Assembly (NCBI RefSeq): GCF_017357405.1
Contig: NZ_CP071597.1
Location: forward strand, 2,108,001 to 2,172,000
Length of the DNA: 64,000 nucleotides
Reading direction: 5' to 3'
Origin: Halomontanus rarus
GTDB taxonomy: Archaea; Halobacteriota; Halobacteria; Halobacteriales; Natrialbaceae
How positions within the stretch are numbered: position 1 is the stretch's first letter; each line of letters starts with the position of its first letter. The translations under genes were made by a program, and so were the position numbers. Of the stretch, positions 1-64,000 are shown one piece after another. A model generated the notes under the pieces. It saw nothing but the letters and a program-made list of their open reading frames with translations, had not been told where the DNA came from and did no database searches.

Positions 1-464
1 GAGGCGACGACGATGACGTCCTCGCGTGTGAGCAGCGAGCGGGTGGCGGAGTGGCGAAGCCGGTCGATCTCGTCGTTGATCGAGGCGTCCTTGTCGATGT
101 AGGTGTCGCTCTGCTCGACGTAGGCCTCGGGCTGGTAGTAGTCGTAGTAGGAGACGAAGTACTCGACGGCGTTGTCGGGGAAGAGGTTCCGGAACTCCTC
201 GTAGAGCTGGGCGGCGAGGGTCTTGTTGTGGGCGATGACGAGCGTCGGTTTCTGGACCTCCTCGATCACCCACGAGACGGTGTTGGTCTTCCCCGACCCG
301 GTGACCCCGAGCAGGGTCTGTCTGTCGAGTCCGTTCGCGAAGCCGTCGGCTACCTGCTCGATCGCCTCCGGCTGGTCCCCCGCGGGGTCGAACGGGGCGT
401 CCACATCGAACGGGTGGTCGACGTCGGGACGGTCCGGTTGCAGCGGTCCTCGAGTGTCGCTCAC
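1..464 (-). CDS. uvrB: Excinuclease ABC subunit B, N-terminal part (cut by window edge)
   Basis: UvrB is the damage-verification helicase of nucleotide excision repair; it is loaded by UvrA and recruits UvrC. About 154 residues are visible. Residues 53-60 are the Walker A motif GVTGSGKT, followed by [10 protein letters not shown] and the aromatic beta-hairpin stretch [10 protein letters not shown], which is diagnostic for UvrB. The start is a GTG at 464-462, giving [10 protein letters not shown]; nothing upstream offers a better one, and a TATA-like GCGTAAAGTG lies about 27 bp upstream on the minus strand, which fits a leaderless transcript. The gene runs out of the window to the left. Identification is certain; only the GTG start is inferred. 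Confidence 0.96.
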
Positions 465-484
465 GATGATTTCGATATGGGCTG

Positions 485-497
485 GAGGCACTTTACG
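485..497 (-). promoter_or_regulatory. TATA-like box of uvrB
   Basis: On the minus strand the sequence GCGTAAAGTGCC sits about 22-33 bp before the uvrB GTG. This spacing is typical of leaderless haloarchaeal transcripts and supports the chosen start. Confidence 0.4.
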
Positions 498-608
498 CGC
501 TCGCTTGGCGACGGTGGCGTGACTCGCTGGCGGGAGTTGCGGAGATAGTTCAGTTCGAGAATCAGTCTCCGTCGAGTGGGATAGAACGGACTCGATAGAA
601 ACGATGTT

Positions 609-803
609 TCACCGACTTCCGACCACCATCGCTGTGACCCCTGCAAGGAGGAGAAGACCGCCACCGATGCTCGAGACGTTCAACACCGTCTCGTTACCGT
701 ATCCGAGTCTCGGAAGGATCCGATTTCCGAGAAACATGGTAGTGATTCCGACGAGGAGAAGTACGTCTTCCGGATACCGAATCGTCGTTGAAAGATTGAC
801 CAT
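609..803 (-). CDS. Small two-helix membrane protein (unknown)
   Basis: A 64-residue protein with two hydrophobic segments (about residues 14-33 and 42-61), a short polar N-terminus (MVNLSTTIRY) and a GNRILPRLGYGNE turn between the helices. I do not recognise a named family. The gene stands alone, with an AT-rich stretch (about 804-880) upstream that could hold its promoter. No catalytic or metal-binding motif is visible. It could be one of the many small haloarchaeal membrane proteins of unknown role; a spurious reading frame is less likely given the clean two-helix pattern. Confidence 0.55.
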   Translation of the reverse strand: MVNLSTTIRYPEDVLLLVGITTMFLGNRILPRLGYGNETVLNVSSIGGGLLLLAGVTAMVVGSR

Positions 804-1080
804 TGAGTATAACGCTCTAACATTACTTATCGGTCGTATTACATACTTCTTTTTGAGTGAATTCGTGTAACGTTAACCTACCTACTCACTTCTCCTGCAG
901 CGAATCCAGTGTACAATACTCGAGAAATCGTCGAACGACAGTCAGTTCGGGATCATCCCTCGTCACCCTTGAAGCGAGAGGTGACTGCCAGAGCACCGAA
1001 TCCGTTCCCCACCTGTACCCGGTTCTCACCGGCCGCCACCACCGCCAAGCGTTTTCAGCCAGTGCGTAGTGATTCCCCGT

Positions 1081-1359
1081 ATGGCCCCCGACCAGACCCA
1101 ACTCGCCCGCGCTCGAGACGAACTCGAGGAGGCAGCCGAGACGGCCGACGACGAGAGCGTTCGCGATCCGGTTCGCGAGACGGCCGCCGCGTTCGCGGAC
1201 CTCGCGAGCGGGAACCAGCAGCCGGATCACGCGCTGATGGACGACCACCTCAACGCGCTCCGGCAGGCCAAACAGCACGCTGACGGCGAGACCGCCGAGC
1301 ACATCGAGGAGGCCCTCGAGTACGCCGAGGACTACCGGGAAGAACTGCCACAAGGGTAA
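1081..1359 (+). CDS. Small acidic helical protein, haloarchaeal (DUF7553-like)
   Basis: A 92-residue, strongly acidic protein that should be all-helical (ARDELEEAAETADDESVRDPVRETAAAFADLAS, then LMDDHLNALRQAKQHADGE and EEALEYAEDYREELPQG blocks). The layout resembles a haloarchaeal family labelled DUF7553 in some genomes; I am not certain of the number. An upstream in-frame ATG at 1069 exists, but the ATG at 1081 is preferred because a TATA-like AAGCGTTTTCAG lies about 30 bp before it. Function is unknown. It is monocistronic. Confidence 0.7.
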   Translation: MAPDQTQLARARDELEEAAETADDESVRDPVRETAAAFADLASGNQQPDHALMDDHLNALRQAKQHADGETAEHIEEALEYAEDYREELPQG

Positions 1360-1602
1360 CGCTCAGTGTTCGGTTCCACTTCGTTTTCGGTTCCAGTTCC
1401 GGTTTCGTTTTCGTCCGTACCGCTGCACCGACAGAACACGAGTTATCGCACCCGCGGCGATCGATTCGCACGTCTACGTCCGACTCCGTCTCCGACAGCA
1501 ACCCCCCGAACCCGAGGGTGTTTCTCACGCGCCGGATGGCGCGTGCAGGGGTCGTTGCGAGAAGGGACAACCGTTTTCCGCGGTTTCGTGGTATGGCGTG
1601 CT

Positions 1603-1836
1603 ATGACCTCGGGTTCCGTCACGGCGTGGGAGTACGAGACGGTTCGGCCACCGCGCGATTCGACCATGGAAGAGGCCGACGATCCGAAAGAGGTTCTGAA
1701 CGACCTCGGAAGCGACGGGTGGGAACTCGTCGACACCATCGACTACAGCGGCGGCGGGACGAAGTTCCTCGTGTTCAAGCGGCCGGCCCGCGACGGCGGC
1801 GGAGACGGCGACGGCGGCGGTGACAGCGATGAGTGA
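1603..1836 (+). CDS. DUF4177 domain small protein
   Basis: A 77-residue protein with the DUF4177 pattern: WEYETVRPP at the N-terminus, LNDLGSDGWELVDTI in the middle and TKFLVFKRP near the end, followed by a Gly/Asp low-complexity tail (about residues 63-77). DUF4177 proteins are small alpha/beta proteins of unknown function. Its stop codon overlaps the start of the next gene by 8 bp (ATGAGTGA), so the two are almost certainly co-transcribed and translationally coupled. The reading frame is open further upstream, but that part is rich in simple TTCGGTTCC-type repeats and is unlikely to be coding. Confidence 0.8.
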   Translation: MTSGSVTAWEYETVRPPRDSTMEEADDPKEVLNDLGSDGWELVDTIDYSGGGTKFLVFKRPARDGGGDGDGGGDSDE

Positions 1837-2836
1837 CGACGAGATCAGCACCGAGGACACGATGCGCGAACGGGCCGACGAGAGCCGAGTCAAACTCTGG
1901 TTGCTCCTCGGGGCCAACCGGCTCGTCGTCACCGGCGTCCTCTCGCTCGCCTTCTTCGGGCTCTTCATGCTCGGCGCGGCGCTCGATCCCTCCTTCCCGG
2001 CGATGCTTCGGGATCGGACCGTGATCAAGACGCTGTTCGCGTCGATGCTCGGCTCGCTCATCACCGGCGTCACCCTCGTGGTCACCATCAGTCAGCTGAT
2101 CGTCTCACAGGAGAACGGGCCGCTCGGCGAGCAGCGAACCCGGATGAGCGAGACGATGGACTTTCGCAAGTACACGGCGGAGCTCGTCGGAAAACCCGCG
2201 CCAGCCGATCCGTCGGCGTTCCTCCGGAACCTCGTCGACGCCACGGAGACGCGCGCCGACGACCTCCGCGCCGCCGTCGACGGGAGCGATCCCGACCTTC
2301 GAGACGAAGTCGACGAGTTCGTCGACAGCCTCACGGGCAACGCCGAAACCGTCCGCGAACAGCTCGACGGCGCTCGGTTCGGCACCTTCGACGTCGTCTA
2401 CGCCTCGATGAACTACAACTACTCCTGGAAGATCTTTCAGATCGAGCGCCTCGAGGACGATTACGACGACGTCCTCGACGACGATCAGCGCGAGGTCCTC
2501 GACGAACTGCGGACCTCGCTGACCATGTTCGGGCCGGCTCGAGAGCACATCAAGACGCTGTACTTCCAGTGGGAGCTCATCAACCTCTCTCGGCTGATCC
2601 TCTACGTGGCGATCCCGTCGCTGCTCATCGCGGGAATGATGATCTCGTTCGTCGACGCCTCGACGGTCACCGGGGCGACGCTGGGCGCGGCGAACGTCCT
2701 CTGGATCGTCGGGATCGCGTTCACGATCACCGTCGTCCCGTTCCTGATGCTGACGTCGTACGTGATGCGGATCGCGACGATCGCCAAGCGTACGCTCGCG
2801 ATCGGGCCGCTGATCTTGCGGGACTCCCAGCGCTAG
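1829..2836 (+). CDS. Four-helix membrane protein, unknown (haloarchaeal)
   Basis: A 335-residue protein with two transmembrane helices near the N-terminus (about residues 33-55 and 67-90), a soluble acidic central domain of about 150 residues (MDFRKYTAELVGKP, then the aromatic patch YASMNYNYSWKIFQIE), and two C-terminal helices (about 258-280 and 288-315). No enzymatic motif is visible. The ATG at 1829 overlaps the DUF4177 gene and is preferred over an in-frame GTG at 1820. The architecture suggests a membrane-anchored structural or regulatory protein; I cannot assign a function. Confidence 0.8.
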   Translation: MSDDEISTEDTMRERADESRVKLWLLLGANRLVVTGVLSLAFFGLFMLGAALDPSFPAMLRDRTVIKTLFASMLGSLITGVTLVVTISQLIVSQENGPLGEQRTRMSETMDFRKYTAELVGKPAPADPSAFLRNLVDATETRADDLRAAVDGSDPDLRDEVDEFVDSLTGNAETVREQLDGARFGTFDVVYASMNYNYSWKIFQIERLEDDYDDVLDDDQREVLDELRTSLTMFGPAREHIKTLYFQWELINLSRLILYVAIPSLLIAGMMISFVDASTVTGATLGAANVLWIVGIAFTITVVPFLMLTSYVMRIATIAKRTLAIGPLILRDSQR

Positions 2837-2852
2837 CGGTAGCACGAAGAGA

Positions 2853-4142
2853 TCACTCGTACCGCAACGCGTCGATCGGATCCGTCCGTGCGGCCCGCCA
2901 CGCCGGATACAGTCCGGCGAGGATGCCGACGAGAATTCCGACGGCGACCGCGAGTGCGACGTACTCGAGGGGGTAGACCAGCGGGAGGTCGATGTACCAC
3001 GCGCCGAGGTAGCCCGCGGCCAGTCCGAGCGCGGTGCCGAAGATGGCGCCGACGACGCCCAGAACGATGGACTCGGTGAGGAAGAGCCCGAGGACGTCCC
3101 GGTTCTGCGCGCCGACGGCCTTCATGATCCCGATCTCGCGGGTGCGTTCGGTCACCGAGACGAGCATGATGTTCGCGATGCCGATCGAACCGACGAGCAA
3201 CGAGATGGCGGCGATGCCGACGATGAAGTTCTGGAGCAAGTCGAGGACGTCCTGAAGCTGCTGGAGTAACTCCGTGCTCGTCTGAAGCGTGACCGCGTAC
3301 CCTTCGCTCATGAGGTCGCTGGCGTCGGACTCGTCGCTCTCGAGGTAGGCCGTCGCAGCCTCTCGAGCCCCGTCGATATCCGCGTCGTCCGTCGAGTGGG
3401 CTTCGACGACGATGGCGAGGTATCGCGCGCCGTCACTCGTGTTTCCGTCCGCATCTTCGTTTTCGTCGCCTCCGCCGACACCCAGCCCCGCGGCCTGTTC
3501 GGCGTAGTAGGGATCGGTCGGCACGTAGATCCGCGGCGACGCCTCGAACCCCTCGAACGGACTCAGACCCTCGGACGTGTCCGTGATCCCGACCACTTCG
3601 ACCGTCGTCGTCTGGCCGCCGAGGATCGTGAGTGTGAGTTCGTCGCCGACCGAGACCGGGTCGTCGAACTGGTCGGCGGCGGCGGGATTGATCACCGCCT
3701 CGCGTTCGCCCGTCTCGAACTGCCTGCCCTCCCGGAGGTCGGCCTCTCGGACGTACGACGGCCCGGCCGCGATCAACCCGTCACCCTGCGCGACTTGCTC
3801 GTCGCCGTTCGAGACCGCCTGCGTTTGGATCGAGGCGTAGCCGTAGGCCGCCTCGACTTCCTCGAGATTGCGTACTTCGTCGAGGTCGTTCTGACTGAAG
3901 ACCGGCTGTGCGCCCGCGAGCGGGCCGCCTTCGGCGCCCTCGTCCGCGGCCCAGCCGTAGAGGTTCCGCTGGTCGTCCGGGCTGATATCGCCGATGATCC
4001 CCGCCTGCAGGCTCGCGCCGAGCGTGACGAACGCGATGACCGCCGCGATGCCGATGACGATCCCGAGCATCGTCAGCGCCGAGCGCAGTTTGTGTCCGCG
4101 GATCGACCGCCAGGCGAGTCGGAGGCTCTCGAGGGGATTCAT
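2853..4142 (-). CDS. MacB/FtsX-family ABC transporter permease
   Basis: A 429-residue permease of the MacB type. It has an N-terminal helix after the conserved SIRGHKLRSALTMLGIVIG (about residues 14-32), a large extracytoplasmic MacB-like core (about 55-300), and three C-terminal helices in an FtsX domain, including SIGIANIMLVSVTERTREIG (about 325-344), the family hallmark. The start ATG overlaps the stop of the ATPase gene by 4 bp (ATGA), so both are made from one transcript. MacB-type pairs usually move lipoproteins, peptides or drugs or signal mechanically across the membrane rather than act as bulk importers; the substrate cannot be read from sequence. Confidence 0.9.
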   Translation of the reverse strand: MNPLESLRLAWRSIRGHKLRSALTMLGIVIGIAAVIAFVTLGASLQAGIIGDISPDDQRNLYGWAADEGAEGGPLAGAQPVFSQNDLDEVRNLEEVEAAYGYASIQTQAVSNGDEQVAQGDGLIAAGPSYVREADLREGRQFETGEREAVINPAAADQFDDPVSVGDELTLTILGGQTTTVEVVGITDTSEGLSPFEGFEASPRIYVPTDPYYAEQAAGLGVGGGDENEDADGNTSDGARYLAIVVEAHSTDDADIDGAREAATAYLESDESDASDLMSEGYAVTLQTSTELLQQLQDVLDLLQNFIVGIAAISLLVGSIGIANIMLVSVTERTREIGIMKAVGAQNRDVLGLFLTESIVLGVVGAIFGTALGLAAGYLGAWYIDLPLVYPLEYVALAVAVGILVGILAGLYPAWRAARTDPIDALRYE

Positions 4143-5116
4143 CGGTCGTCGGACTCCGTCTCAGTCTCGTTCTCGAATTCGGTCTCACTCTCAGTCTCGT
4201 TCTCGAGTTCGGTCCCGGTCTCAGTCTCAGTCGTTTCCGCCGGCTCCGTTCCCGTACCCGTTCTCGTGCTCGTTCCCGTCCCCGCTCCCGTTTCCGACGC
4301 CGATCCACCGCTCTGACCCGCTCCCTCACCCGCCGCCGAGTCCGGACCCACACCCTCGAGTTCCTCGACGCGTTCGATCTCGCCGTCGAGCAGGTGAACG
4401 ATCCGCTCGGCGCGCCGGGCGACGTGGGGTTCGTGGGTGACCACCACGATCGTGTGTCCCGCGGCGTGGAGGTCCTCGAACAGCGAGAGGATTCGGTCGC
4501 CGGTCTCGGTGTCGAGATTGCCGGTCGGTTCGTCGGCCAGAACGATCTCCGGATCGTTGACCAGCGCCCGGGCGACCGCGACGCGCTGGCGCTGGCCGCC
4601 CGACAGCTCGTTGGGCTGGTGATCGCCCCTGTCGCCGAGGCCAACCCGCTCGAGTAATTCTCGAGCGCGTTCGGTTCGCTCGGCGGCCCCGATCCCCTGG
4701 AAGAGCTGCGGGAGCGCGACGTTCTCGAGGGCCGTGAGTCGAGGCATGAGGTTGAACGTCTGGAAGACGAAGCCGACCTCCGTCCCTCGAAGCCGGGTTC
4801 GCTCGCGGCCGCTCAGTTCCGACACCGCCTGTCCGCCGACGGTGATCTCGCCTTCCGTCGGTGTATCGAGACAGCCGACGAGGTGCATCAGCGTCGACTT
4901 CCCCGAGCCGCTGGGGCCCATGATCGCGGTGTAGGAGCCGCGGGGAATCTCGAGCGTCACGCCGTCGAGGGCGTGAACCGGTTCGCCGAGGAGGTAGGTC
5001 TTTCTGACGTTCGAGAGCGTGACCGCCGTCTCACCGTCCGTCGCAGTCTGTGTTCTCGGACCCGTTCCCGATCCCGATTCCGGCCCCGACCCAGTTTCCG
5101 GACCCGTATTCGACAT
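4139..5116 (-). CDS. LolD/MacB-type ABC transporter ATPase with long acidic repeat tail
   Basis: A 325-residue ATPase that energises the adjacent permease. Residues 67-74 are Walker A (GPSGSGKS), 171-175 the signature LSGGQ, 191-196 Walker B (IVLADE) followed by DEPTGNLD. The core ends near residue 255. After it comes a roughly 70-residue tail made almost only of E, T, G, S and N, encoded by GAGACT/GAGACC-type hexanucleotide repeats; the N-terminus also carries a GPESGSG stretch. Family members are usually about 220-260 residues, so the tail is an addition. It is first in the two-gene operon. Confidence 0.92.
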   Translation of the reverse strand: MSNTGPETGSGPESGSGTGPRTQTATDGETAVTLSNVRKTYLLGEPVHALDGVTLEIPRGSYTAIMGPSGSGKSTLMHLVGCLDTPTEGEITVGGQAVSELSGRERTRLRGTEVGFVFQTFNLMPRLTALENVALPQLFQGIGAAERTERARELLERVGLGDRGDHQPNELSGGQRQRVAVARALVNDPEIVLADEPTGNLDTETGDRILSLFEDLHAAGHTIVVVTHEPHVARRAERIVHLLDGEIERVEELEGVGPDSAAGEGAGQSGGSASETGAGTGTSTRTGTGTEPAETTETETGTELENETESETEFENETETESDDR

Positions 5117-5442
5117 AGGACACGGACACCACCGGGAGCGAAAAATCTTGGCAGGGTGCCGAGTCGTTCTCGAGTCGTCTTCGAGCCGCGCCTACATCGT
5201 CGACCCTCGGACCGGCCCATCACGAGCGACCTCAGACGAGTTCGGGAGCGGGGACGAACGTGGAAAGAGAGACGATCGTAACAACTGAAACTGTTCGCAC
5301 ACCGATCGTACAGTCCGCGGTTCTCGCTCACGGTGTTCGCTCCGAACCGCGCTGCCGTCGTGTGATCGGGTGTACACTAACGTTCAGTGGCTACTATAGA
5401 TTACCCACAACTGCTATAATCGAGACCCGACGACTATCGGCA
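5117..5442. other. Intergenic region holding a MITE-like element and the promoter of a histidine kinase
   Basis: This gene-free stretch separates the divergent ABC operon from the kinase. It holds the 125-bp element at 5274-5398 and a TATA-like CTATAATCG at about 5415-5423 before the kinase ATG. The reading frame stays open through the element into the kinase, but the protein-like similarity there stops at the kinase start. Confidence 0.6.
5274..5398 (+). repeat. 125-bp MITE-like element, copy A
   Basis: A 125-bp unit with imperfect 17-bp terminal inverted repeats (left GATCGTAACAACTGAAA; right, reverse-complemented, TATAGTAGCCACTGAAC; 12/17 match). A second copy of exactly the same length lies on the opposite strand at 49590-49714; by my hand alignment 105 of 125 bases agree without gaps. 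The centre carries a perfect 8-bp hairpin stem, CGCGGTTC / GAACCGCG, at 5316-5323 and 5344-5351. No transposase is encoded. The right end is 45 bp before the kinase ATG and ends in CTACTATA, so the element may supply promoter sequence. No clear target-site duplication is visible. Confidence 0.7.
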
Positions 5443-6669
5443 ATGGTTCGGTGGAACCGCCTCGTGTCCGTGTCCGCAGTCGGCGGCAGACGTATCGTCG
5501 TCGCCCTCGGGGCACTCTACGTCGCGATCACGCTTGGCTGGGCGCTCGTCCTGCTCTCTCGGGACACGCCGTACGGGAGCATCCTGATCGTCTCGCTTCT
5601 GATCGGCGGCCCCGGAGCGACCCTCCTCTACGGCGGATATCGACTCCCACAAACCGACATCCATCCCGACTTCTACGCCGCGGTCGCGGTCAGGACTCTC
5701 GCCGGATTCGGCGTTATGGGTCTCGTTCTCGCGCTCTATCATATCCAGCCCGACGAGAGCCTCTCCGGGTCGCTCGAGACGGTCTTCATTCTCACCTCGC
5801 TCAGCACCGTCGCCGGCTTCGGCGTCGGGGTCAACGGCGCACAGGCCAGAACGCGTGCACTTGAGGTCGAAGAACGCAACCGGGAACTGGAACGGATACG
5901 GGCGCGACTCGAGGAGCGCAATCAGGAACTCCAGCGGACGCAGGGCGAACTCGAGGAGACTGTCGACCAACTGCAGGCCTCGAACGAGCGCCTCGAGCAG
6001 TTCGCCTACGCCGCCTCCCACGATTTGCAGGAACCCCTGCGGATGGTCTCGAGTTACCTCCAGTTGATCGAGCGCCGGGCCGACGAGGATCTCTCCGAAG
6101 AAACCGAGGAGTTCCTGGCGTACGCCGTCGACGGCGCCGATCGGATGCGCGGCATGATCGAGGGCCTGCTCGAGTACTCCCGCGTCGAGACACAGGGTGA
6201 GCCGGTGAAACCGGTCGACCTCGACGCGGTCCTCGCGGACGTCCGTTCGGATCTTCGAATGCGGATCGCGGAGCACGACGCCGAGATCACCGCGGAGTCG
6301 CTGCCGCAGGTTCGGGGAGACGAGGGGCAGCTGCGACAGGTCCTCCAGAACCTCGTGAGCAACGCGATCGAGTACAGCGACGACGGGCCGCCGCGAATCG
6401 AGATCGATGCCGAGCGGCGCAACGGAGCGACGTGGACGATTTCGGTCCGCGACGAGGGGCCCGGGATCGAACCCGCCGATCAGGACCGCATCTTCCAGGT
6501 GTTCCAGCGCCTGCACAGTCAGGCGGAACACGCCGGCACCGGAATCGGGCTGGCGCTGTGTCAGCGGATCGTCGAACGCCACGGCGGGGAGATCTGGGTC
6601 GACTCCGAGCCCGGCGCGGGAGCGACGTTCTCGTTTACGCTGCCGGCGGTCACCGAACGAGAGGGATAA
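5443..6669 (+). CDS. Membrane histidine kinase with coiled-coil linker
   Basis: A 408-residue sensor kinase. Four transmembrane helices (about residues 16-38, 45-66, 75-98, 106-130) form the sensor; a coiled coil follows (about 135-190, EERNRELERIRARLEERNQE). The HisKA H-box ASHDLQEP has the phospho-acceptor His193; the HATPase part shows NLVSNAIEYS, DEGPGI and GTGIGLALC. There is no PAS domain and no receiver, so its partner regulator is elsewhere. The ATG at 5443 is chosen because a TATA-like CTATAATCG lies about 25 bp upstream, although the frame is open back to 5260 through the repeat element. The catalytic core is nearly the same as that of the kinase at 9875-13015. Confidence 0.93.
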   Translation: MVRWNRLVSVSAVGGRRIVVALGALYVAITLGWALVLLSRDTPYGSILIVSLLIGGPGATLLYGGYRLPQTDIHPDFYAAVAVRTLAGFGVMGLVLALYHIQPDESLSGSLETVFILTSLSTVAGFGVGVNGAQARTRALEVEERNRELERIRARLEERNQELQRTQGELEETVDQLQASNERLEQFAYAASHDLQEPLRMVSSYLQLIERRADEDLSEETEEFLAYAVDGADRMRGMIEGLLEYSRVETQGEPVKPVDLDAVLADVRSDLRMRIAEHDAEITAESLPQVRGDEGQLRQVLQNLVSNAIEYSDDGPPRIEIDAERRNGATWTISVRDEGPGIEPADQDRIFQVFQRLHSQAEHAGTGIGLALCQRIVERHGGEIWVDSEPGAGATFSFTLPAVTEREG

Positions 6670-6713
6670 CGCGGTCGGTAACACCACTGCACCCACTGCG
6701 ATACGGGGTAGTT

Positions 6714-6818
6714 AACCACACTACATCGCACCATCCCGCAGGGCACTACACCACACTACATCGCACCATACCGAACCACACCGCACCGCACCAAACCGAA
6801 CCACACTACACTGCACCA
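6714..6818 (+). repeat. Degenerate tandem repeat, ACCACACTACATCGCACCAT unit
   Basis: A purine-poor tract between the kinase stop and the next gene. The 20-mer ACCACACTACATCGCACCAT occurs at 6715-6734 and again at 6750-6769. Degenerate versions (ACCACACCGCACCGCACCA, ACCACACTACACTGCACCA) follow to 6818. The plus strand is nearly free of G here. It is not coding on either strand in any convincing way. Confidence 0.7.
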
Positions 6819-6844
6819 ACTCTCACGACGGGACACACCCGAAC

Positions 6845-6857
6845 GAGATTTATTTCG
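6845..6857 (+). promoter_or_regulatory. TATA-like box of the zinc-ribbon gene at 6880
   Basis: GAGATTTATTTCG lies 23-35 bp before the ATG at 6880, fitting a leaderless start. Confidence 0.5.
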
Positions 6858-6870
6858 TCGGGACGTCCAT

Positions 6871-7596
6871 CTAAACGGCATGAATCTCGAGGCAGCCTAC
6901 TGGCTGGCGATCTTCGTCGTCGTCATGGTCCCGGTCTGGGCGGTGTTTCTGTTCGTTCGCTCCCGTCTCGGCATCTCCGAGTACGCCTGGTCGGTCGCCT
7001 CTCACGGGGGGATCGGCCCCGATCCACACCACTCGAGCGAGTCCGAGGGGCCCCAGTTTCGGGACCCCCGCGAGCGTCCCGGCAACTGCCCCTCGTGTGG
7101 CGAACCGATCGACGAATACGAGTTCGAGCGGTGCTGGAACTGCGCTCGAGCGGTTCGGTGACCGACTCGAGTCGGTGGCGGTTCCCGAACCCGAACCTGA
7201 ATCCGAATCCGAACCCGAACCCGAATTCGAGTCACCGCCGTCCTCTGACCCGCCGCCGACGTACCGGAATCCGTAGTAGACCGCGAACGCGGTCACGAGT
7301 CCGCCGATCAGGGCCGTCTCCCGCGAGGGCTCGAGGACGTATCCGACCCCCACGAGAACGGCCCAGCCAGTGAAGACGACGACGTTGAAGCCGATCGTCC
7401 GATGCCGGTCTCTCGCGTAACCGACCAGTAACGCGAGACAGACGAACGGCGCGGCGAGGGTGGCCGCGACCGGGCGAACACCGCCGTCGGCGTAGGAACT
7501 GAGGAGCAAGACGACCTGCAACGCCAGCACGAGGCCGATTGCGACCGTTCCGGTCGATCGCCAGCGATTGGGCTGTGTGCGTTCCGCGAGGTTCAT
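6871..7596 (-). CDS. Membrane protein, unknown; C-terminal half antisense to the zinc-ribbon gene
   Basis: The first ~125 residues look real: four hydrophobic helices (about residues 14-34, 38-56, 62-82, 90-110), ending at YYGFRYVGGGSEDGG. A Gly/Ser/Asp repeat (about residues 120-140) follows, and then about 100 residues that overlap the plus-strand zinc-ribbon gene completely and look like its antisense shadow. No stop codon appears before 6871, so the formal product is 241 residues. Either the true C-terminus is lost through a frame change in the simple repeat at about 7180-7235, or the tail is translated as shown. A TATA-like GTATAGTG lies about 25-32 bp before the ATG at 7596. Confidence 0.5.
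   Translation of the reverse strand: MNLAERTQPNRWRSTGTVAIGLVLALQVVLLLSSYADGGVRPVAATLAAPFVCLALLVGYARDRHRTIGFNVVVFTGWAVLVGVGYVLEPSRETALIGGLVTAFAVYYGFRYVGGGSEDGGDSNSGSGSDSDSGSGSGTATDSSRSPNRSSAVPAPLELVFVDRFATRGAVAGTLAGVPKLGPLGLARVVWIGADPPVRGDRPGVLGDAETGANEQKHRPDRDHDDDEDRQPVGCLEIHAV
6880..7161 (+). CDS. Small membrane-anchored zinc-ribbon protein
   Basis: A 93-residue protein with one N-terminal transmembrane helix (about residues 7-28) and a C-terminal four-cysteine zinc ribbon, CPSCGEP at about 71-77 and CWNCAR at about 86-91. The ribbon probably sits in the cytoplasm. The same design (one helix, then a CxxC...CxxC ribbon) recurs in the gene at 24742-25029. The well-placed TATA box supports the ATG at 6880. 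The gene lies wholly antisense within a longer minus-strand reading frame; the ribbon motif makes this strand the convincing coding strand here. Function is unknown. Confidence 0.75.
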   Translation: MNLEAAYWLAIFVVVMVPVWAVFLFVRSRLGISEYAWSVASHGGIGPDPHHSSESEGPQFRDPRERPGNCPSCGEPIDEYEFERCWNCARAVR

Positions 7597-7922
7597 GTCT
7601 GTGGATCGAACGGTCTGTACACTATACGTTTCGCTCGAGTGACGGCAGAATCGACGGGCGAAAATCCATCCCGGTCGGCAGAATTCCTCGACGCGAACTC
7701 GAGTGCGTCGGCGCGGGCGGTCGCGCGAACGGGTGTGCACGATCAGAAACGGATACGATGACGGCCGTCACCCGCCGTGAAATCAGTCGTCACTGGCCTC
7801 AACGATGTCTCTCTCTCTCACCTCGCTCGAGCGTGACTGCGAGCGAGTCCAACGCGAACGACGACGCACCGAGAGCGAACACGAACGAATGGAGACCGTG
7901 GCCGAACCGTATCCGACGGCCC
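7597..7922. other. Gene-free stretch between two minus-strand genes
   Basis: It holds the TATA-like promoter of the membrane-protein gene (about 7619-7630), a perfect 12-bp palindrome TGACGGCCGTCA at 7759-7770, and the 3' flank of the TFB gene. I see no convincing small gene or RNA in it. Confidence 0.4.
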
Positions 7923-8885
7923 CTAGTCGTGGATGCCCATCGCTTCGATCTGCTCCTGGTAGCGGTTTCGGATCGTGACTTCCGTCACTTGCGCGACGTC
8001 GGCGACGGCGCGCTGGGTCTTCTTCTCGTTACAGAGCAGCGAGGCGGCGTAGATCGCCGCGGCGGCGTACCCCGTCGGCGACTTGCCCGAGAGCATCCCC
8101 TGTTCGGCGGTCGTCTCGATGATCTCGTTGGCCTTCGACTGGACCTCCTCGGAGAGTTCGAGCTCCGAACAGAACCGGGGGACGTACTTCTTCGGGTCCA
8201 CCGGCTCCATTGCGAGGCCGAGTTCCTGCGAGACGTACCGATACGTGCGGCCGATCTCCTTTCGTTCGACACGGGAGACCGCCGACACTTCCTCGAGCGA
8301 TCGGGGAATACCCTCCATGCGGCAGGCCGCGTAGAGCGTGCTCGTCGCGACACCTTCGATCGACCGCCCGCGGATGAGGTCCTCCTCGAGTGCGCGCCGG
8401 TAGAGGACGCTGGCGACTTCCCGGACCGAGCGGGGGACCCCCAGCGCGGAGGCCATCCGGTCGGTTTCCGAAAGCGCGAACTGCAGGTTGCGCTCGCCGG
8501 CGTCTTTCGTCCGAATGCGCTCTTGCCACTTGCGCAGTCGGTTCATCTGGCTGCGCTTCTTCGAGGAGAGCGAGCGACCGTATGTGTCCTTGTCCTTCCA
8601 GTCGATGGTGGTCGTGAGCCCCTTGTCGTGCATCGTGTTCGTGATGGGCGCGCCGACGCGGGACTTCTGCTGGCGTTCGTTGTGGTTGAACGCGCGCCAC
8701 TCGGGTCCCATGTCGATCTGGCCCTCCTCACTTACGAGGCCACACTCTTCACAGACGAGTTCGGAGCCGTCAGAGCTCTTGACGAGCGTGTCCGTCTCAC
8801 ACTCGGGGCACTCGTGGCTCCCTCGCTGCTTCTGGTTTTGCTCCGTTTCGTTGTCACGTTCGCGTTGGGGCCTGATTCTCTCCAC
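7923..8885 (-). CDS. tfb: Transcription initiation factor IIB (TFB)
   Basis: TFB bridges TBP at the TATA box and RNA polymerase and sets the start site. The 320-residue protein has an N-terminal zinc ribbon (Cys26, Cys29, Cys45, Cys48), the B-reader/linker region ([22 protein letters not shown], about residues 59-80), and two cyclin-like repeats (about 125-210 and 220-315). The start is a GTG at 8885-8883 giving [10 protein letters not shown], a common type of TFB N-terminus; longer in-frame extensions are not TFB-like. Haloarchaea carry several TFB paralogues with different promoter sets; which one this is cannot be decided here. It is divergent from rpiA. Confidence 0.96.
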
Positions 8886-8987
8886 ACACCCGTTTCGAGG
8901 GGCAAGCGGGTAACACTTACGTGCGTGGAAGTTGCAGTTCAGTTGACAGGAACGGCCCGTTCGACCCCGATCGATCGAGAGATACAA

Positions 8988-8998
8988 CGCTTTTAGCG
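8988..8998 (+). promoter_or_regulatory. TATA-like box of rpiA
   Basis: CGCTTTTAGCG lies about 22-32 bp before the ATG at 9020, so rpiA is probably leaderless. Confidence 0.5.
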
Positions 8999-9019
8999 CC
9001 GGCGCACGCTCGTAGACGT

Positions 9020-9778
9020 ATGAAAACAGGCGGCGGATCCGACGGAGCGAAACGTCGCGCCGGTGAACGCGCGGCCGAGGCGGTCGAGGACGGCTCGGTC
9101 GTCGGCCTCGGAACCGGCTCGACGACGGCCTTCGCGATCGAGGCGATCGGGCGAGCGGTCGACGACGGCCTCGAGGTGCGCGGGATTCCGACCTCGTTTC
9201 AGTCGCGACAGCTGGCGATCGACTGTGGCATTCCACTGACGAGCCTCGACGAAGTCTCGCGCGTGGATCTCGCGATCGACGGCGCAGATCAGGTGTCCGA
9301 GGCGGGCGACCTGATCAAGGGGGGCGGCGGCGCACAGACCCGCGAGAAACTCGTCGCGACCGCGGCCGACCGCTTCCTCGTCGTCGCCGACCCCTCGAAG
9401 CTGTCCGCCCGACTCGAGCGATCGGTTCCCGTCGAGGTCGTGCCCGACGCGCACACCGTGGTCGCAGACCGCGTGGCCGACCTCGATCCCGACTCCGCTC
9501 TCGCTCTCGAGAACGGGGGCGGGCGCGGGGGCGAACCGACGCTGCGCGAGGCGAGTCACAAGGACGGCCCCGTCGTCACCGACAACGGGAACCTGCTACT
9601 CGACTGCGCGTTCGGACCGATCACCGACCCGGGGGCGCTGGCGACGCGGCTCTCGAGCCTGCCGGGCGTCGTCGAACACGGGCTGTTCGTCGGGATGGCA
9701 GACGTGGTCTACGTCGGAACCGACGACGGGGACGGGGACAGGGACGGAGTCGACGTGCGCCGGTTCGAGTCCGAGTGA
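9020..9778 (+). CDS. rpiA: Ribose-5-phosphate isomerase A
   Basis: RpiA interconverts ribose-5-phosphate and ribulose-5-phosphate and supplies ribose for nucleotides. The 252-residue protein shows the family motifs [10 protein letters not shown] (about residues 27-36), [17 protein letters not shown] (about 88-97) with catalytic Asp residues, and the loop [11 protein letters not shown] with the catalytic Glu-Lys pair. The C-terminus shows [11 protein letters not shown], also typical. An Asp/Gly low-complexity patch (DDGDGDRDG) lies close to the end. The ATG at 9020 is supported by a TATA-like box. It is divergent from the TFB gene. Confidence 0.95.
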
Positions 9779-9874
9779 TCGACGTATCCGTATGCGCCGT
9801 CGGTATCGTACGCACCTCGTCGCGTTCTCTCACCCCGTTCGTCCGGTCGGTGCGACGCCTCTCGTATCAGTAGG

Positions 9875-12800
9875 TTACTGCTCGAGCGTTCCCACCGCCG
9901 GCAACGTAAACGAGAAGGTCGCGCCCGCGCCGGGTTCGGAGTCGACCCGGATCTCCCCGGCGTGGCGCTCGACGATCCGCTGACAGAGCGCCAGCCCGAT
10001 ACCGGCGCCCGGGTACTCCTCGCGTCCGTGCAGCCGGTGAAACACCTCGAAGATTCGATCGGCGTCGTTCGGATCGATGCCGATCCCCTCGTCGCGAACT
10101 GAAACCGTCCATTGCCGTCCATCTCGTTCGGCCGAGACGTGGACACGCGGGGGCTCGTCACCGCTGTAGGTGATCGCGTTGCTCAGGAGGTTCTGGAAGA
10201 CCTGCCGGAGTTGCCCCGCATCCCCCTGCACTCGAGGTAAGGAGTCCGCCGTAATCTTCGCGTCGGACTCCTCGATTTTCATCTGGAGGTCGTCGAGTAC
10301 GTCCTCGAGCACCGTGTCGAGGTCGACCGGCTCGAACGCCTCGCCGCGCGTCTCGATCCGGGAGTACTCGAGCAGCCCCTCGATCATGCCGCGCATCCGT
10401 TCGGCGCCGTCGATGGCGAACGCGAGGAACTCCTCGCCGTCGTCGTCGAAGGCGTCGTCGTACCGGCGTTCGATCAGTTGCAGGTAACTCGAGACCATCC
10501 GCAGGGGTTCCTGTAAATCGTGGGAGGCAGCGTAGGCGAACTGCTCTAACCGCTCGTTGGACTCCTCTAACTTCGAAATCGTCTCCTCGAGTTTGCGCTG
10601 ATACTCGCGGCGTTCGGTGATGTCGGTGAGCGTGACGACGGCACGACTCACCTCGCCGCGTTCGTTTCTGACCGGCATCCCGTGTTCCATGATGACGCGT
10701 CGTTCCCCGTCGACGGTCTCGATCTCGTACACGTTGGGTTCCGAGACCGCCTCGTCCCGAAGGACCTGTGCCATCGTCCACTCCTCCGGATCGACGCGTT
10801 CGCCGGTATCCGCCCACCACGCCGTGTAGCGATCGTAGTCGGCGACGTCAGCCGCGTCGAAGACGTCACCGCCCCAGATCTCCTTCGCCGTCTCGTTGGC
10901 TTTGACGAGGTTTCCGTCCGCCTCCGCGACCACGACGCCGACGGGCAACACCTGAAACAGCGTTTCGAGTTGCCGTCGTTGTTTCTCGAGCGCCCGCTCC
11001 GCCTGCTTTCGCTTCGTGATGTCGGCGAGCGCACCGGGGAACGAGATCGGATTGCCTTCGGCGTCACACTCGACGTGGCCGCGAGCGACGACCCACCGGA
11101 GTTCGCCGTCGGCGTTCCAGACGCGGTACTCCGCCTCGTACTCGCCACAGTCCGCCATGGCGGCCTCGATCTTCTCGATGACGCGCTCGCGGTCGGCCTC
11201 GTGGATCGAGTCGGTGATCCGCTCGAGAGGGACACCCTCGCGGGCCGCTTCGGGGTCGACCCCGAACCGTCTGGCGAACGACGCGCCGGTGACGAACTGG
11301 TCGGCGGGAATGTCCCACTCCCAGGTACCGATCGCACCGGCTTCGGTCGCAGCTTCGAGCTGGGCCTTGGCGTCGCGCAGGTACCGCTCGCGCTCTTTTT
11401 GCTCCGTGATGTCCTGAGCCATCGTCATCCCGGCGAAGACGTCCCCTTCCGCGTCGGTGATCGGGACCGCGTGGACGACCCACTCCCGGTCGACGTACTC
11501 GAGTTCGACCGATCGCTCCTCGCCGTCGAGGGCCGCTCGTAACGTTGGTTCGAGGACTTCGGCGACGTCTTCGCCCCACACGTCCGGCGGCGTCTGGCCT
11601 TCGATTTCGTCGGCGGAAACGGGGAAATCCTCGAACGCCTGTCCGGCGGCGAGCGTGTACCGAAGATCGTCGTCGAACAGGGTGACGATCCCGTTGGGGA
11701 AGTACTCGGCGAGCGTCCGGTATCGGCGCTCGGATCGCTCGAGTTCGCGTTCGCGCTGGATGCGGTCGTGAACGTCGCGAAAGTAGACGGAGACGCCGGT
11801 CCGGGAGGGATAGACGTGGGCTTCGACCCAGAGGTCGAGCGGGTCGAAGTAGAGTTCGTAGCTGGTCGGTTCCTGGGTCTCCATCGCCGTGTGGAAGGCG
11901 TCCCAGACCTCGTCTTCCGCGGCGGCTTCCGGGAACAGCTCCCAGAGGGACTCGCCGAGCAGTTCCTCCTCGGGGTGACGGAGGAGTTTCTCGGCGCGCT
12001 CGTTGACGTGGGTAAACCGGAACTCCTCGTCGAGCGCGTAGAAGGCGTCGGACACCCGACCGAACACCTCGTTCAGTTCCGTCGAGAGGTCGTCCGCTCG
12101 TTGCTCGAGGCGGCGTTCGCGTTCTTTGATCTCGGTGACGTCCTTCCCGGTAGTGACGACGCGATCGATCTCGCCGTCGTCGTCGAACAGCGGCGTGGCG
12201 TTGACCGAGAGCCATCGGCGTTCGCCGTCCGGGAGGACGACCGAGAGCACGTTTCCGATCACGGGCTCGCCGGTCTCGAGCGTCTTCGCGAAGGGGTGAT
12301 CTCCGATCGAGAGAGAACGACCGTCTTCGTCGTAGACGGGCCTGTCGGACGGAGAGAACTCCCCGGATTCGCCCTCGAAAATGCCGAGGAGTTTCTTCCC
12401 CCGGTCGTTGATCCGGACGATCTCGCCGTCGGAATCGAGGACCATGATGCCGACCGGACTGGTCTCGAGGATCCGATCGGTGAGCTCTTGCTCGCGCCCG
12501 AAGGCCTGCTCAGGCCCGGTGGCGTCCCGCATCTCACGTTCGGTGGCGGCCCGTCGTTCTCTAGTTTGGTCGCTGACATCGCGGACGATTCCGACGGTTC
12601 CCTGACGCGTGCCATCTTCGACGAGCGGATTCACCCGAAGTTCACAGCGAATCGTCTCGCCGTCGGCAGTTCGAATCGGTGCCTCGAACAGGTCGTCGCG
12701 ACCGTTGTCGTCTGTCGTCGTGTGTGGAGAGGAGGGGGAAGCCTCGAGTTCGAGTCCCGAAACGTCGTCGGCCAGCAGAGTGGAGACGTGTTCCTCGACG

Positions 12801-13015
12801 AGATCCGATCGACTGTAACCGGTCGTCTCGACGAGTGCGTCGTTGACTCCGACGAAGTGGCCGTCGGCGTCGAGCTGGTAGACGCCGTCGTCGATCGTGT
12901 TGACGAGGGATCGATAGCGGTGGAGTCGCTCTCCACCACCGTTGGTCCCCGTTGCGCCATCACCACCGTCGACGTCGATCCAAAATGGATCCCCAGTCGT
13001 GCCCCGTTTACTCAT
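9875..13015 (-). CDS. Soluble histidine kinase with six PAS domains
   Basis: A 1046-residue kinase without transmembrane helices. I count six PAS-like modules, starting at about residues 37, 155, 285, 410, 535 and 680 (for example YQLDADGHFVGVNDALVE and MVLDSDGEIVRINDRG), several with PAC motifs such as GIVRDVSDQTRER. A short coiled coil (EETISKLEESNERLEQF) leads to the H-box ASHDLQEP and a HATPase domain (NLLSNAITYS, DEGIGI, GAGIGLALC). It probably senses redox, light or small ligands in the cytoplasm. A TATA-like GGTTTATTCG at 13039-13050 lies 24-35 bp before the ATG at 13015 and excludes the longer start at 13051. There is no receiver domain. Confidence 0.93.
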   Translation of the reverse strand: MSKRGTTGDPFWIDVDGGDGATGTNGGGERLHRYRSLVNTIDDGVYQLDADGHFVGVNDALVETTGYSRSDLVEEHVSTLLADDVSGLELEASPSSPHTTTDDNGRDDLFEAPIRTADGETIRCELRVNPLVEDGTRQGTVGIVRDVSDQTRERRAATEREMRDATGPEQAFGREQELTDRILETSPVGIMVLDSDGEIVRINDRGKKLLGIFEGESGEFSPSDRPVYDEDGRSLSIGDHPFAKTLETGEPVIGNVLSVVLPDGERRWLSVNATPLFDDDGEIDRVVTTGKDVTEIKERERRLEQRADDLSTELNEVFGRVSDAFYALDEEFRFTHVNERAEKLLRHPEEELLGESLWELFPEAAAEDEVWDAFHTAMETQEPTSYELYFDPLDLWVEAHVYPSRTGVSVYFRDVHDRIQRERELERSERRYRTLAEYFPNGIVTLFDDDLRYTLAAGQAFEDFPVSADEIEGQTPPDVWGEDVAEVLEPTLRAALDGEERSVELEYVDREWVVHAVPITDAEGDVFAGMTMAQDITEQKERERYLRDAKAQLEAATEAGAIGTWEWDIPADQFVTGASFARRFGVDPEAAREGVPLERITDSIHEADRERVIEKIEAAMADCGEYEAEYRVWNADGELRWVVARGHVECDAEGNPISFPGALADITKRKQAERALEKQRRQLETLFQVLPVGVVVAEADGNLVKANETAKEIWGGDVFDAADVADYDRYTAWWADTGERVDPEEWTMAQVLRDEAVSEPNVYEIETVDGERRVIMEHGMPVRNERGEVSRAVVTLTDITERREYQRKLEETISKLEESNERLEQFAYAASHDLQEPLRMVSSYLQLIERRYDDAFDDDGEEFLAFAIDGAERMRGMIEGLLEYSRIETRGEAFEPVDLDTVLEDVLDDLQMKIEESDAKITADSLPRVQGDAGQLRQVFQNLLSNAITYSGDEPPRVHVSAERDGRQWTVSVRDEGIGIDPNDADRIFEVFHRLHGREEYPGAGIGLALCQRIVERHAGEIRVDSEPGAGATFSFTLPAVGTLEQ

Positions 13016-13038
13016 GTACCAGCTAGTGACACCTGCAT

Positions 13039-13050
13039 CGAATAAACCCA
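13039..13050 (-). promoter_or_regulatory. TATA-like box of the six-PAS kinase
   Basis: On the minus strand GGGTTTATTCGA lies 24-35 bp upstream of the ATG at 13015. It falls inside the alternative longer coding start, which decides in favour of 13015. Confidence 0.55.
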
Positions 13051-13096
13051 ACGTCCGACGGCGGTCCTGCCGACCAGATCGGGCGAGTGAGAACCA

Positions 13097-13195
13097 CCCA
13101 CACCGGAAACTTATTGTTTAAAAATACATTTCAAAGACGGAGACGTACACCCATTATTACTAAAAATATCTATTTCGCAATAGGTAAGTTCGGCG
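13097..13195 (+). promoter_or_regulatory. AT-rich divergent control region before the NosD-like gene
   Basis: About 100 bp that are far richer in A and T than the surroundings (TTATTGTTTAAAAATACATT, ATTATTACTAAAAATATC). Several TATA-like stretches lie here, the nearest roughly 40-60 bp before the ATG at 13222, suggesting a transcript with a short leader. No clear palindromic operator was found. Confidence 0.45.
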
Positions 13196-13221
13196 ACTGT
13201 GTTCGAGCGTCCGATTACGGA

Positions 13222-15096
13222 ATGAGCATCACTGAAGACGCCTCGAGAGACACGGCGATCACGACGGGCGTGATCGCACTGGCCGGGACGCTACTGCTAC
13301 TCGGGATCGGTGTCGGTGTCACAGTCGGCGCGGACGAGACTGGCACGCAGACGGACGATCCCATCGCAATCGACGACTGCACGGAAATCGAGACCGCGGG
13401 CGAGTACGAACTGTCGTCGAACCTCACGAACCGGTCGACCTGCCTCGAGATCACGGCGAGCGACGTGATCGTCGACGGGGCGGGGTACGGGATCGGCGGA
13501 TACGGACTGACGGAGACAGAGTCCCCACAGTACGGAATCCACGCGAACGACACCGAGAACGTCACCGTGCGAAACGTCTCGGTCGCCGGCTGGGGATCGA
13601 ACGCCAGCGAAACGAGCGACGCCGCCGCGGGAATCGCCTTCGAGAGCGTGACCGACGGGACGGTCGCCAACGTGACCGCGTTCGAAAACGAGAACGGCGT
13701 CGCGTTCGACAACGCGACCCGAAGTATGGTGACGAACGTCACCGCGACCGGGAACTTCGCGGGCGTCACGCTGTGGGACTCGAACGGGAACGCGGTCGTG
13801 AACACGACCGCGACGGAGAACACCGACGGCATCGCCCTCTGGTACTCCAGCGGCAACGCGGTGACGAACAACGCCGTCTCCGGGAACTACTACAACGTCG
13901 TCCTCGGAAGCGCCCACTGGAATACGGTCGTCGACACCGGTGCGAACGGCGGCGACTACGGAGTGTTCCTGCAATCGTCTCACCGGAACACGGTGGCAGA
14001 CGCCACAGTAAACGGCACCGTCTACGGCATCGCCCTCGACGGCTCGAGCGGGAACACGCTGTCGGCGAACACCGTCTCCGGAAGCGATTCCGGCATCGTC
14101 CTCGAGTCGTCCAGTCGCCTGAACGCGCTCACCGAAAACGAGCTCAGCGGGAACGCCGAGGGCGTCTCGGTGACGTCGTCCAGTCACGGGACCACGCTGA
14201 CCGAGAACACCGTCGAGAGCGGCGACTGGGACCTGACGATCGACAATTCGACCGACACGGACGTAACCGCCCTCGAGCTCGGGGACGAGACGGTTTCGGT
14301 CGACGGCGAGAACGTTCGGTTGCGCGCGAGCGGTGGTGGCGATGTCGATGCCGGTGTCGACGACACACCGCCCGCACCGCCGAATCACGGTGCGGTCGGG
14401 CCCGCGTTCGAACTCGAGGCGACCGGCGGTTCGTCGGTCGTCGATCTCACGACGTCGTACGCCGGCGCGGGCCTCGGCAGCGTCGACGAGGAATCGATCG
14501 GATTCTGGCGGTTCGACGACGAAAGCGCAGCCTGGGAGCGGATCGACGACTCGAGCGTCGATCCCGACAACCGAACCGTCTCCGTGTCCCTCGGCGAGTC
14601 CGAATTCACGGCGGATTCCGAGGCTGACTCTGGAGCCGAGAACGGAAGCGAGGGCCAGAGCGAGGGCGAAAACGGGACCGGGGCCGAAACCGAGAGTGAA
14701 AACGAAACCGTGAGAATCGCCGCCTTCGGCCTCGAGGCCGCGGATCTGAACGTCTCGCTCGAGGAAGACGGCGAGCCGGTCACGAATACGACGACCGTGG
14801 AGGTCGTCGACGCCGAGACCGATGGCATCGTGGCTATCCGGACGGTCTCGGACGGAACGGCGTCGTTCGCCCTCCAGAACGGCACCTACGACGTGACCGC
14901 CGACGCGCGCGGACACGACCCCATGACGGACACCGTCACGGTCGACGGCGACGGTGCGGACCTCGCGCTCGCGCTCGAGGGCGAGAGCGAGAGCGAGGGT
15001 GAAGTCGACTCCGGGTCCGAGACGGAGACGGAGATGGAAAACGAGTCGACGGACGAACGGTCGGATTCGCTGACGAAGCCGTCCCCGACCCGATAG
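13222..15096 (+). CDS. NosD-like right-handed beta-helix surface protein
   Basis: A 624-residue exported protein. A hydrophobic segment at about residues 14-35 is a signal peptide or anchor. Residues about 55-335 are tandem beta-helix turns of roughly 22 residues (NVTVRNVSVAGWGSNASE, GNAVTNNAVSGNYYNVVL, GNTLSANTVSGSDSGIVL), as in NosD and pectate-lyase-like surface proteins; many N-x-S/T sites suggest N-glycosylation. A beta-rich domain follows (about 370-450), then a Glu/Ser/Gly/Asn linker, a carboxypeptidase-regulatory-like domain (about 495-580) and an acidic tail. No C-terminal anchor is visible. No nitrous-oxide reductase genes are near, so a NosD role is not implied; carbohydrate binding or adhesion is as likely. 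Confidence 0.8.
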   Translation: MSITEDASRDTAITTGVIALAGTLLLLGIGVGVTVGADETGTQTDDPIAIDDCTEIETAGEYELSSNLTNRSTCLEITASDVIVDGAGYGIGGYGLTETESPQYGIHANDTENVTVRNVSVAGWGSNASETSDAAAGIAFESVTDGTVANVTAFENENGVAFDNATRSMVTNVTATGNFAGVTLWDSNGNAVVNTTATENTDGIALWYSSGNAVTNNAVSGNYYNVVLGSAHWNTVVDTGANGGDYGVFLQSSHRNTVADATVNGTVYGIALDGSSGNTLSANTVSGSDSGIVLESSSRLNALTENELSGNAEGVSVTSSSHGTTLTENTVESGDWDLTIDNSTDTDVTALELGDETVSVDGENVRLRASGGGDVDAGVDDTPPAPPNHGAVGPAFELEATGGSSVVDLTTSYAGAGLGSVDEESIGFWRFDDESAAWERIDDSSVDPDNRTVSVSLGESEFTADSEADSGAENGSEGQSEGENGTGAETESENETVRIAAFGLEAADLNVSLEEDGEPVTNTTTVEVVDAETDGIVAIRTVSDGTASFALQNGTYDVTADARGHDPMTDTVTVDGDGADLALALEGESESEGEVDSGSETETEMENESTDERSDSLTKPSPTR

Positions 15097-15169
15097 CCGG
15101 CGAGACCGACCGTTCGTGCGACGGTTGAGCGTCCGCGGGCGACTCGGGAATCCGCGACCGAACTGGGAG

Positions 15170-15616
15170 TCAGGAGTCCGTCCGATCCGACACCGGCGTC
15201 GCGGACCGGTCGGCGTTCGTCGGCGCGTCGACGCGGCCCGAAAACAGCACGACTGCGAAGGAGGCCACGCCCAGCACTCGAGTGAATGGAACGACCCACG
15301 GTCGCAACTTGAGGTCGTCGGGGTTCTCGTAGGCCACTCCGAGCGCGCCCGTGACGAACGGTTTCGGTGACAGGACTGCGGGAAGGCCGATCACGACGAA
15401 TCCCTTCCTGAACGGAGAGGGTATCGAGCCTCGCAGGACGAGCCAGACGAACGCGATGCCCTCGAGGCGGGCTATCGGGAGCGTCCACGGACGGAGTATC
15501 CCCTCGTCGGGGTTTTCGAACGCGAGGCGTTCGCCCCACCGAACGATCCGTTCCGGGAGGAGCACCTCGAGAAGCCCGAACGCGACGAGCAGTGTGCGGG
15601 GGGTGAGCAACGTCAT
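15170..15616 (-). CDS. Membrane protein with internal duplication (unknown)
   Basis: A 148-residue membrane protein built from two similar halves. The first half has ERLAFENPDEGILRPWTLPIARLEG (about residues 28-52 by position), the second GVAYENPDDLKLRPWVVPFTRVLG (about 92-115); both share E-N-P-D, L-R-P-W and a following helix. Three or four hydrophobic segments are present. I recognise it as a conserved haloarchaeal type without known function. The tail is acidic and Ser/Thr-rich. It is divergent from idi. Confidence 0.7.
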   Translation of the reverse strand: MTLLTPRTLLVAFGLLEVLLPERIVRWGERLAFENPDEGILRPWTLPIARLEGIAFVWLVLRGSIPSPFRKGFVVIGLPAVLSPKPFVTGALGVAYENPDDLKLRPWVVPFTRVLGVASFAVVLFSGRVDAPTNADRSATPVSDRTDS

Positions 15617-15720
15617 AGTCGTCGTACGCGACCCGAAGACAAAAACGAACGGGCGAAAGCCACCAGCGACGGAACGGACCGTTTTTCACCCCGCTTTACG
15701 ACAGTTGCGATGAGACGGAG

Positions 15721-16818
15721 ATGCCCGAACCCGAACCCGAATCCGAAACCGAAACGTCCGACCGGAAAGACGACCACATTCGCATCATCGAGGAAGAAGA
15801 CGTCGAAACTACGGGGACGGGATTCGAGGACATCGAACTCGTTCACGAGGCGCTTCCGGAGATCGACCGCGACGAGATCGACACGTCGATCTCGCTGTTG
15901 GGTCACGAACTCGCGGCGCCGATCGTCATCGAGAGCATGACCGGCGGCCACCCCAACACGACGAAGCTCAACCGCGCGCTCGCGATCGCCGCCGAGGAGA
16001 CCGGGATCGCGATGGGCGTCGGCAGCCAGCGCGCCGGCCTCGAGCTCGACGACGACGACCTGCTGGAGTCGTACACCGTCGTCCGCGAGGTCGCACCCAA
16101 TGCCTTCCTCTACGGCAACGTCGGCGCGGCTCAGTTACTCGAGTACGACGTCGCGGACGTCGAGCGAGCGGTCGGGATGATCGAGGCCGACGCCATGGCC
16201 GTCCACCTCAACTTTTTGCAGGAGGCCGTCCAGCCGGAAGGCGACGTCGACGCCCGCGGCTGTCTCGCGGCCATCGAGGACGTCGCCGACGCGCTGAGCG
16301 TCCCGGTGATCGTCAAGGAGACGGGCAACGGGATTTCGGGCGACACCGCGAAGCGACTCGCCGACGCCGGCGTCGACGCCGTCGACGTCGCCGGAAAGGG
16401 GGGAACGACGTGGTCCGGCATCGAGTCCTACCGCGCCGCCGCCGTCGGCGCGAACCGACAGGAGCAGGTCGGGCGACTCTTCCGGGCGTGGGGGGTTCCC
16501 ACGGCGGTGAGCACGCTCGAGGCCGCCGCCGTCCACGACGCCGTGATCGCCAGCGGCGGCGTCCGCTCCGGGCTCGACGTGGCGAAAGCGATCGCGCTGG
16601 GCGCGCGGGCCGGCGGGCTCGCCAAGCCGTTTCTCGCGCCCGCTGGGCGTGGACCCGAGGCGGTCGTCGACATGGTCGAGCAACTCCGCCTGGAGCTGCG
16701 GACGGCGATGTTCGTCACCGGCTCCGCGTCGGTTGCCGACCTGCAGACCGCCGAATACGTGGTTCTCGGGCGGACGAAGGAGTACCTCGAGGGACGCGGG
16801 AGCGACGGAGCAACATGA
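15721..16818 (+). CDS. fni: Isopentenyl-diphosphate delta-isomerase, type 2 (FMN)
   Basis: The enzyme interconverts IPP and DMAPP for archaeal lipid and carotenoid synthesis, using FMN and NADPH. The 365-residue protein has the type 2 signatures: RKDDHIRI at about residues 16-23, [12 protein letters not shown] (about 65-76), [56 protein letters not shown] and [19 protein letters not shown] for FMN phosphate binding. The N-terminus carries an extra [11 protein letters not shown] repeat not normally found in the family, again from a simple GAACCC/GAAACC-type repeat. It appears monocistronic. Confidence 0.96.
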
Positions 16819-16902
16819 TCTAATGAGCCCCACCCTCCGGTTTTCGGTGAACGGGATTCGACGGCAGATAGTATCTCGATCGGGTGTGTCTGGCACGTGT
16901 CG

Positions 16903-17295
16903 ATGAGCAGCCACGTCAAACGGATCGTACTCGCACTCGCAGCCGGCATCGCCGCATTCCTGATCGGCGGCGTTACCGTGACCGAAGTCGCCCGACCGTG
17001 GATCGAGTTCTCACTATTCCTCGGCATCCCCGCCGGTCTCGCACTCGGAACGTTCGTCGCTGCTGCCGTGTCTCTCGGGCTGGCGGACGACGCCACGCAA
17101 CACCGTCACCGCATCGCAGTTTCCCTCGCGGGTTTTGGCGTGAGTTTCCTCGTCACACTCGTCGTCCTCGGTGGCCTCGTGACCATCGGGGCCATCCTGG
17201 CGCTCGTCGTCTCGTTCGCCGCCGGTCTCGTCGCCGCCGCCGTGATACACCTCCGTCGCCGAGCGGACGTGAATTCGACGGTGATGGGTCCGTAG
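16903..17295 (+). CDS. Small four-helix membrane protein (unknown)
   Basis: A 130-residue very hydrophobic protein with four predicted helices (about residues 6-27, 32-55, 68-90, 93-116) and a short basic end (HLRRRADVNSTVMGP). I do not recognise a named family. The ATG at 16903 is taken over an in-frame GTG six bases earlier. It follows idi by about 85 bp on the same strand and could be co-transcribed, but the gap leaves room for its own promoter. Confidence 0.7.
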   Translation: MSSHVKRIVLALAAGIAAFLIGGVTVTEVARPWIEFSLFLGIPAGLALGTFVAAAVSLGLADDATQHRHRIAVSLAGFGVSFLVTLVVLGGLVTIGAILALVVSFAAGLVAAAVIHLRRRADVNSTVMGP

Positions 17296-17442
17296 AGAGC
17301 GACTGAAATTACCCCTCCCAATGGAGGACGGCTCTGGCTCGTTTTCACTCTCGGAACCCGAGTTCGCCGATCTCCGCTCGAGGCCCCGCTCTAGAACCGA
17401 GACCACGAGCGGCTAAGACCCTCGACCCGCTATCGACGGACG

Positions 17443-18435
17443 ATGAAACGAATCTCTCTCGGAAACACGGTCTTCGAGGGTGCCAACAGCACCTACTGTT
17501 TCGACGGCGAGGCGACCGTCCTGATCGACACCGGCGTCGCCACCGACGACACGCGAACCGAACTCGAGTCCGAACTCGCAGCCCTCGGCGTCGAGTTCGC
17601 CGATATCGACGCGATCGTCCTCACGCACTACCACGCGGACCACTCCGGGCTCGCCGGCGAGATTCAGGCCGAGAGCGACGCGACCGTCTACGCCCATCCC
17701 GCCGACGCGCCGCTGATCGCGGGCGACACGGACGCGTGGGAGGGTCTCGAGGCGACCCAGCGCCGACTCTTCGAGGAGTGGGGAATGCCCGAGCCCGCAC
17801 GCGAGGAACTGCTGGCGTTTCTCGCGGCCGGCGAGAACGAGGGAATCTACGGCGAGCCCGTGGACGTGACGGCCGTCGAGGACGGGGAGCGCCTCTCGTT
17901 CGGCGGCGGTGACGGTGAGCTCGAACTCGAGGTTCGCCACACGCCGGGTCACACCGCCGGCCACATCTGTCTCGTCAGGGACGACGAAATCTTCACCGGG
18001 GACGCCCTCCTGCCGGAGTACACGCCGAACGTCGGCGGCGCCGACGTCCGCGTCGAGCGGCCGCTCGAGAAGTATCTCCGGACGCTCGAAACGATCGCAG
18101 ACGGCGGGTTCGAACGCGCCTGGCCGGGCCATCGCGCCCCGATCGACGAGCCAGCCCAGCGAGCGAGACGAATCCGTGACCACCACGAGGAGCGTGCGTT
18201 TCGCGTACTCTCGGCGCTCGCATCCTGCGGACCGGCCGACGCGTGGACCGTCAGCGACCGACTGTTCGGCGACCTCTCGAACATTCACATCCTGCACGGT
18301 CCGGGAGAGGCGTACGCCCACCTCGAGCATCTGGCCCGGGCCGGCGACGTCGAGCGAACCGACGCGGGCTACCGGCTGGCCGACGGCGTCGCCGAACGCA
18401 TCCGCGAGCGTGACGACGGACGCTGGCCGCTCTGA
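17443..18435 (+). CDS. Metallo-beta-lactamase fold hydrolase
   Basis: A 330-residue MBL-fold protein. The metal-binding motif THYHADH lies at residues 61-67; further ligands are in HTPGHTAGH (about 166-174), IFTGDALLP and the late PGHRAPI. After the MBL core there is a C-terminal winged-helix-like extension (about 250-330, AWTVSDRLFGDLSNIHILHGPGEAYAHLEHLARAG by position), as in LACTB2/RNase Z-like hydrolases and thioesterases. The substrate is unknown; a hydrolytic role on thioesters or RNA is possible from the family. Confidence 0.9.
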   Translation: MKRISLGNTVFEGANSTYCFDGEATVLIDTGVATDDTRTELESELAALGVEFADIDAIVLTHYHADHSGLAGEIQAESDATVYAHPADAPLIAGDTDAWEGLEATQRRLFEEWGMPEPAREELLAFLAAGENEGIYGEPVDVTAVEDGERLSFGGGDGELELEVRHTPGHTAGHICLVRDDEIFTGDALLPEYTPNVGGADVRVERPLEKYLRTLETIADGGFERAWPGHRAPIDEPAQRARRIRDHHEERAFRVLSALASCGPADAWTVSDRLFGDLSNIHILHGPGEAYAHLEHLARAGDVERTDAGYRLADGVAERIRERDDGRWPL

Positions 18436-18525
18436 TCGGGTCCGACCGCTGTCGGACTGTCAGAGTCGGCGATACCCGTCGCTACGGGACGTAGCGTCGA
18501 TAAAAAATGATCTCAGTGGCGTCCC

Positions 18526-18693
18526 TTACAGGTCGCGGGGCTGGACCGTCTTCCGGTCGTTCGCTTCGGCTCGGCGTGCAGCGTCGTCGAGCAGTTCGGA
18601 CACTTCGTCGTCGAGGGCGTCGTAGAAGTCCGAGGCAACGTTTTTGTCATCGAGCGCTTCCTTCACAGCGGCTTTGACGATAAGGTCTGCCAT
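18526..18693 (-). CDS. DUF1931 family histone-fold-like protein
   Basis: A 55-residue protein (MADLIVKAAVKEALDD...) with one predicted histone-fold-like helix-strand-helix and the ending NDRKTVQPRDL, typical of the haloarchaeal DUF1931 family. Family members have histone-like folds without proven DNA packaging. The size is normal for the short haloarchaeal version. A strong TATA-like CTTATAAAGG at 18717-18727 lies 24-34 bp before the ATG, so it should be an abundant leaderless transcript. Confidence 0.85.
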   Translation of the reverse strand: MADLIVKAAVKEALDDKNVASDFYDALDDEVSELLDDAARRAEANDRKTVQPRDL

Positions 18694-18716
18694 ACGATAT
18701 ACCCGTTCCCGTTTCC

Positions 18717-18727
18717 CCTTTATAAGC
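18717..18727 (-). promoter_or_regulatory. Strong TATA box of the DUF1931 gene
   Basis: The minus-strand sequence GCTTATAAAGG is close to the haloarchaeal consensus and is spaced 24-34 bp from the start codon at 18693. Confidence 0.65.
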
Positions 18728-18948
18728 GTTCTGTTTAATCCCCGGGATAGCGGGCGTCTCGAGGGCCACAGCGGCTGTTTAGCCTCCGAAACTACCGGAA
18801 AGTATATGACTGATGAACTGAGAGCACCCTCGAACCGGCCGAGTTTGCTCCGAAACCCGCTCGCGCGCGCTTTCACGCGCCTCTCGAGTCAGTCGTCGTG
18901 TCCGCGTCGTGGCGACGGATTCGAGTACCCTCGGTCGCTACCCGTAGT

Positions 18949-19707
18949 ATGCGCGACTTACTCGAGGCCGTCGCGGCCGGCGAACTCTCGCCGACCGAGG
19001 CGGAGGCGAAACTGGCAGGGTACGTAACCGGCGACGCGGGACGGTTCGACGCGGCGCGAGAGCAACGTCGAGGCATTCCGGAGGCGGTTTTCGCGGCCGG
19101 CAAGACGCCGGCGCAGGTCGCCGCACTCGCGGGAACGGCTGTCGAGACGACCGGCCGGGCGCTGGTGACCAGAGCCGACGACGATCACGTCGCCGCACTC
19201 CAGTCTCACCTCGGCGAGGAACATCCCGACGCGACCCTCGAGCGTCGCGGGTCGTCGGTGCTCGCCCACGGCCCGGACTACGAGCGCCCGACGCTCGAGG
19301 CGACCGTCGGTATCGTCACCGCAGGGACCGTCGACGGGCCGATCGCGGACGAGGCCCAGATCGTCTGCGAGGACGCGGGAGCGACGATCGACCGGATCGA
19401 CGACGTCGGCGTCGCCGCCCTCGACCGGGTGCTCGATCAGGCCGATCGCTTGCGCGAGGCCGACGTCCTGATCGTCGCAGCCGGCCGCGAAGGGGCGCTG
19501 CCGACGGTGATCGCTGGACTCGTCGACACGCCGGTCATCGGCGTTCCGGTCGCGAGCGGCTACGGCCACGGCGGGGACGGGGAGGCGGCGCTGTCGGGAC
19601 TGCTTCAGTCCTGTACGGTCCTCTCGGTCGTGAATATCGACGCCGGGTTCGTCGCCGGGGCGCAGGCCGCGCTGATCGCGCGCGCGATCGATCGCTCCGG
19701 TGAGTAA
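18949..19707 (+). CDS. larB: Nickel-pincer cofactor biosynthesis protein LarB
   Basis: LarB carboxylates nicotinic acid adenine dinucleotide and hydrolyses the phosphoanhydride bond, the first step to the nickel-pincer nucleotide of lactate racemase-like enzymes. The 252-residue protein has a small helical N-terminal domain (MRDLLEAVAAGELSPTEAEA) and a PurE-like C-terminal domain from about residue 110 (VGIVTAGTVDGPIADEA, VLIVAAGREGALPTVIAGLVD, GVPVASGYG, LSVVNIDAGFVAGAQA). No larC, larE or larA lies within the window, so the pathway partners must be elsewhere or the protein serves another reaction. The ATG at 18949 is chosen over open frame upstream. Confidence 0.9.
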   Translation: MRDLLEAVAAGELSPTEAEAKLAGYVTGDAGRFDAAREQRRGIPEAVFAAGKTPAQVAALAGTAVETTGRALVTRADDDHVAALQSHLGEEHPDATLERRGSSVLAHGPDYERPTLEATVGIVTAGTVDGPIADEAQIVCEDAGATIDRIDDVGVAALDRVLDQADRLREADVLIVAAGREGALPTVIAGLVDTPVIGVPVASGYGHGGDGEAALSGLLQSCTVLSVVNIDAGFVAGAQAALIARAIDRSGE

Positions 19708-19771
19708 CACGAACCGGCAATTGTGAGAAAAAATTCTTTCACGATCGAAAATCGAAGTGGCTGTTGGGAAA

Positions 19772-19783
19772 GGCTATTTAACG
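19772..19783 (+). promoter_or_regulatory. TATA box of the DUF7563-like gene
   Basis: GGCTATTTAACG lies 44-55 bp before the ATG at 19827, suggesting a transcript with a leader of about 20 nt. Confidence 0.5.
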
Positions 19784-19826
19784 ACTGACCGAGTAGTTTC
19801 GATTGCCGGCGACGTCCGGCACGACC

Positions 19827-19976
19827 ATGCCAAAGTGTGACCACTGCGGCGCGCACGTCTCAGAACGGTTCGCACGCGTCTTTGCCGACGAGCACGGCAA
19901 GGTGCACGCGTGTACCAACTGCTCGGCCAACGCCGGTATCGCCGAAGCAGCCAAAGAGCGCGCCCGTAGTACCTGA
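19827..19976 (+). CDS. Very small zinc-finger protein (DUF7563-like)
   Basis: A 49-residue protein, MPKCDHCGAHVSERFARVFA then DEHGKVHACTNCSANAG, with two CxxC knuckles (Cys4/Cys7 and Cys29/Cys32) that should bind one zinc ion. This pattern matches a small haloarchaeal family annotated DUF7563. It is easily missed because of its size. A good TATA box upstream and haloarchaeal codon choice support it. The C-terminus is helical and basic. Its role is unknown; such proteins could bind nucleic acid or protein. Confidence 0.8.
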   Translation: MPKCDHCGAHVSERFARVFADEHGKVHACTNCSANAGIAEAAKERARST

Positions 19977-20054
19977 CGCCCTCCGACGCACCGTCCCCGA
20001 ACGACCACACGCCCCTCGAGACGCTTTTTGTCCCTCGACACCCAACGCGCACCG

Positions 20055-20324
20055 ATGAGCGAGTGTGATATCGACCGCGACCACGTCGTCTACGTCCTCG
20101 AGTGCGCCGACGGCAGCCTCTACACCGGCTACACGACCGACCTCGAGCGACGAGTCGGCGAGCACAACGCGGGCGAGGGCGCGAAGTACACGCGCGGACG
20201 GACGCCGGTCGAGCTCGTCTACTACGAGGGGTATGACTCGCGGTCGGCGGCGATGTCCCGGGAGTACGAGATCAAGCAGTTCTCGCGCGCGCGGAAGGTT
20301 CGGTTGGTCGAAGGAGAGCGGTGA
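20055..20324 (+). CDS. GIY-YIG nuclease-domain protein (UPF0213/YhbQ-like)
   Basis: An 89-residue single-domain GIY-YIG protein. [23 protein letters not shown] holds the GIY-YIG tyrosines (Y-V and Y-T-G) and the conserved Arg; H-N-x-G-x-G-A-K-Y-T-R and the later catalytic Glu ([14 protein letters not shown]) complete the active site. Bacterial YhbQ homologues bind and can cut branched DNA; the archaeal role is untested. The ATG at 20055 ([10 protein letters not shown]) is preferred over an upstream in-frame start at 20028. It is convergent with the reductase gene. Confidence 0.9.
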
Positions 20325-20394
20325 GATCGAGATCGAAATTCGAATCGACACTCGGACTCGAGTGGCGGGACTCGAGCGTCGAACATCGAGGGAA

Positions 20395-20988
20395 TCAATC
20401 GTCGTCGGCGGCCGCCCGCGAGGTCGTCACGTCGGGCGTGATGTACGCGTACTCGACGAGCATCCGGCCGAGTTTCTCGACGCGCTCCTCGAGGTCGGGA
20501 TCGACGAACCGCCGGCCGTCCAGCGCGTCCGGGTCGTCCTCGAACTCGCTCGAGGCCCCGCGGATGCCGACCTGATGGGGGAGGACCCAGCCGTGGACGC
20601 CGCGGACCGTGATCCGCAGGTGGTCGAGCGTCGAGCCGTAACTGCCGCCGCCCGCGGTCGCGAGCAGGCCGACGGTGGTGTCCTCGTACTCGTCCCAGCT
20701 GCAGTAGTCGTGGAAGTTCTTCAGCGCGCCCGAGTACGAGCCGTGGTAGACCGGCGTTCCGAGCGCGATCGAGTCGGCCTCGCGGACGATCCGTTTGACC
20801 GCCTCCTCGTCGCCCTGAACGTCGGCGTCGGGGTCGTAGACGGGAAGGTCGTACTCGCCGAGATCGAGGAGTTCCGTCTCCGCGCCGGCGTCCGCGGCCG
20901 CCCGGAGGACGTACTCGAGTGCTGTTCGGGTCGTACTCTCTTCGCGGACGCTCCCGCAGACGGCGACGACGGTCGGGGCCGAACTCAT
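20395..20988 (-). CDS. NADPH-dependent FMN reductase-like flavoprotein
   Basis: A 197-residue flavodoxin-fold protein. The N-terminal phosphate-binding loop VVAVCGSVREESTTR (about residues 7-21), the GTPVYHGSYSGALKNFHDYC segment (about 77-97) and LLATAGGGSYGSTLDHLR (about 108-125) are typical of NADPH-dependent FMN or quinone/azo reductases. It should bind FMN and reduce quinones, metals or flavin. It is monocistronic and divergent from no obvious partner. Confidence 0.92.
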   Translation of the reverse strand: MSSAPTVVAVCGSVREESTTRTALEYVLRAAADAGAETELLDLGEYDLPVYDPDADVQGDEEAVKRIVREADSIALGTPVYHGSYSGALKNFHDYCSWDEYEDTTVGLLATAGGGSYGSTLDHLRITVRGVHGWVLPHQVGIRGASSEFEDDPDALDGRRFVDPDLEERVEKLGRMLVEYAYITPDVTTSRAAADDD

Positions 20989-21065
20989 GCTATACGCCGA
21001 CTACGGTTTCGGTTCGTAAAGCCCCATCGCCGTTCGCGATTCGGGCGAAATCGCCGGTGTCGTGC

Positions 21066-22094
21066 TCACTCGTCGCGCTCGTCGCGCTTCTCTGGCACCT
21101 CGGACTCCTCAGCATCGAGAGTCGCGCGTTCGGTCGTCTCCGTCCCCGCAGTCGAGGGGTCTCCCCCGTCCAGATACCGCCGTTTGCCGACGATCGCCAG
21201 TGCGAGCGGCGTCCCGAACGCCAGCGCGTACGGTGCGAGGTACGCACCCAGAACGACGGCCGCTCGAGCGACGGTGACGACCCCGCCGATCGAGGAGACG
21301 AACGCGCTCACGACGCTCGTCTCGTACCACGCCGGTCCCGTCTCCTTCGTCGCCGCCGTCTCCGGTTCGGGGGGCGACTCGGACAGCGTCACCGTCACCG
21401 TCGAGTAGGCCACCCGGTCCCGCAGCGATTCGCGCTGGGCCTCGAGGCGCTCGATCTCCTCCTGAACGTCGCTCAGCCGCTCTTCGACCGAGAGCACGTC
21501 CTGGGTCTCGTTGGCGTCCTCGTAGAGGCCGCGCAGCCGGTCACGCTGGGTCTCGAGGTTGTCGAGTCGGGCCTCGAGATCGACGAGCTGGTCGCTGACG
21601 TCCTCGGTCCCGGTGCTAGCGTCGGTGACGTTGCCGGTTTCCTCGACGGCCGCGTAGAAGTCGTCGAACGACTCGCTCGGGACGCGATAGGTGAGCGTCC
21701 CGACCGTCCACCGCTCGGTCTCGTTGCCGAACTCGCGCTCGCGCGTCTGCTGGTCGGACTCGCTGAGGTAGCCGCCGCTGGCTTCTGCTTCGGCGGTGAG
21801 GTCCGTCCGCGCCGCGTCGTAGGAGTCGACCGTCACCTCGAGATCGGCGGTTCGAATCAGCTGTCGGGTCGTCTCCTGGGCGCTGGCGACGGCCTGCCTC
21901 GCGTCACCAGCTCCGTTCGAGGAGTAACTCTCGCCGGTGTCCGCTCCGCCGTTACCCGCGGCGTTCCCGTTGCCCCCATTTCCGTTCCCACTGGCAGAAT
22001 CGCCGGGACTCGCATCGTTTCCAGTCCCCATACAGCCGGCGGTCACCGCGAGGACCGCCAGGAGCACTACCACGACCGTCTTCTTCCGTGACAT
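21066..22094 (-). CDS. DUF4349 lipoprotein
   Basis: A 342-residue envelope protein. A lipoprotein signal (residues 1-21) ends in the lipobox AVTAGC with Cys21 as acceptor. A low-complexity G/N/A/S linker (about 24-62) leads to the DUF4349 domain (about 75-270): RQLIRTADLEVTVDSYDAA, then ERWTVGTLTYRVPSESFDDF and a coiled coil (LVDLEARLDNLETQRDRLRG) and VAYSTVTVTLSE. A C-terminal transmembrane helix (about 290-312) and an acidic tail follow. Family members are thought to be membrane-attached with an extracytoplasmic coiled coil; function is unknown. Confidence 0.9.
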   Translation of the reverse strand: MSRKKTVVVVLLAVLAVTAGCMGTGNDASPGDSASGNGNGGNGNAAGNGGADTGESYSSNGAGDARQAVASAQETTRQLIRTADLEVTVDSYDAARTDLTAEAEASGGYLSESDQQTREREFGNETERWTVGTLTYRVPSESFDDFYAAVEETGNVTDASTGTEDVSDQLVDLEARLDNLETQRDRLRGLYEDANETQDVLSVEERLSDVQEEIERLEAQRESLRDRVAYSTVTVTLSESPPEPETAATKETGPAWYETSVVSAFVSSIGGVVTVARAAVVLGAYLAPYALAFGTPLALAIVGKRRYLDGGDPSTAGTETTERATLDAEESEVPEKRDERDE

Positions 22095-22243
22095 ATGTGC
22101 ACGTCTCGCAGTACCCTTATAGGAATTCGGCTAGCTCAAACGCGTCTTTCACCCCCGATAGCGGGACGGTCCGTTCTCGCCCAACCCGACGCACCGACCA
22201 CCCCTTCCATCGGCTTTTTCTCACCCCACAGCGAAGCGGAGGT

Positions 22244-23617
22244 ATGGAGACGATCAATTTCGGGACCGACGGCTGGCGGGCGACGCTCAAGGAGTTCACG
22301 GTACCGCGCGTGCGGATGGTCGGACAGGCGGTCGCGACCTACCTCGCCGACGAGGGACTGGAGGGACCGGTCGCGGTCGGCTACGACGCCCGCGAGAGTT
22401 CCCCGGAGTTCGCCGAAGAACTCACCCGCGTGCTGTGTGCCAACGGGTTCGACGTCCTGCTTCCCGAACGCGATCGGCCGACACCACTTTTCGCCTACGG
22501 CATCGTCGAGCGCGACCTCGCGGGCGCGCTCGTCGTGACCGCCTCACACAATCCGCCGGAGTACAACGGCATCAAGTTCATCCCCGGCGACGGCGCACCG
22601 GCCCTCCCCGAGGTCATGGACGCCATCGCGGATCGACTCGCCGAACCCGAACAGCACCCCGACGGAGACCACGGCAGCGCTCGAGAGGTCGACTTCGTCT
22701 CGCCCCACGCCGACCACGCGATGGAACTGGTCGACGGCGACCTCACCGATCTCACCGTCGCCTACGACGCCATGCACGGCAGCGGCCGGGACACCACGGA
22801 CGCGCTGCTCGAGCGAGCGGGCGCGTCGGTCGACCGCCTGCGCTGCGAACGGGATCCGGACTTCGGCGGCTCGCCGCCCGAACCCTCGCCGGAGTACCTC
22901 GAGGAACTCACAGAGCGGGTGCAGTTGGGGGATGCGGACCTCGGCATCGCCAACGACGGCGACGCCGATCGGCTCGCGGTCGTCACGCCAGAGCGGGGCT
23001 ACCTCGACGAGAACCTCTTCTTCGCGGCGCTCTACGACTACCTGCTCGAGGACGGCTCCGGACCGGCGATCCGGACCGTCTCGACGACCTACCTGATCGA
23101 CCGCGTCGGCGAGGCCCACGGCGAGGCGGTCCACGAGGTGCCGGTCGGCTTCAAGTGGGTGGCTCGGGGAATCGCCGAGCACGACGCGCTCGTCGGCGGC
23201 GAGGAGTCCGGCGGGTTCACCATCGACGGCCACGTCCGGGAGAAAGACGGCGTCCTCATGGCGCTGGTCGCGGCGGCGATGCACGCCGAGGAACCGCTCG
23301 ACGACCGCGTCGACCGATTGCTCGACGAACACGGAACCGTCGTTCAGGACAAGATCAGCGTCGCCTGCCCGGACCACGAGAAGGCCCGGGTGCTCTCGGA
23401 TCTCGAGGACGAGATCCCCGGAGCGATCGCGGGAACCGACGTCGAGGACGTCAACACCGCGGACGGGTTCAAGCTCGCACTCGCCGACGGCTCGTGGGTG
23501 CTGGTCCGGCCCAGCGGCACCGAACCCGTCCTCCGGGTCTACGCCGAGGCCGAAGACGACGACCGGGTCGCGGCGCTGCTCGAGGCCGGCGAGGACCTGC
23601 TCGCGGAGGTCGTCTGA
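22244..23617 (+). CDS. Phosphoglucomutase/phosphomannomutase
   Basis: A 457-residue alpha-D-phosphohexomutase that moves phosphate between C1 and C6 of hexoses for glycan and central metabolism. It has FGTDGWRA at the start, TASHNPPEYNG with the phospho-serine Ser101, the metal loop NDGDADR (about 246-252), the sugar loop GGEESGG (about 322-328) and the phosphate-binding loop RPSGTEP (about 425-431). All four motifs are intact. The ATG at 22244 has a TATA-like CGGCTTTTTCTC about 22-33 bp upstream. Whether glucose, mannose or glucosamine phosphate is preferred cannot be told. Confidence 0.95.
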   Translation: METINFGTDGWRATLKEFTVPRVRMVGQAVATYLADEGLEGPVAVGYDARESSPEFAEELTRVLCANGFDVLLPERDRPTPLFAYGIVERDLAGALVVTASHNPPEYNGIKFIPGDGAPALPEVMDAIADRLAEPEQHPDGDHGSAREVDFVSPHADHAMELVDGDLTDLTVAYDAMHGSGRDTTDALLERAGASVDRLRCERDPDFGGSPPEPSPEYLEELTERVQLGDADLGIANDGDADRLAVVTPERGYLDENLFFAALYDYLLEDGSGPAIRTVSTTYLIDRVGEAHGEAVHEVPVGFKWVARGIAEHDALVGGEESGGFTIDGHVREKDGVLMALVAAAMHAEEPLDDRVDRLLDEHGTVVQDKISVACPDHEKARVLSDLEDEIPGAIAGTDVEDVNTADGFKLALADGSWVLVRPSGTEPVLRVYAEAEDDDRVAALLEAGEDLLAEVV

Positions 23618-23749
23618 ATCCGGCGTTCGAGTCCGGAGGATGCCGGTGGCGAGTCCGACCGCGCACGGTCACTCGAGGAGTGGCGGGGGACAGACTGGGA
23701 GGACGAGGACGGGCTGGGAGGACGGAGGGTGAGAGGACGGCAGAGTGAT

Positions 23750-24625
23750 CTACACGACGCCGCTTCCGACGATGAGCAAGACGGCGCCGAGACCACCGAG
23801 AACTGCTGCGGCCGCGTACGCGAGTCGATACGCGCCGAGTTCGGAGACCAGTTCGTCCTCGGACCGATCCGAGACGATTACCGAGCCGTCACCGGTCTCC
23901 GGCGGCGCGATGACCACGTCGTCGGGACCGAGGGGATACGTCGCATCCGACGCGGCCCTGGCTTCGCCGAGGAGGTAGATCTCCTGGCCGGGTTCGATCG
24001 TTCCCTCGTAGTAGCGTCGCTCGCCGTGTTTGGTTCCGATGTCGACGACGTTCGTGATCGAGTCGGTTTGCGAGGAGAGACCGGATTCACCCCGAACGAA
24101 CTCGGCGATGCGGTCCGGTGGCTCCGCGTCCGGGGGAACCGTCGTCTCCACGGAAAAATCCTCGAGCGAACAGAGCACGTTCTCCACGGAGACGCCGCTC
24201 GATAGCTTTCGGTCGAGATCGATCGGCCCCAGTTCGATGTCGAAATGCCCCCCGTCCTCACCGGTCACGTGGCTCCCGACGTCGACTCGAACCTCGCCGG
24301 TTCCGTCGGTGATGGAAAACGGTGTCGCGTAGATCCCGGTTGCGCGCGTTTCCCACAGATCGGTCGTCCCGCTTTCGTCCCACTCGTCGATCTCCCACGC
24401 CGAGAGGACGCTCTCGTCGTTCCGGATCGGCGACCGGAACGTCTCCGTCGCAGCGACCTCGCCGTTCAGTTCGACGAGTCCTTCGCTATCGAGAGATCGG
24501 ATCTCCGTCGTCGGTGTCTCCGTGACGAGCCTGCGACGACGCTGCTGTCGTCTCCCGAGGCGTCCGATTATCGCTGCGATTCCGAGCACGACGAGCCCGA
24601 TAACGAGTGCAGCCACGTTTACCAT
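23750..24625 (-). CDS. Membrane protein with GIDE/MULAN-like (BAM) domain
   Basis: A 291-residue protein with one N-terminal helix (about residues 5-24, followed by RLGRRQQRRRRLV) and one C-terminal helix (about 266-288). The domain between has LVELNGEVAATETFRSPIRNDESVLSAWEIDEW, matching the pattern of the GIDE/BAM domain of mitochondrial MUL1 (LxGxV...SPxxxxxCVxYxxxVEE). No RING finger is present. Prokaryotic GIDE-domain proteins are membrane proteins of unknown role. Confidence in the membrane topology is high, in the domain name moderate. Confidence 0.7.
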   Translation of the reverse strand: MVNVAALVIGLVVLGIAAIIGRLGRRQQRRRRLVTETPTTEIRSLDSEGLVELNGEVAATETFRSPIRNDESVLSAWEIDEWDESGTTDLWETRATGIYATPFSITDGTGEVRVDVGSHVTGEDGGHFDIELGPIDLDRKLSSGVSVENVLCSLEDFSVETTVPPDAEPPDRIAEFVRGESGLSSQTDSITNVVDIGTKHGERRYYEGTIEPGQEIYLLGEARAASDATYPLGPDDVVIAPPETGDGSVIVSDRSEDELVSELGAYRLAYAAAAVLGGLGAVLLIVGSGVV

Positions 24626-24741
24626 GCTGGATGTGATGGCGTTCTAACGACAGGTTCTTGAATTGATGGGTCTCAGTCGTCCGAAAGCCGGTCGAGAACG
24701 TCGACGGAACCGCCGTCCTCTGTCCCTTCCTCGCCCAGCCG

Positions 24742-25029
24742 TCACTCCCCTCTCGAGAACCAGTACCGCCGGTGGTTCGCGTTCACCTCCGAGACGTCGG
24801 GGAGTTTCTCCGAGCAGTTCTGGCAGAATTGGTAGTCGGCATCGTTCATCGTTTCGCAGTGACGACACCAGCCGGGAATCTTCGACTCGTCGGGGAGGTA
24901 GTTCTGTGGGTCGTAGTGAGAGGGAAGGACCGGACCTGCAGATCGATCGCGCGATCGGTCGCCCAGCGCGTACGCGATGACGACGATCAACGCCGTCGTG
25001 GCGAAGAAAGAGAGAAGGAGCCAGTCCAT
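24742..25029 (-). CDS. Small membrane-anchored zinc-ribbon protein
   Basis: A 95-residue protein: one N-terminal helix (about residues 2-22), a linker, then CRHCETMNDADYQFCQNC (about 58-75) with two CxxC knuckles. The layout parallels the protein at 6880-7161, including a Pro-rich linker before the ribbon. The ATG at 25029 (MDWLLLSFF) is preferred over one six codons earlier since the helix should start near the N-terminus. The likely role is a cytoplasmic zinc domain tethered to the membrane; function is unknown. Confidence 0.75.
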   Translation of the reverse strand: MDWLLLSFFATTALIVVIAYALGDRSRDRSAGPVLPSHYDPQNYLPDESKIPGWCRHCETMNDADYQFCQNCSEKLPDVSEVNANHRRYWFSRGE

Positions 25030-25258
25030 ACCGTGGTACTTGCACACGAATCACAATAAGGACTCGTCTCGGAAGGTGGACACGTACAGTACGAGCAGGA
25101 CAGAACAGGGCGTAATAGAGCAGAACGGGGCTCGACTCGAGCGATACCGGAACGGCTCGGTGACCGCTCTCGACGGCGACCGTCGGATCGAACCGGACCG
25201 CGAGCGGGTTGCTCTCGCCGGCCGGTCCACTATCTACCTCGGACTCGAAAAACAGTCC

Positions 25259-25612
25259 ATGACCGACAACGGCGACGACGCCGTCCGCATGGAACTCGGT
25301 TCCGACGCCTGGCATCAGGACGAGGACGGCCAGTTCTACATCGAGTGCCCGGAGTGTGGCTCGGCGGCGACGCTCTCGAACATCGTCAACCACGGCCGCT
25401 GTAACGGCTACATGGACCAGCAACAGTCGGACACCGAACTCGACGAGGAAGGGATGGCCTGCTCGGCGGCGCTCTCGCTCGAGCTCGTCTACACGTCCGA
25501 TCCCGACGAGTCGACAGCCGATCCGGAAGTCGGCGACGAGGAGACCGAAACCGGTGACGTCGACTTCGACGAGCAGGCCTCGGGGACGGATAGCGCGCCC
25601 TCCAACGACTGA
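25259..25612 (+). CDS. Acidic zinc-binding protein, unknown
   Basis: A 117-residue acidic protein. YIECPECGSAATLSNIVNHGRCNGYMDQ (about residues 28-55) has one CxxC knuckle plus later H and C that could complete a zinc site. The C-terminal 45 residues are Asp/Glu/Ser/Thr-rich and likely disordered. I recognise it only as a typical haloarchaeal hypothetical. The frame is open upstream for about 280 bases, but that part lacks a promoter-proximal start and reads as non-coding. Confidence 0.7.
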   Translation: MTDNGDDAVRMELGSDAWHQDEDGQFYIECPECGSAATLSNIVNHGRCNGYMDQQQSDTELDEEGMACSAALSLELVYTSDPDESTADPEVGDEETETGDVDFDEQASGTDSAPSND

Positions 25613-25739
25613 CGGCGAACGTAGACTGTCGAGGCTCGATTCGAGCGATCGACTCACGAACGGGAGCTCGAGTTCGATCCGTCAGCACCGTCCTCCCGTC
25701 GCGTTCTCGCGTAGAGACGTCACGCTCGCACGCCGCGTC

Positions 25740-26168
25740 TCACGCCGAGCGTCGCCGCTCGCCCTCGTACCGCCGGTCGTCGATCCGGGTGATCGAGAAG
25801 CCGAGCGAGTCGTAGAACGGGCGGACGGACTCGTCGAAACGGGCGGTGAGGGCACCCTCGCGCTCGAGGGCGCGTTCGACGAGCGCCGTTCCGACCCCTC
25901 GCGCGCGCTGGCGACGACGGACGGCGACCGCCGACACGTTTGCGCCCCGCTCGTGCTCGCGCGGTTCGCAGACGAGCGCCCCGAGAACGCGCTCGGCGTC
26001 GGACTCTCGCGGATGCTCTCGGGCACTAGTGGCGACGAAGACGTCGCCGGCGTCGATTCGAGCGTCCACGTCTCCGATCTCGAGCATCGCGCCGTCGAGG
26101 ATTCGTCTGACCTCGAGGCTGTCCCGCGAGGTGGCCGTCCGGACGGTGACGGGGAGTGGGTTCGACAT
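25740..26168 (-). CDS. GNAT family N-acetyltransferase
   Basis: A 142-residue acyltransferase. The core pattern is TVRTATSRDSLEVRRIL at the N-terminus, [36 protein letters not shown] with the acetyl-CoA pyrophosphate loop R-R-x-x-R-A-R-G-V-G (about residues 88-98), and RPFYDSLGFSITR near the end. The substrate is unknown. The ATG at 26168 (MSNPLPV) is preferred over one five codons upstream. It follows the SAMP2 gene by 23 bp on the same strand, so both are probably in one operon; whether it acts on the SAMP system is not shown. Confidence 0.88.
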   Translation of the reverse strand: MSNPLPVTVRTATSRDSLEVRRILDGAMLEIGDVDARIDAGDVFVATSAREHPRESDAERVLGALVCEPREHERGANVSAVAVRRRQRARGVGTALVERALEREGALTARFDESVRPFYDSLGFSITRIDDRRYEGERRRSA

Positions 26169-26191
26169 GGGAATGCTGTTCAAAAGTCGGC

Positions 26192-26434
26192 TTATCCGCC
26201 CTTGATCAACCGGAGGACCGTCACGAAGTCGGATTCGACCGGCTGATCCTCCGGAACGGGGCGGCCGTCGACGAGGACGCTCACTTCGTGCGGACTCAGG
26301 TCGACCTCGGCGAGGAGGTCGGCGTAGGTGGCTGCTCCGCCCGCGTCCGCGTTTGCGGAAGCCGGCGAGACCGCGGGCTCCTCGAGGTCGATCTCGTGGG
26401 TGTCCTCGCCTTTGACGTCGACGGTGACGCGCAT
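26192..26434 (-). CDS. samp2: Ubiquitin-like small archaeal modifier protein SAMP2
   Basis: SAMP2 is both a protein modifier attached to lysines through its C-terminal Gly-Gly by the E1-like UbaA, and a sulfur carrier for tRNA thiolation. The 80-residue protein has the beta-grasp start MRVTVDVKGE, then TYADLLAEVDLSPHEVSVLVDGRPVPEDQPVESDFVTVLRLIKGG (by position), almost the same as the haloarchaeal SAMP2 pattern, with the terminal GG intact. Compared with the usual ~66 residues it has about 14-18 extra, Ala/Pro/Ser-rich residues inserted near position 18-34. The E1 (UbaA) gene is not in the window. Confidence 0.92.
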   Translation of the reverse strand: MRVTVDVKGEDTHEIDLEEPAVSPASANADAGGAATYADLLAEVDLSPHEVSVLVDGRPVPEDQPVESDFVTVLRLIKGG

Positions 26435-26575
26435 GGTCTCCCTTTTGACCAGCCGGACTTGAGCGCGTCGCTCGTGTGGCGTGGCGTGTGCAGTGTTCGC
26501 ATTCCCCTCGAACGGTCGGTGGCTGAGGGGTGGCGATCGGCGTCCGGTGTCCGTCGGTCGACCGTCGACGGCCGA

Positions 26576-27724
26576 TCAGTTCGTCGTCCGATCGTCAGCG
26601 TCGGAACTCGAGCGAGTGCGAGCGGTAGTGCCGGGGCCGGGGCCACCCTGGGATACCCCGACAGGCGAGTCCCGGCCTCGGTGACGCCGGGCGTGGGTGT
26701 ACAACCCCACCGAGAGCGCACCGAGGCCGAGCAGGAACAACAGCAGATTGGCCAGCCCGCCGACGATCGGGACCTGCGCGAGGAGTGCGCCGCCGACCAG
26801 ACCGACGACGAGCGCGAGCCAGCGGTTGTCCGTTCCCGCCCGCGAGAGCAGCCACGCCGCGGCCGCGAAGCGGCCGTAGACGATCCCGATCCAGCTCACG
26901 AGTGCGAACACGAACGCGCCCGCGATGGTGAGCGGGATCCCGACGATCGTGATCGCGGCTGCGATCAGGAGAATCGGCACGGCCACGAGCACGCCCAGCC
27001 CGACGAGGCCGGTGCGAACGGGGTCACTCGCGACGCGCTCGGCGACGCCGCGCGAGAACCCCGGGAACAGCGCGAGCAACGCCGCCCCCAACAGCAGGTT
27101 CAGCGCGAGCGCGTAGACGGCGAACAGCCAGGACGCGATCGGCTGGATCGTCGGCGCGACGTCGAACCCGAGCGTCGAGTCGCGAGTGATCTCACCCGCG
27201 ACGGTCGCCGTGTTTCCCTGCAGATTGCCGTCGTAGCGCAGGTCACCTCCGATGGCGGCGGCCTCGCCCAACCGGATCGTCTCGGCGCCGACCGTCACGT
27301 CGCCGTCGATCGTCCCGTCGATGTCGACGTTGCCCGCACCGGCCTCGAGCGCGCCGCGGATGGTCGCCCCCTCCGCGACGACGAGGTTACCGCTGCCGGT
27401 TGCGACGTCACCCTCGACGGTGCCGGTGATCTCGACGTTGCCGGCGGCGGCGCTGACGTCACCCTCGACGGTCCCGTGAATGTAGACGTTACCGGCGAGC
27501 CCGCTCACGTCGCCGGTGACCGTCCCGCCCTCTCGAACGACGACCGTCCCCGCGACGCCGCTCAGCCCCGAGACCGTCTCGCCGTCGTCGACGACGACGG
27601 TGCCGCCGACGCCCGACTGCGATCCGGATTGCGCGAGTGCGAACCCGGGGAGCATCCCGACGACGACGGCGACGATCAGGACCAGTACGAGGAGTTGTTT
27701 GGGAGACGGTCTCGAGGGAGTCAT
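26576..27724 (-). CDS. Bactofilin-like polymer-forming domain protein with membrane C-terminus
   Basis: A 382-residue protein. An N-terminal signal peptide or helix (about residues 9-32, ending GFALAQ) precedes a beta-solenoid of short repeats (about 40-190: GTVVVDDGETVSG, GNVYIHGTVEGDVSAAAGNVEITGTVEGDVATG), as in bactofilins and polymer-forming cytoskeletal proteins. Four to five transmembrane helices follow (about 205-350). The tail is Gly/Ser/Arg-rich. The solenoid is therefore probably outside the cell. The ATG at 27724 is chosen so that the signal peptide has a short n-region. Role: envelope or shape-related, by analogy only. Confidence 0.8.
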   Translation of the reverse strand: MTPSRPSPKQLLVLVLIVAVVVGMLPGFALAQSGSQSGVGGTVVVDDGETVSGLSGVAGTVVVREGGTVTGDVSGLAGNVYIHGTVEGDVSAAAGNVEITGTVEGDVATGSGNLVVAEGATIRGALEAGAGNVDIDGTIDGDVTVGAETIRLGEAAAIGGDLRYDGNLQGNTATVAGEITRDSTLGFDVAPTIQPIASWLFAVYALALNLLLGAALLALFPGFSRGVAERVASDPVRTGLVGLGVLVAVPILLIAAAITIVGIPLTIAGAFVFALVSWIGIVYGRFAAAAWLLSRAGTDNRWLALVVGLVGGALLAQVPIVGGLANLLLFLLGLGALSVGLYTHARRHRGRDSPVGVSQGGPGPGTTARTRSSSDADDRTTN

Positions 27725-27939
27725 ACCGAGAGATACGCGCCAGGACGGCATAAAGACGTATTCGGAATGACATCATTAGTGAGGGTCGTCGTTCGCGAGG
27801 GAACTGGAACGGTCAGAAGGCGTTACACGGCATCCGTCGTCTCCACACGGTCGTCGATCCCGCCGCCGGACGTCCGTTCGAGATCGCGACGAGAACGTCC
27901 TTCGGGGTACTTATGGGGAACCCACCCCTTTCCCGCGAC

Positions 27940-28947
27940 ATGAGCGAGGCCGACGCCGACACCGAACCCACCGAGTCCGCGGCGGGCCGGACCGAAGTCT
28001 GGATCGAGAAGTACCGGCCGGAACTGCTCGAGGACATCAAGGGCCACGAGAACATCGTGCCGCGGCTGAAACGCTACGTCGAGACGGACGACCTGCCGAA
28101 CCTCATGTTCGCAGGGCCAGCGGGCACGGGCAAGACGACTGCGGCGGTCGCGATCGCCCGCGAACTGTACGACGACGACTGGCGGGACAACTTCCTCGAG
28201 CTCAACGCCTCCGACGAGCGCGGGATCGACGTCGTCCGCGACCGGATCAAGAACTTCGCGCGGGCCTCCTTCGGCGGCTACGACCACCGGATCATCTTCT
28301 TGGACGAGGCTGACGCGCTCACCAGCGACGCCCAGTCAGCACTCCGCCGGACGATGGAGCAGTTCTCCCACAACACCCGCTTCATCCTCTCGTGTAACTA
28401 CTCGAGTCAGATCATCGACCCCATCCAGTCGCGCTGTGCCGTCTTCCGCTTCACGGAGCTCTCCGACGAGGCCATCGAGGCGCAGGTTCGCGAAATCGCC
28501 GCCGAGGAAGGGATCGAGACCACCGACGACGGCGTCGAAGCGCTGGTCTACGCCGCCGCCGGCGACATGCGCAAGGCGATCAACGGCCTGCAGGCCGCCG
28601 CGGTGATGGGCGAAACCGTCGACGAGGAGACCGTCTTTACGATTACCGCGACCGCACACCCCGAGGAGGTCGAGGCGATGGTCGAACGCGCGGTCGCCGG
28701 GGACTTCACTGCGGCGCGGGCTGGCCTCGAGGACCTGCTCACCGAGCGCGGGCTCGCCGGCGGCGACGTCATCGACCAACTCCACCGCTCGGCCTGGGAG
28801 TTCGACTTAGAGGAGAAAGCCACCGTGCGACTGCTCGAGCGACTGGGCGAGGTCGACTACCGGATCACGGAGGGGGCGAACGAGCGCCTGCAACTCGAGG
28901 CGATGCTGGCGTCACTCGCGCTCGAGAGTGGGTCGGAGTCGGAGTGA
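27940..28947 (+). CDS. rfcS: Replication factor C small subunit
   Basis: RfcS is the AAA+ subunit of the clamp loader that places PCNA on primed DNA. The 335-residue protein has Walker A GPAGTGKT (59-66), Walker B with DEAD (122-125), the SRC arginine-finger motif (164-166), sensor 2 [11 protein letters not shown] (about 213-223) and the RFC collar domain to the end. No intein interrupts it. The ATG at 27940 is preferred: a TATA-like GTACTTATGG at 27907-27916 lies 24-33 bp upstream. The second RFC genes are not in the window. Confidence 0.96.
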
Positions 28948-29023
28948 GTGCGGACTCGAACCGATCTCGTACTCGCCACCCGCAGCCGGCCGAGGAAACC
29001 CGACCGTAACGCAGCCCGCGCCG

Positions 29024-31861
29024 TCAGGCGTCGGCGTCGGACTCGAGAAACATTGCATCCGGATCGGGCGATTCGAAGTCGGTGACGGAGACGTCCCGAA
29101 CCTCGAACCGGGCGCCGCCGTCCACACTGTCGGTGACCGAAATCGTCCAGCCGTGGGCTTCGACGATCCGTTCGACGATGCGGAGACCGTAGCCGGTGCC
29201 GTCGTCGACCGTCGTGTACCCCGAGTCGAAGATCGTCTCGCGGTCGGCCGGCGGGATTCCGACGCCGTCGTCGGCGACGAAGAAGCCGTCGTCGGTCGCG
29301 CCGATGCGAACCGTCACGGCGTCTTCGGTCTCGCTTTCGGTTGCCGGTTCCGCGTCGGACGACCGCCCGTGTTCGACAGTGTTTCGAATCAAGTTCTCGA
29401 GTAGCTCGGTCAATCGCACCCGATCGGCCTCGAGGATGTCGTCGCGCTCGAGGACGAGTTCCGCGGTATCGGTTCCGACGTTGTCCCACGCCCGTCGCGC
29501 GCTGTCGTGGACCGCGACGGGTTCGGTGTCGGCGATCACGTCGTCGCGGCGGGCGAGCGCGAGTAACCGATCGAGGAGCGCCACCATCCGTTCGTGTGCG
29601 GCGTCGACCTCCGCGAAGTGCTCGTCGTCGCCGGTCTCGTTCGCGAGTTCGAGATAGCCGCGGGCGACGTTCAACGGATTGCGCAGGTCGTGTTCGACGA
29701 TATCGACGACCGCCTCGAGTCGATCGGTTTTGGCGGCGAGTTCCCGTTCGCGACGGTTCCGGTCGGTGACGTTCGAGTAGATCGCGAAGCCGTCGCCGGG
29801 GTGATCGCCGGACTCGAGCGGGACGCACGTGACGACGAAGTCCCTGACGCCTGTGGTCGTCCGGCGACGGCTCTCGAGTTGCTCGTTCTCGCCGTTTCGG
29901 AGCCGTCTATTGAGCGTTTCGGCCTCCGCCTCGAGCCCCGGCGGGACGATGTAGTCGTCGACGTTCTCGCCGACGATCGCCTCGCGGTCGTAGCCGAAGA
30001 CCGACTCGAACGGGGGGTTGACGTCTCGGACGATCGGGTCGCCGTCGTCGAACTCGTAGTGAACCACCGGATCGGGAACGTTCTCGAACAGGTCCGAGAG
30101 TCGGTCGTGTTCGGTCTCGAGGGTCGCATCGGTACGGACTCGAGCGCGGACGGTCGCGGTGATCGTCGCGAGGAGTTCGACCGACTCGCGGGCAGGGGCG
30201 TCGAACGCGTCGGCGCCCTCGGCGACGGCCTGGAGGACGCCCTCGTCGCCGACGGGAACGCTCAGGAGCGAGCGGTGCTGGCGACCGTTCCGGCCGTTCT
30301 CGAAGACGGCGCTCTCGCCGGTTCGAAACGTTCGTTCGGCGATGCTGGCTTCGGTTTCGGTTTCCGTTCCAGTTTCAGTTCTGATTCCGGTTCCACGTTC
30401 GATCCCGCGTTCCAGGTTCGATTCTCCCCGATCGTCAGTATCGAGATTTCCAGTACCAGCGTCCGGATCCGCGATCTCGACGTCAGTATCGGAGTCGGCG
30501 TCAACAGCACCATCGGCGTCGGCGTCGAGAACGACCGACTGCGACTCGACGAGCGCCGGCGGGGCACCGTCGCTTTCGGCGACGGGAACGAGACGCCCCT
30601 CCTCGACGGCCAACAGCCAACACTGGTCGACGCCCAGGAGGGTCTCTGCGGCCTCGAGCGTACGCTCGTACAGTTGCGCTCGCGCTCGAGCACCGACGAC
30701 GCCGTCGAGCGCCTCGGAGAGCGTCGCGATCGTTTCCCGTTCGGTCGCTCGAGTCGGCGGGTTCCGTGTTGGGTTCCCGTTTGTCGTTGGGTGGTTCCGG
30801 TTTCCGTCTTCACCCTCGTCCTCGTCTTCGTCTCCGTCTCCGGTTTCGTTTTCGCTCTCGTCATCGTCCTCGTTCCTGCCCCCGGCTCCACCTTCGGCTC
30901 CACCGTCACCGTCACTTCCACCCCTCCCCGTAGCCGAACCGCCCTGATGGACAGCGGGCGCTGCGATCGGTTCGGCATCGGTCGCCGGGCGTTCGAGCGC
31001 GACGGTGGCAGCGTCGGCATCGGCGTCGGTGTTGGTGTCGACATCGGAGTCGCGAGACTCGTCGTCCGGACGGACGGTAACGACGGCTTCGGTCTCGATC
31101 CCCGTCCCGCGTCGCTGCTCGCGAGCCCCGACGCGCAACGCGAGCGGAATCACCGTTCCATCGGTCGTCACCGTCGCCGTGACCGTCGTGTGTTCGTCGT
31201 CCCCGTCGACGACGCGGTCGATCGCGTCCTCGAGCGTCTCGAGATCGGCCGTCGACAGCGTTCCCGCGGCTTCCAGCGCCTCGAGGGGAACGTCGCGAAC
31301 CGTCGTCGCGTCGATGTCGAGCAGGTCGCCGACCCACTCGTTGGCGTAGGTGAGTCGCCCCCGATGGTCGACGGTGAACACGCCTTCCGGGAGCGATTCG
31401 AGGAGGGCGGTGTCAGACTCCGTGCCGGCCTCGGGGAGCGCTTTTCGGTCGGACTGCGTGCGTCGGCCGTGACTGATCCACGCGATCTCGTCGACCAGAT
31501 GGGCCAGTCCGTCCTCGTCGTCGACCCGGTCGCGCCGGACGTAGCCGTCGACGCCGTCGGTCGACCGAGCCGCCGTCGGCCCGTACGAACCGTCGGTGTA
31601 GAGCACCAGCGGCGTCCCCCGGCACGCGTCTGCGACCTCGAGCAAGTGAGCGCCGGCCGCGGTCGTCGGCGTCTCGGCGAAGACGACGCAGTCGACGCGG
31701 GGTGCTCGCTCGCGGATCGTCTCGAAGTCGGTCGCTCCCTCGACGACGAACTCGAGATCGTCCGCCGTCGAGACGGGTGCGGCGCGCTCGAGTGCAGCGG
31801 CTCCGTCGCGGGCGTCCGTCTCGGCAGCGGCGATGTACAGGATCGTACGCACGTCGGTCAT
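29024..31861 (-). CDS. Multidomain histidine kinase (pseudo-receiver, PAS, GAF, PAS)
   Basis: A 945-residue soluble kinase. Residues about 5-120 are a receiver-like fold (TILYIAAAETDARDGAAAL) whose phospho-acceptor position reads VVFAETP, so the Asp is missing. A PAS domain (about 150-260) follows, then a long disordered D/E/G/N linker (about 270-370), a GAF domain (about 385-590) interrupted by another acidic T/E/D repeat, a second PAS (about 610-715), the H-box VEHDLRNPLNVARG and HATPase motifs NLIRNTVEHG, DDGVGI and GTGYGLRIV. This VEHDLRNPL-type core differs from the SHDLQEP type of the other two kinases here. It probably phosphorylates a regulator encoded elsewhere. Confidence 0.93.
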   Translation of the reverse strand: MTDVRTILYIAAAETDARDGAAALERAAPVSTADDLEFVVEGATDFETIRERAPRVDCVVFAETPTTAAGAHLLEVADACRGTPLVLYTDGSYGPTAARSTDGVDGYVRRDRVDDEDGLAHLVDEIAWISHGRRTQSDRKALPEAGTESDTALLESLPEGVFTVDHRGRLTYANEWVGDLLDIDATTVRDVPLEALEAAGTLSTADLETLEDAIDRVVDGDDEHTTVTATVTTDGTVIPLALRVGAREQRRGTGIETEAVVTVRPDDESRDSDVDTNTDADADAATVALERPATDAEPIAAPAVHQGGSATGRGGSDGDGGAEGGAGGRNEDDDESENETGDGDEDEDEGEDGNRNHPTTNGNPTRNPPTRATERETIATLSEALDGVVGARARAQLYERTLEAAETLLGVDQCWLLAVEEGRLVPVAESDGAPPALVESQSVVLDADADGAVDADSDTDVEIADPDAGTGNLDTDDRGESNLERGIERGTGIRTETGTETETEASIAERTFRTGESAVFENGRNGRQHRSLLSVPVGDEGVLQAVAEGADAFDAPARESVELLATITATVRARVRTDATLETEHDRLSDLFENVPDPVVHYEFDDGDPIVRDVNPPFESVFGYDREAIVGENVDDYIVPPGLEAEAETLNRRLRNGENEQLESRRRTTTGVRDFVVTCVPLESGDHPGDGFAIYSNVTDRNRRERELAAKTDRLEAVVDIVEHDLRNPLNVARGYLELANETGDDEHFAEVDAAHERMVALLDRLLALARRDDVIADTEPVAVHDSARRAWDNVGTDTAELVLERDDILEADRVRLTELLENLIRNTVEHGRSSDAEPATESETEDAVTVRIGATDDGFFVADDGVGIPPADRETIFDSGYTTVDDGTGYGLRIVERIVEAHGWTISVTDSVDGGARFEVRDVSVTDFESPDPDAMFLESDADA

Positions 31862-32011
31862 GACTCCGGCTTCCGTGGGTGGAGGGATGGGTGTCGGTCG
31901 GCGAGGATGCGAATTCTGTCTTTACAAAGTGTGTGTCACAGCTATTAATCTGTTGGACGAATCGGGTTGTGAGTCCTCGAACGTCTGCGAGCTACGACGT
32001 ATCGGAGACGG

Positions 32012-32563
32012 TCAGACGTTCAGCGACCAGATCGTGTAGTTCAGCACGGTCGCGAAGCCGATCCAGCACAGGTAGGGGACCAGAAGCGCCGCCGCCCGCC
32101 GGTCGACGCGGCCGAACGCGACGACGGTGGCGACGACGAGTGCGAACAACGCGACGATAATCCCGAGCGCCAGTAGCGGCATCTGCAGGCCGAAGAACGC
32201 GGGCGTCCACGTCACGTTGACCGCCAGTTGCAGCCCGAACAGGGCGACCGCGATCCGAGATGCACGCTCCTCGAGTCCGCGGTCGCGACGATAGACCAGA
32301 TAGAGTGCGATTCCGAGCAGCGTGAACAACAGCGTCCACACCGCGCCGAACACCCAGCCCGACGGGTAGAACCACGGTTTCTCGAGCGCGCGAAACCACG
32401 CCGTGTCGGGACCGGCGAGCAGTGCGGGAGCGGCTCCGACGACGTTGACGCCGACGACGAACGCGAGGAGCGTTGCGACCGAGCGTGCGGTGGACGGATC
32501 GCTCGCGGTCGAATCCGAACTCGAACTCGAGTTCGAGCGCGTGACGGCGTGATCCGATGGCAT
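32012..32563 (-). CDS. tspO: TspO/MBR family tryptophan-rich sensory protein
   Basis: A 183-residue protein with five transmembrane helices, matching the TspO fold. Key family residues are visible: WFRALEKPWFYPSGWVFGAVWTLLF (about residues 55-79), LYLVYRR, LQLAVNVTWTPAFFG (about 112-126) and the final YLCWIGFATVLNYTIWSLN. TspO binds tetrapyrroles and sterols and in bacteria helps regulate photosynthesis or stress. The first ~28 residues are a Ser/Asp/Thr-rich extension. It is monocistronic. Confidence 0.93.
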   Translation of the reverse strand: MPSDHAVTRSNSSSSSDSTASDPSTARSVATLLAFVVGVNVVGAAPALLAGPDTAWFRALEKPWFYPSGWVFGAVWTLLFTLLGIALYLVYRRDRGLEERASRIAVALFGLQLAVNVTWTPAFFGLQMPLLALGIIVALFALVVATVVAFGRVDRRAAALLVPYLCWIGFATVLNYTIWSLNV

Positions 32564-32653
32564 AGGGGGAACGACACCGGCGACGGCTGTAAGTCTTGGC
32601 GGGTCGAAACGGGAGCGGAAAACGAGTGGAGGGCGAGAGCGAACCGCGCCGAG

Positions 32654-33346
32654 TCAGGACTCGAGCGGCCGGTGGTCGCGTCCAGTCCCGACGGCGGCCC
32701 GAACCCAGACCCCCCAGTACGTACAGACGATCACGGTCGGGACGAGCCAGAGCACCAGAAACGGGGTGTACAGTTCGAAAACGTGCTCGGGAACCGACCT
32801 GACGAACGAAATTGCCGAGAGCGAAGCCACCAGCGAGACGCTCGTGACGAACACCAGTAGATTCTCGTCGATCGACCGCGCGTTCCAGACCCGAAAACAC
32901 CCCGTAGCGCGGACGTCGGTGGCGTACAGCGCGACCGCCGCTCCGACCGCGCCGACGGTCAGCGCGATCATCATGTCGAGTCCGAGTACGTACCGCCTCG
33001 AGATGAATTCACCGAGTGTGACGGGGACGAGCGGGATCGCGAACGCCAGCCCCGGTCCGCCGTTCCACCCGGCGTAGGCGATCGGGACGACGGTAATCGT
33101 CGCCACCACGATCACGATGATGACCGCACTCAGCAGATCGAACCCCTGAGAGGTCGTCTCGAGCGGCGCGCCGCCGACCGTGAGCACGGTTCCGGCGTGA
33201 CTCGCGAGGACGAGCGCAACGAGGCCGACGAGAAACGCGATCGCGTACCGCGTTCGGCGACTGTCGGTGCCGAGCAGCGGGTGCTCGAGGAGGTCGGTGA
33301 CGAGCCCCATCCCGCGGCCGACGGTCGATCGGTGTTCCGTGCTCAC
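32654..33346 (-). CDS. Six-helix membrane protein, partner of Tat-exported protein (unknown)
   Basis: A 230-residue membrane protein with about six helices (about residues 34-53, 70-92, 97-120, 127-145, 160-180, 190-215). The start is GTG, sharing bases with the TGA stop of the upstream gene (GTGA at 33343-33346), so translation is coupled. No named family is recognised. Because it is coupled to a Tat-exported protein, a role at the membrane together with that protein is a reasonable inference. An ATG lies 12 codons further in (MGLVTDLL), but the coupling favours the GTG. Confidence 0.7.
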   Translation of the reverse strand: MSTEHRSTVGRGMGLVTDLLEHPLLGTDSRRTRYAIAFLVGLVALVLASHAGTVLTVGGAPLETTSQGFDLLSAVIIVIVVATITVVPIAYAGWNGGPGLAFAIPLVPVTLGEFISRRYVLGLDMMIALTVGAVGAAVALYATDVRATGCFRVWNARSIDENLLVFVTSVSLVASLSAISFVRSVPEHVFELYTPFLVLWLVPTVIVCTYWGVWVRAAVGTGRDHRPLES

Positions 33347-34107
33347 GTCGGGTTCACCTCGGGGCCGTCGTCGATATCGGATCCAGTTTCGGAAGTGTCC
33401 GCAGCGTCGGCATCGAGCTCGCGGTCACCCTCGCGGGACGTCGGCCACACGACCGACGCGTAGCCGTCGTGATCCGGATGCTCGGCGTTGTCCAGATCGA
33501 TCGCCGCACGCGAAACACCCCAGCCGTTCGCACGAAACAGCGCCTCGGCCACCCGCCGGCCGCGGTCGTAGGAGTCGATGACGTGAAACGGTCGAGCGGC
33601 GTCGTCCTCGTGGGCCTGGATGGAGACGACGTTCTCGAACTCCCAGCACCGGACGTGGAGCCGTCCGCTCGTGCCGTAGTAGGTCTCGGCGGCCGTCGCC
33701 TCCTGGAGAACGTAGCGCTCCGTCGATCGATCCCACGCGTAGCGCGTGTACTCCTCGAATTCCCGAGTCCAACCGGCGTCCTCGAAGACGCCAATTACCG
33801 TCTCGAGGTCGACGTCGGGTGCGTCCGCGAGCGGGACGACGACGTTGATCGGCGCGGTCGGTTCGAATCCCGTCTTCGTCGCCTGGAACTGGTAGCGTGC
33901 GATCGGAGTGGCGTCCTCGTCGGTGATCGGCTGGTCCGCCTCGAGCCAGGGCGTGTTCTCGGATTCGATCGCCGAATCTGCTGACTCGTCGGTCGTCCCA
34001 CTGACCGTCGCGGGCGACTCTGGCGGTGAGGGAACGATTACGAGTCCGGCCGCCGTCACGACACCGGCAGTAGCGAGTTTTCCGAGAAACGGTCGCCGCC
34101 CCGTCAT
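33343..34107 (-). CDS. Tat-exported protein with LssY C-terminal-like domain
   Basis: A 254-residue protein starting [21 protein letters not shown], a twin-arginine signal (RRPFLG) with a hydrophobic h-region. After a polar linker, residues about 80-215 ([34 protein letters not shown], then [29 protein letters not shown]) resemble the LssY C-terminal domain: a leading P-x-N-V-V, then an A-G-W and an H-x-R-x-W motif. The acidic tail is likely disordered. LssY-type domains are of uncertain function. The gene overlaps the six-helix membrane protein by 4 bp and is first in that operon. Confidence 0.6.
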
Positions 34108-34441
34108 CGGCCACAGCACCGCCGATCGGGTCGACGCTCACCGTACCGGTACGTCACTCGCCGACACCGCCGTCCTGCAGTTTGGCCGATCGCGACGTCG
34201 GAATCCATTCGCGGTAACCTTAGGTATCCTATCTGTTATAATTTCCTATATTATGTGGAGAGCTTTTATGCGTCCGAGGGAGATGCCAAGTGAAGGTAAC
34301 CCGTGTGAGGCCGGCGAGGTGAGCACGGTCGAACACACTCGAGAACGCAACGCCGGTGTCGGAACCCTCACGGCCGTCGATACGTCGCGAATGGACGTTG
34401 CGGAACTGTTTTACTCTCTGCATGGCCAACCACACATAGGA
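34108..34441. other. Control region between a Tat-exported protein gene and alaS
   Basis: It holds an AT-rich block at about 34232-34280 with two TATA-like stretches (TGTTATAATTTCC, CTATATTATG) about 170-205 bp before alaS, and a nearer TATA-like GGAACTGTTTTACTC at 34399-34413, about 28-43 bp before the alaS ATG. The alaS frame is open through most of the region, but its codons there do not look like AlaRS. A long alaS leader from the distal promoter is possible; I see no obvious attenuator. Confidence 0.45.
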
Positions 34442-37216
34442 ATGAGTGAACTCGAGGAGGAGTACCGCCTCGACTATTTCGAGGAGGAGGGCTTCGAGCG
34501 AAAGGAGTGCTCGGAGTGTGGTGCGCACTTCTGGACGCGCGACCACGGTCGCACGACCTGTGGGGAACCGCCGTGTGCAGAGTACGGGTTCATCGAGAAC
34601 CCGGGATTCGACGACGAGTACAGCCTCGAGGAGATGCGCGAGGCCTACCTCTCGTTTTTCGAGGCCAACGACCACACCCGAATCGACCCGTATCCAGTCG
34701 CGGCCAACCGCTGGCGTGACGACGTCCTGCTGACGCAGGCGTCGATCTACGACTTCCAGCCGCTGGTCACGAGCGGGCGGTCGCCGCCGCCGGCGAACCC
34801 GCTGACGATCAGCCAACCGTGTATCCGGATGCAGGACATCGACAACGTCGGCAAGACCGGCCGACACACGATGGCCTTCGAGATGATGGCCCACCACGCC
34901 TTCAACGTCCGGGAGGACGCCGAGGAGGAGTACGCCTTCGAGGGCGAGGTCTACTGGAAGGACGACGCCGTCCGCTACTGCGACGAACTGTTCGCCTCGC
35001 TGGGCGTCGATCTCGAGGAAGTCATCTACATCGAGGACCCGTGGGTCGGCGGCGGCAACGCCGGCCCCGCCATCGAGGTTATCTTCCGGGGCGTCGAACT
35101 CGCGACGCTCGTCTTCATGTGCATGGAACAGGACCCCGACGGCGAGTTCGAGATGAAAGACGGCAACTCCTACTCCTACATGGACACCTACGTCGTCGAC
35201 ACCGGCTACGGACTCGAGCGCTGGACGTGGGTCTCCCAGGGCACCCCCACCGTGTACGAGGCGATCTACCCGGACATGATCGACTTCCTCAAGGACAACG
35301 CGGAGATCGAACACACTGACGACGAGGCCGCTCTCGTCCACCGCGCCGCTAAACTCGCCGGTCACATGGACATCGACGAGGCCGAGGACATGGAGACCGC
35401 CCGCGGCGAGATCGCCGACCAACTCGAGGTCTCGAGGGAGGAGCTCGAGGACCTGATGGAACCCCTCGAGACGATCTACGCGATCGCAGACCACTGCCGG
35501 ACGCTGGCGTACATGCTCGGCGACGGCATCGTCCCCTCGAACGTCGGGACGGGCTACCTCGCGCGGATGGTCCTCCGGCGGACCAAGCGACTCTGCGACA
35601 CCGTCGGCGTCGACGCCCCGCTGGACGAACTCGTGGACATGCAGGCCGATCGGCTGGGCTACGAGAACCGCGACACGGTTCGCGACATCGTCCGAACGGA
35701 ACTCGAGAAGTACCGCGAGACCCTCGAACGCGGTGGTCGCCGCGTCGAGCAGTTGGCCCAAGAGTACGCCGACCGCGGGGAGGCGATCCCGACGAGCGAA
35801 CTGATCGAGCTCTACGACAGCCACGGCATCCAGCCGGACATGGTCGCGGAGATCGCAGAGGAGACCGGGGCGGACGTACAGATTCCCGACGACTTCTACA
35901 GCCTCGTCGCCGAGCGCCACGAGGGCGGGCAGGCCTTCGAGGACGAGGAGGAAGATGGCGACGAGCGCTTCGACGACCTCCCCGAGACCGAACGGCTCTA
36001 CTACGACGACCAGCAGCGCACCCAGTTCGAGGCCGTCGTTCTGGACGTCTTTGAGCGCGAAGACGGCTACGACGTCGTCCTCGACCAGACGATGTTCTAC
36101 CCCGAAGGCGGCGGTCAGCCCGCCGACCAGGGGACGCTCGCGACCGACGAGACGACCGTCGAGGTTCGCGACGTCCAGATCGAAGACGGCGTGATCCTCC
36201 ACCGAACCGACGAGAGCCCCGGCAAAGGCGAGTTCGTCAACGGACAGGTCAACGCCGCCCGTCGGCGCCAGCTCATGCGCCACCACACGGCGACGCACAT
36301 CATCATGCACTCGGCCCGGCAGGTCCTCGGCGAACACGTTCGCCAGGCCGGCGCCCAGAAGGGCATCGAATCCTCTCGAGTCGACCTGCGCCACTACGAG
36401 CGCATCTCTCGAGAGGACGTCAAGCGGATCGAACTCGTCGCCAACGGGATGGTGATGGACAACACGACCGTCACCCAGGAGTGGCCCCACCGCCACGAGG
36501 CCGAGGCCGAGCACGGCTTCGACCTCTACCAGGGTGGCATCCCGCCGGGAACCAACATTCGGCTGATCCACGTCGCCGAGGACGTCCAGGCCTGCGGCGG
36601 GACCCACGTCGCCCGGACGGGCGACATCGGTGCGATCAAGATCCGAAACACCGAGCGCGTGCAAGACGGCGTCGAGCGCATCACCTTCGCCGCGGGCGAC
36701 GCGGCCGTCGAGGCCACCCAGCGCACCGAAGACGCGCTGTACGACGCCGCCGCCGTGCTTGACGTCGCCCCCGACGAGGTCCCCGACACCGCCGAGCGCT
36801 TCTTCGAGGAGTGGAAGGGGCGCGGTAAGCAGATCGAGGACCTCAAAGAACAGCTCGCCGAGGCCCGCGCGGGCGGCGGTGGCGGCGGCGAGGAAGTCGA
36901 GATCGGCGACGGCACTGCGGTGATCCAGCGCCTCGACACCGACATGGACGAACTCCGGGCCACCGCGAACGCCCTCGCCGAGGACGGGAAGGTCGCGGTG
37001 CTCGGAAGCGGCACCGACGGCGCCCAGTTCGTCGTCGCTGCACCCGACGGTGCCGGGATCAACGCCGGCGAGGTCGTCGGCGAACTCGCCGCGAAGGTCG
37101 GCGGCGGCGGCGGCGGCCCGCCGGACTTCGCACAGGGCGGCGGTCCCGACGAGGCGGCCCTAGACGGGGCGCTCGAGGACGCTCCCGACGTGTTGCGGCA
37201 GGTGCTGAACGCCTGA
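34442..37216 (+). CDS. alaS: Alanyl-tRNA synthetase, archaeal type
   Basis: Charges tRNA-Ala and edits Ser/Gly. The 924-residue protein has the archaeal N-terminal domain with Cys-rich [23 protein letters not shown] (about residues 22-44 by position), class II motifs ([20 protein letters not shown], about 120-140), the editing domain with HHTATH (about 614-619) and CGGTHV (about 719-724), and the C-Ala oligomerisation domain with a [14 protein letters not shown]ly-rich loop. Length fits the archaeal family. The ATG at 34442 gives [18 protein letters not shown], the usual archaeal start; the longer open frame is upstream sequence. Confidence 0.97.
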
Positions 37217-37239
37217 ACCCGCGGAACTTCGAAATCGAA

Positions 37240-37260
37240 ATCTGCGTTTTCTTTTCACCG
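37240..37260 (+). terminator. T-rich terminator after alaS
   Basis: About 25 bp after the alaS stop the plus strand reads CTGCGTTTTCTTTTCACC. T-rich stretches without a strong hairpin are the usual archaeal terminators. Confidence 0.4.
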
Positions 37261-37347
37261 GTGATTAGCGCAGTTCTCACAGAAGTATAGAGCCGTTCGT
37301 CACCGACTCACGACGTTCGAGAGACGGAAAACCGGCGGGAGAGGAGT

Positions 37348-37839
37348 TTAGTCCTCGGCGGGAACCGTTCGAGAACCGCGATCGATCGCAGGTCTCGCGA
37401 GCGCGATCGTGCGACCGAGGAGGTACAGCGAGGCGGTCGCGACGCCGGTCCGGGTGAACGCGAGGACGAACGTCTCGACCGCGATGTTCGGCGGACCGGA
37501 CGGCCGGAGTATCGTCGCGGCGCCGGCGAGCAGGAACCAGAACAGGATCACCGGAGCGAGGACGAGTCCCTCGCGAAGGACGGACGACACCGACTCCTCA
37601 CGCGCACCACGATCGGAGAACGAGTCCGCGAGCGAGACGCTCCGGACGAGCACGTAGAGGGCTGCGATCGCCGTCCCAGTGAGGATCGCACCTGCCCGTG
37701 CGTACTCGCCGAGTTGACCGAGGAAATTCGCGTTGTTCAGCAGGGCCAGCGCGCCTCCCAGCACGTACCAGCCGAGCAAGATACTGCCGACGGCCAGGCT
37801 CTCCCTGGTGAGCGATCGAACGGAGAGAGTAGCGGACAT
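37348..37839 (-). CDS. Four-helix membrane protein (unknown)
   Basis: A 163-residue membrane protein with four helices (about residues 14-35, 45-67, 88-110, 122-145) in two similar-looking pairs, each followed by a polar loop with L-x-D-x-F-S-D and R-T-I-A-L-A. No named family is recognised and no catalytic motif is seen. It is monocistronic and divergent from the hydrolase-like gene. Confidence 0.7.
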   Translation of the reverse strand: MSATLSVRSLTRESLAVGSILLGWYVLGGALALLNNANFLGQLGEYARAGAILTGTAIAALYVLVRSVSLADSFSDRGAREESVSSVLREGLVLAPVILFWFLLAGAATILRPSGPPNIAVETFVLAFTRTGVATASLYLLGRTIALARPAIDRGSRTVPAED

Positions 37840-37975
37840 AGTGGATAGTTGTGCCGTCGTATTCGGAAGTCAGTGCACCTGTTGTAATAAAGGCCGACCG
37901 TCATGGGTGGCTGATGTTTCACCGATAGCGCGACGAATCGAAACCATCGTCGGTCTCCGGTCCGTTCGCTCGCTC

Positions 37976-38767
37976 ATGCCGACCGCATCGAACGGCGACG
38001 TCTCGCTGTACTATCGTGTCGACGGGGACGGGAGCGAGAGCAGTACACCGGTCGTCTTCGTCTCCGAGGCCGGCCTCGGCGGCTGGTCGTGGGGCTGGCA
38101 ACACGCTGCACTCACCGGCCCGTTCGAGACCGTCGTCTGGGACCTCCGGGGGACCGGCCGCTCGGACGCCCCGTCGGGACCGTACGACCTCGAGACGCTC
38201 GCGAGCGACCTCGAGGCCGTCCTCGCCGACTGCAGCGTCCGGAAGGCCCACGTCGTCGCCGCCGGGTTCGGCGGGGCCGTCGCGCTCACGGCCGCCCGCA
38301 CCTCGAGTCGGATCGAGACGCTGACCCTGCTCGGGACCGCCGCCCGCGAGGACGCCTTCGAACTCGAGGACCTGCTCGCACCGCCAGACGACCGCGAGGC
38401 GCTCGAGGAGTCCCTCGAGTCCGCACTCTCCGCCGAGTTTCGAGACGCCCAGCCCGAGGTCTGTGAGGGGATCGTCGACTGGCGAGCCGACGGCGACGCC
38501 GACGAGGCGGGCTGGCGGGCACAGCTCGCCGCGCTCGAGGGGTTCGACGCGAGAGAGTGGCTGGTCGAGCTCACCTTGCCGACGCTCGTCTGTCACGGGA
38601 CGGGCGACGAACTCGTCCCGGCGGACGCGGGCCGCGACCTCGCCCGCGGACTCCCGCGCGGGCAGTTCGAACCGCTCGATGGCGCCGGTCACCTCTGTTT
38701 CGTCGAGCGGTCTCGGACGGTCAACGACCGGATTCTGGGCTTTCTCGAGTCGTACGAGGACGGGTAG
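37976..38767 (+). CDS. Alpha/beta-hydrolase fold protein lacking the nucleophile
   Basis: A 263-residue alpha/beta-hydrolase. The oxyanion strand VVFVSEAGLGGWSWGW, the DLRGTGRSDAP turn (about residues 56-66), the acid residue in HGTGDELV (Asp211) and the histidine in DGAGHLCF (His239) are in place. The nucleophile elbow, normally G-x-S-x-G, reads VVAAGFGG at 93-100, so Gly97 stands where Ser, Asp or Cys is expected. Either the enzyme is inactive, uses another chemistry, or binds a ligand without hydrolysis. The ATG at 37976 is chosen over a long upstream open frame. It precedes a degenerate AMP-forming ligase gene on the same strand. Confidence 0.85.
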   Translation: MPTASNGDVSLYYRVDGDGSESSTPVVFVSEAGLGGWSWGWQHAALTGPFETVVWDLRGTGRSDAPSGPYDLETLASDLEAVLADCSVRKAHVVAAGFGGAVALTAARTSSRIETLTLLGTAAREDAFELEDLLAPPDDREALEESLESALSAEFRDAQPEVCEGIVDWRADGDADEAGWRAQLAALEGFDAREWLVELTLPTLVCHGTGDELVPADAGRDLARGLPRGQFEPLDGAGHLCFVERSRTVNDRILGFLESYEDG

Positions 38768-38872
38768 CTCGCCGCCGTCCGACGGCCGTCGCCGCCGTCG
38801 TCGACCGCAGCGAACACAACCCGCCGTCTTGCAACCCCCGCCACTACGGCGCTGGCCGCCGTAGCCGCCCCC

Positions 38873-40201
38873 ATGACGTTCTCCCTCGACGCTCGAGCGG
38901 CCCACTGGGGTGATCGAACGGCGGTCGTCGACGTTTCGGAGGCCCGGCGGGACGAGGAGGCGGAAACGATCGACCGAGACCGCTACTCGTATGCGGAGCT
39001 CGCGGCGATCGCCGAGCGGTTCGCCGCCTCCCTCGCCGATCGCGACGTCGACGCCGGCGACACCGTCTGCGTCGTCAGCCGAAACCGGGTCCGCGTGCTC
39101 GCGCTGTTCTTCGCCTGTCGCCGACTCGGAGCGACGTTCGCACCGCTCTCGCACCGACTGACGCCGAAGACGGTTTCCCGGCCGCTCGAGCGACTCGAGC
39201 CCGCGATCGTCGTGACCGAGTCGGCCCAGCGGGACCTGACGCGGGCGGTTCAGCACGCGAAGACGGTGGCGTTCGACGAACTGGGCCGGAGTGGCGACGC
39301 GGGAACCGATTCCGATGCCGACGCCGGGTTCGATACAGCGCCCAATCTCGAGACGGAGACGCCGGTTCCCGACGGAACGCCGCTGGTTACCCTCCACGAC
39401 GACCCGGAGGCCACAGACTCGGATCGCGGCGCGGACCCGGACCCGGACGCGGCCGTTACCTTCTCCGAACGCGCCGTCGAGGCCAACTGCCGCGCCGTCG
39501 CGACCACCTGGGGACTCGGCCGGGCCGACTGCACGCCGCTGCTCCTCCCGCTGTCGGCTCCCGACGGGCTCTTACGGACCGCACTCCCCACGCTCTACTC
39601 GGCGGGCACGCTCCTGCTCGACCGCGCCTTCGACCCCGGAGACACGCTCGAGGCGATCCGGCGCGAACCCGTGACCTGGCTCGCGGGTCGCACGGCGGAG
39701 CTCCGCGACCTCGCTGCGAACGACGACGCCGACGCCCTCGGGGCGCTCGAGTGGGTCGTCGGCGAGGGTCCGGTTTCCGAGGAGGTTCGGAACGCGTTCC
39801 TCGAGCGCGGCGTTCCCGTAGCCGGCGCCTACGGCTGTCACGCGTGTCCGACCGCGCTGGCCCAGCCGGTCGGCGGTGGAATCGGGGGCGAGGCCGGGAT
39901 CGAGGCCGAGTCGGCGGCTGGAACCGAGATCCAGACCGAACCCGGAGACGGCGGCGTCGGCTACCCGCTCTTCGACTGTCGCGTTCGGCTCGTCGCCGAC
40001 GACTCCGTCGTAGAGGGTGCCGGTGAAGGGAGACTCGAGGTGGCGGGGCCGATGGTCGCCGACGGTGCGAGCGGATCCGACGACGCCGAGGCCGCAACCG
40101 ACTGGGTCGCCACGGGTAACCGATTCCGTCGCGACGAGGACGGCCGATACTATCCGGCCGATCTCGAGGACGACGTGGCCGGTGCGGTCGACGAATCCTG
40201 A
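38873..40201 (+). CDS. ANL-superfamily (AMP-binding) protein, degenerate
   Basis: A 442-residue protein similar to acyl-CoA synthetases. The N-terminal subdomain is recognisable: YSYAELAAIAERFAASLADRDVDAGDTVCVVSRNRVRVLALFFACRRLGATFAPLSHRLT (by position about residues 39-95), and later LLLPLSAPDGLLRTALPTL, EWVVGEGPVSEEVRNAF and AYGCHACPTALAQP. But the A3 P-loop (normally [ST]-[SG]-G-[ST]-[TG]-G-x-P-K) is absent; at that place (about 180-205) there is an acidic low-complexity insert. The C-terminal domain is also reduced to about 30 residues. It is likely not a normal adenylating enzyme. It is preceded by the hydrolase-like gene and the two may be linked. Confidence 0.8.
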   Translation: MTFSLDARAAHWGDRTAVVDVSEARRDEEAETIDRDRYSYAELAAIAERFAASLADRDVDAGDTVCVVSRNRVRVLALFFACRRLGATFAPLSHRLTPKTVSRPLERLEPAIVVTESAQRDLTRAVQHAKTVAFDELGRSGDAGTDSDADAGFDTAPNLETETPVPDGTPLVTLHDDPEATDSDRGADPDPDAAVTFSERAVEANCRAVATTWGLGRADCTPLLLPLSAPDGLLRTALPTLYSAGTLLLDRAFDPGDTLEAIRREPVTWLAGRTAELRDLAANDDADALGALEWVVGEGPVSEEVRNAFLERGVPVAGAYGCHACPTALAQPVGGGIGGEAGIEAESAAGTEIQTEPGDGGVGYPLFDCRVRLVADDSVVEGAGEGRLEVAGPMVADGASGSDDAEAATDWVATGNRFRRDEDGRYYPADLEDDVAGAVDES

Positions 40202-40236
40202 CCGAGGACGACTGGCCGACGAATCCTGACCGAGGA
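40189..40236 (+). repeat. Short tandem duplication across a stop codon
   Basis: The 20-mer CGACGAATCCTGACCGAGGA occurs at 40189-40208 and again at 40217-40236, a 28-bp period. The first copy contains the stop codon of the ANL gene; the second is just downstream. This looks like a recent slippage or duplication. Confidence 0.8.
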
Positions 40237-40352
40237 ACCCGATCGAAAATGTCGACACCGCGCCCGAGACGGGCGTGAACGGTCGCAGGTAGCGGCAAAC
40301 CTCGGTCCGAGTCACAAGGCCTTTTCCGTTAGCGCCGCTTCCCACGTCACGA

Positions 40353-41189
40353 ATGACGCAGCTACGAATCGCCGTCCTGAACGCCTCCCACCGGGACGCG
40401 AATACGACGCGAAACTTCCGACGCGAACTCGACGCCTCGGTCGCCGAGTTCGATGTCACCGGCGGTCACCTGCCCAGTGACTTCGAGTACGACGCGGCCG
40501 TCGTCACGGGCTCGAGATCGTCGGTCTACTGGGACGAAGACTGGATTCCGGCGACCAAGAACTGGGTTGCCGACGCCATCGACCACGGTCTGCCGTTCCT
40601 GGGGATCTGTTGGGGCCACCAGCTGCTGGCAGACGTCCTCGGGGGAACGGTCGAGGACATGGGCGTCTACGAGATCGGCTACAACGAGATCGAGCACACC
40701 GGCGACTGTCGGCTGTTCGACGGCATCAGTCAACGCTTTACGGCGTTCGCGACCCACTCCGACGAGGTGTCGGAGCTGCCGCCCGGGGCGAAACCCCTCG
40801 CCGAGAACGAGTACTCGAACCACGGCTTCCGCAAGGGCAGCGTCTTCGGCGTCCAGTTTCACCCCGAGTACGACCAGCGGACGGCCCGCGAATTGACCGA
40901 AGAGAAAGAGCTCACCGACGAGCGCCGCGAGTCCGTCCTCGCGGAGATCACCGACGAGAACTACGAGCGAGCCTGCGAGGCCAAACAGGTCTTCGACAAC
41001 TACCTCGAGTACGTTCGCGAGGTCCGGTCGGGAGCGGCCGACACGGCCGTTCCGTCGTCGGTACACGACAGCGAGGGCGAGGTCGGGAACGAAGACGAAG
41101 ACGAAAGCGAGGCCGAACCGCAGCGCGTGGAGACGAACGAAACGTCGACCGACGCACTTCTCGACTCGCCGACGGCGAAGACGGACTGA
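40353..41189 (+). CDS. Class I glutamine amidotransferase (GMP synthase-like)
   Basis: A 278-residue GATase1 protein. The triad is visible: the nucleophile Cys86 in GICWGHQ, and His170 and Glu172 in VQFHPEYD. The domain is stand-alone; no synthetase domain is fused. Family members hydrolyse glutamine or act on gamma-glutamyl bonds (as PuuD-like or GMP synthase-like). The last ~45 residues (EGEVGNEDEDESEAEPQ...) are an acidic low-complexity tail. A TATA-like CCTTTTCCGTTAG lies about 25-35 bp before the ATG. Confidence 0.9.
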   Translation: MTQLRIAVLNASHRDANTTRNFRRELDASVAEFDVTGGHLPSDFEYDAAVVTGSRSSVYWDEDWIPATKNWVADAIDHGLPFLGICWGHQLLADVLGGTVEDMGVYEIGYNEIEHTGDCRLFDGISQRFTAFATHSDEVSELPPGAKPLAENEYSNHGFRKGSVFGVQFHPEYDQRTARELTEEKELTDERRESVLAEITDENYERACEAKQVFDNYLEYVREVRSGAADTAVPSSVHDSEGEVGNEDEDESEAEPQRVETNETSTDALLDSPTAKTD

Positions 41190-41310
41190 GTGGACGAACC
41201 GAGCGGATCGAGGCGGTTTCAATCTGGGGGGTTCTCACCGGAGTCCTGCTCCAGACCACCACCGCTCGCTGACGGGAGCGCTTTTCATCGCCGCCGTCGC
41301 ACGATAGGTC

Positions 41311-42498
41311 ATGCTCGATTACCTCTCCCTCGAGGCCGACCTCGACGAGGAAGAACGGCTGATCCGGGACACGGCCCGCGAGTTCGTCGCCGACCGCGTC
41401 CGACCCGAGATCGGCGGCCACTTCGAGAACGGAACCTTCCCTGCCGACCTGATCCCCGAGATGGGCGAGATGGGGTTCTACGCGCCCAATCTCGAGGGAT
41501 ACGGCTCTCCCGGCGTGTCCGAAACCGCGTACGGACTCCTGATGCAGGAACTCGAGGCCTGTGACTCGGGATTGCGCTCGATGGCCTCCGTGCAGGGTGC
41601 GCTGGTGATGTATCCCATCCACGCCTACGGGAGCGAGGCCCAGAAGGAAGAGTGGCTCCCCGCACTCGGCGAGGGCGAGGCGGTGGGCTGTTTCGGGCTC
41701 ACCGAACCCGAACACGGCTCGGACCCTGCAGGGATGGAGACGTACGCGGAGCGGAGCGGGGATGGGGACGAGTTCGTCCTCAACGGCTCGAAGACCTGGA
41801 TCACCAACTCCCCGATCGCCGACGTCGCGCTGGTGTGGGCGCGAGATCGCTCGAGTGAGAGTGCAGGTGATGGCGAGAGCGCTCCCGTCCGCGGCTTCCT
41901 CGTGGAGACGGACCGCGACGGCGTCTCGACGGACGAGATCGACGAGAAACTGTCGATGCGGGCCTCCATCACGGGCACCGTCGACCTGACCGACGTCCGG
42001 ATCCCCGAGACGAACGTCCTCCCCGGCGTCTCCGGGATGAAGGGGCCGCTCTCCTGTCTCACGCAGGCTCGTTACGGCATCGCCTGGGGTGCTGTGGGGG
42101 CCGCTCGAGACTGTTTCGAGGTCGCTCGAGAGTACGCCGGCGACCGCGAGCAGTTCGGCGGCCCGATCGCTCGCTTCCAGCTGCAACAGGAGAAACTCGC
42201 GGAGATGGCGACCCAGATCGCGCTGGGACAGCTCCTCGTCTACCGGCTCGCCGAACTGAAAGAACGCGGTGACCTCCGTCCCCAGCAGGTTTCGATGGCC
42301 AAACGCAACAACGTCCGGATGGCCCGGAACGTCGCTCGCACGGCCCGCGAGATGCTCGGCGGGAACGGTATCACGACGGATTACTCGCCGATGCGCCACA
42401 TGGCGAACATGGAGACGGTGTACACCTACGAGGGGACCCACGACATCCACACGCTGGTGCTGGGGCAGGATCTGACCGGAATCGCAGCCTTCGAGTGA
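41311..42498 (+). CDS. Acyl-CoA dehydrogenase (glutaryl-CoA dehydrogenase-like)
   Basis: A 395-residue FAD enzyme that oxidises acyl-CoA to enoyl-CoA. It has the signatures GCFGLTEPEHGSDPAGM (about residues 127-143), SKTWITNSPIADVALVWA (about 158-176), RYGIAWGAVGAARDCFEVAREYAGDREQFG (by position about 250-280) and the catalytic Glu in YTYEGTHDIH (about 373-382). The pattern is closest to glutaryl-CoA dehydrogenase-like members, but substrate specificity cannot be fixed from sequence. No ETF gene is beside it. A TATA-like GCGCTTTTCATCG lies about 22-33 bp before the ATG. Confidence 0.94.
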   Translation: MLDYLSLEADLDEEERLIRDTAREFVADRVRPEIGGHFENGTFPADLIPEMGEMGFYAPNLEGYGSPGVSETAYGLLMQELEACDSGLRSMASVQGALVMYPIHAYGSEAQKEEWLPALGEGEAVGCFGLTEPEHGSDPAGMETYAERSGDGDEFVLNGSKTWITNSPIADVALVWARDRSSESAGDGESAPVRGFLVETDRDGVSTDEIDEKLSMRASITGTVDLTDVRIPETNVLPGVSGMKGPLSCLTQARYGIAWGAVGAARDCFEVAREYAGDREQFGGPIARFQLQQEKLAEMATQIALGQLLVYRLAELKERGDLRPQQVSMAKRNNVRMARNVARTAREMLGGNGITTDYSPMRHMANMETVYTYEGTHDIHTLVLGQDLTGIAAFE

Positions 42499-42640
42499 GT
42501 GTACGGAAACGGACGGTTTCGAGAGCGTTCGAAGCCGAATCGGTCGTTCCGAGAGCGACCGAAACGCGGGTGCGATCTGGTGCTGTCACCGAAAGAGGAA
42601 GATTGAAAGTTTTACAACAGGCGGCTGACAGTGTGTAGGT

Positions 42641-42955
42641 ATGTCAGCGGAACCGGACGACCACGCGACGAGGCGGGAGACGATCGTCTCCAGTGTTCGA
42701 GAGACGCTCGACGGCAGATTCGTCGGGTTACTCGGTGTCGGCATCGTCGCGGGATACGTCGTCACCACGTTGTTGAGCACGGATAGCGTCGCACTCCCGG
42801 TCGTCGGACCGGTATCCGGTCAACTCCTCGGGATCGTCGGACTCGCGGCGTTCGCCGTCGCGTATCAACGGTTCGGCTGTGCCGGAAGCTGTGGCTCGTC
42901 CGGAGACTGCGGGTGTTCGGACGAGTGTGGCAATCGGTGCTCGTACGACTCGTGA
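42641..42955 (+). CDS. Small membrane protein with cysteine-rich tail
   Basis: A 104-residue protein with two transmembrane helices (about residues 28-45 and 54-78). After the second helix the chain ends in CAGSCGSSGDCGCSDECGNR (about 82-101) with one more Cys, seven cysteines in 21 residues. Such a tail could bind metal or form disulfides if outside. A TATA-like AAAGTTTTACAAC lies about 25-36 bp upstream. I do not recognise a family. It is followed by the methyltransferase gene on the same strand. Confidence 0.75.
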   Translation: MSAEPDDHATRRETIVSSVRETLDGRFVGLLGVGIVAGYVVTTLLSTDSVALPVVGPVSGQLLGIVGLAAFAVAYQRFGCAGSCGSSGDCGCSDECGNRCSYDS

Positions 42956-43025
42956 CCGGAGCGGAAACCGCCCGAATCGCGTTTCCGGCGGCACGCTTTT
43001 CTCGACGGCCGCCGAGTCGCCGACC

Positions 43026-43817
43026 ATGCGAACACGAACGCGAACGGTGCTCTCGGTCCCCATCGAACGCGAGGGAACGCTCCCGCTGGCGTTCCCGGAC
43101 GACCTCCGATTTCCCGACGCGCTCGTCGGGGAGTTCCTCGAGCGCGATACGGACGCTGGCGACACAGTCCTCGATCCCTTCGCCGGGTTCGGGACGGTGC
43201 TCCGGGTCGCCGCGGACCTCGAGCGGCGGGCCTACGGCCTCGAGTACGACGCGGAGAAGGTCACTTACGCGAGGGAGCGACTCGAGGCCGTTTCCGACGG
43301 TGATTCGAACTCGGGAGCGGGTGTGTATTCGGGTTCGGATTCGGATTCGAACGCAGAACCGGAATCGACCTCGCCCCCGACTCCGACCCTCCGCCACGGC
43401 GACGCCCTCGAGTTCTCGAGCTACGACCTTCCCGAATTCGACTACTGCTTCACCTCGCCGCCGTTCGCGACCGACGGCACGACGGTGGACCCGCTGCGGG
43501 ACTACGCGGGCGAGAGCGACTACGAGACCTACTTAGAGGACCTGCAGGACGTCTTCACGCAGGTGAGCCGACGGATGCGACCCGGTGGGCGTGTCGTCCT
43601 CGAGGTCTCGAACCTGAAACACGACGGCGAGGTGACGACGCTCGCTTGGGACGTCGCCGATTCGGTCGGCGAGGTACTCGATTTTCAGGGCGAGGTGATC
43701 GTCGCGTGGGAGGGCGACGAGACGGACGGCTACGGGGAGACGGACGAGGGCATTTACGGATACGGCTACGACCACAGCTACTGTCTCGTGTTCGAAGCCG
43801 TCGAGGACGGATCGTGA
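43026..43817 (+). CDS. SAM-dependent methyltransferase with TSPPF motif (DNA m4C/m6A-like)
   Basis: A 263-residue methyltransferase. SAM motif I is VLDPFAGFGT (48-57), preceded by FPDALVGEFLERDTDAGD; motif IV is TSPPF (143-147). TSPPY/F is typical of beta-class m4C DNA methyltransferases, but there motif IV precedes motif I; here the order is I then IV. Between them is an S/D/E-rich linker (about 92-120). No target-recognition domain and no restriction gene is near. It could be an orphan DNA methylase or an RNA (Trm-like) enzyme. The ATG at 43026 is chosen over an open frame starting at 42879. Confidence 0.82.
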   Translation: MRTRTRTVLSVPIEREGTLPLAFPDDLRFPDALVGEFLERDTDAGDTVLDPFAGFGTVLRVAADLERRAYGLEYDAEKVTYARERLEAVSDGDSNSGAGVYSGSDSDSNAEPESTSPPTPTLRHGDALEFSSYDLPEFDYCFTSPPFATDGTTVDPLRDYAGESDYETYLEDLQDVFTQVSRRMRPGGRVVLEVSNLKHDGEVTTLAWDVADSVGEVLDFQGEVIVAWEGDETDGYGETDEGIYGYGYDHSYCLVFEAVEDGS

Positions 43818-43832
43818 TCGCAGCCGTTCCGA

Positions 43833-44900
43833 TCACACGACCGAATCGACGCCCATGAACAGGTCTCGAACGGCATCCGAGTCGTCGCCTCGAGACAGCG
43901 CGAGTAACAGTTTGAGCCGCGCCTTCCACGGCGGAAGGTCCCCGCCCGAGATCGCACCGGCCTCGAGCAGCGTCTTCCCGCCCCCGTCGCCGCCGTACAC
44001 GCCGGCCGTCGGTCCCGCGTGACACCGCGAGGTGAGCACGACCGGAACGCCGTCGTCGATCGCCGACTCGAGCGCCGCGCCGAGTTCCGCGGTCGTGTTT
44101 CCGAGGCCGGTACCGGCGACGACGAGTCCGTCCGCGCCCGTTTCGGTCTCGGTCCCGTTTTCGTCCGCGTTCTCGCTCTCACCCGCATTCGAGAGCGCTC
44201 GTTCGACTTGCCGCCCGTCGACGCCCAGCGCGTTCGTGACGATCTCGACGCGAACGTCGGGATCGATACGCACCGTCGCGTCCGGCATCGACGCCGAGTA
44301 ACTCCCGGGCTCTCGGAAGAACCGGAGTCCGTCCGGCGCGAACTCCCCGACAGGACCCGCACCGGGCGATTCGAAGGTCTCGAGTGCGCTCGTGTGACCC
44401 TTCACGACCCAGCGGGCGGCGTGGACGGTGTCGTTGAACGCCAGATAGACGCCGCCGCCGTCACGAACCCGATCGTGGGCTGCGGTTCGGACGGCCGCGA
44501 GCAGGTTCGTCGGACCGTCGGTTCCGAGCTGGTCGAACGAGCGCTGGGCGCCCGTGAAGACGACCGGGAGATTGGCGGTGGCCTCGCAGGCGAGGTCCAG
44601 CGCGTAAGCCGACTCGGCCATGGTATCGGTGCCGTGGGTGACGACGACGCCGTCGACGCCGTCGGCCGCCGCTCGATCGATCGCGTCGGCGAGGCGCTCG
44701 AGGGCCTCGCCGTTCATCTGGAAGCCCGAAACCTGACAGACGTTCTCGACGTCGATCGTCGCGTGATCGCCGATCTCGGGGACGGCGTCGACGAGATCGT
44801 CACCGGACTGTGAGGGTGTCTTTCCCGACTCACCGTCTTCCGCTTGCGAAGCCGTACTCGCGATGGTTCCGCCGGTGCTCGCGATTCGGACGTGTGGCAT
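43833..44900 (-). CDS. ansA: L-asparaginase
   Basis: Hydrolyses asparagine to aspartate and ammonia. The 355-residue type I/II asparaginase has the first active-site motif ASTGGTIAS (7-15, Thr12), the second VVVTHGTDTM (85-94, Thr91-Asp92) and a late R-C-H-x-G-P-T segment. An insert of E, N, D, T and G residues (about 245-265, GESENADENGTETETGADG) interrupts the C-terminal domain; it is encoded by GAGAAC/GAAACG-type repeats and absent from usual family members. The C-terminal KARLKLLLALSRG is typical. The ATG at 44900 follows a poor upstream extension. Confidence 0.92.
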   Translation of the reverse strand: MPHVRIASTGGTIASTASQAEDGESGKTPSQSGDDLVDAVPEIGDHATIDVENVCQVSGFQMNGEALERLADAIDRAAADGVDGVVVTHGTDTMAESAYALDLACEATANLPVVFTGAQRSFDQLGTDGPTNLLAAVRTAAHDRVRDGGGVYLAFNDTVHAARWVVKGHTSALETFESPGAGPVGEFAPDGLRFFREPGSYSASMPDATVRIDPDVRVEIVTNALGVDGRQVERALSNAGESENADENGTETETGADGLVVAGTGLGNTTAELGAALESAIDDGVPVVLTSRCHAGPTAGVYGGDGGGKTLLEAGAISGGDLPPWKARLKLLLALSRGDDSDAVRDLFMGVDSVV

Positions 44901-44997
44901 ACGTGGTCTCTCGACTCCGGAGCGGAAGTGTCTGTGTACGCGGCCTCGAGATGTTTCTATGAAAACACTTTTGATGGCCAAAATCTAACACGACGCT

Positions 44998-45279
44998 ATG
45001 GGCGATAGCCTCGCGAACGAACGGTTCGTTTCGACGTCGACGTGGTTCAGACTGGGTAGCGTAACAATGGAGACGGTGATCGCGCTCGCACTGCTCGCCA
45101 GCGCGGCGTCGCTGTTCGCCGTCTCGATCGGAGACCCCGAGATGGTCGCGCTGATCGGTGCCAGCGCAGTCGCACTGGTCCTGACTGGACTGGCCCTCGC
45201 CCGTCTGTTCACGTACCTCGAGATCAACGGGCTTCCGGTGATCGAAAACGGCCAGCACTCGCCGCGAGTAACCGACTAA
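44998..45279 (+). CDS. Small two-helix membrane protein (unknown)
   Basis: A 93-residue protein with two helices (about residues 25-44 and 48-72) and a short polar C-terminus. An alternative start lies at the ATG at 45067 (METVIALAL), which would leave little before the first helix; the first ATG has the TATA-like ACACTTTTGATGG about 25-35 bp upstream and is preferred. No family is recognised. Confidence 0.65.
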   Translation: MGDSLANERFVSTSTWFRLGSVTMETVIALALLASAASLFAVSIGDPEMVALIGASAVALVLTGLALARLFTYLEINGLPVIENGQHSPRVTD

Positions 45280-45300
45280 CGGTCACGTCTCGTTCGCATC

Positions 45301-45699
45301 TCACGAGTCCGTATTCGTCCGCGCCGGCGGCTCTCGACGAACGATTTTTCCGAACAGATCGCGGTTGTCCGCGACGAGTCGGTACAGCGGCTCGCGGATC
45401 CTGTCGCGGCGGGGAACGAGTCGAAACCCTTCGACCGGCCATCGAACTGGCGAGTCGACGCGAGCGAGCGCCTCCTCGATCGCTTCCCCACAGGAGTAGA
45501 CTGCGTCCTGCGTGAGGAGGTGTGCACACTCCTCGTACTCGTCCGGGAGCCGCGCTCGCTGGTCCGGCGTGAGTTCCGAGAAGCCGACGAGTTCGAACTC
45601 GCCGCGAGCGGCGGCGTACTCGGCACACCACGTACAGAACCCGCAGTCGTCGTCGTAGACGAGCCGCGCCGGCGGCTCGTCGGCCGTCCTCGTGACCAT
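45301..45699 (-). CDS. DCC family thiol-disulfide oxidoreductase-like protein (DUF393)
   Basis: A 132-residue protein with the DCC hallmark LVYDDDCGFCTWC, where Cys19-G-F-Cys22 is a thioredoxin-like redox pair at the start of a predicted helix. The D-E-C-A-H / SCGEAIEEAL segment and the C-terminal YRLVADNRDLFGKIV are typical of DUF393. It should be a thiol-disulfide oxidoreductase in the cytoplasm; the partner is unknown. Confidence 0.9.
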   Translation of the reverse strand: MVTRTADEPPARLVYDDDCGFCTWCAEYAAARGEFELVGFSELTPDQRARLPDEYEECAHLLTQDAVYSCGEAIEEALARVDSPVRWPVEGFRLVPRRDRIREPLYRLVADNRDLFGKIVRREPPARTNTDS

Positions 45700-45927
45700 A
45701 CGTGTACGACGGGACGTAGACGGAAAAGCGCCGGTCGGACCGTTTGGGTTACTCCGTCTTCGGGTCGGCCGCCAAACCGCCAGTAGGAGCAGCGGCGTCT
45801 CGATCGGATGGTATAAAAGCGCGTCCCGTCGTTGTGTCGTCACATTCGATCACCCCCGCTCACTCGTTGCGTTTTTAGGTCTCCCTAACTCGAGGGGCCT
45901 CGCGGACGGTACTTAAACCAGTGCGTA

Positions 45928-46288
<361 letters not shown>

Positions 46289-46514
46289 TCGGCTGTAGCG
46301 TTCTCTCGATTCCCGCTCGCGCCGACGGTCGCGAGAAGAACCGCACTCGCGAACCGACTTTCTCGTCGCAAACTGTCTGATGACAGCGAACAGTGGGTCG
46401 ACGGTCACACGGCGGTCGGACGGTCGGCGACGTTCAGTGGGGACTCCCGTTCTCGAGGTCAGCGCCAGTATCAGTGTGACGAAATCGACCGCTCGCTATC
46501 GACGGAAACGTCGC

Positions 46515-46679
46515 TTACTCGGCACGGTCGACGTCGACCTGTTCTTTCAACGCCTCGAGACCGTCGGCCTCGGCGAGTTCCTGCAACCGCTCCCGGAAGT
46601 GGGTTTCGCAGAGCCCGACCTTGACGCCCTCCGTTTCGGCGGCAAAGGCAGCCTCGCGGTCGCAGTAGTGGCAGTTCAT
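46515..46679 (-). CDS. Small zinc-finger protein (DUF6757-like)
   Basis: A 54-residue protein: MNCHYCDREAAFAAETEGVK, then VGLCETHFRERLQEL and a C-terminal helix ending DVDRAE. Cys3, Cys6, Cys24 and His27 form a likely zinc site. It matches a small haloarchaeal family I know as DUF6757. It is too short to appear in length-limited gene calls, but a TATA-like GGCTTAAATGCG at 46701-46712 lies 22-33 bp before its ATG. Function is unknown. Confidence 0.85.
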   Translation of the reverse strand: MNCHYCDREAAFAAETEGVKVGLCETHFRERLQELAEADGLEALKEQVDVDRAE

Positions 46680-46700
46680 ACGTGCGTCTATGGGTGGCGT

Positions 46701-46712
46701 CGCATTTAAGCC
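46701..46712 (-). promoter_or_regulatory. TATA box of the DUF6757-like gene
   Basis: Minus-strand GGCTTAAATGCG lies 22-33 bp before the start codon at 46679, supporting this small gene. Confidence 0.55.
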
Positions 46713-46737
46713 TCGCCTTATCGGCCATCAACGGGTG

Positions 46738-47514
46738 TCAGACGGACAACAACAGGCGTTGAAACGCGGGTTCCGAGAGCCCCGCGAGTCCGAGTCGATC
46801 GTCGTGGGCGTCGCTGCCCGCAGTGGCGAGCAGGTCGTGTCGATCGATCGCCCGATCGATCGGCCGATAGTCGACGTCCCGACCGTACGGGTAGTCGCGT
46901 TCGACGGCGTCGAGGTCCGCCGTCAGCTCGAGCGCGACCGCCGGATCGTCGTATCGCAGCGGGTGAGCCAGCGAGACGACTCGACAGGCGGCGGCCAACA
47001 GTCGCCGACCCTCCTCGAACGTCGGAATCTCCCGCGGAGCGTAACACGGCCCGTCGTTTCCGATGAGATCGGCGAACGCACCCTGATAGTCGTAGGCCGT
47101 GTCTGGGTGGGCGTCGATCGCGCGAGCGATGTGTGGACGGCCCAGTCCGTCCTCGATGTCGACGTCGAGGTCGACGCCGAGTCGATCCTCGACGCACTCG
47201 ACGATGGCTCGCCCCCGCTCGCGACGGTTCCGCTGGATGCGGGCGCAGGCGTCCTCCAGGGCGGTCGTCGGTTCGACGCCGTATCCCAGCAGATCCACGC
47301 GGATCCCCGACGGAGCTTGCACGCGGAGTTCGATTCCGTGGACGAGCGTAACGCCGTCGCGTTCGACGATCGGCTCCGAGAACGGCTGCAGACGATCGTG
47401 GTCGGTCACGCCGACGACGGGAACGTCGGCGTCGCGAGCGGCGTCGGGAACGGCTTCGAGCGAGAGCGACCCGTCCGAGCGAGTCGTGTGAACGTGGAGA
47501 TCGGCGTAGGGCAT
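46738..47514 (-). CDS. PHP-domain phosphoesterase
   Basis: A 258-residue PHP protein. The metal-binding motifs are DLHVHTTRSDGS (residues 5-16), GVTDHDR (about 35-41), GIELR (about 60-64) and LLATAGSDAHDDR (about 229-241). PHP proteins of this small type are phosphatases or RNase AM-like (trpH/yciV) 3',5'-nucleotide or RNA 5'-end phosphatases. All metal ligands appear intact. It is monocistronic. Confidence 0.92.
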   Translation of the reverse strand: MPYADLHVHTTRSDGSLSLEAVPDAARDADVPVVGVTDHDRLQPFSEPIVERDGVTLVHGIELRVQAPSGIRVDLLGYGVEPTTALEDACARIQRNRRERGRAIVECVEDRLGVDLDVDIEDGLGRPHIARAIDAHPDTAYDYQGAFADLIGNDGPCYAPREIPTFEEGRRLLAAACRVVSLAHPLRYDDPAVALELTADLDAVERDYPYGRDVDYRPIDRAIDRHDLLATAGSDAHDDRLGLAGLSEPAFQRLLLSV

Positions 47515-47630
47515 GACGGACTCGAGTATCGGGCGCCGTAAAGCCGTTTCCTCGTCGATACGCCTCGGTATCCGGTGGCGATTAAGGAGACTAAGGTCTA
47601 CACACGACCTGAAGGTTATTTATGGACAAT

Positions 47631-47641
47631 GTTTATAATTA
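47631..47641 (+). promoter_or_regulatory. TATA box of the DUF5789-like gene
   Basis: GTTTATAATTA lies 24-34 bp before the ATG at 47665 and decides against the longer open frame upstream. Confidence 0.6.
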
Positions 47642-47664
47642 TCGTTCACACCTATTCGGGTGTA

Positions 47665-47952
47665 ATGCAGCTCAACCGAACCGACGCGCTCGTCGATGCG
47701 CACGAGTATCCCGCGACCACCGAGGAACTGATCGAGGCCTACGGCGATCGCCGCCTCGAACTCCAGAACGGCTCCGAGACGGTCGGGGAGGTACTCGCTC
47801 GCCTCGAGAACGAGACCTTCGAATCGGCGGAGGAAGCCGTCGCCGCCATCTACTCGGCGGTGAGTGACAAGGCCATCGGGCGCGTCGGGTACAGCGACCG
47901 CGACCCGACGCCGCCGGGGAGCCCGTACGCACCCGACGTCGTGTCCTTCTGA
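47665..47952 (+). CDS. DUF5789 family protein
   Basis: A 95-residue acidic protein with the haloarchaeal DUF5789 pattern: DALVDAHEYPATTEELIEAYGDRRLELQNGSETVGEVLARL (by position about residues 8-48), an AIYSAVSDKAIGRVGYSDRD segment and a Pro-rich ending. The short N-terminal part resembles a small regulator or DNA-binding protein, but the role is unknown. The strong TATA box upstream sets the start. Confidence 0.8.
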   Translation: MQLNRTDALVDAHEYPATTEELIEAYGDRRLELQNGSETVGEVLARLENETFESAEEAVAAIYSAVSDKAIGRVGYSDRDPTPPGSPYAPDVVSF

Positions 47953-48177
47953 GGCGTCGTCTCTCTCCCTTTTCGATCGAGTGCCCGAACCAAGCCAGTG
48001 ATAGCACTTCGACGCGTCTCGTGTCGCTCGAGTTTCGAACTCGACTGAGCGCCGAGTGAACGACGAGACCGACTGAGCCGCGAAAGCAGTCGACTCATAC
48101 GGTTTGTTGTCCCTGAGTTACCAGTGCAACTGCAGATCGATCGCGGTTGCGCCGGAGCTGATTTGCAGGTGCCCGAA

Positions 48178-49212
48178 TCAGTCGACGAACTCGAGTGCGT
48201 CCCCGAGATCGAGCGGGACCGACCCCTTCCGGTAACCTTCGATGTGGCCGTTCGGTCGAGCCCGATAGACCACGGCGGGTCGGTGGCGAACGTCGGGCTG
48301 TTCGCCGCGGACCGGCGCCCACTGGTCGTCGCGGAAACTCGAGCAGTCGACGAAGAGGACCGCGCCGCCGCCGTGTTCGGCCAGTTGTCCGCTGGTCTTC
48401 GTCTCGGCGGTATCCCTGACGGCGGCGACCGGTCCCGACGCCGCGCGGTTGTTCGGCGGCTGCGGACGGGTGACTTCGACGAGGACGTTCGTCTCGGCGT
48501 CGGTCGCCCGATAGTCGAGGGAGTGTCCGGTCGTCACCTCGATCTCCGGGACCACGTCGTAGCCCGCGTCGACGAGGATCTTCGCGGCGATGAACTCGCC
48601 CATCGCGGCGCTCATACGCACGCGATCGACGTGGTTGCTGGTCCCGAGTTTCCCGGACATGACGTCGCGGTACTCGTCGAGCGTTCCGGTCGCGAAGAAG
48701 TCCTCGAAGAACCGGGTCGTCTCTCTGCGACCGGCGTCGGGAAACCCGGCTGCGTGCTCGCGGAAGAAACTGCGCGTCGACTCGCGGCCGTCTTTGGACA
48801 TGAACACCGGGAGGAAGAACCACGAGATGTGCGGATAGTCGGCGAGCCACGGGTCCTCCTCGTGGAGGGTCGCGAGGAGCTCTCGCTGGGCCCATCGGGC
48901 GACCTGATAGGGGATCTCCTCCCAGCCGAACTTGTCGGTCTTCCAGAGCGCGCTCGGCGTTTCGGTGTTACCCATCCAGTAGGCCTCGCCGTTCCGCCGG
49001 GCGAACAGCGCGAGATCCCCGTTGGCCATCTCGAACCGATGGGTCTCCCAGTCGCCGCTGATGGCGAACCACGGGGAGACGGCTCGAGCGCCGATGTTGC
49101 TCCGAAGCGGTTGCAGGATCTGCTGGCGAACCCGTTGCTCGCTCCAGGACTCGGGCGAATAGCGAAAGCGAAGTGGCCGCGCCACGGGATATTTTACGGG
49201 TGGCGAAGGCAT
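48178..49212 (-). CDS. DUF5784 family protein
   Basis: A 344-residue soluble protein matching the haloarchaeal DUF5784 family: PLRFRYSPESWSEQRVRQQILQPL near the N-terminus, FEMANGDLALFARRNGEAYWMGNTETPSALW (about residues 57-87 by position) and a C-terminal domain. In that domain GHSLDYRATDAETNVLVEVTRPQPP (about 250-274 by position) resembles a nuclease-type core (Asp, then E-V-T where PD-(D/E)xK enzymes have E-x-K). The missing Lys makes nuclease activity doubtful. The ATG at 49212 is chosen over a start 9 codons upstream. It is divergent from the DUF5786 gene. Confidence 0.8.
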   Translation of the reverse strand: MPSPPVKYPVARPLRFRYSPESWSEQRVRQQILQPLRSNIGARAVSPWFAISGDWETHRFEMANGDLALFARRNGEAYWMGNTETPSALWKTDKFGWEEIPYQVARWAQRELLATLHEEDPWLADYPHISWFFLPVFMSKDGRESTRSFFREHAAGFPDAGRRETTRFFEDFFATGTLDEYRDVMSGKLGTSNHVDRVRMSAAMGEFIAAKILVDAGYDVVPEIEVTTGHSLDYRATDAETNVLVEVTRPQPPNNRAASGPVAAVRDTAETKTSGQLAEHGGGAVLFVDCSSFRDDQWAPVRGEQPDVRHRPAVVYRARPNGHIEGYRKGSVPLDLGDALEFVD

Positions 49213-49265
49213 ACGTCTTGCCTTTAGCCGCAAGGCCACGACGACGCCGATAATGTGTATGACCG

Positions 49266-49279
49266 TTACATTAATATGG
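49266..49279 (+). promoter_or_regulatory. TATA-like box of the DUF5786 gene
   Basis: TTACATTAATATGG lies about 30-43 bp before the ATG at 49309, between two divergent genes. Confidence 0.45.
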
Positions 49280-49308
49280 CACTCGTGCCTACTATGTGTG
49301 TACTTACC

Positions 49309-49482
49309 ATGTCAATGGGTGCCTATGACGAAGCAGAACACGAGCGCCGCGAAAAACAGGTCTCGAGGGTGGATACCGACTTCGACGACGAACGGACGAT
49401 CTACCACGGGAAAGTCGAATACGACTCGGGGGAGTCCGCCGAGGCGCTCCTGAACAAGTTCGAGGAGATCAAGTCGAACTAG
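49309..49482 (+). CDS. DUF5786 family small protein
   Basis: A 57-residue protein, MSMGAYDEAEHERREKQVSR then DTDFDDERTIYHGKVEYDSG and a helical end (AEALLNKFEEIKSN). It matches the haloarchaeal DUF5786 family, which is nearly universal in Halobacteria. Earlier in-frame starts exist at 49255 but the TATA-like box lies downstream of them. Function is unknown. Confidence 0.85.
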   Translation: MSMGAYDEAEHERREKQVSRVDTDFDDERTIYHGKVEYDSGESAEALLNKFEEIKSN

Positions 49483-49589
49483 TGTCGGATCGTCGGTTAC
49501 TTCTGCAGGTCGCGGTCCGTATCCCCCGCGACCACTGCTCACTACTCGTTCTCTCGGAGCGACGGCGCCGAACTGCAGGTACGGTCCAC

Positions 49590-49714
49590 TAGAGCAGCCA
49601 CTGAAAGTCGATGCACACCTGATCGCACGACAGCAGCGCGGTTCGGAGCGAACACCGCGAGCGAGAACCGCGGACTGTGCGATGGGTGTGTAAATCGTTT
49701 CAGTCGTTACTATA
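49590..49714 (-). repeat. 125-bp MITE-like element, copy B
   Basis: The second copy, on the minus strand, of the element at 5274-5398. It has the same length and 84% identity by hand alignment. Its terminal inverted repeats are TAGAGCAGCCACTGAAA on the plus strand at 49590-49606 and TATAGTAACGACTGAAA on the minus strand at 49714-49698 (13/17 match). The central CGCGGTTC / GAACCGCG hairpin is perfectly kept. It lies between convergent genes: 27 bp beyond the end of the YkgJ-like gene and about 107 bp from the end of the DUF5786 gene, so it is not in a promoter here. Confidence 0.7.
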
Positions 49715-49741
49715 GCGCTGTCGAGGACTGCACAACTCGAG

Positions 49742-50677
49742 TCAGTCGGTGCCTTCACAGCCGTCTCCCTCCGTCTCGAGTCCGTCCCAGCCGGGGGTCG
49801 ACGGCGCGCCGCGGGCGTCTTCGACGTCGCTCGCGAGTCCGGCGTCGGGTGACGTCTCGTCCGCGAGCCGACCCCACTCGTCGATCGCCCGTCCGATCCA
49901 CGAATCGGCCTCGAGAACCCGCTCTCTCGCCCGTTCGTAGTGGTGGTCGGAGATCGCGAAGGTCCCCGGACTCGAGGCGGCGGCGGTCGCGACGAACTCG
50001 GCGCGATCGGCGGGCGTCGATGCGTCGCGAGCGACGCGGTCGACGAGCCCCTCGAGCGCCTCGGGTTCGGGGTGCGTGAACAGCTTCTGACCGATCGCCT
50101 GCGGCCCCAGGAGGAGCCCCGAGCGGTCGTCCTCGTCGCCCGGATCGTCGTCGAGCAGTCGGTTCCCGCCGACGGCGTCCTCGACGCGCTCGCACTCGGT
50201 CTCCTGCTCGAGCGCGAGGTTGTGCGCGGGATAGTCCGCACACTCCTCGGGGTACAGATCGTCGCCGTGAATCCGACACTGCAGCGTCGACGGATCGAGG
50301 AAGACGCAGGTCGGGAGCCAGGCGGGCTCCTCGCGGTCGAACGGCGCGACCGGTTTGGGCGGCTTCCGAAGCCCGACGAAGAAGGCGGGTCGGCCGGCGA
50401 CCGCGGCGACCCGGTGGCCGTCGATCTCGAGGCTGTCGTCGTCGCGCTCGAGGTCGGCCTCCCAGAGTCGCGGCGTCAGCGCGTCGCCGAGGCCGGCTTC
50501 GAGGAACGTACGGATTTCGTCGCGGGTGAGCGCGACGAGGTTGTAGGTATCGTCGAGGGGGGCTCGCGGACCGCGCCGTTCGTGGTCGAAACCGGTCGGT
50601 TCGGCGTCGCGCTGGCCGTCGACCAGCGGCCGCCAGTCGAGACAGCAGCCAGCGCACCCGACACAGTTCACCTCCAT
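49742..50677 (-). CDS. YkgJ-family cysteine-cluster protein
   Basis: A 311-residue protein with the zinc/iron-chelating CxxCxxCC cluster: CVGCAGCC at residues 5-12, later CVFLDPSTLQCRIHGDDLYPEECADYP (by position about 118-144) with C, C and C. This is the YkgJ-type domain thought to bind a metal, possibly an Fe-S cluster. The C-terminal ~130 residues are haloarchaeal-specific and acidic. The ATG at 50677 places the cluster at the N-terminus as usual. Role unknown. Confidence 0.9.
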   Translation of the reverse strand: MEVNCVGCAGCCLDWRPLVDGQRDAEPTGFDHERRGPRAPLDDTYNLVALTRDEIRTFLEAGLGDALTPRLWEADLERDDDSLEIDGHRVAAVAGRPAFFVGLRKPPKPVAPFDREEPAWLPTCVFLDPSTLQCRIHGDDLYPEECADYPAHNLALEQETECERVEDAVGGNRLLDDDPGDEDDRSGLLLGPQAIGQKLFTHPEPEALEGLVDRVARDASTPADRAEFVATAAASSPGTFAISDHHYERARERVLEADSWIGRAIDEWGRLADETSPDAGLASDVEDARGAPSTPGWDGLETEGDGCEGTD

Positions 50678-50756
50678 GACAGTGAGAACGATCCCCACAC
50701 CCATAACGATGTGCGACGGGGGAACGACTTTCAGCACCCGTTACTGATAGGAGAAC

Positions 50757-51008
50757 ATGGCAAAGGAGTCCTGCGACGGTTGCGGCCGCACGATCACAGT
50801 CGCGGGCGGTATCGCCAACATCTGGTCGTTCTCGAACCAGCCTAGCACCGGTATCATGCTCGAGTTCGAGGACGGGTCGGACCATCTGCTGTGTTATCCC
50901 TGTATCGAACAGTTGCCGGACGATCCGAGCGAAGCCGACGTCGCGGCGCTCGAGGAGTACGATCCCGAGGCAGATGCGGATACGGATGCGGATACGAGCG
51001 AAAACTGA
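50757..51008 (+). CDS. Small zinc-finger protein (DUF7561-like)
   Basis: An 83-residue protein with CDGCGRTITVAGGIANIW at the start (Cys6, Cys9) and LLCYPCIEQLP (Cys46, Cys49), a four-cysteine zinc site on a small beta-rich domain, followed by an acidic tail (EADADTDADTSEN). It resembles a small haloarchaeal family labelled DUF7561; I am not certain of the number. A Shine-Dalgarno-like AGGAGA lies just before the ATG, in contrast to most genes here. Confidence 0.75.
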   Translation: MAKESCDGCGRTITVAGGIANIWSFSNQPSTGIMLEFEDGSDHLLCYPCIEQLPDDPSEADVAALEEYDPEADADTDADTSEN

Positions 51009-51060
51009 CGGCTCGAGGGTCTCGTACTCGAGGTTCGAGAACCGGCGAAAAGCGACGAAC

Positions 51061-51149
51061 GGAAGGGGTGGGATTCGAACGCCACGAGGCCGAACGGCCT
51101 CCGCGGAACCAGAGGGCTCCACGGTGCTCTTCCGCTGAGCGACCCTTCC
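51061..51149 (-). ncRNA. tRNA-like RNA with extended hairpin instead of an anticodon arm
   Basis: An 89-nt minus-strand sequence that folds like a tRNA but not fully. The acceptor stem is GGAAGGG / CCCTTCC (7 bp, discriminator G). The D arm is TCGCTCAGCGGAAGAGC with a 4-bp stem and GG in the loop. The T loop GTTCGAATC is canonical, but its stem needs a bulged C (GTGG-C-G / CCCAC). A long variable arm AGGCC-GTTC-GGCCT is present. In place of the anticodon arm (51101-51124) is a 10-bp hairpin, CCGTGGAGCC / GGTTCCGCGG, with a CTCT tetraloop, so no seven-base anticodon loop forms. An intron-containing or decayed tRNA is the alternative. No CCA is encoded. Confidence 0.55.
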
Positions 51150-51265
51150 CGTCTCACAGGTAGGCGGGGATCGCATTAGTAATCGGCCGCCTACCGTGTC
51201 CGTAGGTGGCGCTTTCGTCCGGCGGTTCCGTCTCGAGTCGGATTCGCCGACCGCGAGAGTCCGGA

Positions 51266-51277
51266 GCCTTTAGGGCG
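51266..51277 (+). promoter_or_regulatory. TATA-like box of the XPD-family helicase gene
   Basis: GCCTTTAGGGCG lies 23-34 bp before the GTG at 51300, supporting the GTG start. Confidence 0.45.
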
Positions 51278-51299
51278 TCCCCGCACGCGGTCTCCAACG

Positions 51300-53189
51300 G
51301 TGAATACAGAGCGGATCTTCGAGGAGTTTCCGGCGCCCAGCTACCGCGGCGCTCAGGAGACGGCCCTGCGCGACATTCGCGACGCCTTCGCGGCCGACAA
51401 CGACGTCGTGTTAGTGCGGGCGCCGACGGGCAGCGGGAAATCCCTGCTGGCTCGTGCCATCGCGGGCTGTGCCCTGAAGATCGACGACGCAGAGCCCAGC
51501 GAGCCGACGGGTGCCTACTACACGACGCCGCAGGTCTCCCAGTTGGACGACGTCGCGGGCGACGACCTCCTCTCGGATCTCAACGTCATCCGCGGGAAGT
51601 CCAACTACACCTGCATCCTGCCGAACGAACTCGACACGCCGGTCAACCAGGCCCCCTGCGTGCGAGAGAGCGGCTACGACTGTTCGGTCCAGCACCGCTG
51701 TCCGTACTTCTCCGATCGAGCGATCGCCTCCAACAGAGCGATCGCTGCGATGACGCTCGCGTACTTCATGCAGACGGCGGGCAGCGAAGTGTTCCGGAAA
51801 CGCGACGTCGTCGTCATCGATGAGGCCCACGGCCTCGCCGAGTGGGCCGAGATGTACGCGACCATCCAGCTGGGGCCCCGGACGGTCCCGTTCTGGGACG
51901 AGTTGCGAGTGCCGGCGGTCGAGGGGGTAGAGCGAGCCGCCCGCTACGCCGAGAACCTCTCACAGGTCTGTACGCGGCGCAAGGACGACCTCCTCGCACA
52001 GGAGCAGCTCACGCCCGCCGACGTCCGGGAACGCGACCGCCTCCAGGAACTCATCGGCGAACTCGACTGGTTCGTCTCCGACTATCGGGATCCACAGAGC
52101 CCGACGACGTGGCTGGTCGATCAGTCCGAACCGGCGGGTGCCGGCTCGAGTGGTGGCGATAGCGAGGACGACGCCGACCTCGGCGGTCCGCTGACGATCA
52201 AACCGATGAACCCCGAACGCTACCTCCACCACACGGTGTGGGACCGGGGCAACAAGTTCGCGCTCCTCTCGGCGACGATCCTCAACAAGGAGGCATTCTG
52301 CCGACAGGTCGGGCTCGATCCGGCGAACGTCACGCTCGTCGACGTTCCCCACACGTTTCCCGTCGAGAACCGGCCGCTGTACGACGTAACCCAGGGGAAG
52401 ATGACCTACGAGCACCGCGACGAGACGATCCCGAAGATCGCCCGCACGATCGTTCGGATCATGCAGGCCCATCCCGACGAGAAGGGGCTGATCCACGCCC
52501 ACTCCTACGACATTCAGGAACGCCTCGCGGACCTCCTGCGGGACTTCGGCGTCGGCGACCGGATTCGCGCGCACACTCGCGAGGACCGCGACGCCGACCT
52601 CGAGGCCTGGAAAGCGTCCGCGGAGCCGGACGTCTTCCTCTCGGTGAAGATGGAGGAGGCCCTCGATTTGAAAGGCGACCTCGCGCGCTGGCAGGTCGTC
52701 TGCAAGGCTCCGTTCCTCAACACGAGCGACTCCCGCGTCGCCCACCGACTCGAGGAGGGGCAGTGGGCGTGGTACTTCCGGGCGGCGCTCCGGACGGTGA
52801 TCCAGGGCTGTGGCCGGGTGGTCCGCGCGCCCGACGACTACGGGGCGACGTACCTGGCGGACTCGAGTCTGCTCGATATGTTCGAGCGGGCACGGTCGGA
52901 CATGCCCGACTGGTTCGCCGAGCAGGTCGACCTGATGAGCGAGCCGGAGTTACCGGCGTTCCAGCCGCGCGCCGCGCTGGGTGGTGCGGGTGGCGCATCC
53001 GGGTCCGGAAGATCGACGGACGGGACCGGATCCGGAACCCGGAGCGGGGACTCGAGCGGGGGGAGTGTGGCCGAGAGCGAGGGCCAAAACGGGAGCCAGC
53101 AGCGACGCTACTCCCGGACGAGCCGTCGCTCCCGGTCGAAATCGGGATCCAGAGACAGTCCGCTCGCGGACGTCTGGGACACCGACTAG
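51300..53189 (+). CDS. XPD/Rad3-family superfamily 2 DNA helicase with Fe-S cluster
   Basis: A 629-residue 5'-3' helicase. Motif I is APTGSGKS (about residues 40-47), motif II VIDEAHG (about 172-178), motif VI VIQGCGRVVR (about 500-509). Four cysteines between I and II, in NYTCILPNELDTPVNQAPC then ESGYDCSVQHRCPYF (about 102-141), are placed as the 4Fe-4S ligands of XPD. Such proteins unwind DNA in repair or transcription-coupled processes. The last ~70 residues are Gly/Ser/Arg-rich and probably disordered. The start is GTG at 51300. A 28-residue gene begins on the other strand and overlaps its last 4 bp. Confidence 0.93.
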   Translation: MNTERIFEEFPAPSYRGAQETALRDIRDAFAADNDVVLVRAPTGSGKSLLARAIAGCALKIDDAEPSEPTGAYYTTPQVSQLDDVAGDDLLSDLNVIRGKSNYTCILPNELDTPVNQAPCVRESGYDCSVQHRCPYFSDRAIASNRAIAAMTLAYFMQTAGSEVFRKRDVVVIDEAHGLAEWAEMYATIQLGPRTVPFWDELRVPAVEGVERAARYAENLSQVCTRRKDDLLAQEQLTPADVRERDRLQELIGELDWFVSDYRDPQSPTTWLVDQSEPAGAGSSGGDSEDDADLGGPLTIKPMNPERYLHHTVWDRGNKFALLSATILNKEAFCRQVGLDPANVTLVDVPHTFPVENRPLYDVTQGKMTYEHRDETIPKIARTIVRIMQAHPDEKGLIHAHSYDIQERLADLLRDFGVGDRIRAHTREDRDADLEAWKASAEPDVFLSVKMEEALDLKGDLARWQVVCKAPFLNTSDSRVAHRLEEGQWAWYFRAALRTVIQGCGRVVRAPDDYGATYLADSSLLDMFERARSDMPDWFAEQVDLMSEPELPAFQPRAALGGAGGASGSGRSTDGTGSGTRSGDSSGGSVAESEGQNGSQQRRYSRTSRRSRSKSGSRDSPLADVWDTD

Positions 53190-53272
53190 AAGATGAACGA
53201 GGCGCTCCAGGCCACCATCGAGGTGACCATCAGGGCGGCGAAGAGGAGCGCGATGAGCTGATTCTTGTCCAT
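53186..53272 (-). CDS. Very small single-helix membrane protein
   Basis: A 28-residue peptide, MDKNQLIALLFAALMVTSMV then AWSASFIF, forming one transmembrane helix. The short polar head MDKNQ followed by a clean helix resembles conserved mini-proteins I have seen in haloarchaea. It overlaps the stop of the helicase gene by 4 bp on the opposite strand. It is below the usual gene-size cut-off, so conservation in related genomes would be the deciding evidence. Confidence 0.6.
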   Translation of the reverse strand: MDKNQLIALLFAALMVTSMVAWSASFIF

Positions 53273-53358
53273 TTGCTCGTCCGTTGTGGCTACTGTAGCA
53301 AGTATTTCACGCCCGATGTGAGTGCGAACGACGCGGCGTAAACGAGAGCGTGAGCGAT

Positions 53359-54492
53359 TCACACGATTCGCACGTCCACGACGACGTGCTCGACACCGGC
53401 GCTGTGGCTCTTCACGCGTCGTTTCTCGAGCACCTCGAGTTCTCGACCCGCTCCCTCCCGCTCGATTGCAGACTCGAGGCGCTCGAGCGGGCGCTCCCAC
53501 AGCAGGGGTTCGGGCGTGGCCTCGTGGTAGTGGAGCACGCCGCCGGGTTCGAGGGCCTCGAGGGCGTGGGCCAGAAAGGCATCAGCCTCGTCGCTGCGCG
53601 TGCCGTGGCCCGCGTCGTCGGTCCCGTCGGCGGCACCGTAGTAACCCATGAGGACGCGGTCGGCCTCGACGGTCGCGGCGAGGTCGCGACAGTCCGATCG
53701 GTAGGCGTCGACGCGGTCGGCGACGTCGTTCAGTATCGCGTTCTCGAGCAGGTATCGAAACGCGGTCGGGTTGATCTCCGTGGCCGTCACCCGCGCGCCG
53801 GCGCGGGCCATCGGCAGCGTGAAGTAGCCGATGCCGGCGAACATGTCGAAGACGCGCTCGTCCGGTTCGACGATCCGACCCATCCGCGCGCGCTCGGCCT
53901 GATTCCCCGGCGAGAACATCACTCTCGCGGGGTCGAGTCCGTACCGGGTCCCGTGTTCGGTGTGGACCGTCTCCGTGTCCGTCGAGCCCGCGAGCAGTCG
54001 TGTCCGCGGCTCCCGGTAGGTTCCGGCCGCGCCGTCGTTGGCGATCCCCTCGTCGGCGAGCACCGAGGTCGCCTCGCCGTGGAGGTCGAGCAACGCCTCG
54101 CCGACGTCGCGTTCCTGTGCGGCCGAATAGCCGTCGGGAACCGTCACGAGGATCACCGAGCCGATCACCGCCCACGAGCCGGGAACCGACTCGAGGTCCG
54201 CCTCCGTCCAGCCCCGATCCGCGAGCAGACCTTCGAGACTCGGGCTCCGGCGGTCGGGATCGATCTGGCGGATCACCTCGAGCACCCACGTCTCGGCGGG
54301 CGGTTCTGTAACCGGCAGCGCGACCGTCTCCGGGTCGTACTCGCGGACGCGCCTCGAGTCGTCGTAGACCCCCTCCGCGCGGAGCGACTCGATCGCCGTC
54401 TCCGAGCGGGGTTTTTCGACGACGGCCGCGAGCGGGTTCGGGTGATCGTCGTCGACTCGCGTCACCGTCCGGTCGGCGTCCTCGTCACTCAT
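53359..54492 (-). CDS. taw2: Trm5/Taw2-family tRNA modification enzyme
   Basis: A 377-residue class I SAM-dependent enzyme of the Trm5/TYW2 family that modifies G37 of tRNA-Phe. N-terminal domain about residues 1-160; catalytic core with motif I VFDMFAGIGYFTLPMAR (about 220-236), ATEINPTAFRYLLEN and late VLMGYYGAAD (about 287-296). Trm5 methyltransferases have N-L-P at the last place, whereas MGY is typical of Taw2, the aminocarboxypropyl transferase of wybutosine synthesis; hence the call, with Trm5-like activity as alternative. Its start overlaps the NMD3 stop by 8 bp, so they form an operon. Confidence 0.8.
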   Translation of the reverse strand: MSDEDADRTVTRVDDDHPNPLAAVVEKPRSETAIESLRAEGVYDDSRRVREYDPETVALPVTEPPAETWVLEVIRQIDPDRRSPSLEGLLADRGWTEADLESVPGSWAVIGSVILVTVPDGYSAAQERDVGEALLDLHGEATSVLADEGIANDGAAGTYREPRTRLLAGSTDTETVHTEHGTRYGLDPARVMFSPGNQAERARMGRIVEPDERVFDMFAGIGYFTLPMARAGARVTATEINPTAFRYLLENAILNDVADRVDAYRSDCRDLAATVEADRVLMGYYGAADGTDDAGHGTRSDEADAFLAHALEALEPGGVLHYHEATPEPLLWERPLERLESAIEREGAGRELEVLEKRRVKSHSAGVEHVVVDVRIV

Positions 54493-55636
54493 CGCCGTCG
54501 TCCGACTCGTCCGGCAGAATGTGCAGGCCGGCGCGGCTCTTCAACACGGGCACGGTGTCGGCGTCGGGATCAAAGTAGTCCGGCCTCGAGACGGTCTTCG
54601 CCTGAAAGGTCTCCGGGTCGAGCACCTGCACCGCGTGCTCGTCTTCGATGGTGACGACCGTCGTCTCGACGGCGTCGTCGACGTCGCCGAGTCGGCGCGC
54701 GTCGGGCGAGTTCCCCTCTTCGTAACTTGCTTCGTAGTGGTCGCCGGTCGTCACGCGGGTTCCCTTGAGGTTTCCGCGGGCGCTGCGGACCAACACCGGA
54801 CCGTCGTCGTCCGCGTCGTCCTCGAGTTCGATGACCTCGCCGGGGGTGTACGGTGGGAGCCGGACGGCGAAGGTCACCCGGTAGACGCCGTTGCCGTCTT
54901 CGTCCTCGGTGACGAGGGTTTCGGCGTCGTTGACGGTGCCGCCGAACTCCTCGACCATCTTGTTCGAGATCTTCTTGCCGATCTTGTTGGTCGAGACCTT
55001 CAGGTCCAGCCCGTCGGGCGTCTCGGTCGTGTCGGTGATGAAGGCGTTGCGGTCGCCCGTCGCCTCCATGTCGGCGACGATCTGGTTCGAGATGGTCTTC
55101 GCCCGTTCGATCTCCTCGGTGGTGGGCGTGCGGTCCTCGGCGCGGATCTGGACGATACTGGCGTAGTAATCGCCCGAGATTCGCCCGCAGCGCGTGCAGG
55201 TTTGGCGGGCGATCCTGACGGGGACCGTCACCTGTTCTTCGACCGGCGTTCCGCGGGCGACCCCCGTGAAGTAACAGTGCATCCGGATCGTGTTCTGATC
55301 GATCTGCTCGGGTTCGACCTGCCAGGCGACGTCCTCGACGTCGACGTGGACGGCGAGTTCCTCGCTGACCTCCTCGATCGCGATGTCAGTGTAGTCCTCG
55401 GCACCCACGTCGACCCAGCGCCGGCCTCGGTGGACGGCCCCGCACCGGGCGCAGACGCGAACGTCGATCTGATCCGGCGCGTCGACGAACTCGAAGTCCT
55501 CGAAGTAGCAAGCGTCACAGAGGTCGACGTCGGCGCTCGGGGAGAGCGGGTCGTCGACACCCCCGTCCGCCTCGCTCACCGTCCGGTCGGGAACCGGATC
55601 ACCACACCGCGGGCAGAACGCGCGCGATTCACTCAT
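54485..55636 (-). CDS. nmd3: NMD3 family ribosome biogenesis protein
   Basis: A 383-residue archaeal NMD3 protein. Several CxxC knuckles bind zinc: FCPRCGDPVPD (residues 7-17), LCDACYFEDFEF (about 39-50), VCARCGAVHRG (about 61-71) and QTCTRCGRISGDYY (about 145-158). The eIF5A/SH3-like part follows (about 170-380). Eukaryotic NMD3 is the 60S export adaptor; in Archaea it is thought to act in large-subunit assembly. The ATG at 55636 (MSESRAFCPRCGD) puts the first zinc knuckle at the N-terminus; a longer frame is less likely. It is first in an operon with the Taw2-like gene. Confidence 0.94.
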   Translation of the reverse strand: MSESRAFCPRCGDPVPDRTVSEADGGVDDPLSPSADVDLCDACYFEDFEFVDAPDQIDVRVCARCGAVHRGRRWVDVGAEDYTDIAIEEVSEELAVHVDVEDVAWQVEPEQIDQNTIRMHCYFTGVARGTPVEEQVTVPVRIARQTCTRCGRISGDYYASIVQIRAEDRTPTTEEIERAKTISNQIVADMEATGDRNAFITDTTETPDGLDLKVSTNKIGKKISNKMVEEFGGTVNDAETLVTEDEDGNGVYRVTFAVRLPPYTPGEVIELEDDADDDGPVLVRSARGNLKGTRVTTGDHYEASYEEGNSPDARRLGDVDDAVETTVVTIEDEHAVQVLDPETFQAKTVSRPDYFDPDADTVPVLKSRAGLHILPDESDDGDE

Positions 55637-55773
55637 TGCCCGTCGTTTGGCCCTCAGCGTGTTAAGCGGCGCGCTCCCTGGCCGCCACGTCGTGTCTACG
55701 GGCACCCGCCGTTCGAATATGTAGGGATTCGTTCCTGTACGCTGGCGATCACGAATCGTTTCTCAAAATCTGA

Positions 55774-55798
55774 GAGTTCCATCCGAAACGAGGGGGTT
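55774..55798 (+). repeat. 25-bp direct repeat, copy 1
   Basis: Begins GAGTTCCATCCGAAAC and ends GAGGGGGTT; identical to 56020-56044, 246 bp further on. Confidence 0.85.
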
Positions 55799-56019
55799 GG
55801 GAATCGTCCCCACGACCACCGTAGAACGATCCGTTCGAACGAACTAGGTGCCGATATCCGCGGATAGAGTGCCCACAAAGACCGCTTGCGAGATCACCCG
55901 TAGTCGACGTCCATCGGCGATGGACGATTTCTCGAGGAAGAATTTCGGCCATCACCGAGTAGTCAGACAGCCGTCAGACGTTCGTCCGAACGTGACTGTC
56001 AGACGTACTCACGTCACTC

Positions 56020-56044
56020 GAGTTCCATCCGAAACGAGGGGGTT
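56020..56044 (+). repeat. 25-bp direct repeat, copy 2
   Basis: Identical to 55774-55798; it ends about 45 bp before the TATA-like box of htpX. Confidence 0.85.
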
Positions 56045-56122
56045 CTCCGAGGTGTGGACGAGCGCGTCCGAGTATCGGGTGAGAGATGTATCCTTATTTT
56101 GCCTCGACCCATACGGTGGAGT

Positions 56123-57001
56123 ATGGAATGGCAGACGGACTGGGGACTGCGGTTTCGGATGCTGGTAACGATGTTCTTGCTGTTCGCACTGTACATCGTC
56201 TTCGTGGGGGTGATCACGGCCTACTTTAGCGGCGGCATAATCATGGTCGTCACGCTGTTCGGACTCTTCTCCTTGGGCCAGTACTTCTTCAGCGACAAAC
56301 TCACGCTCATGAGCATGGGCGCGAAGGAAGTCTCGGCCGAGGAGTACCCCGAACTCCACGCCTCCGTCGAGCGACTCTCCCAGCAGGCGGACCTGCCGAA
56401 ACCGAAGGTCGCCGTGATGGACACGCGCGTCCCGAACGCGTTCGCGACGGGCCGCAACCAGCGAAACGCCGCGGTCGCGGTGACGACGGGACTGACGAAG
56501 ACGCTCGACCGCGAGGAACTCGACGGCGTCATCGCCCACGAACTCGCCCACGTCAAGAACAGGGACATGATGGTGATGACGATCGCCTCCTTCCTCTCGA
56601 CCATCGCGTTCATGATGGTCCGCTGGGGGGCGTTCTTCGGCGGCGGCGGCCGGGGACGCAACCAAGGCGGCATCGTCGTCGCGATCCTCGTCTCGCTGGT
56701 CGTCTGGATCATCAGCTACCTGCTCATCCGGGCGCTCTCGCGGTACCGCGAGTTCGCCGCCGACCGCGGTGCCGCCGCCATCACGGGCCGGCCGTCGGCG
56801 CTCGCCTCCGCCCTCCTGAAGATCTCCGGCGAGATGGACAACGTTCCCAAGAACGATATGCGCGAGGAGGCGGAGATGAACGCCTTCTTCATCATCCCGA
56901 TCAGGTCCGGCATCGTCGGTCGGCTGTTCAGCACCCACCCCTCGACGGAACGCCGGGTCGAACGGCTCCGCGACTTAGAGCGCGAGATGGAAGCGTTCTG
57001 A
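56123..57001 (+). CDS. htpX: HtpX family membrane zinc metalloprotease
   Basis: HtpX degrades misfolded membrane proteins. The 292-residue protein has two N-terminal helices (about residues 12-32 and 38-55), the zinc-binding HELAH (about 138-142, IAHELAHVKNRDMM), two more helices (about 150-168 and 180-203), and the third ligand Glu in YREFAADRGAA (about 210-220). All catalytic residues are present. The ATG at 56123 has a TATA-like box 20-33 bp upstream. Its neighbours include pspAB, another membrane-stress gene. Confidence 0.96.
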   Translation: MEWQTDWGLRFRMLVTMFLLFALYIVFVGVITAYFSGGIIMVVTLFGLFSLGQYFFSDKLTLMSMGAKEVSAEEYPELHASVERLSQQADLPKPKVAVMDTRVPNAFATGRNQRNAAVAVTTGLTKTLDREELDGVIAHELAHVKNRDMMVMTIASFLSTIAFMMVRWGAFFGGGGRGRNQGGIVVAILVSLVVWIISYLLIRALSRYREFAADRGAAAITGRPSALASALLKISGEMDNVPKNDMREEAEMNAFFIIPIRSGIVGRLFSTHPSTERRVERLRDLEREMEAF

Positions 57002-57055
57002 GACCGCGACCGCGCGTTCGAACGCGTACTCTCGGGCAGGCACATTCGGGTGATT

Positions 57056-57066
57056 ACTTATAAATC
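57056..57066 (+). promoter_or_regulatory. TATA box of the YdjM-like gene
   Basis: ACTTATAAATC lies 21-31 bp before the ATG at 57087, close to consensus; the gene is probably leaderless and separate from htpX. Confidence 0.6.
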
Positions 57067-57086
57067 TCGGACGAGGCGGATACGGC

Positions 57087-57644
57087 ATGGTCGAGCCGAT
57101 CGGTCACGTCGCGATGGCGTTGCTCTTCGCGGTCCCCGCGTGGCTCCTGTGGGGTCGCCGTCCCGCAGTCACGTTCGCCGTGTTGACGCAAGTGACGGCG
57201 TTGCTCCCGGATATCGATCTGTTCCTCGAGAATCACTTCGGACACCCGCTCCTCCAGCACCACGGCATCACGCATACGGTCCCGTTCGTCGTCGTCGTCG
57301 GCGTCGTCTTCGGAGTCATCGCCGCCTACGCGTTGACCCCCGTTCTGAACACCAACCGGCTCGTTCACAGCGATTCGATCACGCCGGCGACGACGTTCGT
57401 GTTCACGACGGCCGCGTTCTGGGCCGGCGGTCTCGCTCACATCTTCGTGGACCTACTCTCCGCCGCGCCGGACGCGGCGATGGAACCCCTCTGGCCGCTG
57501 TATCGCGAGGAAGTCATCGTCAACATCGTCGCGTACGACTCGACCCCGGTGAACCTCGGATTGATCGTCTGCGCGGTCGTGATTCACGTCGGACTCTATC
57601 GAGCCGAGCGCTACCCCTACGAGACGCGCTGGGCCGTCGGCTGA
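57087..57644 (+). CDS. YdjM-type membrane-bound metal-dependent hydrolase
   Basis: A 185-residue protein with four helices. Motifs are EPIGHVAMALL at the N-terminus, ALLPDIDL (about residues 38-45), HHGITHTV (about 58-65) and AHIFVDLLS (about 116-124). The H-x...D-x-D...H-x3-H...H-x3-D pattern is that of the DUF457/YdjM family of inner-membrane metal-dependent hydrolases. The substrate is unknown. It is separate from htpX by its own TATA box. Confidence 0.88.
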   Translation: MVEPIGHVAMALLFAVPAWLLWGRRPAVTFAVLTQVTALLPDIDLFLENHFGHPLLQHHGITHTVPFVVVVGVVFGVIAAYALTPVLNTNRLVHSDSITPATTFVFTTAAFWAGGLAHIFVDLLSAAPDAAMEPLWPLYREEVIVNIVAYDSTPVNLGLIVCAVVIHVGLYRAERYPYETRWAVG

Positions 57645-57668
57645 CCCCGCGAATTCCCGTCCCGCTGG

Positions 57669-57983
57669 TCACTCGAGTCGGCGAACGACGACGAATCCGT
57701 CCCCGTACACCGTAATCCCGTAGCCGTCGAGTGAAAACCACACGCGGCCGTCATCCCGGCGTCGGTTGTCGGGCCTCGGTTCGAAGAGCGCGTCCAGTGC
57801 ATCCGGGTCGAGGGTATCGTACAGTACCTCGAGGTCGGCTGGATCCGTGCCGGACAGCGTCGCGACGGTCGAGACGATCGTCGACGAGAGCGGTTCATCA
57901 CCGTCCCAGTCGTGCTGGAAGTGAGCCGTTTTCGCGGTCGGATCTCCCTGCGGAGCCGGAGTGTTGGGTTCTGATACGGTCAT
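57669..57983 (-). CDS. HalOD1 output-domain protein
   Basis: A 104-residue protein with a HalOD1 domain (about residues 30-100): SSTIVSTVATLSGTDPADLEVLYDTLDPDALDALFEP (by position) followed by RVWFSLDGYGITVYGDGFVVV. HalOD1 occurs in haloarchaea alone or after receiver/PAS domains and is thought to be an output module of two-component systems. The ATG at 57983 is preferred over one four codons upstream. Function otherwise unknown. Confidence 0.88.
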   Translation of the reverse strand: MTVSEPNTPAPQGDPTAKTAHFQHDWDGDEPLSSTIVSTVATLSGTDPADLEVLYDTLDPDALDALFEPRPDNRRRDDGRVWFSLDGYGITVYGDGFVVVRRLE

Positions 57984-58299
57984 GTGAATTCCCATCGCTC
58001 GGTGAGTGTCACCGTTTCTGATAGGATGTGGGTTGTACGGTAGCGTGCATCATAAAGCCCTGTCAGACAATTTACGTGTGTTTGTCTTACGAAATCAATA
58101 CGCTCAGTCCGCAGGGTATCGGTTTCTCCTGTCGGGAGTGTCTTACGCGACTCTCTCGGGTGATTTTTACACCTGTCGTCTCGCCGTCTGTCGGTTCTGG
58201 GTGTCTTCGGTTCGTCGTTCGATGGGGAAACGACTGCCGGCGACCGAACGACACCGGCGAACAGTACCTTACTAAGTGATCGCCCCCATCTGCACGCAC
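57984..58299. other. Gene-free stretch between HalOD1 gene and pspAB
   Basis: About 316 bp, relatively T-rich (CAATTTACGTGTGTTTGTCTTACG). It holds the promoter for pspAB (TATA-like ACCTTACTAAG at 58267-58277) and for the HalOD1 gene (CATAAAGCCC at about 58050 on the other strand). Short open frames of 80-90 codons run through it but lack haloarchaeal codon and residue bias, so I do not call a gene. A small RNA cannot be excluded. Confidence 0.4.
58267..58277 (+). promoter_or_regulatory. TATA-like box of pspAB
   Basis: ACCTTACTAAG lies 23-33 bp before the ATG at 58300. Confidence 0.5.
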
Positions 58300-58905
58300 A
58301 TGGGACTGCTGGACGGACTGCGATCCGTACTCGGCATCCGCGCCGAGACCGACGCGCGCCGGGACGCCGACCCGGAGGACCTCTTCGGGATGAGCACCGC
58401 CTACCTCACGATGGAGGCCGACCTGGGCTACGAGTCGCTGGACGCGGGCGCGCTCTGTTTCGCCGGCGTCGACTCGAGCGACTTCCACGACACCGTCGAC
58501 GACGTCGAAGCGATCCTCGAGGCCGGACAGGAGGAGACCGAGACCGACTTTTCGATATCCGAGGACGACCACGGCTACCACTGGGTCGTCCTCGAGGACA
58601 CCGATCCGGAGGACCTCATCACGAGCCTCCACTTCGCCGCGGACACGTTCATCGAGCAAGGGTACGGCTCTCGACTGCTGGCGGCGGTCTTCGGCTACGA
58701 GAATCGAGACGGGCCCGCCTACTGGATCTACTCCTTCCGCCGGGGGGCCTACTACCCCTTCGCACCCCGGGACGGCCGGGAACGGGACTCGAGCGCGGAG
58801 TTCAAACTCGAGTCGGTGTTGGACGGCGAACTCGAGATCGAACGCGAGAAGGAGTACTGGTACCCGCTGTGGCCGAGTGCGGGCGGTCGTCATCCCTGGG
58901 AATGA
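58300..58905 (+). CDS. pspAB: PspA-associated protein PspAB
   Basis: A 201-residue cytoplasmic protein starting MGLLDGLRSVLGIRAETDAR, with LFGMSTAYLTMEADLGYESLDAGALCFAGVDSSDF (by position about residues 28-62) and AAVFGYENRDGPAYWIYSFRRGAYYPFAP (by position about 128-156). This is the pattern of PspAB, found next to PspA (phage-shock/ESCRT-III-like) or HtpX genes in Archaea and Actinobacteria. It likely helps the PspA membrane-stress response. PspA itself is not in the window; htpX lies 1.3 kb upstream. Confidence 0.85.
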   Translation: MGLLDGLRSVLGIRAETDARRDADPEDLFGMSTAYLTMEADLGYESLDAGALCFAGVDSSDFHDTVDDVEAILEAGQEETETDFSISEDDHGYHWVVLEDTDPEDLITSLHFAADTFIEQGYGSRLLAAVFGYENRDGPAYWIYSFRRGAYYPFAPRDGRERDSSAEFKLESVLDGELEIEREKEYWYPLWPSAGGRHPWE

Positions 58906-58968
58906 TTCTCGGTGCGGACGCGAGTCGACGCCGCGATCCGTGACGAAATCAGTACCCGCCGGGTTCGG

Positions 58969-58980
58969 GGCTATTATTCC
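58969..58980 (+). promoter_or_regulatory. TATA-like box of the PQQ-propeller gene
   Basis: GGCTATTATTCC lies 23-34 bp before the GTG at 59003 and decides for this start. Confidence 0.5.
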
Positions 58981-59002
58981 GGTCGCTCCTGTAGACCGAC
59001 CC

Positions 59003-60088
59003 GTGACTGACTGGAACCAGTTCAGGGGCGACCGTCGAAACTCGGGTCGCCGACCCGATCTCGAGGGGCCCGAACGGATCGAGACCGACTGGTCCGTCGA
59101 TTTCGACGGCGCGGTGAGCTGTTCGCCCGTGGTCGGCCGCGACACGGTCTACGTCGGAACCGACCGCGGCCGGCTCCACGCCGTCGACAGACACCGTGGT
59201 CATCGACGCTGGGTGTTCGACGCGACGGCGGCGATCGGTTCGGAGCCGGTCGCGACGCGAGATCGACTCTACCTCGCCGCCAGCGACGGCACCGTCTCGG
59301 CACTGGACCCCGCCACCGGCGAACGGGAGTGGCAGTACTCGGCGGCGGGACCGCTCGAGTCGCCGCTGGCGGTCGCCGACGACGCGCTCTTCGTCGGCGA
59401 CGCGTCCGGACTGATCGTACTCGAGACCGCCACCGGCGAGCAGCGGTGGGCCCACGAAACCGAGACACCCGTCGCCGGGAGTCCGGCGATCGCCGACGAC
59501 AGAAACCGTAGACGGGTGTACGTCGGGACCGACGCCGAATCGGTCCGCGCCGTCGACCTCGAGACCGGCGAGGAGGCGTGGATCGCGCCGACCGACGGGA
59601 CGATCGTCGGCGGACCGACCGTCGCGGACGATCGGGTGTACGTCGCCGACGACGCGGGCACGCTGCTCGCGCTGGACGCCGACACCGGTCAGTCGTGGTT
59701 CGCGTACGAAATTTCGGGCGCGTTCACGTCGTCGGTGACCGTCGTCGGGGAGACGGCGTTCGTCGGCGCCGACGACGAGTACTGCCACGTGATCGAGACG
59801 ACCTTCGGCACCCGCAAACTCAGCGGCCTCCTCTTCTCGAAGAAGGGCGTCCCCCTCGACGGGAGCGTCCGCGGCAGTCCGGTCGTCGCCGGCGACGTCC
59901 TCTTCGTCGGCGACTCGAGCGGCACGTTCTACGGGATCCGGGTCGACGACGCCGATTTTCTCTGGCACTTCACCCCCGACCGCCCCGTCGTGACCACGCC
60001 TGCACTGGCCGACGATCGACTCTACGTCGGCTGCGAGGACGGACGGCTGGCCTGTTTAGCGTGGAATCGGGACGAACGACGGGTGTAA
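59003..60088 (+). CDS. PQQ-like beta-propeller (BamB-type) protein
   Basis: A 361-residue protein made of about seven to eight PQQ-type propeller blades, with repeats such as VVGRDTVYVGTDRGRLHAVDR, VATRDRLYLAASDGTVSALD and VADDRVYVADDAGTLLALD. It starts VTDWNQFRGDRRNSG, without a signal peptide or lipobox, so it is cytoplasmic as predicted from the GTG start. Such propellers act as scaffolds; no PQQ-enzyme residues stand out. The longer upstream frame is not PQQ-like. Confidence 0.85.
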   Translation: MTDWNQFRGDRRNSGRRPDLEGPERIETDWSVDFDGAVSCSPVVGRDTVYVGTDRGRLHAVDRHRGHRRWVFDATAAIGSEPVATRDRLYLAASDGTVSALDPATGEREWQYSAAGPLESPLAVADDALFVGDASGLIVLETATGEQRWAHETETPVAGSPAIADDRNRRRVYVGTDAESVRAVDLETGEEAWIAPTDGTIVGGPTVADDRVYVADDAGTLLALDADTGQSWFAYEISGAFTSSVTVVGETAFVGADDEYCHVIETTFGTRKLSGLLFSKKGVPLDGSVRGSPVVAGDVLFVGDSSGTFYGIRVDDADFLWHFTPDRPVVTTPALADDRLYVGCEDGRLACLAWNRDERRV

Positions 60089-60260
60089 TCGGACTCGAGT
60101 TCGGACCGCGGACGACTCGTCTCACATCGTCTCGACCTCGAGTCGATCGACCCACCGCTGCGGACTGCTGAAGCCTCGGCTTCGTATCTAAACCTGCGGT
60201 CGGTGCTCGAAACGACCCCACCGCCCTCCCGCACTTTCACTTTCACTCCCCTGTTAACGA

Positions 60261-60271
60261 GGGTTTATGTG
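60261..60271 (+). promoter_or_regulatory. TATA-like box of radA
   Basis: GGGTTTATGTG lies 23-33 bp before the ATG at 60294, fitting a leaderless radA transcript. Confidence 0.55.
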
Positions 60272-60293
60272 ATGTCCGGCGCAAGAACCGACC

Positions 60294-61325
60294 ATGGCAG
60301 ACGCAGACCTCGAGACACTCCCCGGCGTTGGACCGGCAACCGCAGACAAACTTCACGAAGCGGGCTTCGACTCCTTCCAGAGTCTGGCCGTGGCCTCCCC
60401 CTCCGAGCTGTCGAACACGGCGGACGTCGGCGAGTCCACTGCGTCGGACATCGTCCGCGCGGCCCGCGACGCCGCCGACATCGGCGGCTTCGAGACCGGT
60501 TCGACGGTCCTCGAGCGACGAAACGAGATCGGCAAGCTCAGCTGGCACATCGACGAGGTCGACGACCTGCTGGGCGGCGGTATCGAGACCCAGTCGATCA
60601 CCGAGGTGTACGGCGAGTTCGGTGCCGGGAAGTCCCAGGTCACCCACCAGATGGCGGTCAACGTCCAGCTCCCCAAGGAGGTCGGCGGACTCCACGGCTC
60701 CTGTATCTTCGTCGACTCCGAAGACACGTTCCGTCCCGAACGAATCGACGACATGGTCCGTGGACTCCCCGAAGAGGCCATCGAGGCCACACTCGAGGAC
60801 CGCGAGATCGAGGGCAGCCCCGGCGACGAGGAGACGATGGAGGAACTCGTCAACGACATCCTCGACAAGATCCACGTCGCGAAGGCGTTCAACTCCAACC
60901 ACCAGATGCTGCTGGCCGAGAAGGCCAAGGAACTCGCCAGCGAGCACGAGGAGTCGGAGTACCCCGTTCGACTGCTCTGCGTCGACTCCCTGACCGCACA
61001 CTTCCGTGCGGAGTACGTCGGCCGTGGGAACCTCGCCGACCGCCAGCAGAAACTCAACAAGCACCTCCACGACATCGATAAGGTCGGCAACCTCTACAAC
61101 TGCGCCGTCATCGTCACCAATCAGGTCGCCTCGAACCCCGACTCGTTCTTCGGCGACCCGACCCAGCCGATCGGTGGCAACATCCTCGGGCACAAGTCGA
61201 CCTTCCGGATGTACCTCCGCAAGTCCAAGGGCGACAAGCGGATCGTCCGCCTCGTCGACGCGCCGAACCTCGCCGACGGCGAGGCCGTCATGCGGGTTCA
61301 GGATGGCGGACTGAAGCCGGAATAA
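60294..61325 (+). CDS. radA: DNA repair and recombination protein RadA
   Basis: RadA is the archaeal RecA/Rad51 strand-exchange protein. The 343-residue protein has an N-terminal helix-hairpin-helix domain (residues 8-60, [19 protein letters not shown]), Walker A GEFGAGKS (107-114), Walker B LLCVDS (226-231) and the L1/L2 region with [18 protein letters not shown] (about 250-267) and [21 protein letters not shown]. No intein is present, unlike in some haloarchaeal recombinases. The ATG is supported by a TATA-like box. Confidence 0.97.
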
Positions 61326-61379
61326 CGACTTCACGTCCATCGGTTTCCAAAATATCGTTCTAAAGCGGTGCGGTGGACA

Positions 61380-61437
61380 CGGGTGTTACACCCGCGAGCG
61401 AACGACGTGAGCGAGCGGCCTTTTTCGCCCAGATGTT
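61380..61437 (+). terminator. Inverted repeats and T-run after radA
   Basis: Downstream of radA there is a perfect hairpin CGGGTGT-TA-CACCCG (about 61380-61394), a degenerate repeat GCGAGCG...TGAGCGAGCGG, and then GGCCTTTTTCGCC (about 61424-61436). The T-run following GC-rich inverted repeats makes this a plausible terminator. Confidence 0.45.
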
Positions 61438-61477
61438 TTGCGGAAGCGGGCAGCTCTCGGCAGATTCGAGCGTAAAA

Positions 61478-61485
61478 AGGTAGAA
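61478..61485 (-). terminator. T-run terminator after sufU
   Basis: Immediately after the sufU stop the minus strand reads CCTTTTTACG, a T-run typical of archaeal termination. Confidence 0.4.
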
Positions 61486-61486
61486 T

Positions 61487-61906
61487 CTAGTCTTCGGTCG
61501 TCGTCTTCTCCTTCTCGAGTTCGCCGCGGTAGATCTCGGCGCCGTCCTGGGCGACCTTCTCGGCGAGGACGGCACACTTGATCCGCATCGGCGAGATGTC
61601 GACGCCGAGCATGTCGACGACGTCGTCGCGGTCCATCTCCTGGAGTTCCTCGAGCGTCTTCCCCTGGAGCTCCGAGGAGAGCATGCTCGCACTGGCCTGA
61701 CTGATCGCACAGCCGTCGCCTTTGAAGGCGACGTACTCGATGGTCTCCCCGTCGTCTTCGAGGCGGACGTCCATACGAATCTCGTCGCCACACATCGGGT
61801 TCTCGCCGACGTGGGTGAACGTCGGCTCCTCGAGTTCCCCGTAGTTACGCGGGTTCTTGTAGTGGTCGAGGATCTGCTGTCGGTACATGTCCGAGCCCAT
61901 TCCCAT
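61487..61906 (-). CDS. sufU: SufU/IscU-type iron-sulfur cluster scaffold
   Basis: The 139-residue scaffold has the IscU/SufU active residues Cys39 (in MCGDEIRM), Asp41, Cys66 (GDGCAISQAS) and Cys111 (RIKCAVLAEK). MYRQQILDHYKNPRNYGELEEP (by position about 7-28) is typical of SufU. The gap between the second and third Cys regions fits the SufU type. The last residues (EKEKTTTED) are charged. It lies near sufS (two genes upstream), which supplies sulfur. Several Met codons occur at the start (MGMGSDMYR); the first is kept. Confidence 0.94.
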   Translation of the reverse strand: MGMGSDMYRQQILDHYKNPRNYGELEEPTFTHVGENPMCGDEIRMDVRLEDDGETIEYVAFKGDGCAISQASASMLSSELQGKTLEELQEMDRDDVVDMLGVDISPMRIKCAVLAEKVAQDGAEIYRGELEKEKTTTED

Positions 61907-62147
61907 TGTTGAGCGGTATACGCGCGTCCGACCGAAAAGGGTTGCGACCGGAAACGCGAGCCTCGAGGGTGCGTCTCGAGTTCGGCGTCGAAGAACGGAG
62001 CTGGCGGGGGCGCAAACGACGGTCGAGGCGGTGTCGAGACGTGCACGGACAGAGCAGTTGTCGTGGACGGTCTGAATGCGTGTGAGTTCGATGGCGGTGA
62101 GAGGACTGCCAGGTCGAGAACTGCGCGGAACGACGGCAGTCGTGATC
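61907..62147. other. Intergenic region before sufU
   Basis: It contains a TATA-like CCCTTTTCGG (minus strand, about 61935-61944) about 29-38 bp before sufU. The rest is GC-rich with no convincing gene. Confidence 0.4.
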
Positions 62148-62459
62148 TCAGGCCGAACCCCGCCTGCGATCCCGACCGGAACGGGGATCGATCGGCGGGT
62201 TCAGGTAGAGCGCGTCGACGACCACACAGATCGCGACGAACGCGGCCGGGGTCAGCGCCTGCACCACCGACAGCCCGGTTGCGCTCGCGACGACCATCGC
62301 GACTGCGAACACGGCCGGGATGAACCCGAGCGTGAGGTCGTATCGGGTCGCCGCGGTGAGCGCATCGACCAGCGTCTCGAGCGGGTCTCGACTGCGACTT
62401 CGATCTCGATCCTGCCTGCGACCACGATCAGAAACGGACGTACCGATCGTGTCACTCAT
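62148..62459 (-). CDS. Small membrane protein with two helices (unknown)
   Basis: A 103-residue protein: an Arg/Asp-rich N-terminal part (DRGRRQDRDRSRSRDPLE) followed by two helices (about residues 43-62 and 66-85) and a basic end (RSGRDRRRGSA). I recognise no named family. It is encoded between the sufU and ArsR-type genes on the same strand and could be co-transcribed with either. The ATG at 62459 is preferred over one three codons earlier. Confidence 0.65.
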   Translation of the reverse strand: MSDTIGTSVSDRGRRQDRDRSRSRDPLETLVDALTAATRYDLTLGFIPAVFAVAMVVASATGLSVVQALTPAAFVAICVVVDALYLNPPIDPRSGRDRRRGSA

Positions 62460-62557
62460 TGGTCTCACCTCGGCGGGAAACAGTAGGACCGCCAGTCACA
62501 AAAATCTCATGCGTCGACCGGATCGCAGTCCGGCGGTTTCCGATCACCGGATCCGTC

Positions 62558-63442
62558 TCAGTTCACCTCGAGCACGCGAGTCCTCGTCGTCAAATCCGAC
62601 TCGACGAACGCCTCGAGCGTAGCCCCCTCGAGTTCGATCCTCGAGGTTACCGTCACGGGGGAGGTCGATTCGACGGACAGATCCGCCGTCCGCTGAGCGG
62701 GGAGGTTCCAAGACTCGGTGTCGTCGAGATCGATCCCCTGATGGTGGTAGAACGCGACGACGGCCGGTTGGACCAGCAGATAGCTGTTGACCGAGAGCGT
62801 GATCGTTTCGCCGCAGCGGTCGCAATCGAATCGGACGCCGACCGGTTCCTCGTCCGCGAGGCTCTCGATATCGCTCCCGTGCGCGAGGCGGCCGGTGATC
62901 ACTCCCCCGCAGGGGGGACAGATCCCGTCCGCAGCCATCGCGACGATATTCGCGATCCACCGATCGAACGTTCGCGTCAGCGCGTCTCGATCTCGCCCCT
63001 CGAAGCCGCCCGGTGGGAACCCGAACGCCGACAGCAGTTCGTCGCAGGTCGGACACCGAACCGTCACCCGTTCGTCCTCGTAGGTCGCCTCGATGGTTCC
63101 GCCACAGTCCACGCACGTCGATTCGAGGTCGAATGTGCCTAGCGAACCGCGTCGGGTGTAAGTCCCGGCGTGGATCGCGCCGACGATCCGATGGCCGGCG
63201 TAGGTGAGTTCGTAGGTTCCGTCCTCGGTTCGGCGGACGACGGTCTCGAGGAGCTTCGAGAGGTGGTAGTTGAACTGACCGCTGTCGGCCATCTCTACCC
63301 GCGTTCGCAGTTCGGTGAACGAGAGCGGGACGTCAGCCTCGCCGAGCGCTTCGACGATGGCGATGCGGGTCTCCTCGCCCAGGGTGGCGAACGCATCGGA
63401 GGGAGATGTCTCGAATTCGGTCACGTCCTCGTCTGCAGTCAC
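62558..63442 (-). CDS. ArsR-type winged-helix regulator with zinc-ribbon C-terminal domain
   Basis: A 294-residue regulator. The N-terminal winged helix (about residues 8-90) shows AFATLGEETRIAIVEALGE and SGQFNYHLSKLLETVVRRTEDGTYELT (by position). The C-terminal part has several CxxC knuckles (CVDCGG, CPTC, CPPCGG, CDRCGE), suggesting two zinc ribbons; this arrangement is common in haloarchaeal HTH proteins with a DUF7351-like C-domain. The start is GTG at 63442: a TATA-like CCGATTTATCG at 63465-63475 lies 23-33 bp upstream and rules out the longer ATG at 63502. It lies between sufU and sufS, so control of Fe-S genes is possible but not shown. Confidence 0.8.
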   Translation of the reverse strand: MTADEDVTEFETSPSDAFATLGEETRIAIVEALGEADVPLSFTELRTRVEMADSGQFNYHLSKLLETVVRRTEDGTYELTYAGHRIVGAIHAGTYTRRGSLGTFDLESTCVDCGGTIEATYEDERVTVRCPTCDELLSAFGFPPGGFEGRDRDALTRTFDRWIANIVAMAADGICPPCGGVITGRLAHGSDIESLADEEPVGVRFDCDRCGETITLSVNSYLLVQPAVVAFYHHQGIDLDDTESWNLPAQRTADLSVESTSPVTVTSRIELEGATLEAFVESDLTTRTRVLEVN

Positions 63443-63464
63443 GACCGCTCTAGAACCGGCTGAA

Positions 63465-63475
63465 CGATAAATCGG
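63465..63475 (-). promoter_or_regulatory. TATA box of the ArsR-type regulator gene
   Basis: Minus-strand CCGATTTATCG lies 23-33 bp before the GTG at 63442. It decides the GTG start. Confidence 0.6.
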
Positions 63476-63503
63476 TCTGTTCGTGGTCGTGATGGCGGCC
63501 AAT

Positions 63504-64000
63504 CTACGCGAACAGCTGGCGCGCGCTATCGATCGCGTCGACCAGCGCGTCGATCTCCTCGCGGGTGTTGTAGATGTAAAAGGAGGCCCGAGCGGACGCC
63601 GCCACCCCGAGTTTGTCGTGCAGCGGCTGGGTACAGTGATCGCCCGCCCGGATCGCGACCGCGTAGTCGTTCATGATCGAGGCAAGGTCGTGGGCGTGGA
63701 CGCCCTCGAGGTTGAATCCGACGAGGCCACCACGGTCCGGGCCGGGCTCGGGACCGTAGATTTCCACGTCCGAGTGCGCCGAGAGTTGCTCGTAAGCGTA
63801 GCGGGCCAGCTCCCGTTCGTGGGCCTCGATGCGTTCCATGCCGATCCCCTCGAGGTAGTCGATCGCGGCGACGAGACCGATCGCTTCGGCGATCTGTGGG
63901 GTGCCGGCCTCGAACTTCCACGGGAGTTCGTTCCAGGTCGAGTCCTCGAAGGTGACCTTCGTGATCATGTCGCCGCCGTAGAGGTACGGCTGCATCTCCT
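63504..64000 (-). CDS. sufS: Cysteine desulfurase SufS, C-terminal part (cut by window edge)
   Basis: SufS takes sulfur from cysteine with PLP and hands it to SufU. About 165 residues of the C-terminal half are visible: MQPYLYGGDMITKVTFEDST, FEAGTPQIAEAIGLVAAIDYL (about the conserved E-A-G-T-P), and the catalytic loop VAIRAGDHCTQPLHDKLG, where the Cys is the persulfide-bearing residue. The ending SFYIYNTREEIDALVDAI is typical of the SufS/CsdA family. The gene continues beyond the right edge of the window. Confidence 0.95.
   Translation of the reverse strand, partial: EMQPYLYGGDMITKVTFEDSTWNELPWKFEAGTPQIAEAIGLVAAIDYLEGIGMERIEAHERELARYAYEQLSAHSDVEIYGPEPGPDRGGLVGFNLEGVHAHDLASIMNDYAVAIRAGDHCTQPLHDKLGVAASARASFYIYNTREEIDALVDAIDSARQLFA

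Follow-up and report, generated by a model that had tools for sequence, protein, structure and literature searches.

A tRNA-like RNA with a hairpin in place of the anticodon arm in Halomontanus rarus is shared by many haloarchaea and probably works outside decoding

The stretch of the H. rarus genome analysed here (64,000 nt; hereafter, the window) contains on its minus strand a tRNA-like RNA gene that sits between a gene for a DEAD_2/Helicase_C_2 helicase, from which it is divergent, and a DUF7561 gene, towards which it is convergent. Read along the minus strand from 51149 to 51061, the 5' half runs GGAAGGG TC GCTC AGCGGAA GAGC A, followed by the hairpin CCGTGGAGCC CTCT GGTTCCGCGG, and the 3' half runs [AGGCC GTTC GGCCT] C [GTGG(C)G TTCGAAT CCCAC] CCCTTCC. 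The features of the locus are the following:

51175..51183, minus strand: TATA-like box ATTACTAAT, 26-34 nt upstream of the RNA
51061..51149, minus strand: entire tRNA-like RNA, 89 nt (fold; relatives by BLAST, covariance model and pattern)
51143..51149, minus strand: acceptor stem, 5' strand GGAAGGG (no variation in any of the 7 pairs across all 30 aligned sequences, namely the window copy and 29 found by BLAST)
51126..51140, minus strand: D arm GCTC-AGCGGAA-GAGC (alignment; 4 pairs, 100% of cells paired)
51101..51124, minus strand: hairpin of up to 10 bp with a CTCT loop, replacing the anticodon arm (8 of the 9 pairs in the model vary on both sides)
51086..51100, minus strand: long variable arm AGGCC-GTTC-GGCCT plus C48 (alignment; similar to that of tRNA-Ser(UGA) in the same genome)
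51068..51085, minus strand: T arm GTGG(C)G-TTCGAAT-CCCAC, bulged C at 51081 (one-base bulge required in 126 of 126 distinct RNAs)
51061..51067, minus strand: acceptor stem, 3' strand CCCTTCC (alignment)
51060..51060, minus strand: position 73 (discriminator), G (also G in all 65 Natrialbaceae-type RNAs)
51048..51051, minus strand: short downstream T run, a possible terminator weakly favoured by counts across loci

The first-pass annotation of this DNA had described a 7-bp acceptor stem, a D arm, a long variable arm, a T loop, a T stem in need of a bulged C and, in place of the anticodon arm, a 10-bp hairpin with a CTCT loop; the minimum-energy structure of minus strand 51149-51061 contains every one of these arms, the bulged C included. 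The energy of this fold is -47.3 kcal/mol, compared with a mean of -35.1 in 200 shuffles (z = -3.2), and a single shuffle of the 200 folded as well or better. The hairpin forms 9 pairs and the variable arm 6 in the whole-RNA fold, whereas folding the central part alone gives the 10 hairpin pairs originally described and 5 in the variable arm. In the D-arm region, T8, A14, G15 and GG match ordinary tRNAs. Since the structure recurs with compensatory changes in relatives, as detailed below, the fold reflects more than chance.

ARAGORN made no call at the RNA, Rfam returned no match at E<=1 across the surrounding 4 kb, and none of the 44 tRNA-family matches obtained in the same genome at E<=10 corresponds to the RNA. 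When seven relatives were scanned with the Rfam model RF00005, six scored 39-48 bits (cut-off, 29 bits), and one (L185), like the window copy, gave no match; ARAGORN produced either no call or odd calls at the relatives' RNAs tested. Besides this RNA, the genome contains all four tRNA-Ser types, all five tRNA-Leu types and a tRNA call for every amino acid apart from Trp, for which no gene was found; the tRNA-Trp of Haloferax carries a 103-nt intron, according to the available part of the source (PMC7714728). A coding explanation was rejected: open frames do cross the RNA, but they lack credibility because the gathered RNAs (77-116 nt) differ in length by steps that are not multiples of three. 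Elsewhere in the window, ARAGORN called a tRNA-Asp at 12677-12769 (plus strand) whose fold is no better than in shuffled sequence (z = +0.95) and which is missing from the 44 matches—likely a false call.

The distribution of the RNA was assessed by three kinds of search. BLAST found it in 31 of 61 genomes, including that of H. rarus and one genome represented by a fragment only; a covariance model (E<=1e-8) had matches in 94 of 293 genomes from the order, H. rarus again included; and an exact pattern, whose backward version gave zero matches in the genomes listed, found it in 181 of 391 haloarchaeal genomes and 44 of 86 genera. By family, the exact pattern matched 88 of 101 Natrialbaceae genomes (leaving 13 without), 9 of 10 in f17, 9 of 9 in f7, 5 of 7 in f14 and 70 in f5 and f4 together, f5 being the Haloferacaceae, since it contains Halobium salinum. 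No exact-pattern match occurred in 23 genomes of f12, 14 of f6 or 7 of f9 to f11. Because it is missing, by pattern, from these families and from part of the Natrialbaceae, the RNA is not essential to haloarchaea. Outside the order, none of 241 sampled genomes contained the RNA, and a stricter pattern matched 43 named stretches of a species collection, all with haloarchaeal titles. The exact pattern does overlook some relatives: a more sensitive search of 36 pattern-missed genomes returned 30 matches, and among the 21 listed were 18 ordinary tRNAs and three relatives (L218, L221 and L241). A loose model search, with matches in 356 of 391 genomes, was rejected as a measure of prevalence, given that ordinary tRNA-Ser matched at that threshold. 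Finally, a short and a long form of the RNA occur within one genome in several cases (G058, G089, G096, G146 and, from Halobium, G330).

The hairpin that replaces the anticodon arm varies in sequence and length among relatives, and its pairing is kept. Covarying changes in it across related haloarchaea, which the first-pass annotation had suggested looking for, were found. In an alignment of 85 sequences (77 distinct rows) fitted to the model (A3), pairing is kept in 95.3% of cells, and the whole structure shows 101 double-change cells against 26.5 (sd 4.1) when shuffled and at most 16 when slid; within the hairpin, 8 of the 9 modelled pairs show changes on both sides. Two MAFFT alignments, made from sequence only and unfitted to structure, gave 18 double-change cells against 6.0 shuffled and at most 8 slid (A1) and—the weaker case—8 against 2.4 shuffled and at most 6 slid (A4). 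Across the 126 distinct RNAs gathered by pattern, the hairpin starts at position 27 in 110, and the central region folds better than its own shuffles (median z -2.8). Only one of the 126 has the potential for a 5-bp anticodon stem that closes a 7-nt loop containing U33 (canonical place, at least 4 pairs). The canonical arm is present in all 42 ARAGORN-called ordinary tRNAs of up to 95 nt, a control that is partly built in, as ARAGORN named their anticodons. The replaced arm spans 14 to 38 nt, the shortest consisting of a 5-bp stem with a TTCG loop. In many members of family f4 (L202-L217, mainly genus g47), the arm loop keeps a motif like TGCCAGAA, with a varying stem; this motif may be a binding site.

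The T stem has a nearly fixed flaw. Without a bulge, the T stem makes 2 of 5 pairs in every one of the 126 distinct RNAs, and a one-base bulge is needed to reach five; the genome's ordinary tRNAs have five T-stem pairs in 40 of the 40 (of 42) that the script could read. The bulged base is C in the Natrialbaceae form and T, one place over, in the others. Because the search pattern that collected the 126 RNAs holds most of the acceptor stem and the 3' T strand constant, invariance in these parts is partly built in; the acceptor is fully common to the 30 sequences of the first, BLAST-based alignment. Outside the 126, L185 and L241 (genus g67) are exceptions with a perfect T stem and a GAAAGGG acceptor, and L218, also of genus g67, has a GGTAGGG acceptor. 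In L185 (1923-2084, minus strand, genome G122), this divergent anticodon-less form is located 6 nt ahead of an ARAGORN-called tRNA-Gly(UCC); Rfam lists neither of the two in that stretch. Many RNAs from other families (L168-L187 and L197-L201) have GGCTTC or GGCTCC immediately 5' of the T arm, kept even where the fold shows no pairing partner.

The sequences flanking the gene contain candidate expression signals. The consensus AT box of the relatives lies about 27-36 nt upstream, i.e., some 2 nt farther out than that of the window copy. In 65 Natrialbaceae-type upstream regions, from G+C-rich genomes, the A/T fraction is 1.00 at -34 and -33 and 0.95-0.98 at -30 and -29. The other 61 distinct RNAs show a weaker rise (at most 0.80 at -30), similar to the ordinary tRNA genes of H. 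rarus (0.71 at -30). Downstream, runs of at least four T within 40 nt were mildly enriched, occurring at 29 of 124 loci versus 7 of 124 in a control stretch.

The genomic surroundings of the RNA depend on the family. Among 103 Natrialbaceae-type loci, which represent 65 distinct RNAs and include some places fetched twice, the helicase gene is present at 96, the DUF7561 gene at 89, both at 84 and neither at 2. Second copies of the Natrialbaceae form were seen elsewhere in two genomes of genus g6 (L079 in G286, L080 in G232), without either usual neighbour. Beyond the helicase gene in the window (53359-55705, minus strand), and likewise in a number of relatives, lie genes for a TRM5/TYW2-type methyltransferase and NMD3, both of which belong to tRNA or ribosome biology. 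Outside the main Natrialbaceae set, an 80-104-nt form (mostly 91-104 nt) occurs downstream of, and in the same orientation as, sdhA, which encodes the succinate dehydrogenase flavoprotein, at 34 of 70 fetched loci (31 of 61 distinct RNAs); two sdh-linked loci belong to Natrialbaceae genomes (G370 and G007), and four long RNAs (97-116 nt) have no sdhA alongside in the fetched stretch. A partner gene was sought among the neighbours and none was common across families in the clusters listed, sdhA lying beside one locus set only; this cluster analysis omits 3 of 73 loci owing to a script pattern mismatch (L185, L219 and L220, the last two of which are ordinary tRNA-Ser). Such differences in neighbours between families are expected of an RNA acting in trans, and the differing neighbours and sites imply that the gene moves like a tRNA gene and that no single neighbour explains the RNA. 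Searches of plasmid records, of phage records and, by pattern, of viral contigs gave no match, and an integration scar or mobile element was rejected on this ground. At L028 (1591-1940), about 28 bases of the RNA 3' end are repeated, with changes, some 300 nt downstream together with the following sequence, in tandem—a possible trace of duplication or integration.

Several known RNAs resemble this one in part. Bacterial tmRNA and YrlA (Y) RNAs contain a tRNA-like module without a usable anticodon, as does the haloarchaeal RNA; however, ARAGORN finds no tmRNA in the window, the gathered RNAs do not exceed 116 nt, and a tmRNA identity was rejected for the 89-nt window copy. Within its own genome, the closest likeness is to tRNA-Ser(UGA), with which it shares G73 and a near-identical variable arm (GGCCGTCAGGCCTC versus GGCCGTTCGGCCTC), whereas the D arm, the acceptor sequence, the T-stem bulge and the lack of an anticodon loop set it apart. 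The available part of the work on tRNAOther of Bacillus cereus describes a pseudo-tRNA outside translation with a proposed regulatory role (PMC3399842). The haloarchaeal RNA is alike in being a putative pseudo-tRNA that would not serve translation. As described there, tRNAOther is bacterial, lies beside a genomic island and is part of a larger RNA; the haloarchaeal RNA, in contrast, occurs in many species with an adjacent upstream AT box and a covarying replaced arm. The 5S t-element of Haloferax volcanii (PMC4326828, available part) is another haloarchaeal tRNA-like fold, and like it the anticodon-less RNA is probably a substrate of tRNA-processing enzymes. The t-element sits in the rRNA operon, whereas the anticodon-less RNA stands alone and has both a D arm and a T arm, the stem of the latter being bulged. 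Identity with a 5S t-element was rejected, because the two 5S genes found in the H. rarus genome lie elsewhere with a different t-element of their own, in which, by eye, the T stem is perfect and one long hairpin stands for the D and anticodon arms.

Published inventories of Haloferax volcanii give 52 tRNA genes (PMC2584109) or, in another count, 51 tRNAs, and the available parts of both make no mention of an anticodon-less RNA. More broadly, no description of such an RNA was found in the literature searched, namely in the available text of PMC10927574, PMC7714728, PMC8450103, PMC6000648, PMC4326828, PMC2584109, PMC3956466, PMC2841640, PMC4946936, PMC6490895, PMC5892119, PMC8007984, PMC3432209 and PMC3399842; the study of Haloferax tRNA-like elements by Hoelzle et al. 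2012 (Biochimie) lay outside this scope.

The DNA itself shows acceptor and D arms and a T loop of the normal kind, together with an AT box at the distance of a promoter and a conserved hairpin instead of the anticodon arm, and it is likely that the gene encodes a stand-alone structured RNA that mimics a tRNA and would be unable to decode. Given that many haloarchaeal species keep it, this is probably a working RNA outside decoding and not a broken gene. Among the three readings offered at first, the tRNA mimic, with regulation as a candidate role, gains from the covariation, the AT box and the kept bulge; the relic and the intron-bearing pre-tRNA were both abandoned. A decaying tRNA pseudogene or integration scar would account for the missing anticodon, for the silence or odd calls of ARAGORN at the RNAs tested and for the partly repeated 3' end at L028; nonetheless, it is highly improbable, since compensatory changes, the AT box and the T-stem bulge would not persist through several families in a relic, and since the genomic place is conserved and the mobile-element records searched are devoid of matches. 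Scarcely credible is an intron-containing tRNA in which splicing restores a normal anticodon loop, even though archaeal introns are usually located in the anticodon arm, as the available part of PMC7714728 states. Four of the 126 replaced arms are 14-16 nt long, under the 17 nt of a spliced anticodon arm, and the intron reading was rejected on this basis, which excludes a spliced tRNA for these four shortest members only; bulge-helix-bulge sites were judged from arm lengths, and for longer members length alone does not decide. Also against an intron, the hairpin loops vary among relatives with no constant anticodon, and the genome has tRNA calls for all amino acids other than Trp. For the window copy, neither a standard tRNA after intron removal nor a lack of helix conservation—the outcomes named at the start as speaking against the mimic—was found.

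An unlikely variant of the mimic is an RNA dedicated to carrying an amino acid, which seryl-tRNA synthetase (SerRS, which needs no anticodon) would charge in Natrialbaceae and a non-ribosomal transferase would use. SerRS recognises the variable arm and G73, and the Natrialbaceae-type RNAs combine a long variable arm with G73 in 65 of 65; furthermore, the best global match among the genome's own tRNAs is tRNA-Ser(UGA), with a score of 21.5 versus 16.0 for the next. Position 73 in the other 61 distinct RNAs, on the other hand, is G in 34, A in 26 and C in 1, and a position that is G or A, and not fixed, argues against one aminoacylation identity. Several long forms show no clear variable arm in folds inspected by eye, and each of the 18 genomes tested, whether or not it has the RNA, gave a single strong match to the SerRS N-terminal domain and no sign of a dedicated synthetase; a dedicated SerRS was rejected, the extra matches falling under the cut-off except for one of 31.7 bits in G055. 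Quite improbable is a cis-acting processing signal (t-element), at which cleavage by RNase P and tRNase Z would free or trim neighbouring transcripts, e.g., the 3' end of sdh mRNA. In Haloferax, tRNase Z is known to act on the t-element ahead of 5S rRNA (PMC4326828, available part), and the same-strand position downstream of sdhA at nearly half of the loci outside the main set would fit this role. The Natrialbaceae RNA, however, is divergent from the helicase gene, convergent to the DUF7561 gene and preceded by its own AT box, and the genome's own 5S t-element is, by eye, built differently, with no clear D arm and another acceptor in addition to its perfect T stem. Nor would a processing signal presumably need the conserved T-stem bulge.

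Returning to the tRNA mimic that would be unable to decode, its conserved positions fall mostly within the acceptor-elbow half. RNase P, tRNase Z, the CCA enzyme, the elongation factor and some synthetases recognise this half in tRNAs, the elongation factor contacting the T stem. From the conserved acceptor-elbow half, the replaced decoding half and the flawed T stem, we infer that the RNA engages a tRNA-handling protein outside translation. The RNA would be transcribed from the upstream AT box, and RNase P and tRNase Z would trim its ends as they do for tRNA. Owing to the T-stem bulge, the elongation factor would load the RNA less readily, and the lack of an anticodon would prevent codon reading, so that the RNA would stay out of translation. 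A protein reading the acceptor stem and elbow would most likely be its point of action, and the hypervariable hairpin could be a plug, required only to be helical. Within this reading, a decoy or sensor for a tRNA-handling enzyme is a possible, still tentative role. A charged amino-acid carrier acting outside the ribosome would rank below it, on the doubtful side, because serine charging fits the Natrialbaceae form but not the whole class and each of the 18 genomes tested has one strong SerRS match.

We tentatively propose that haloarchaea may maintain a tRNA lineage dedicated to uses other than decoding, in two forms, some genomes having both. Its acceptor-elbow half would still engage the tRNA machinery, either by carrying an amino acid or by sensing how tRNAs are processed or charged, and the decoding half would have become an inert, freely evolving hairpin. 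Most known tRNA-like RNAs that do not decode are single cases or parts of larger RNAs. A family that extends across much of an archaeal class, with a covarying replaced arm and a nearly fixed T-stem flaw, would amount to a natural experiment on the roles of the two halves of tRNA—and, if the genus Haloferax carries the RNA, its use would be directly testable by deletion.
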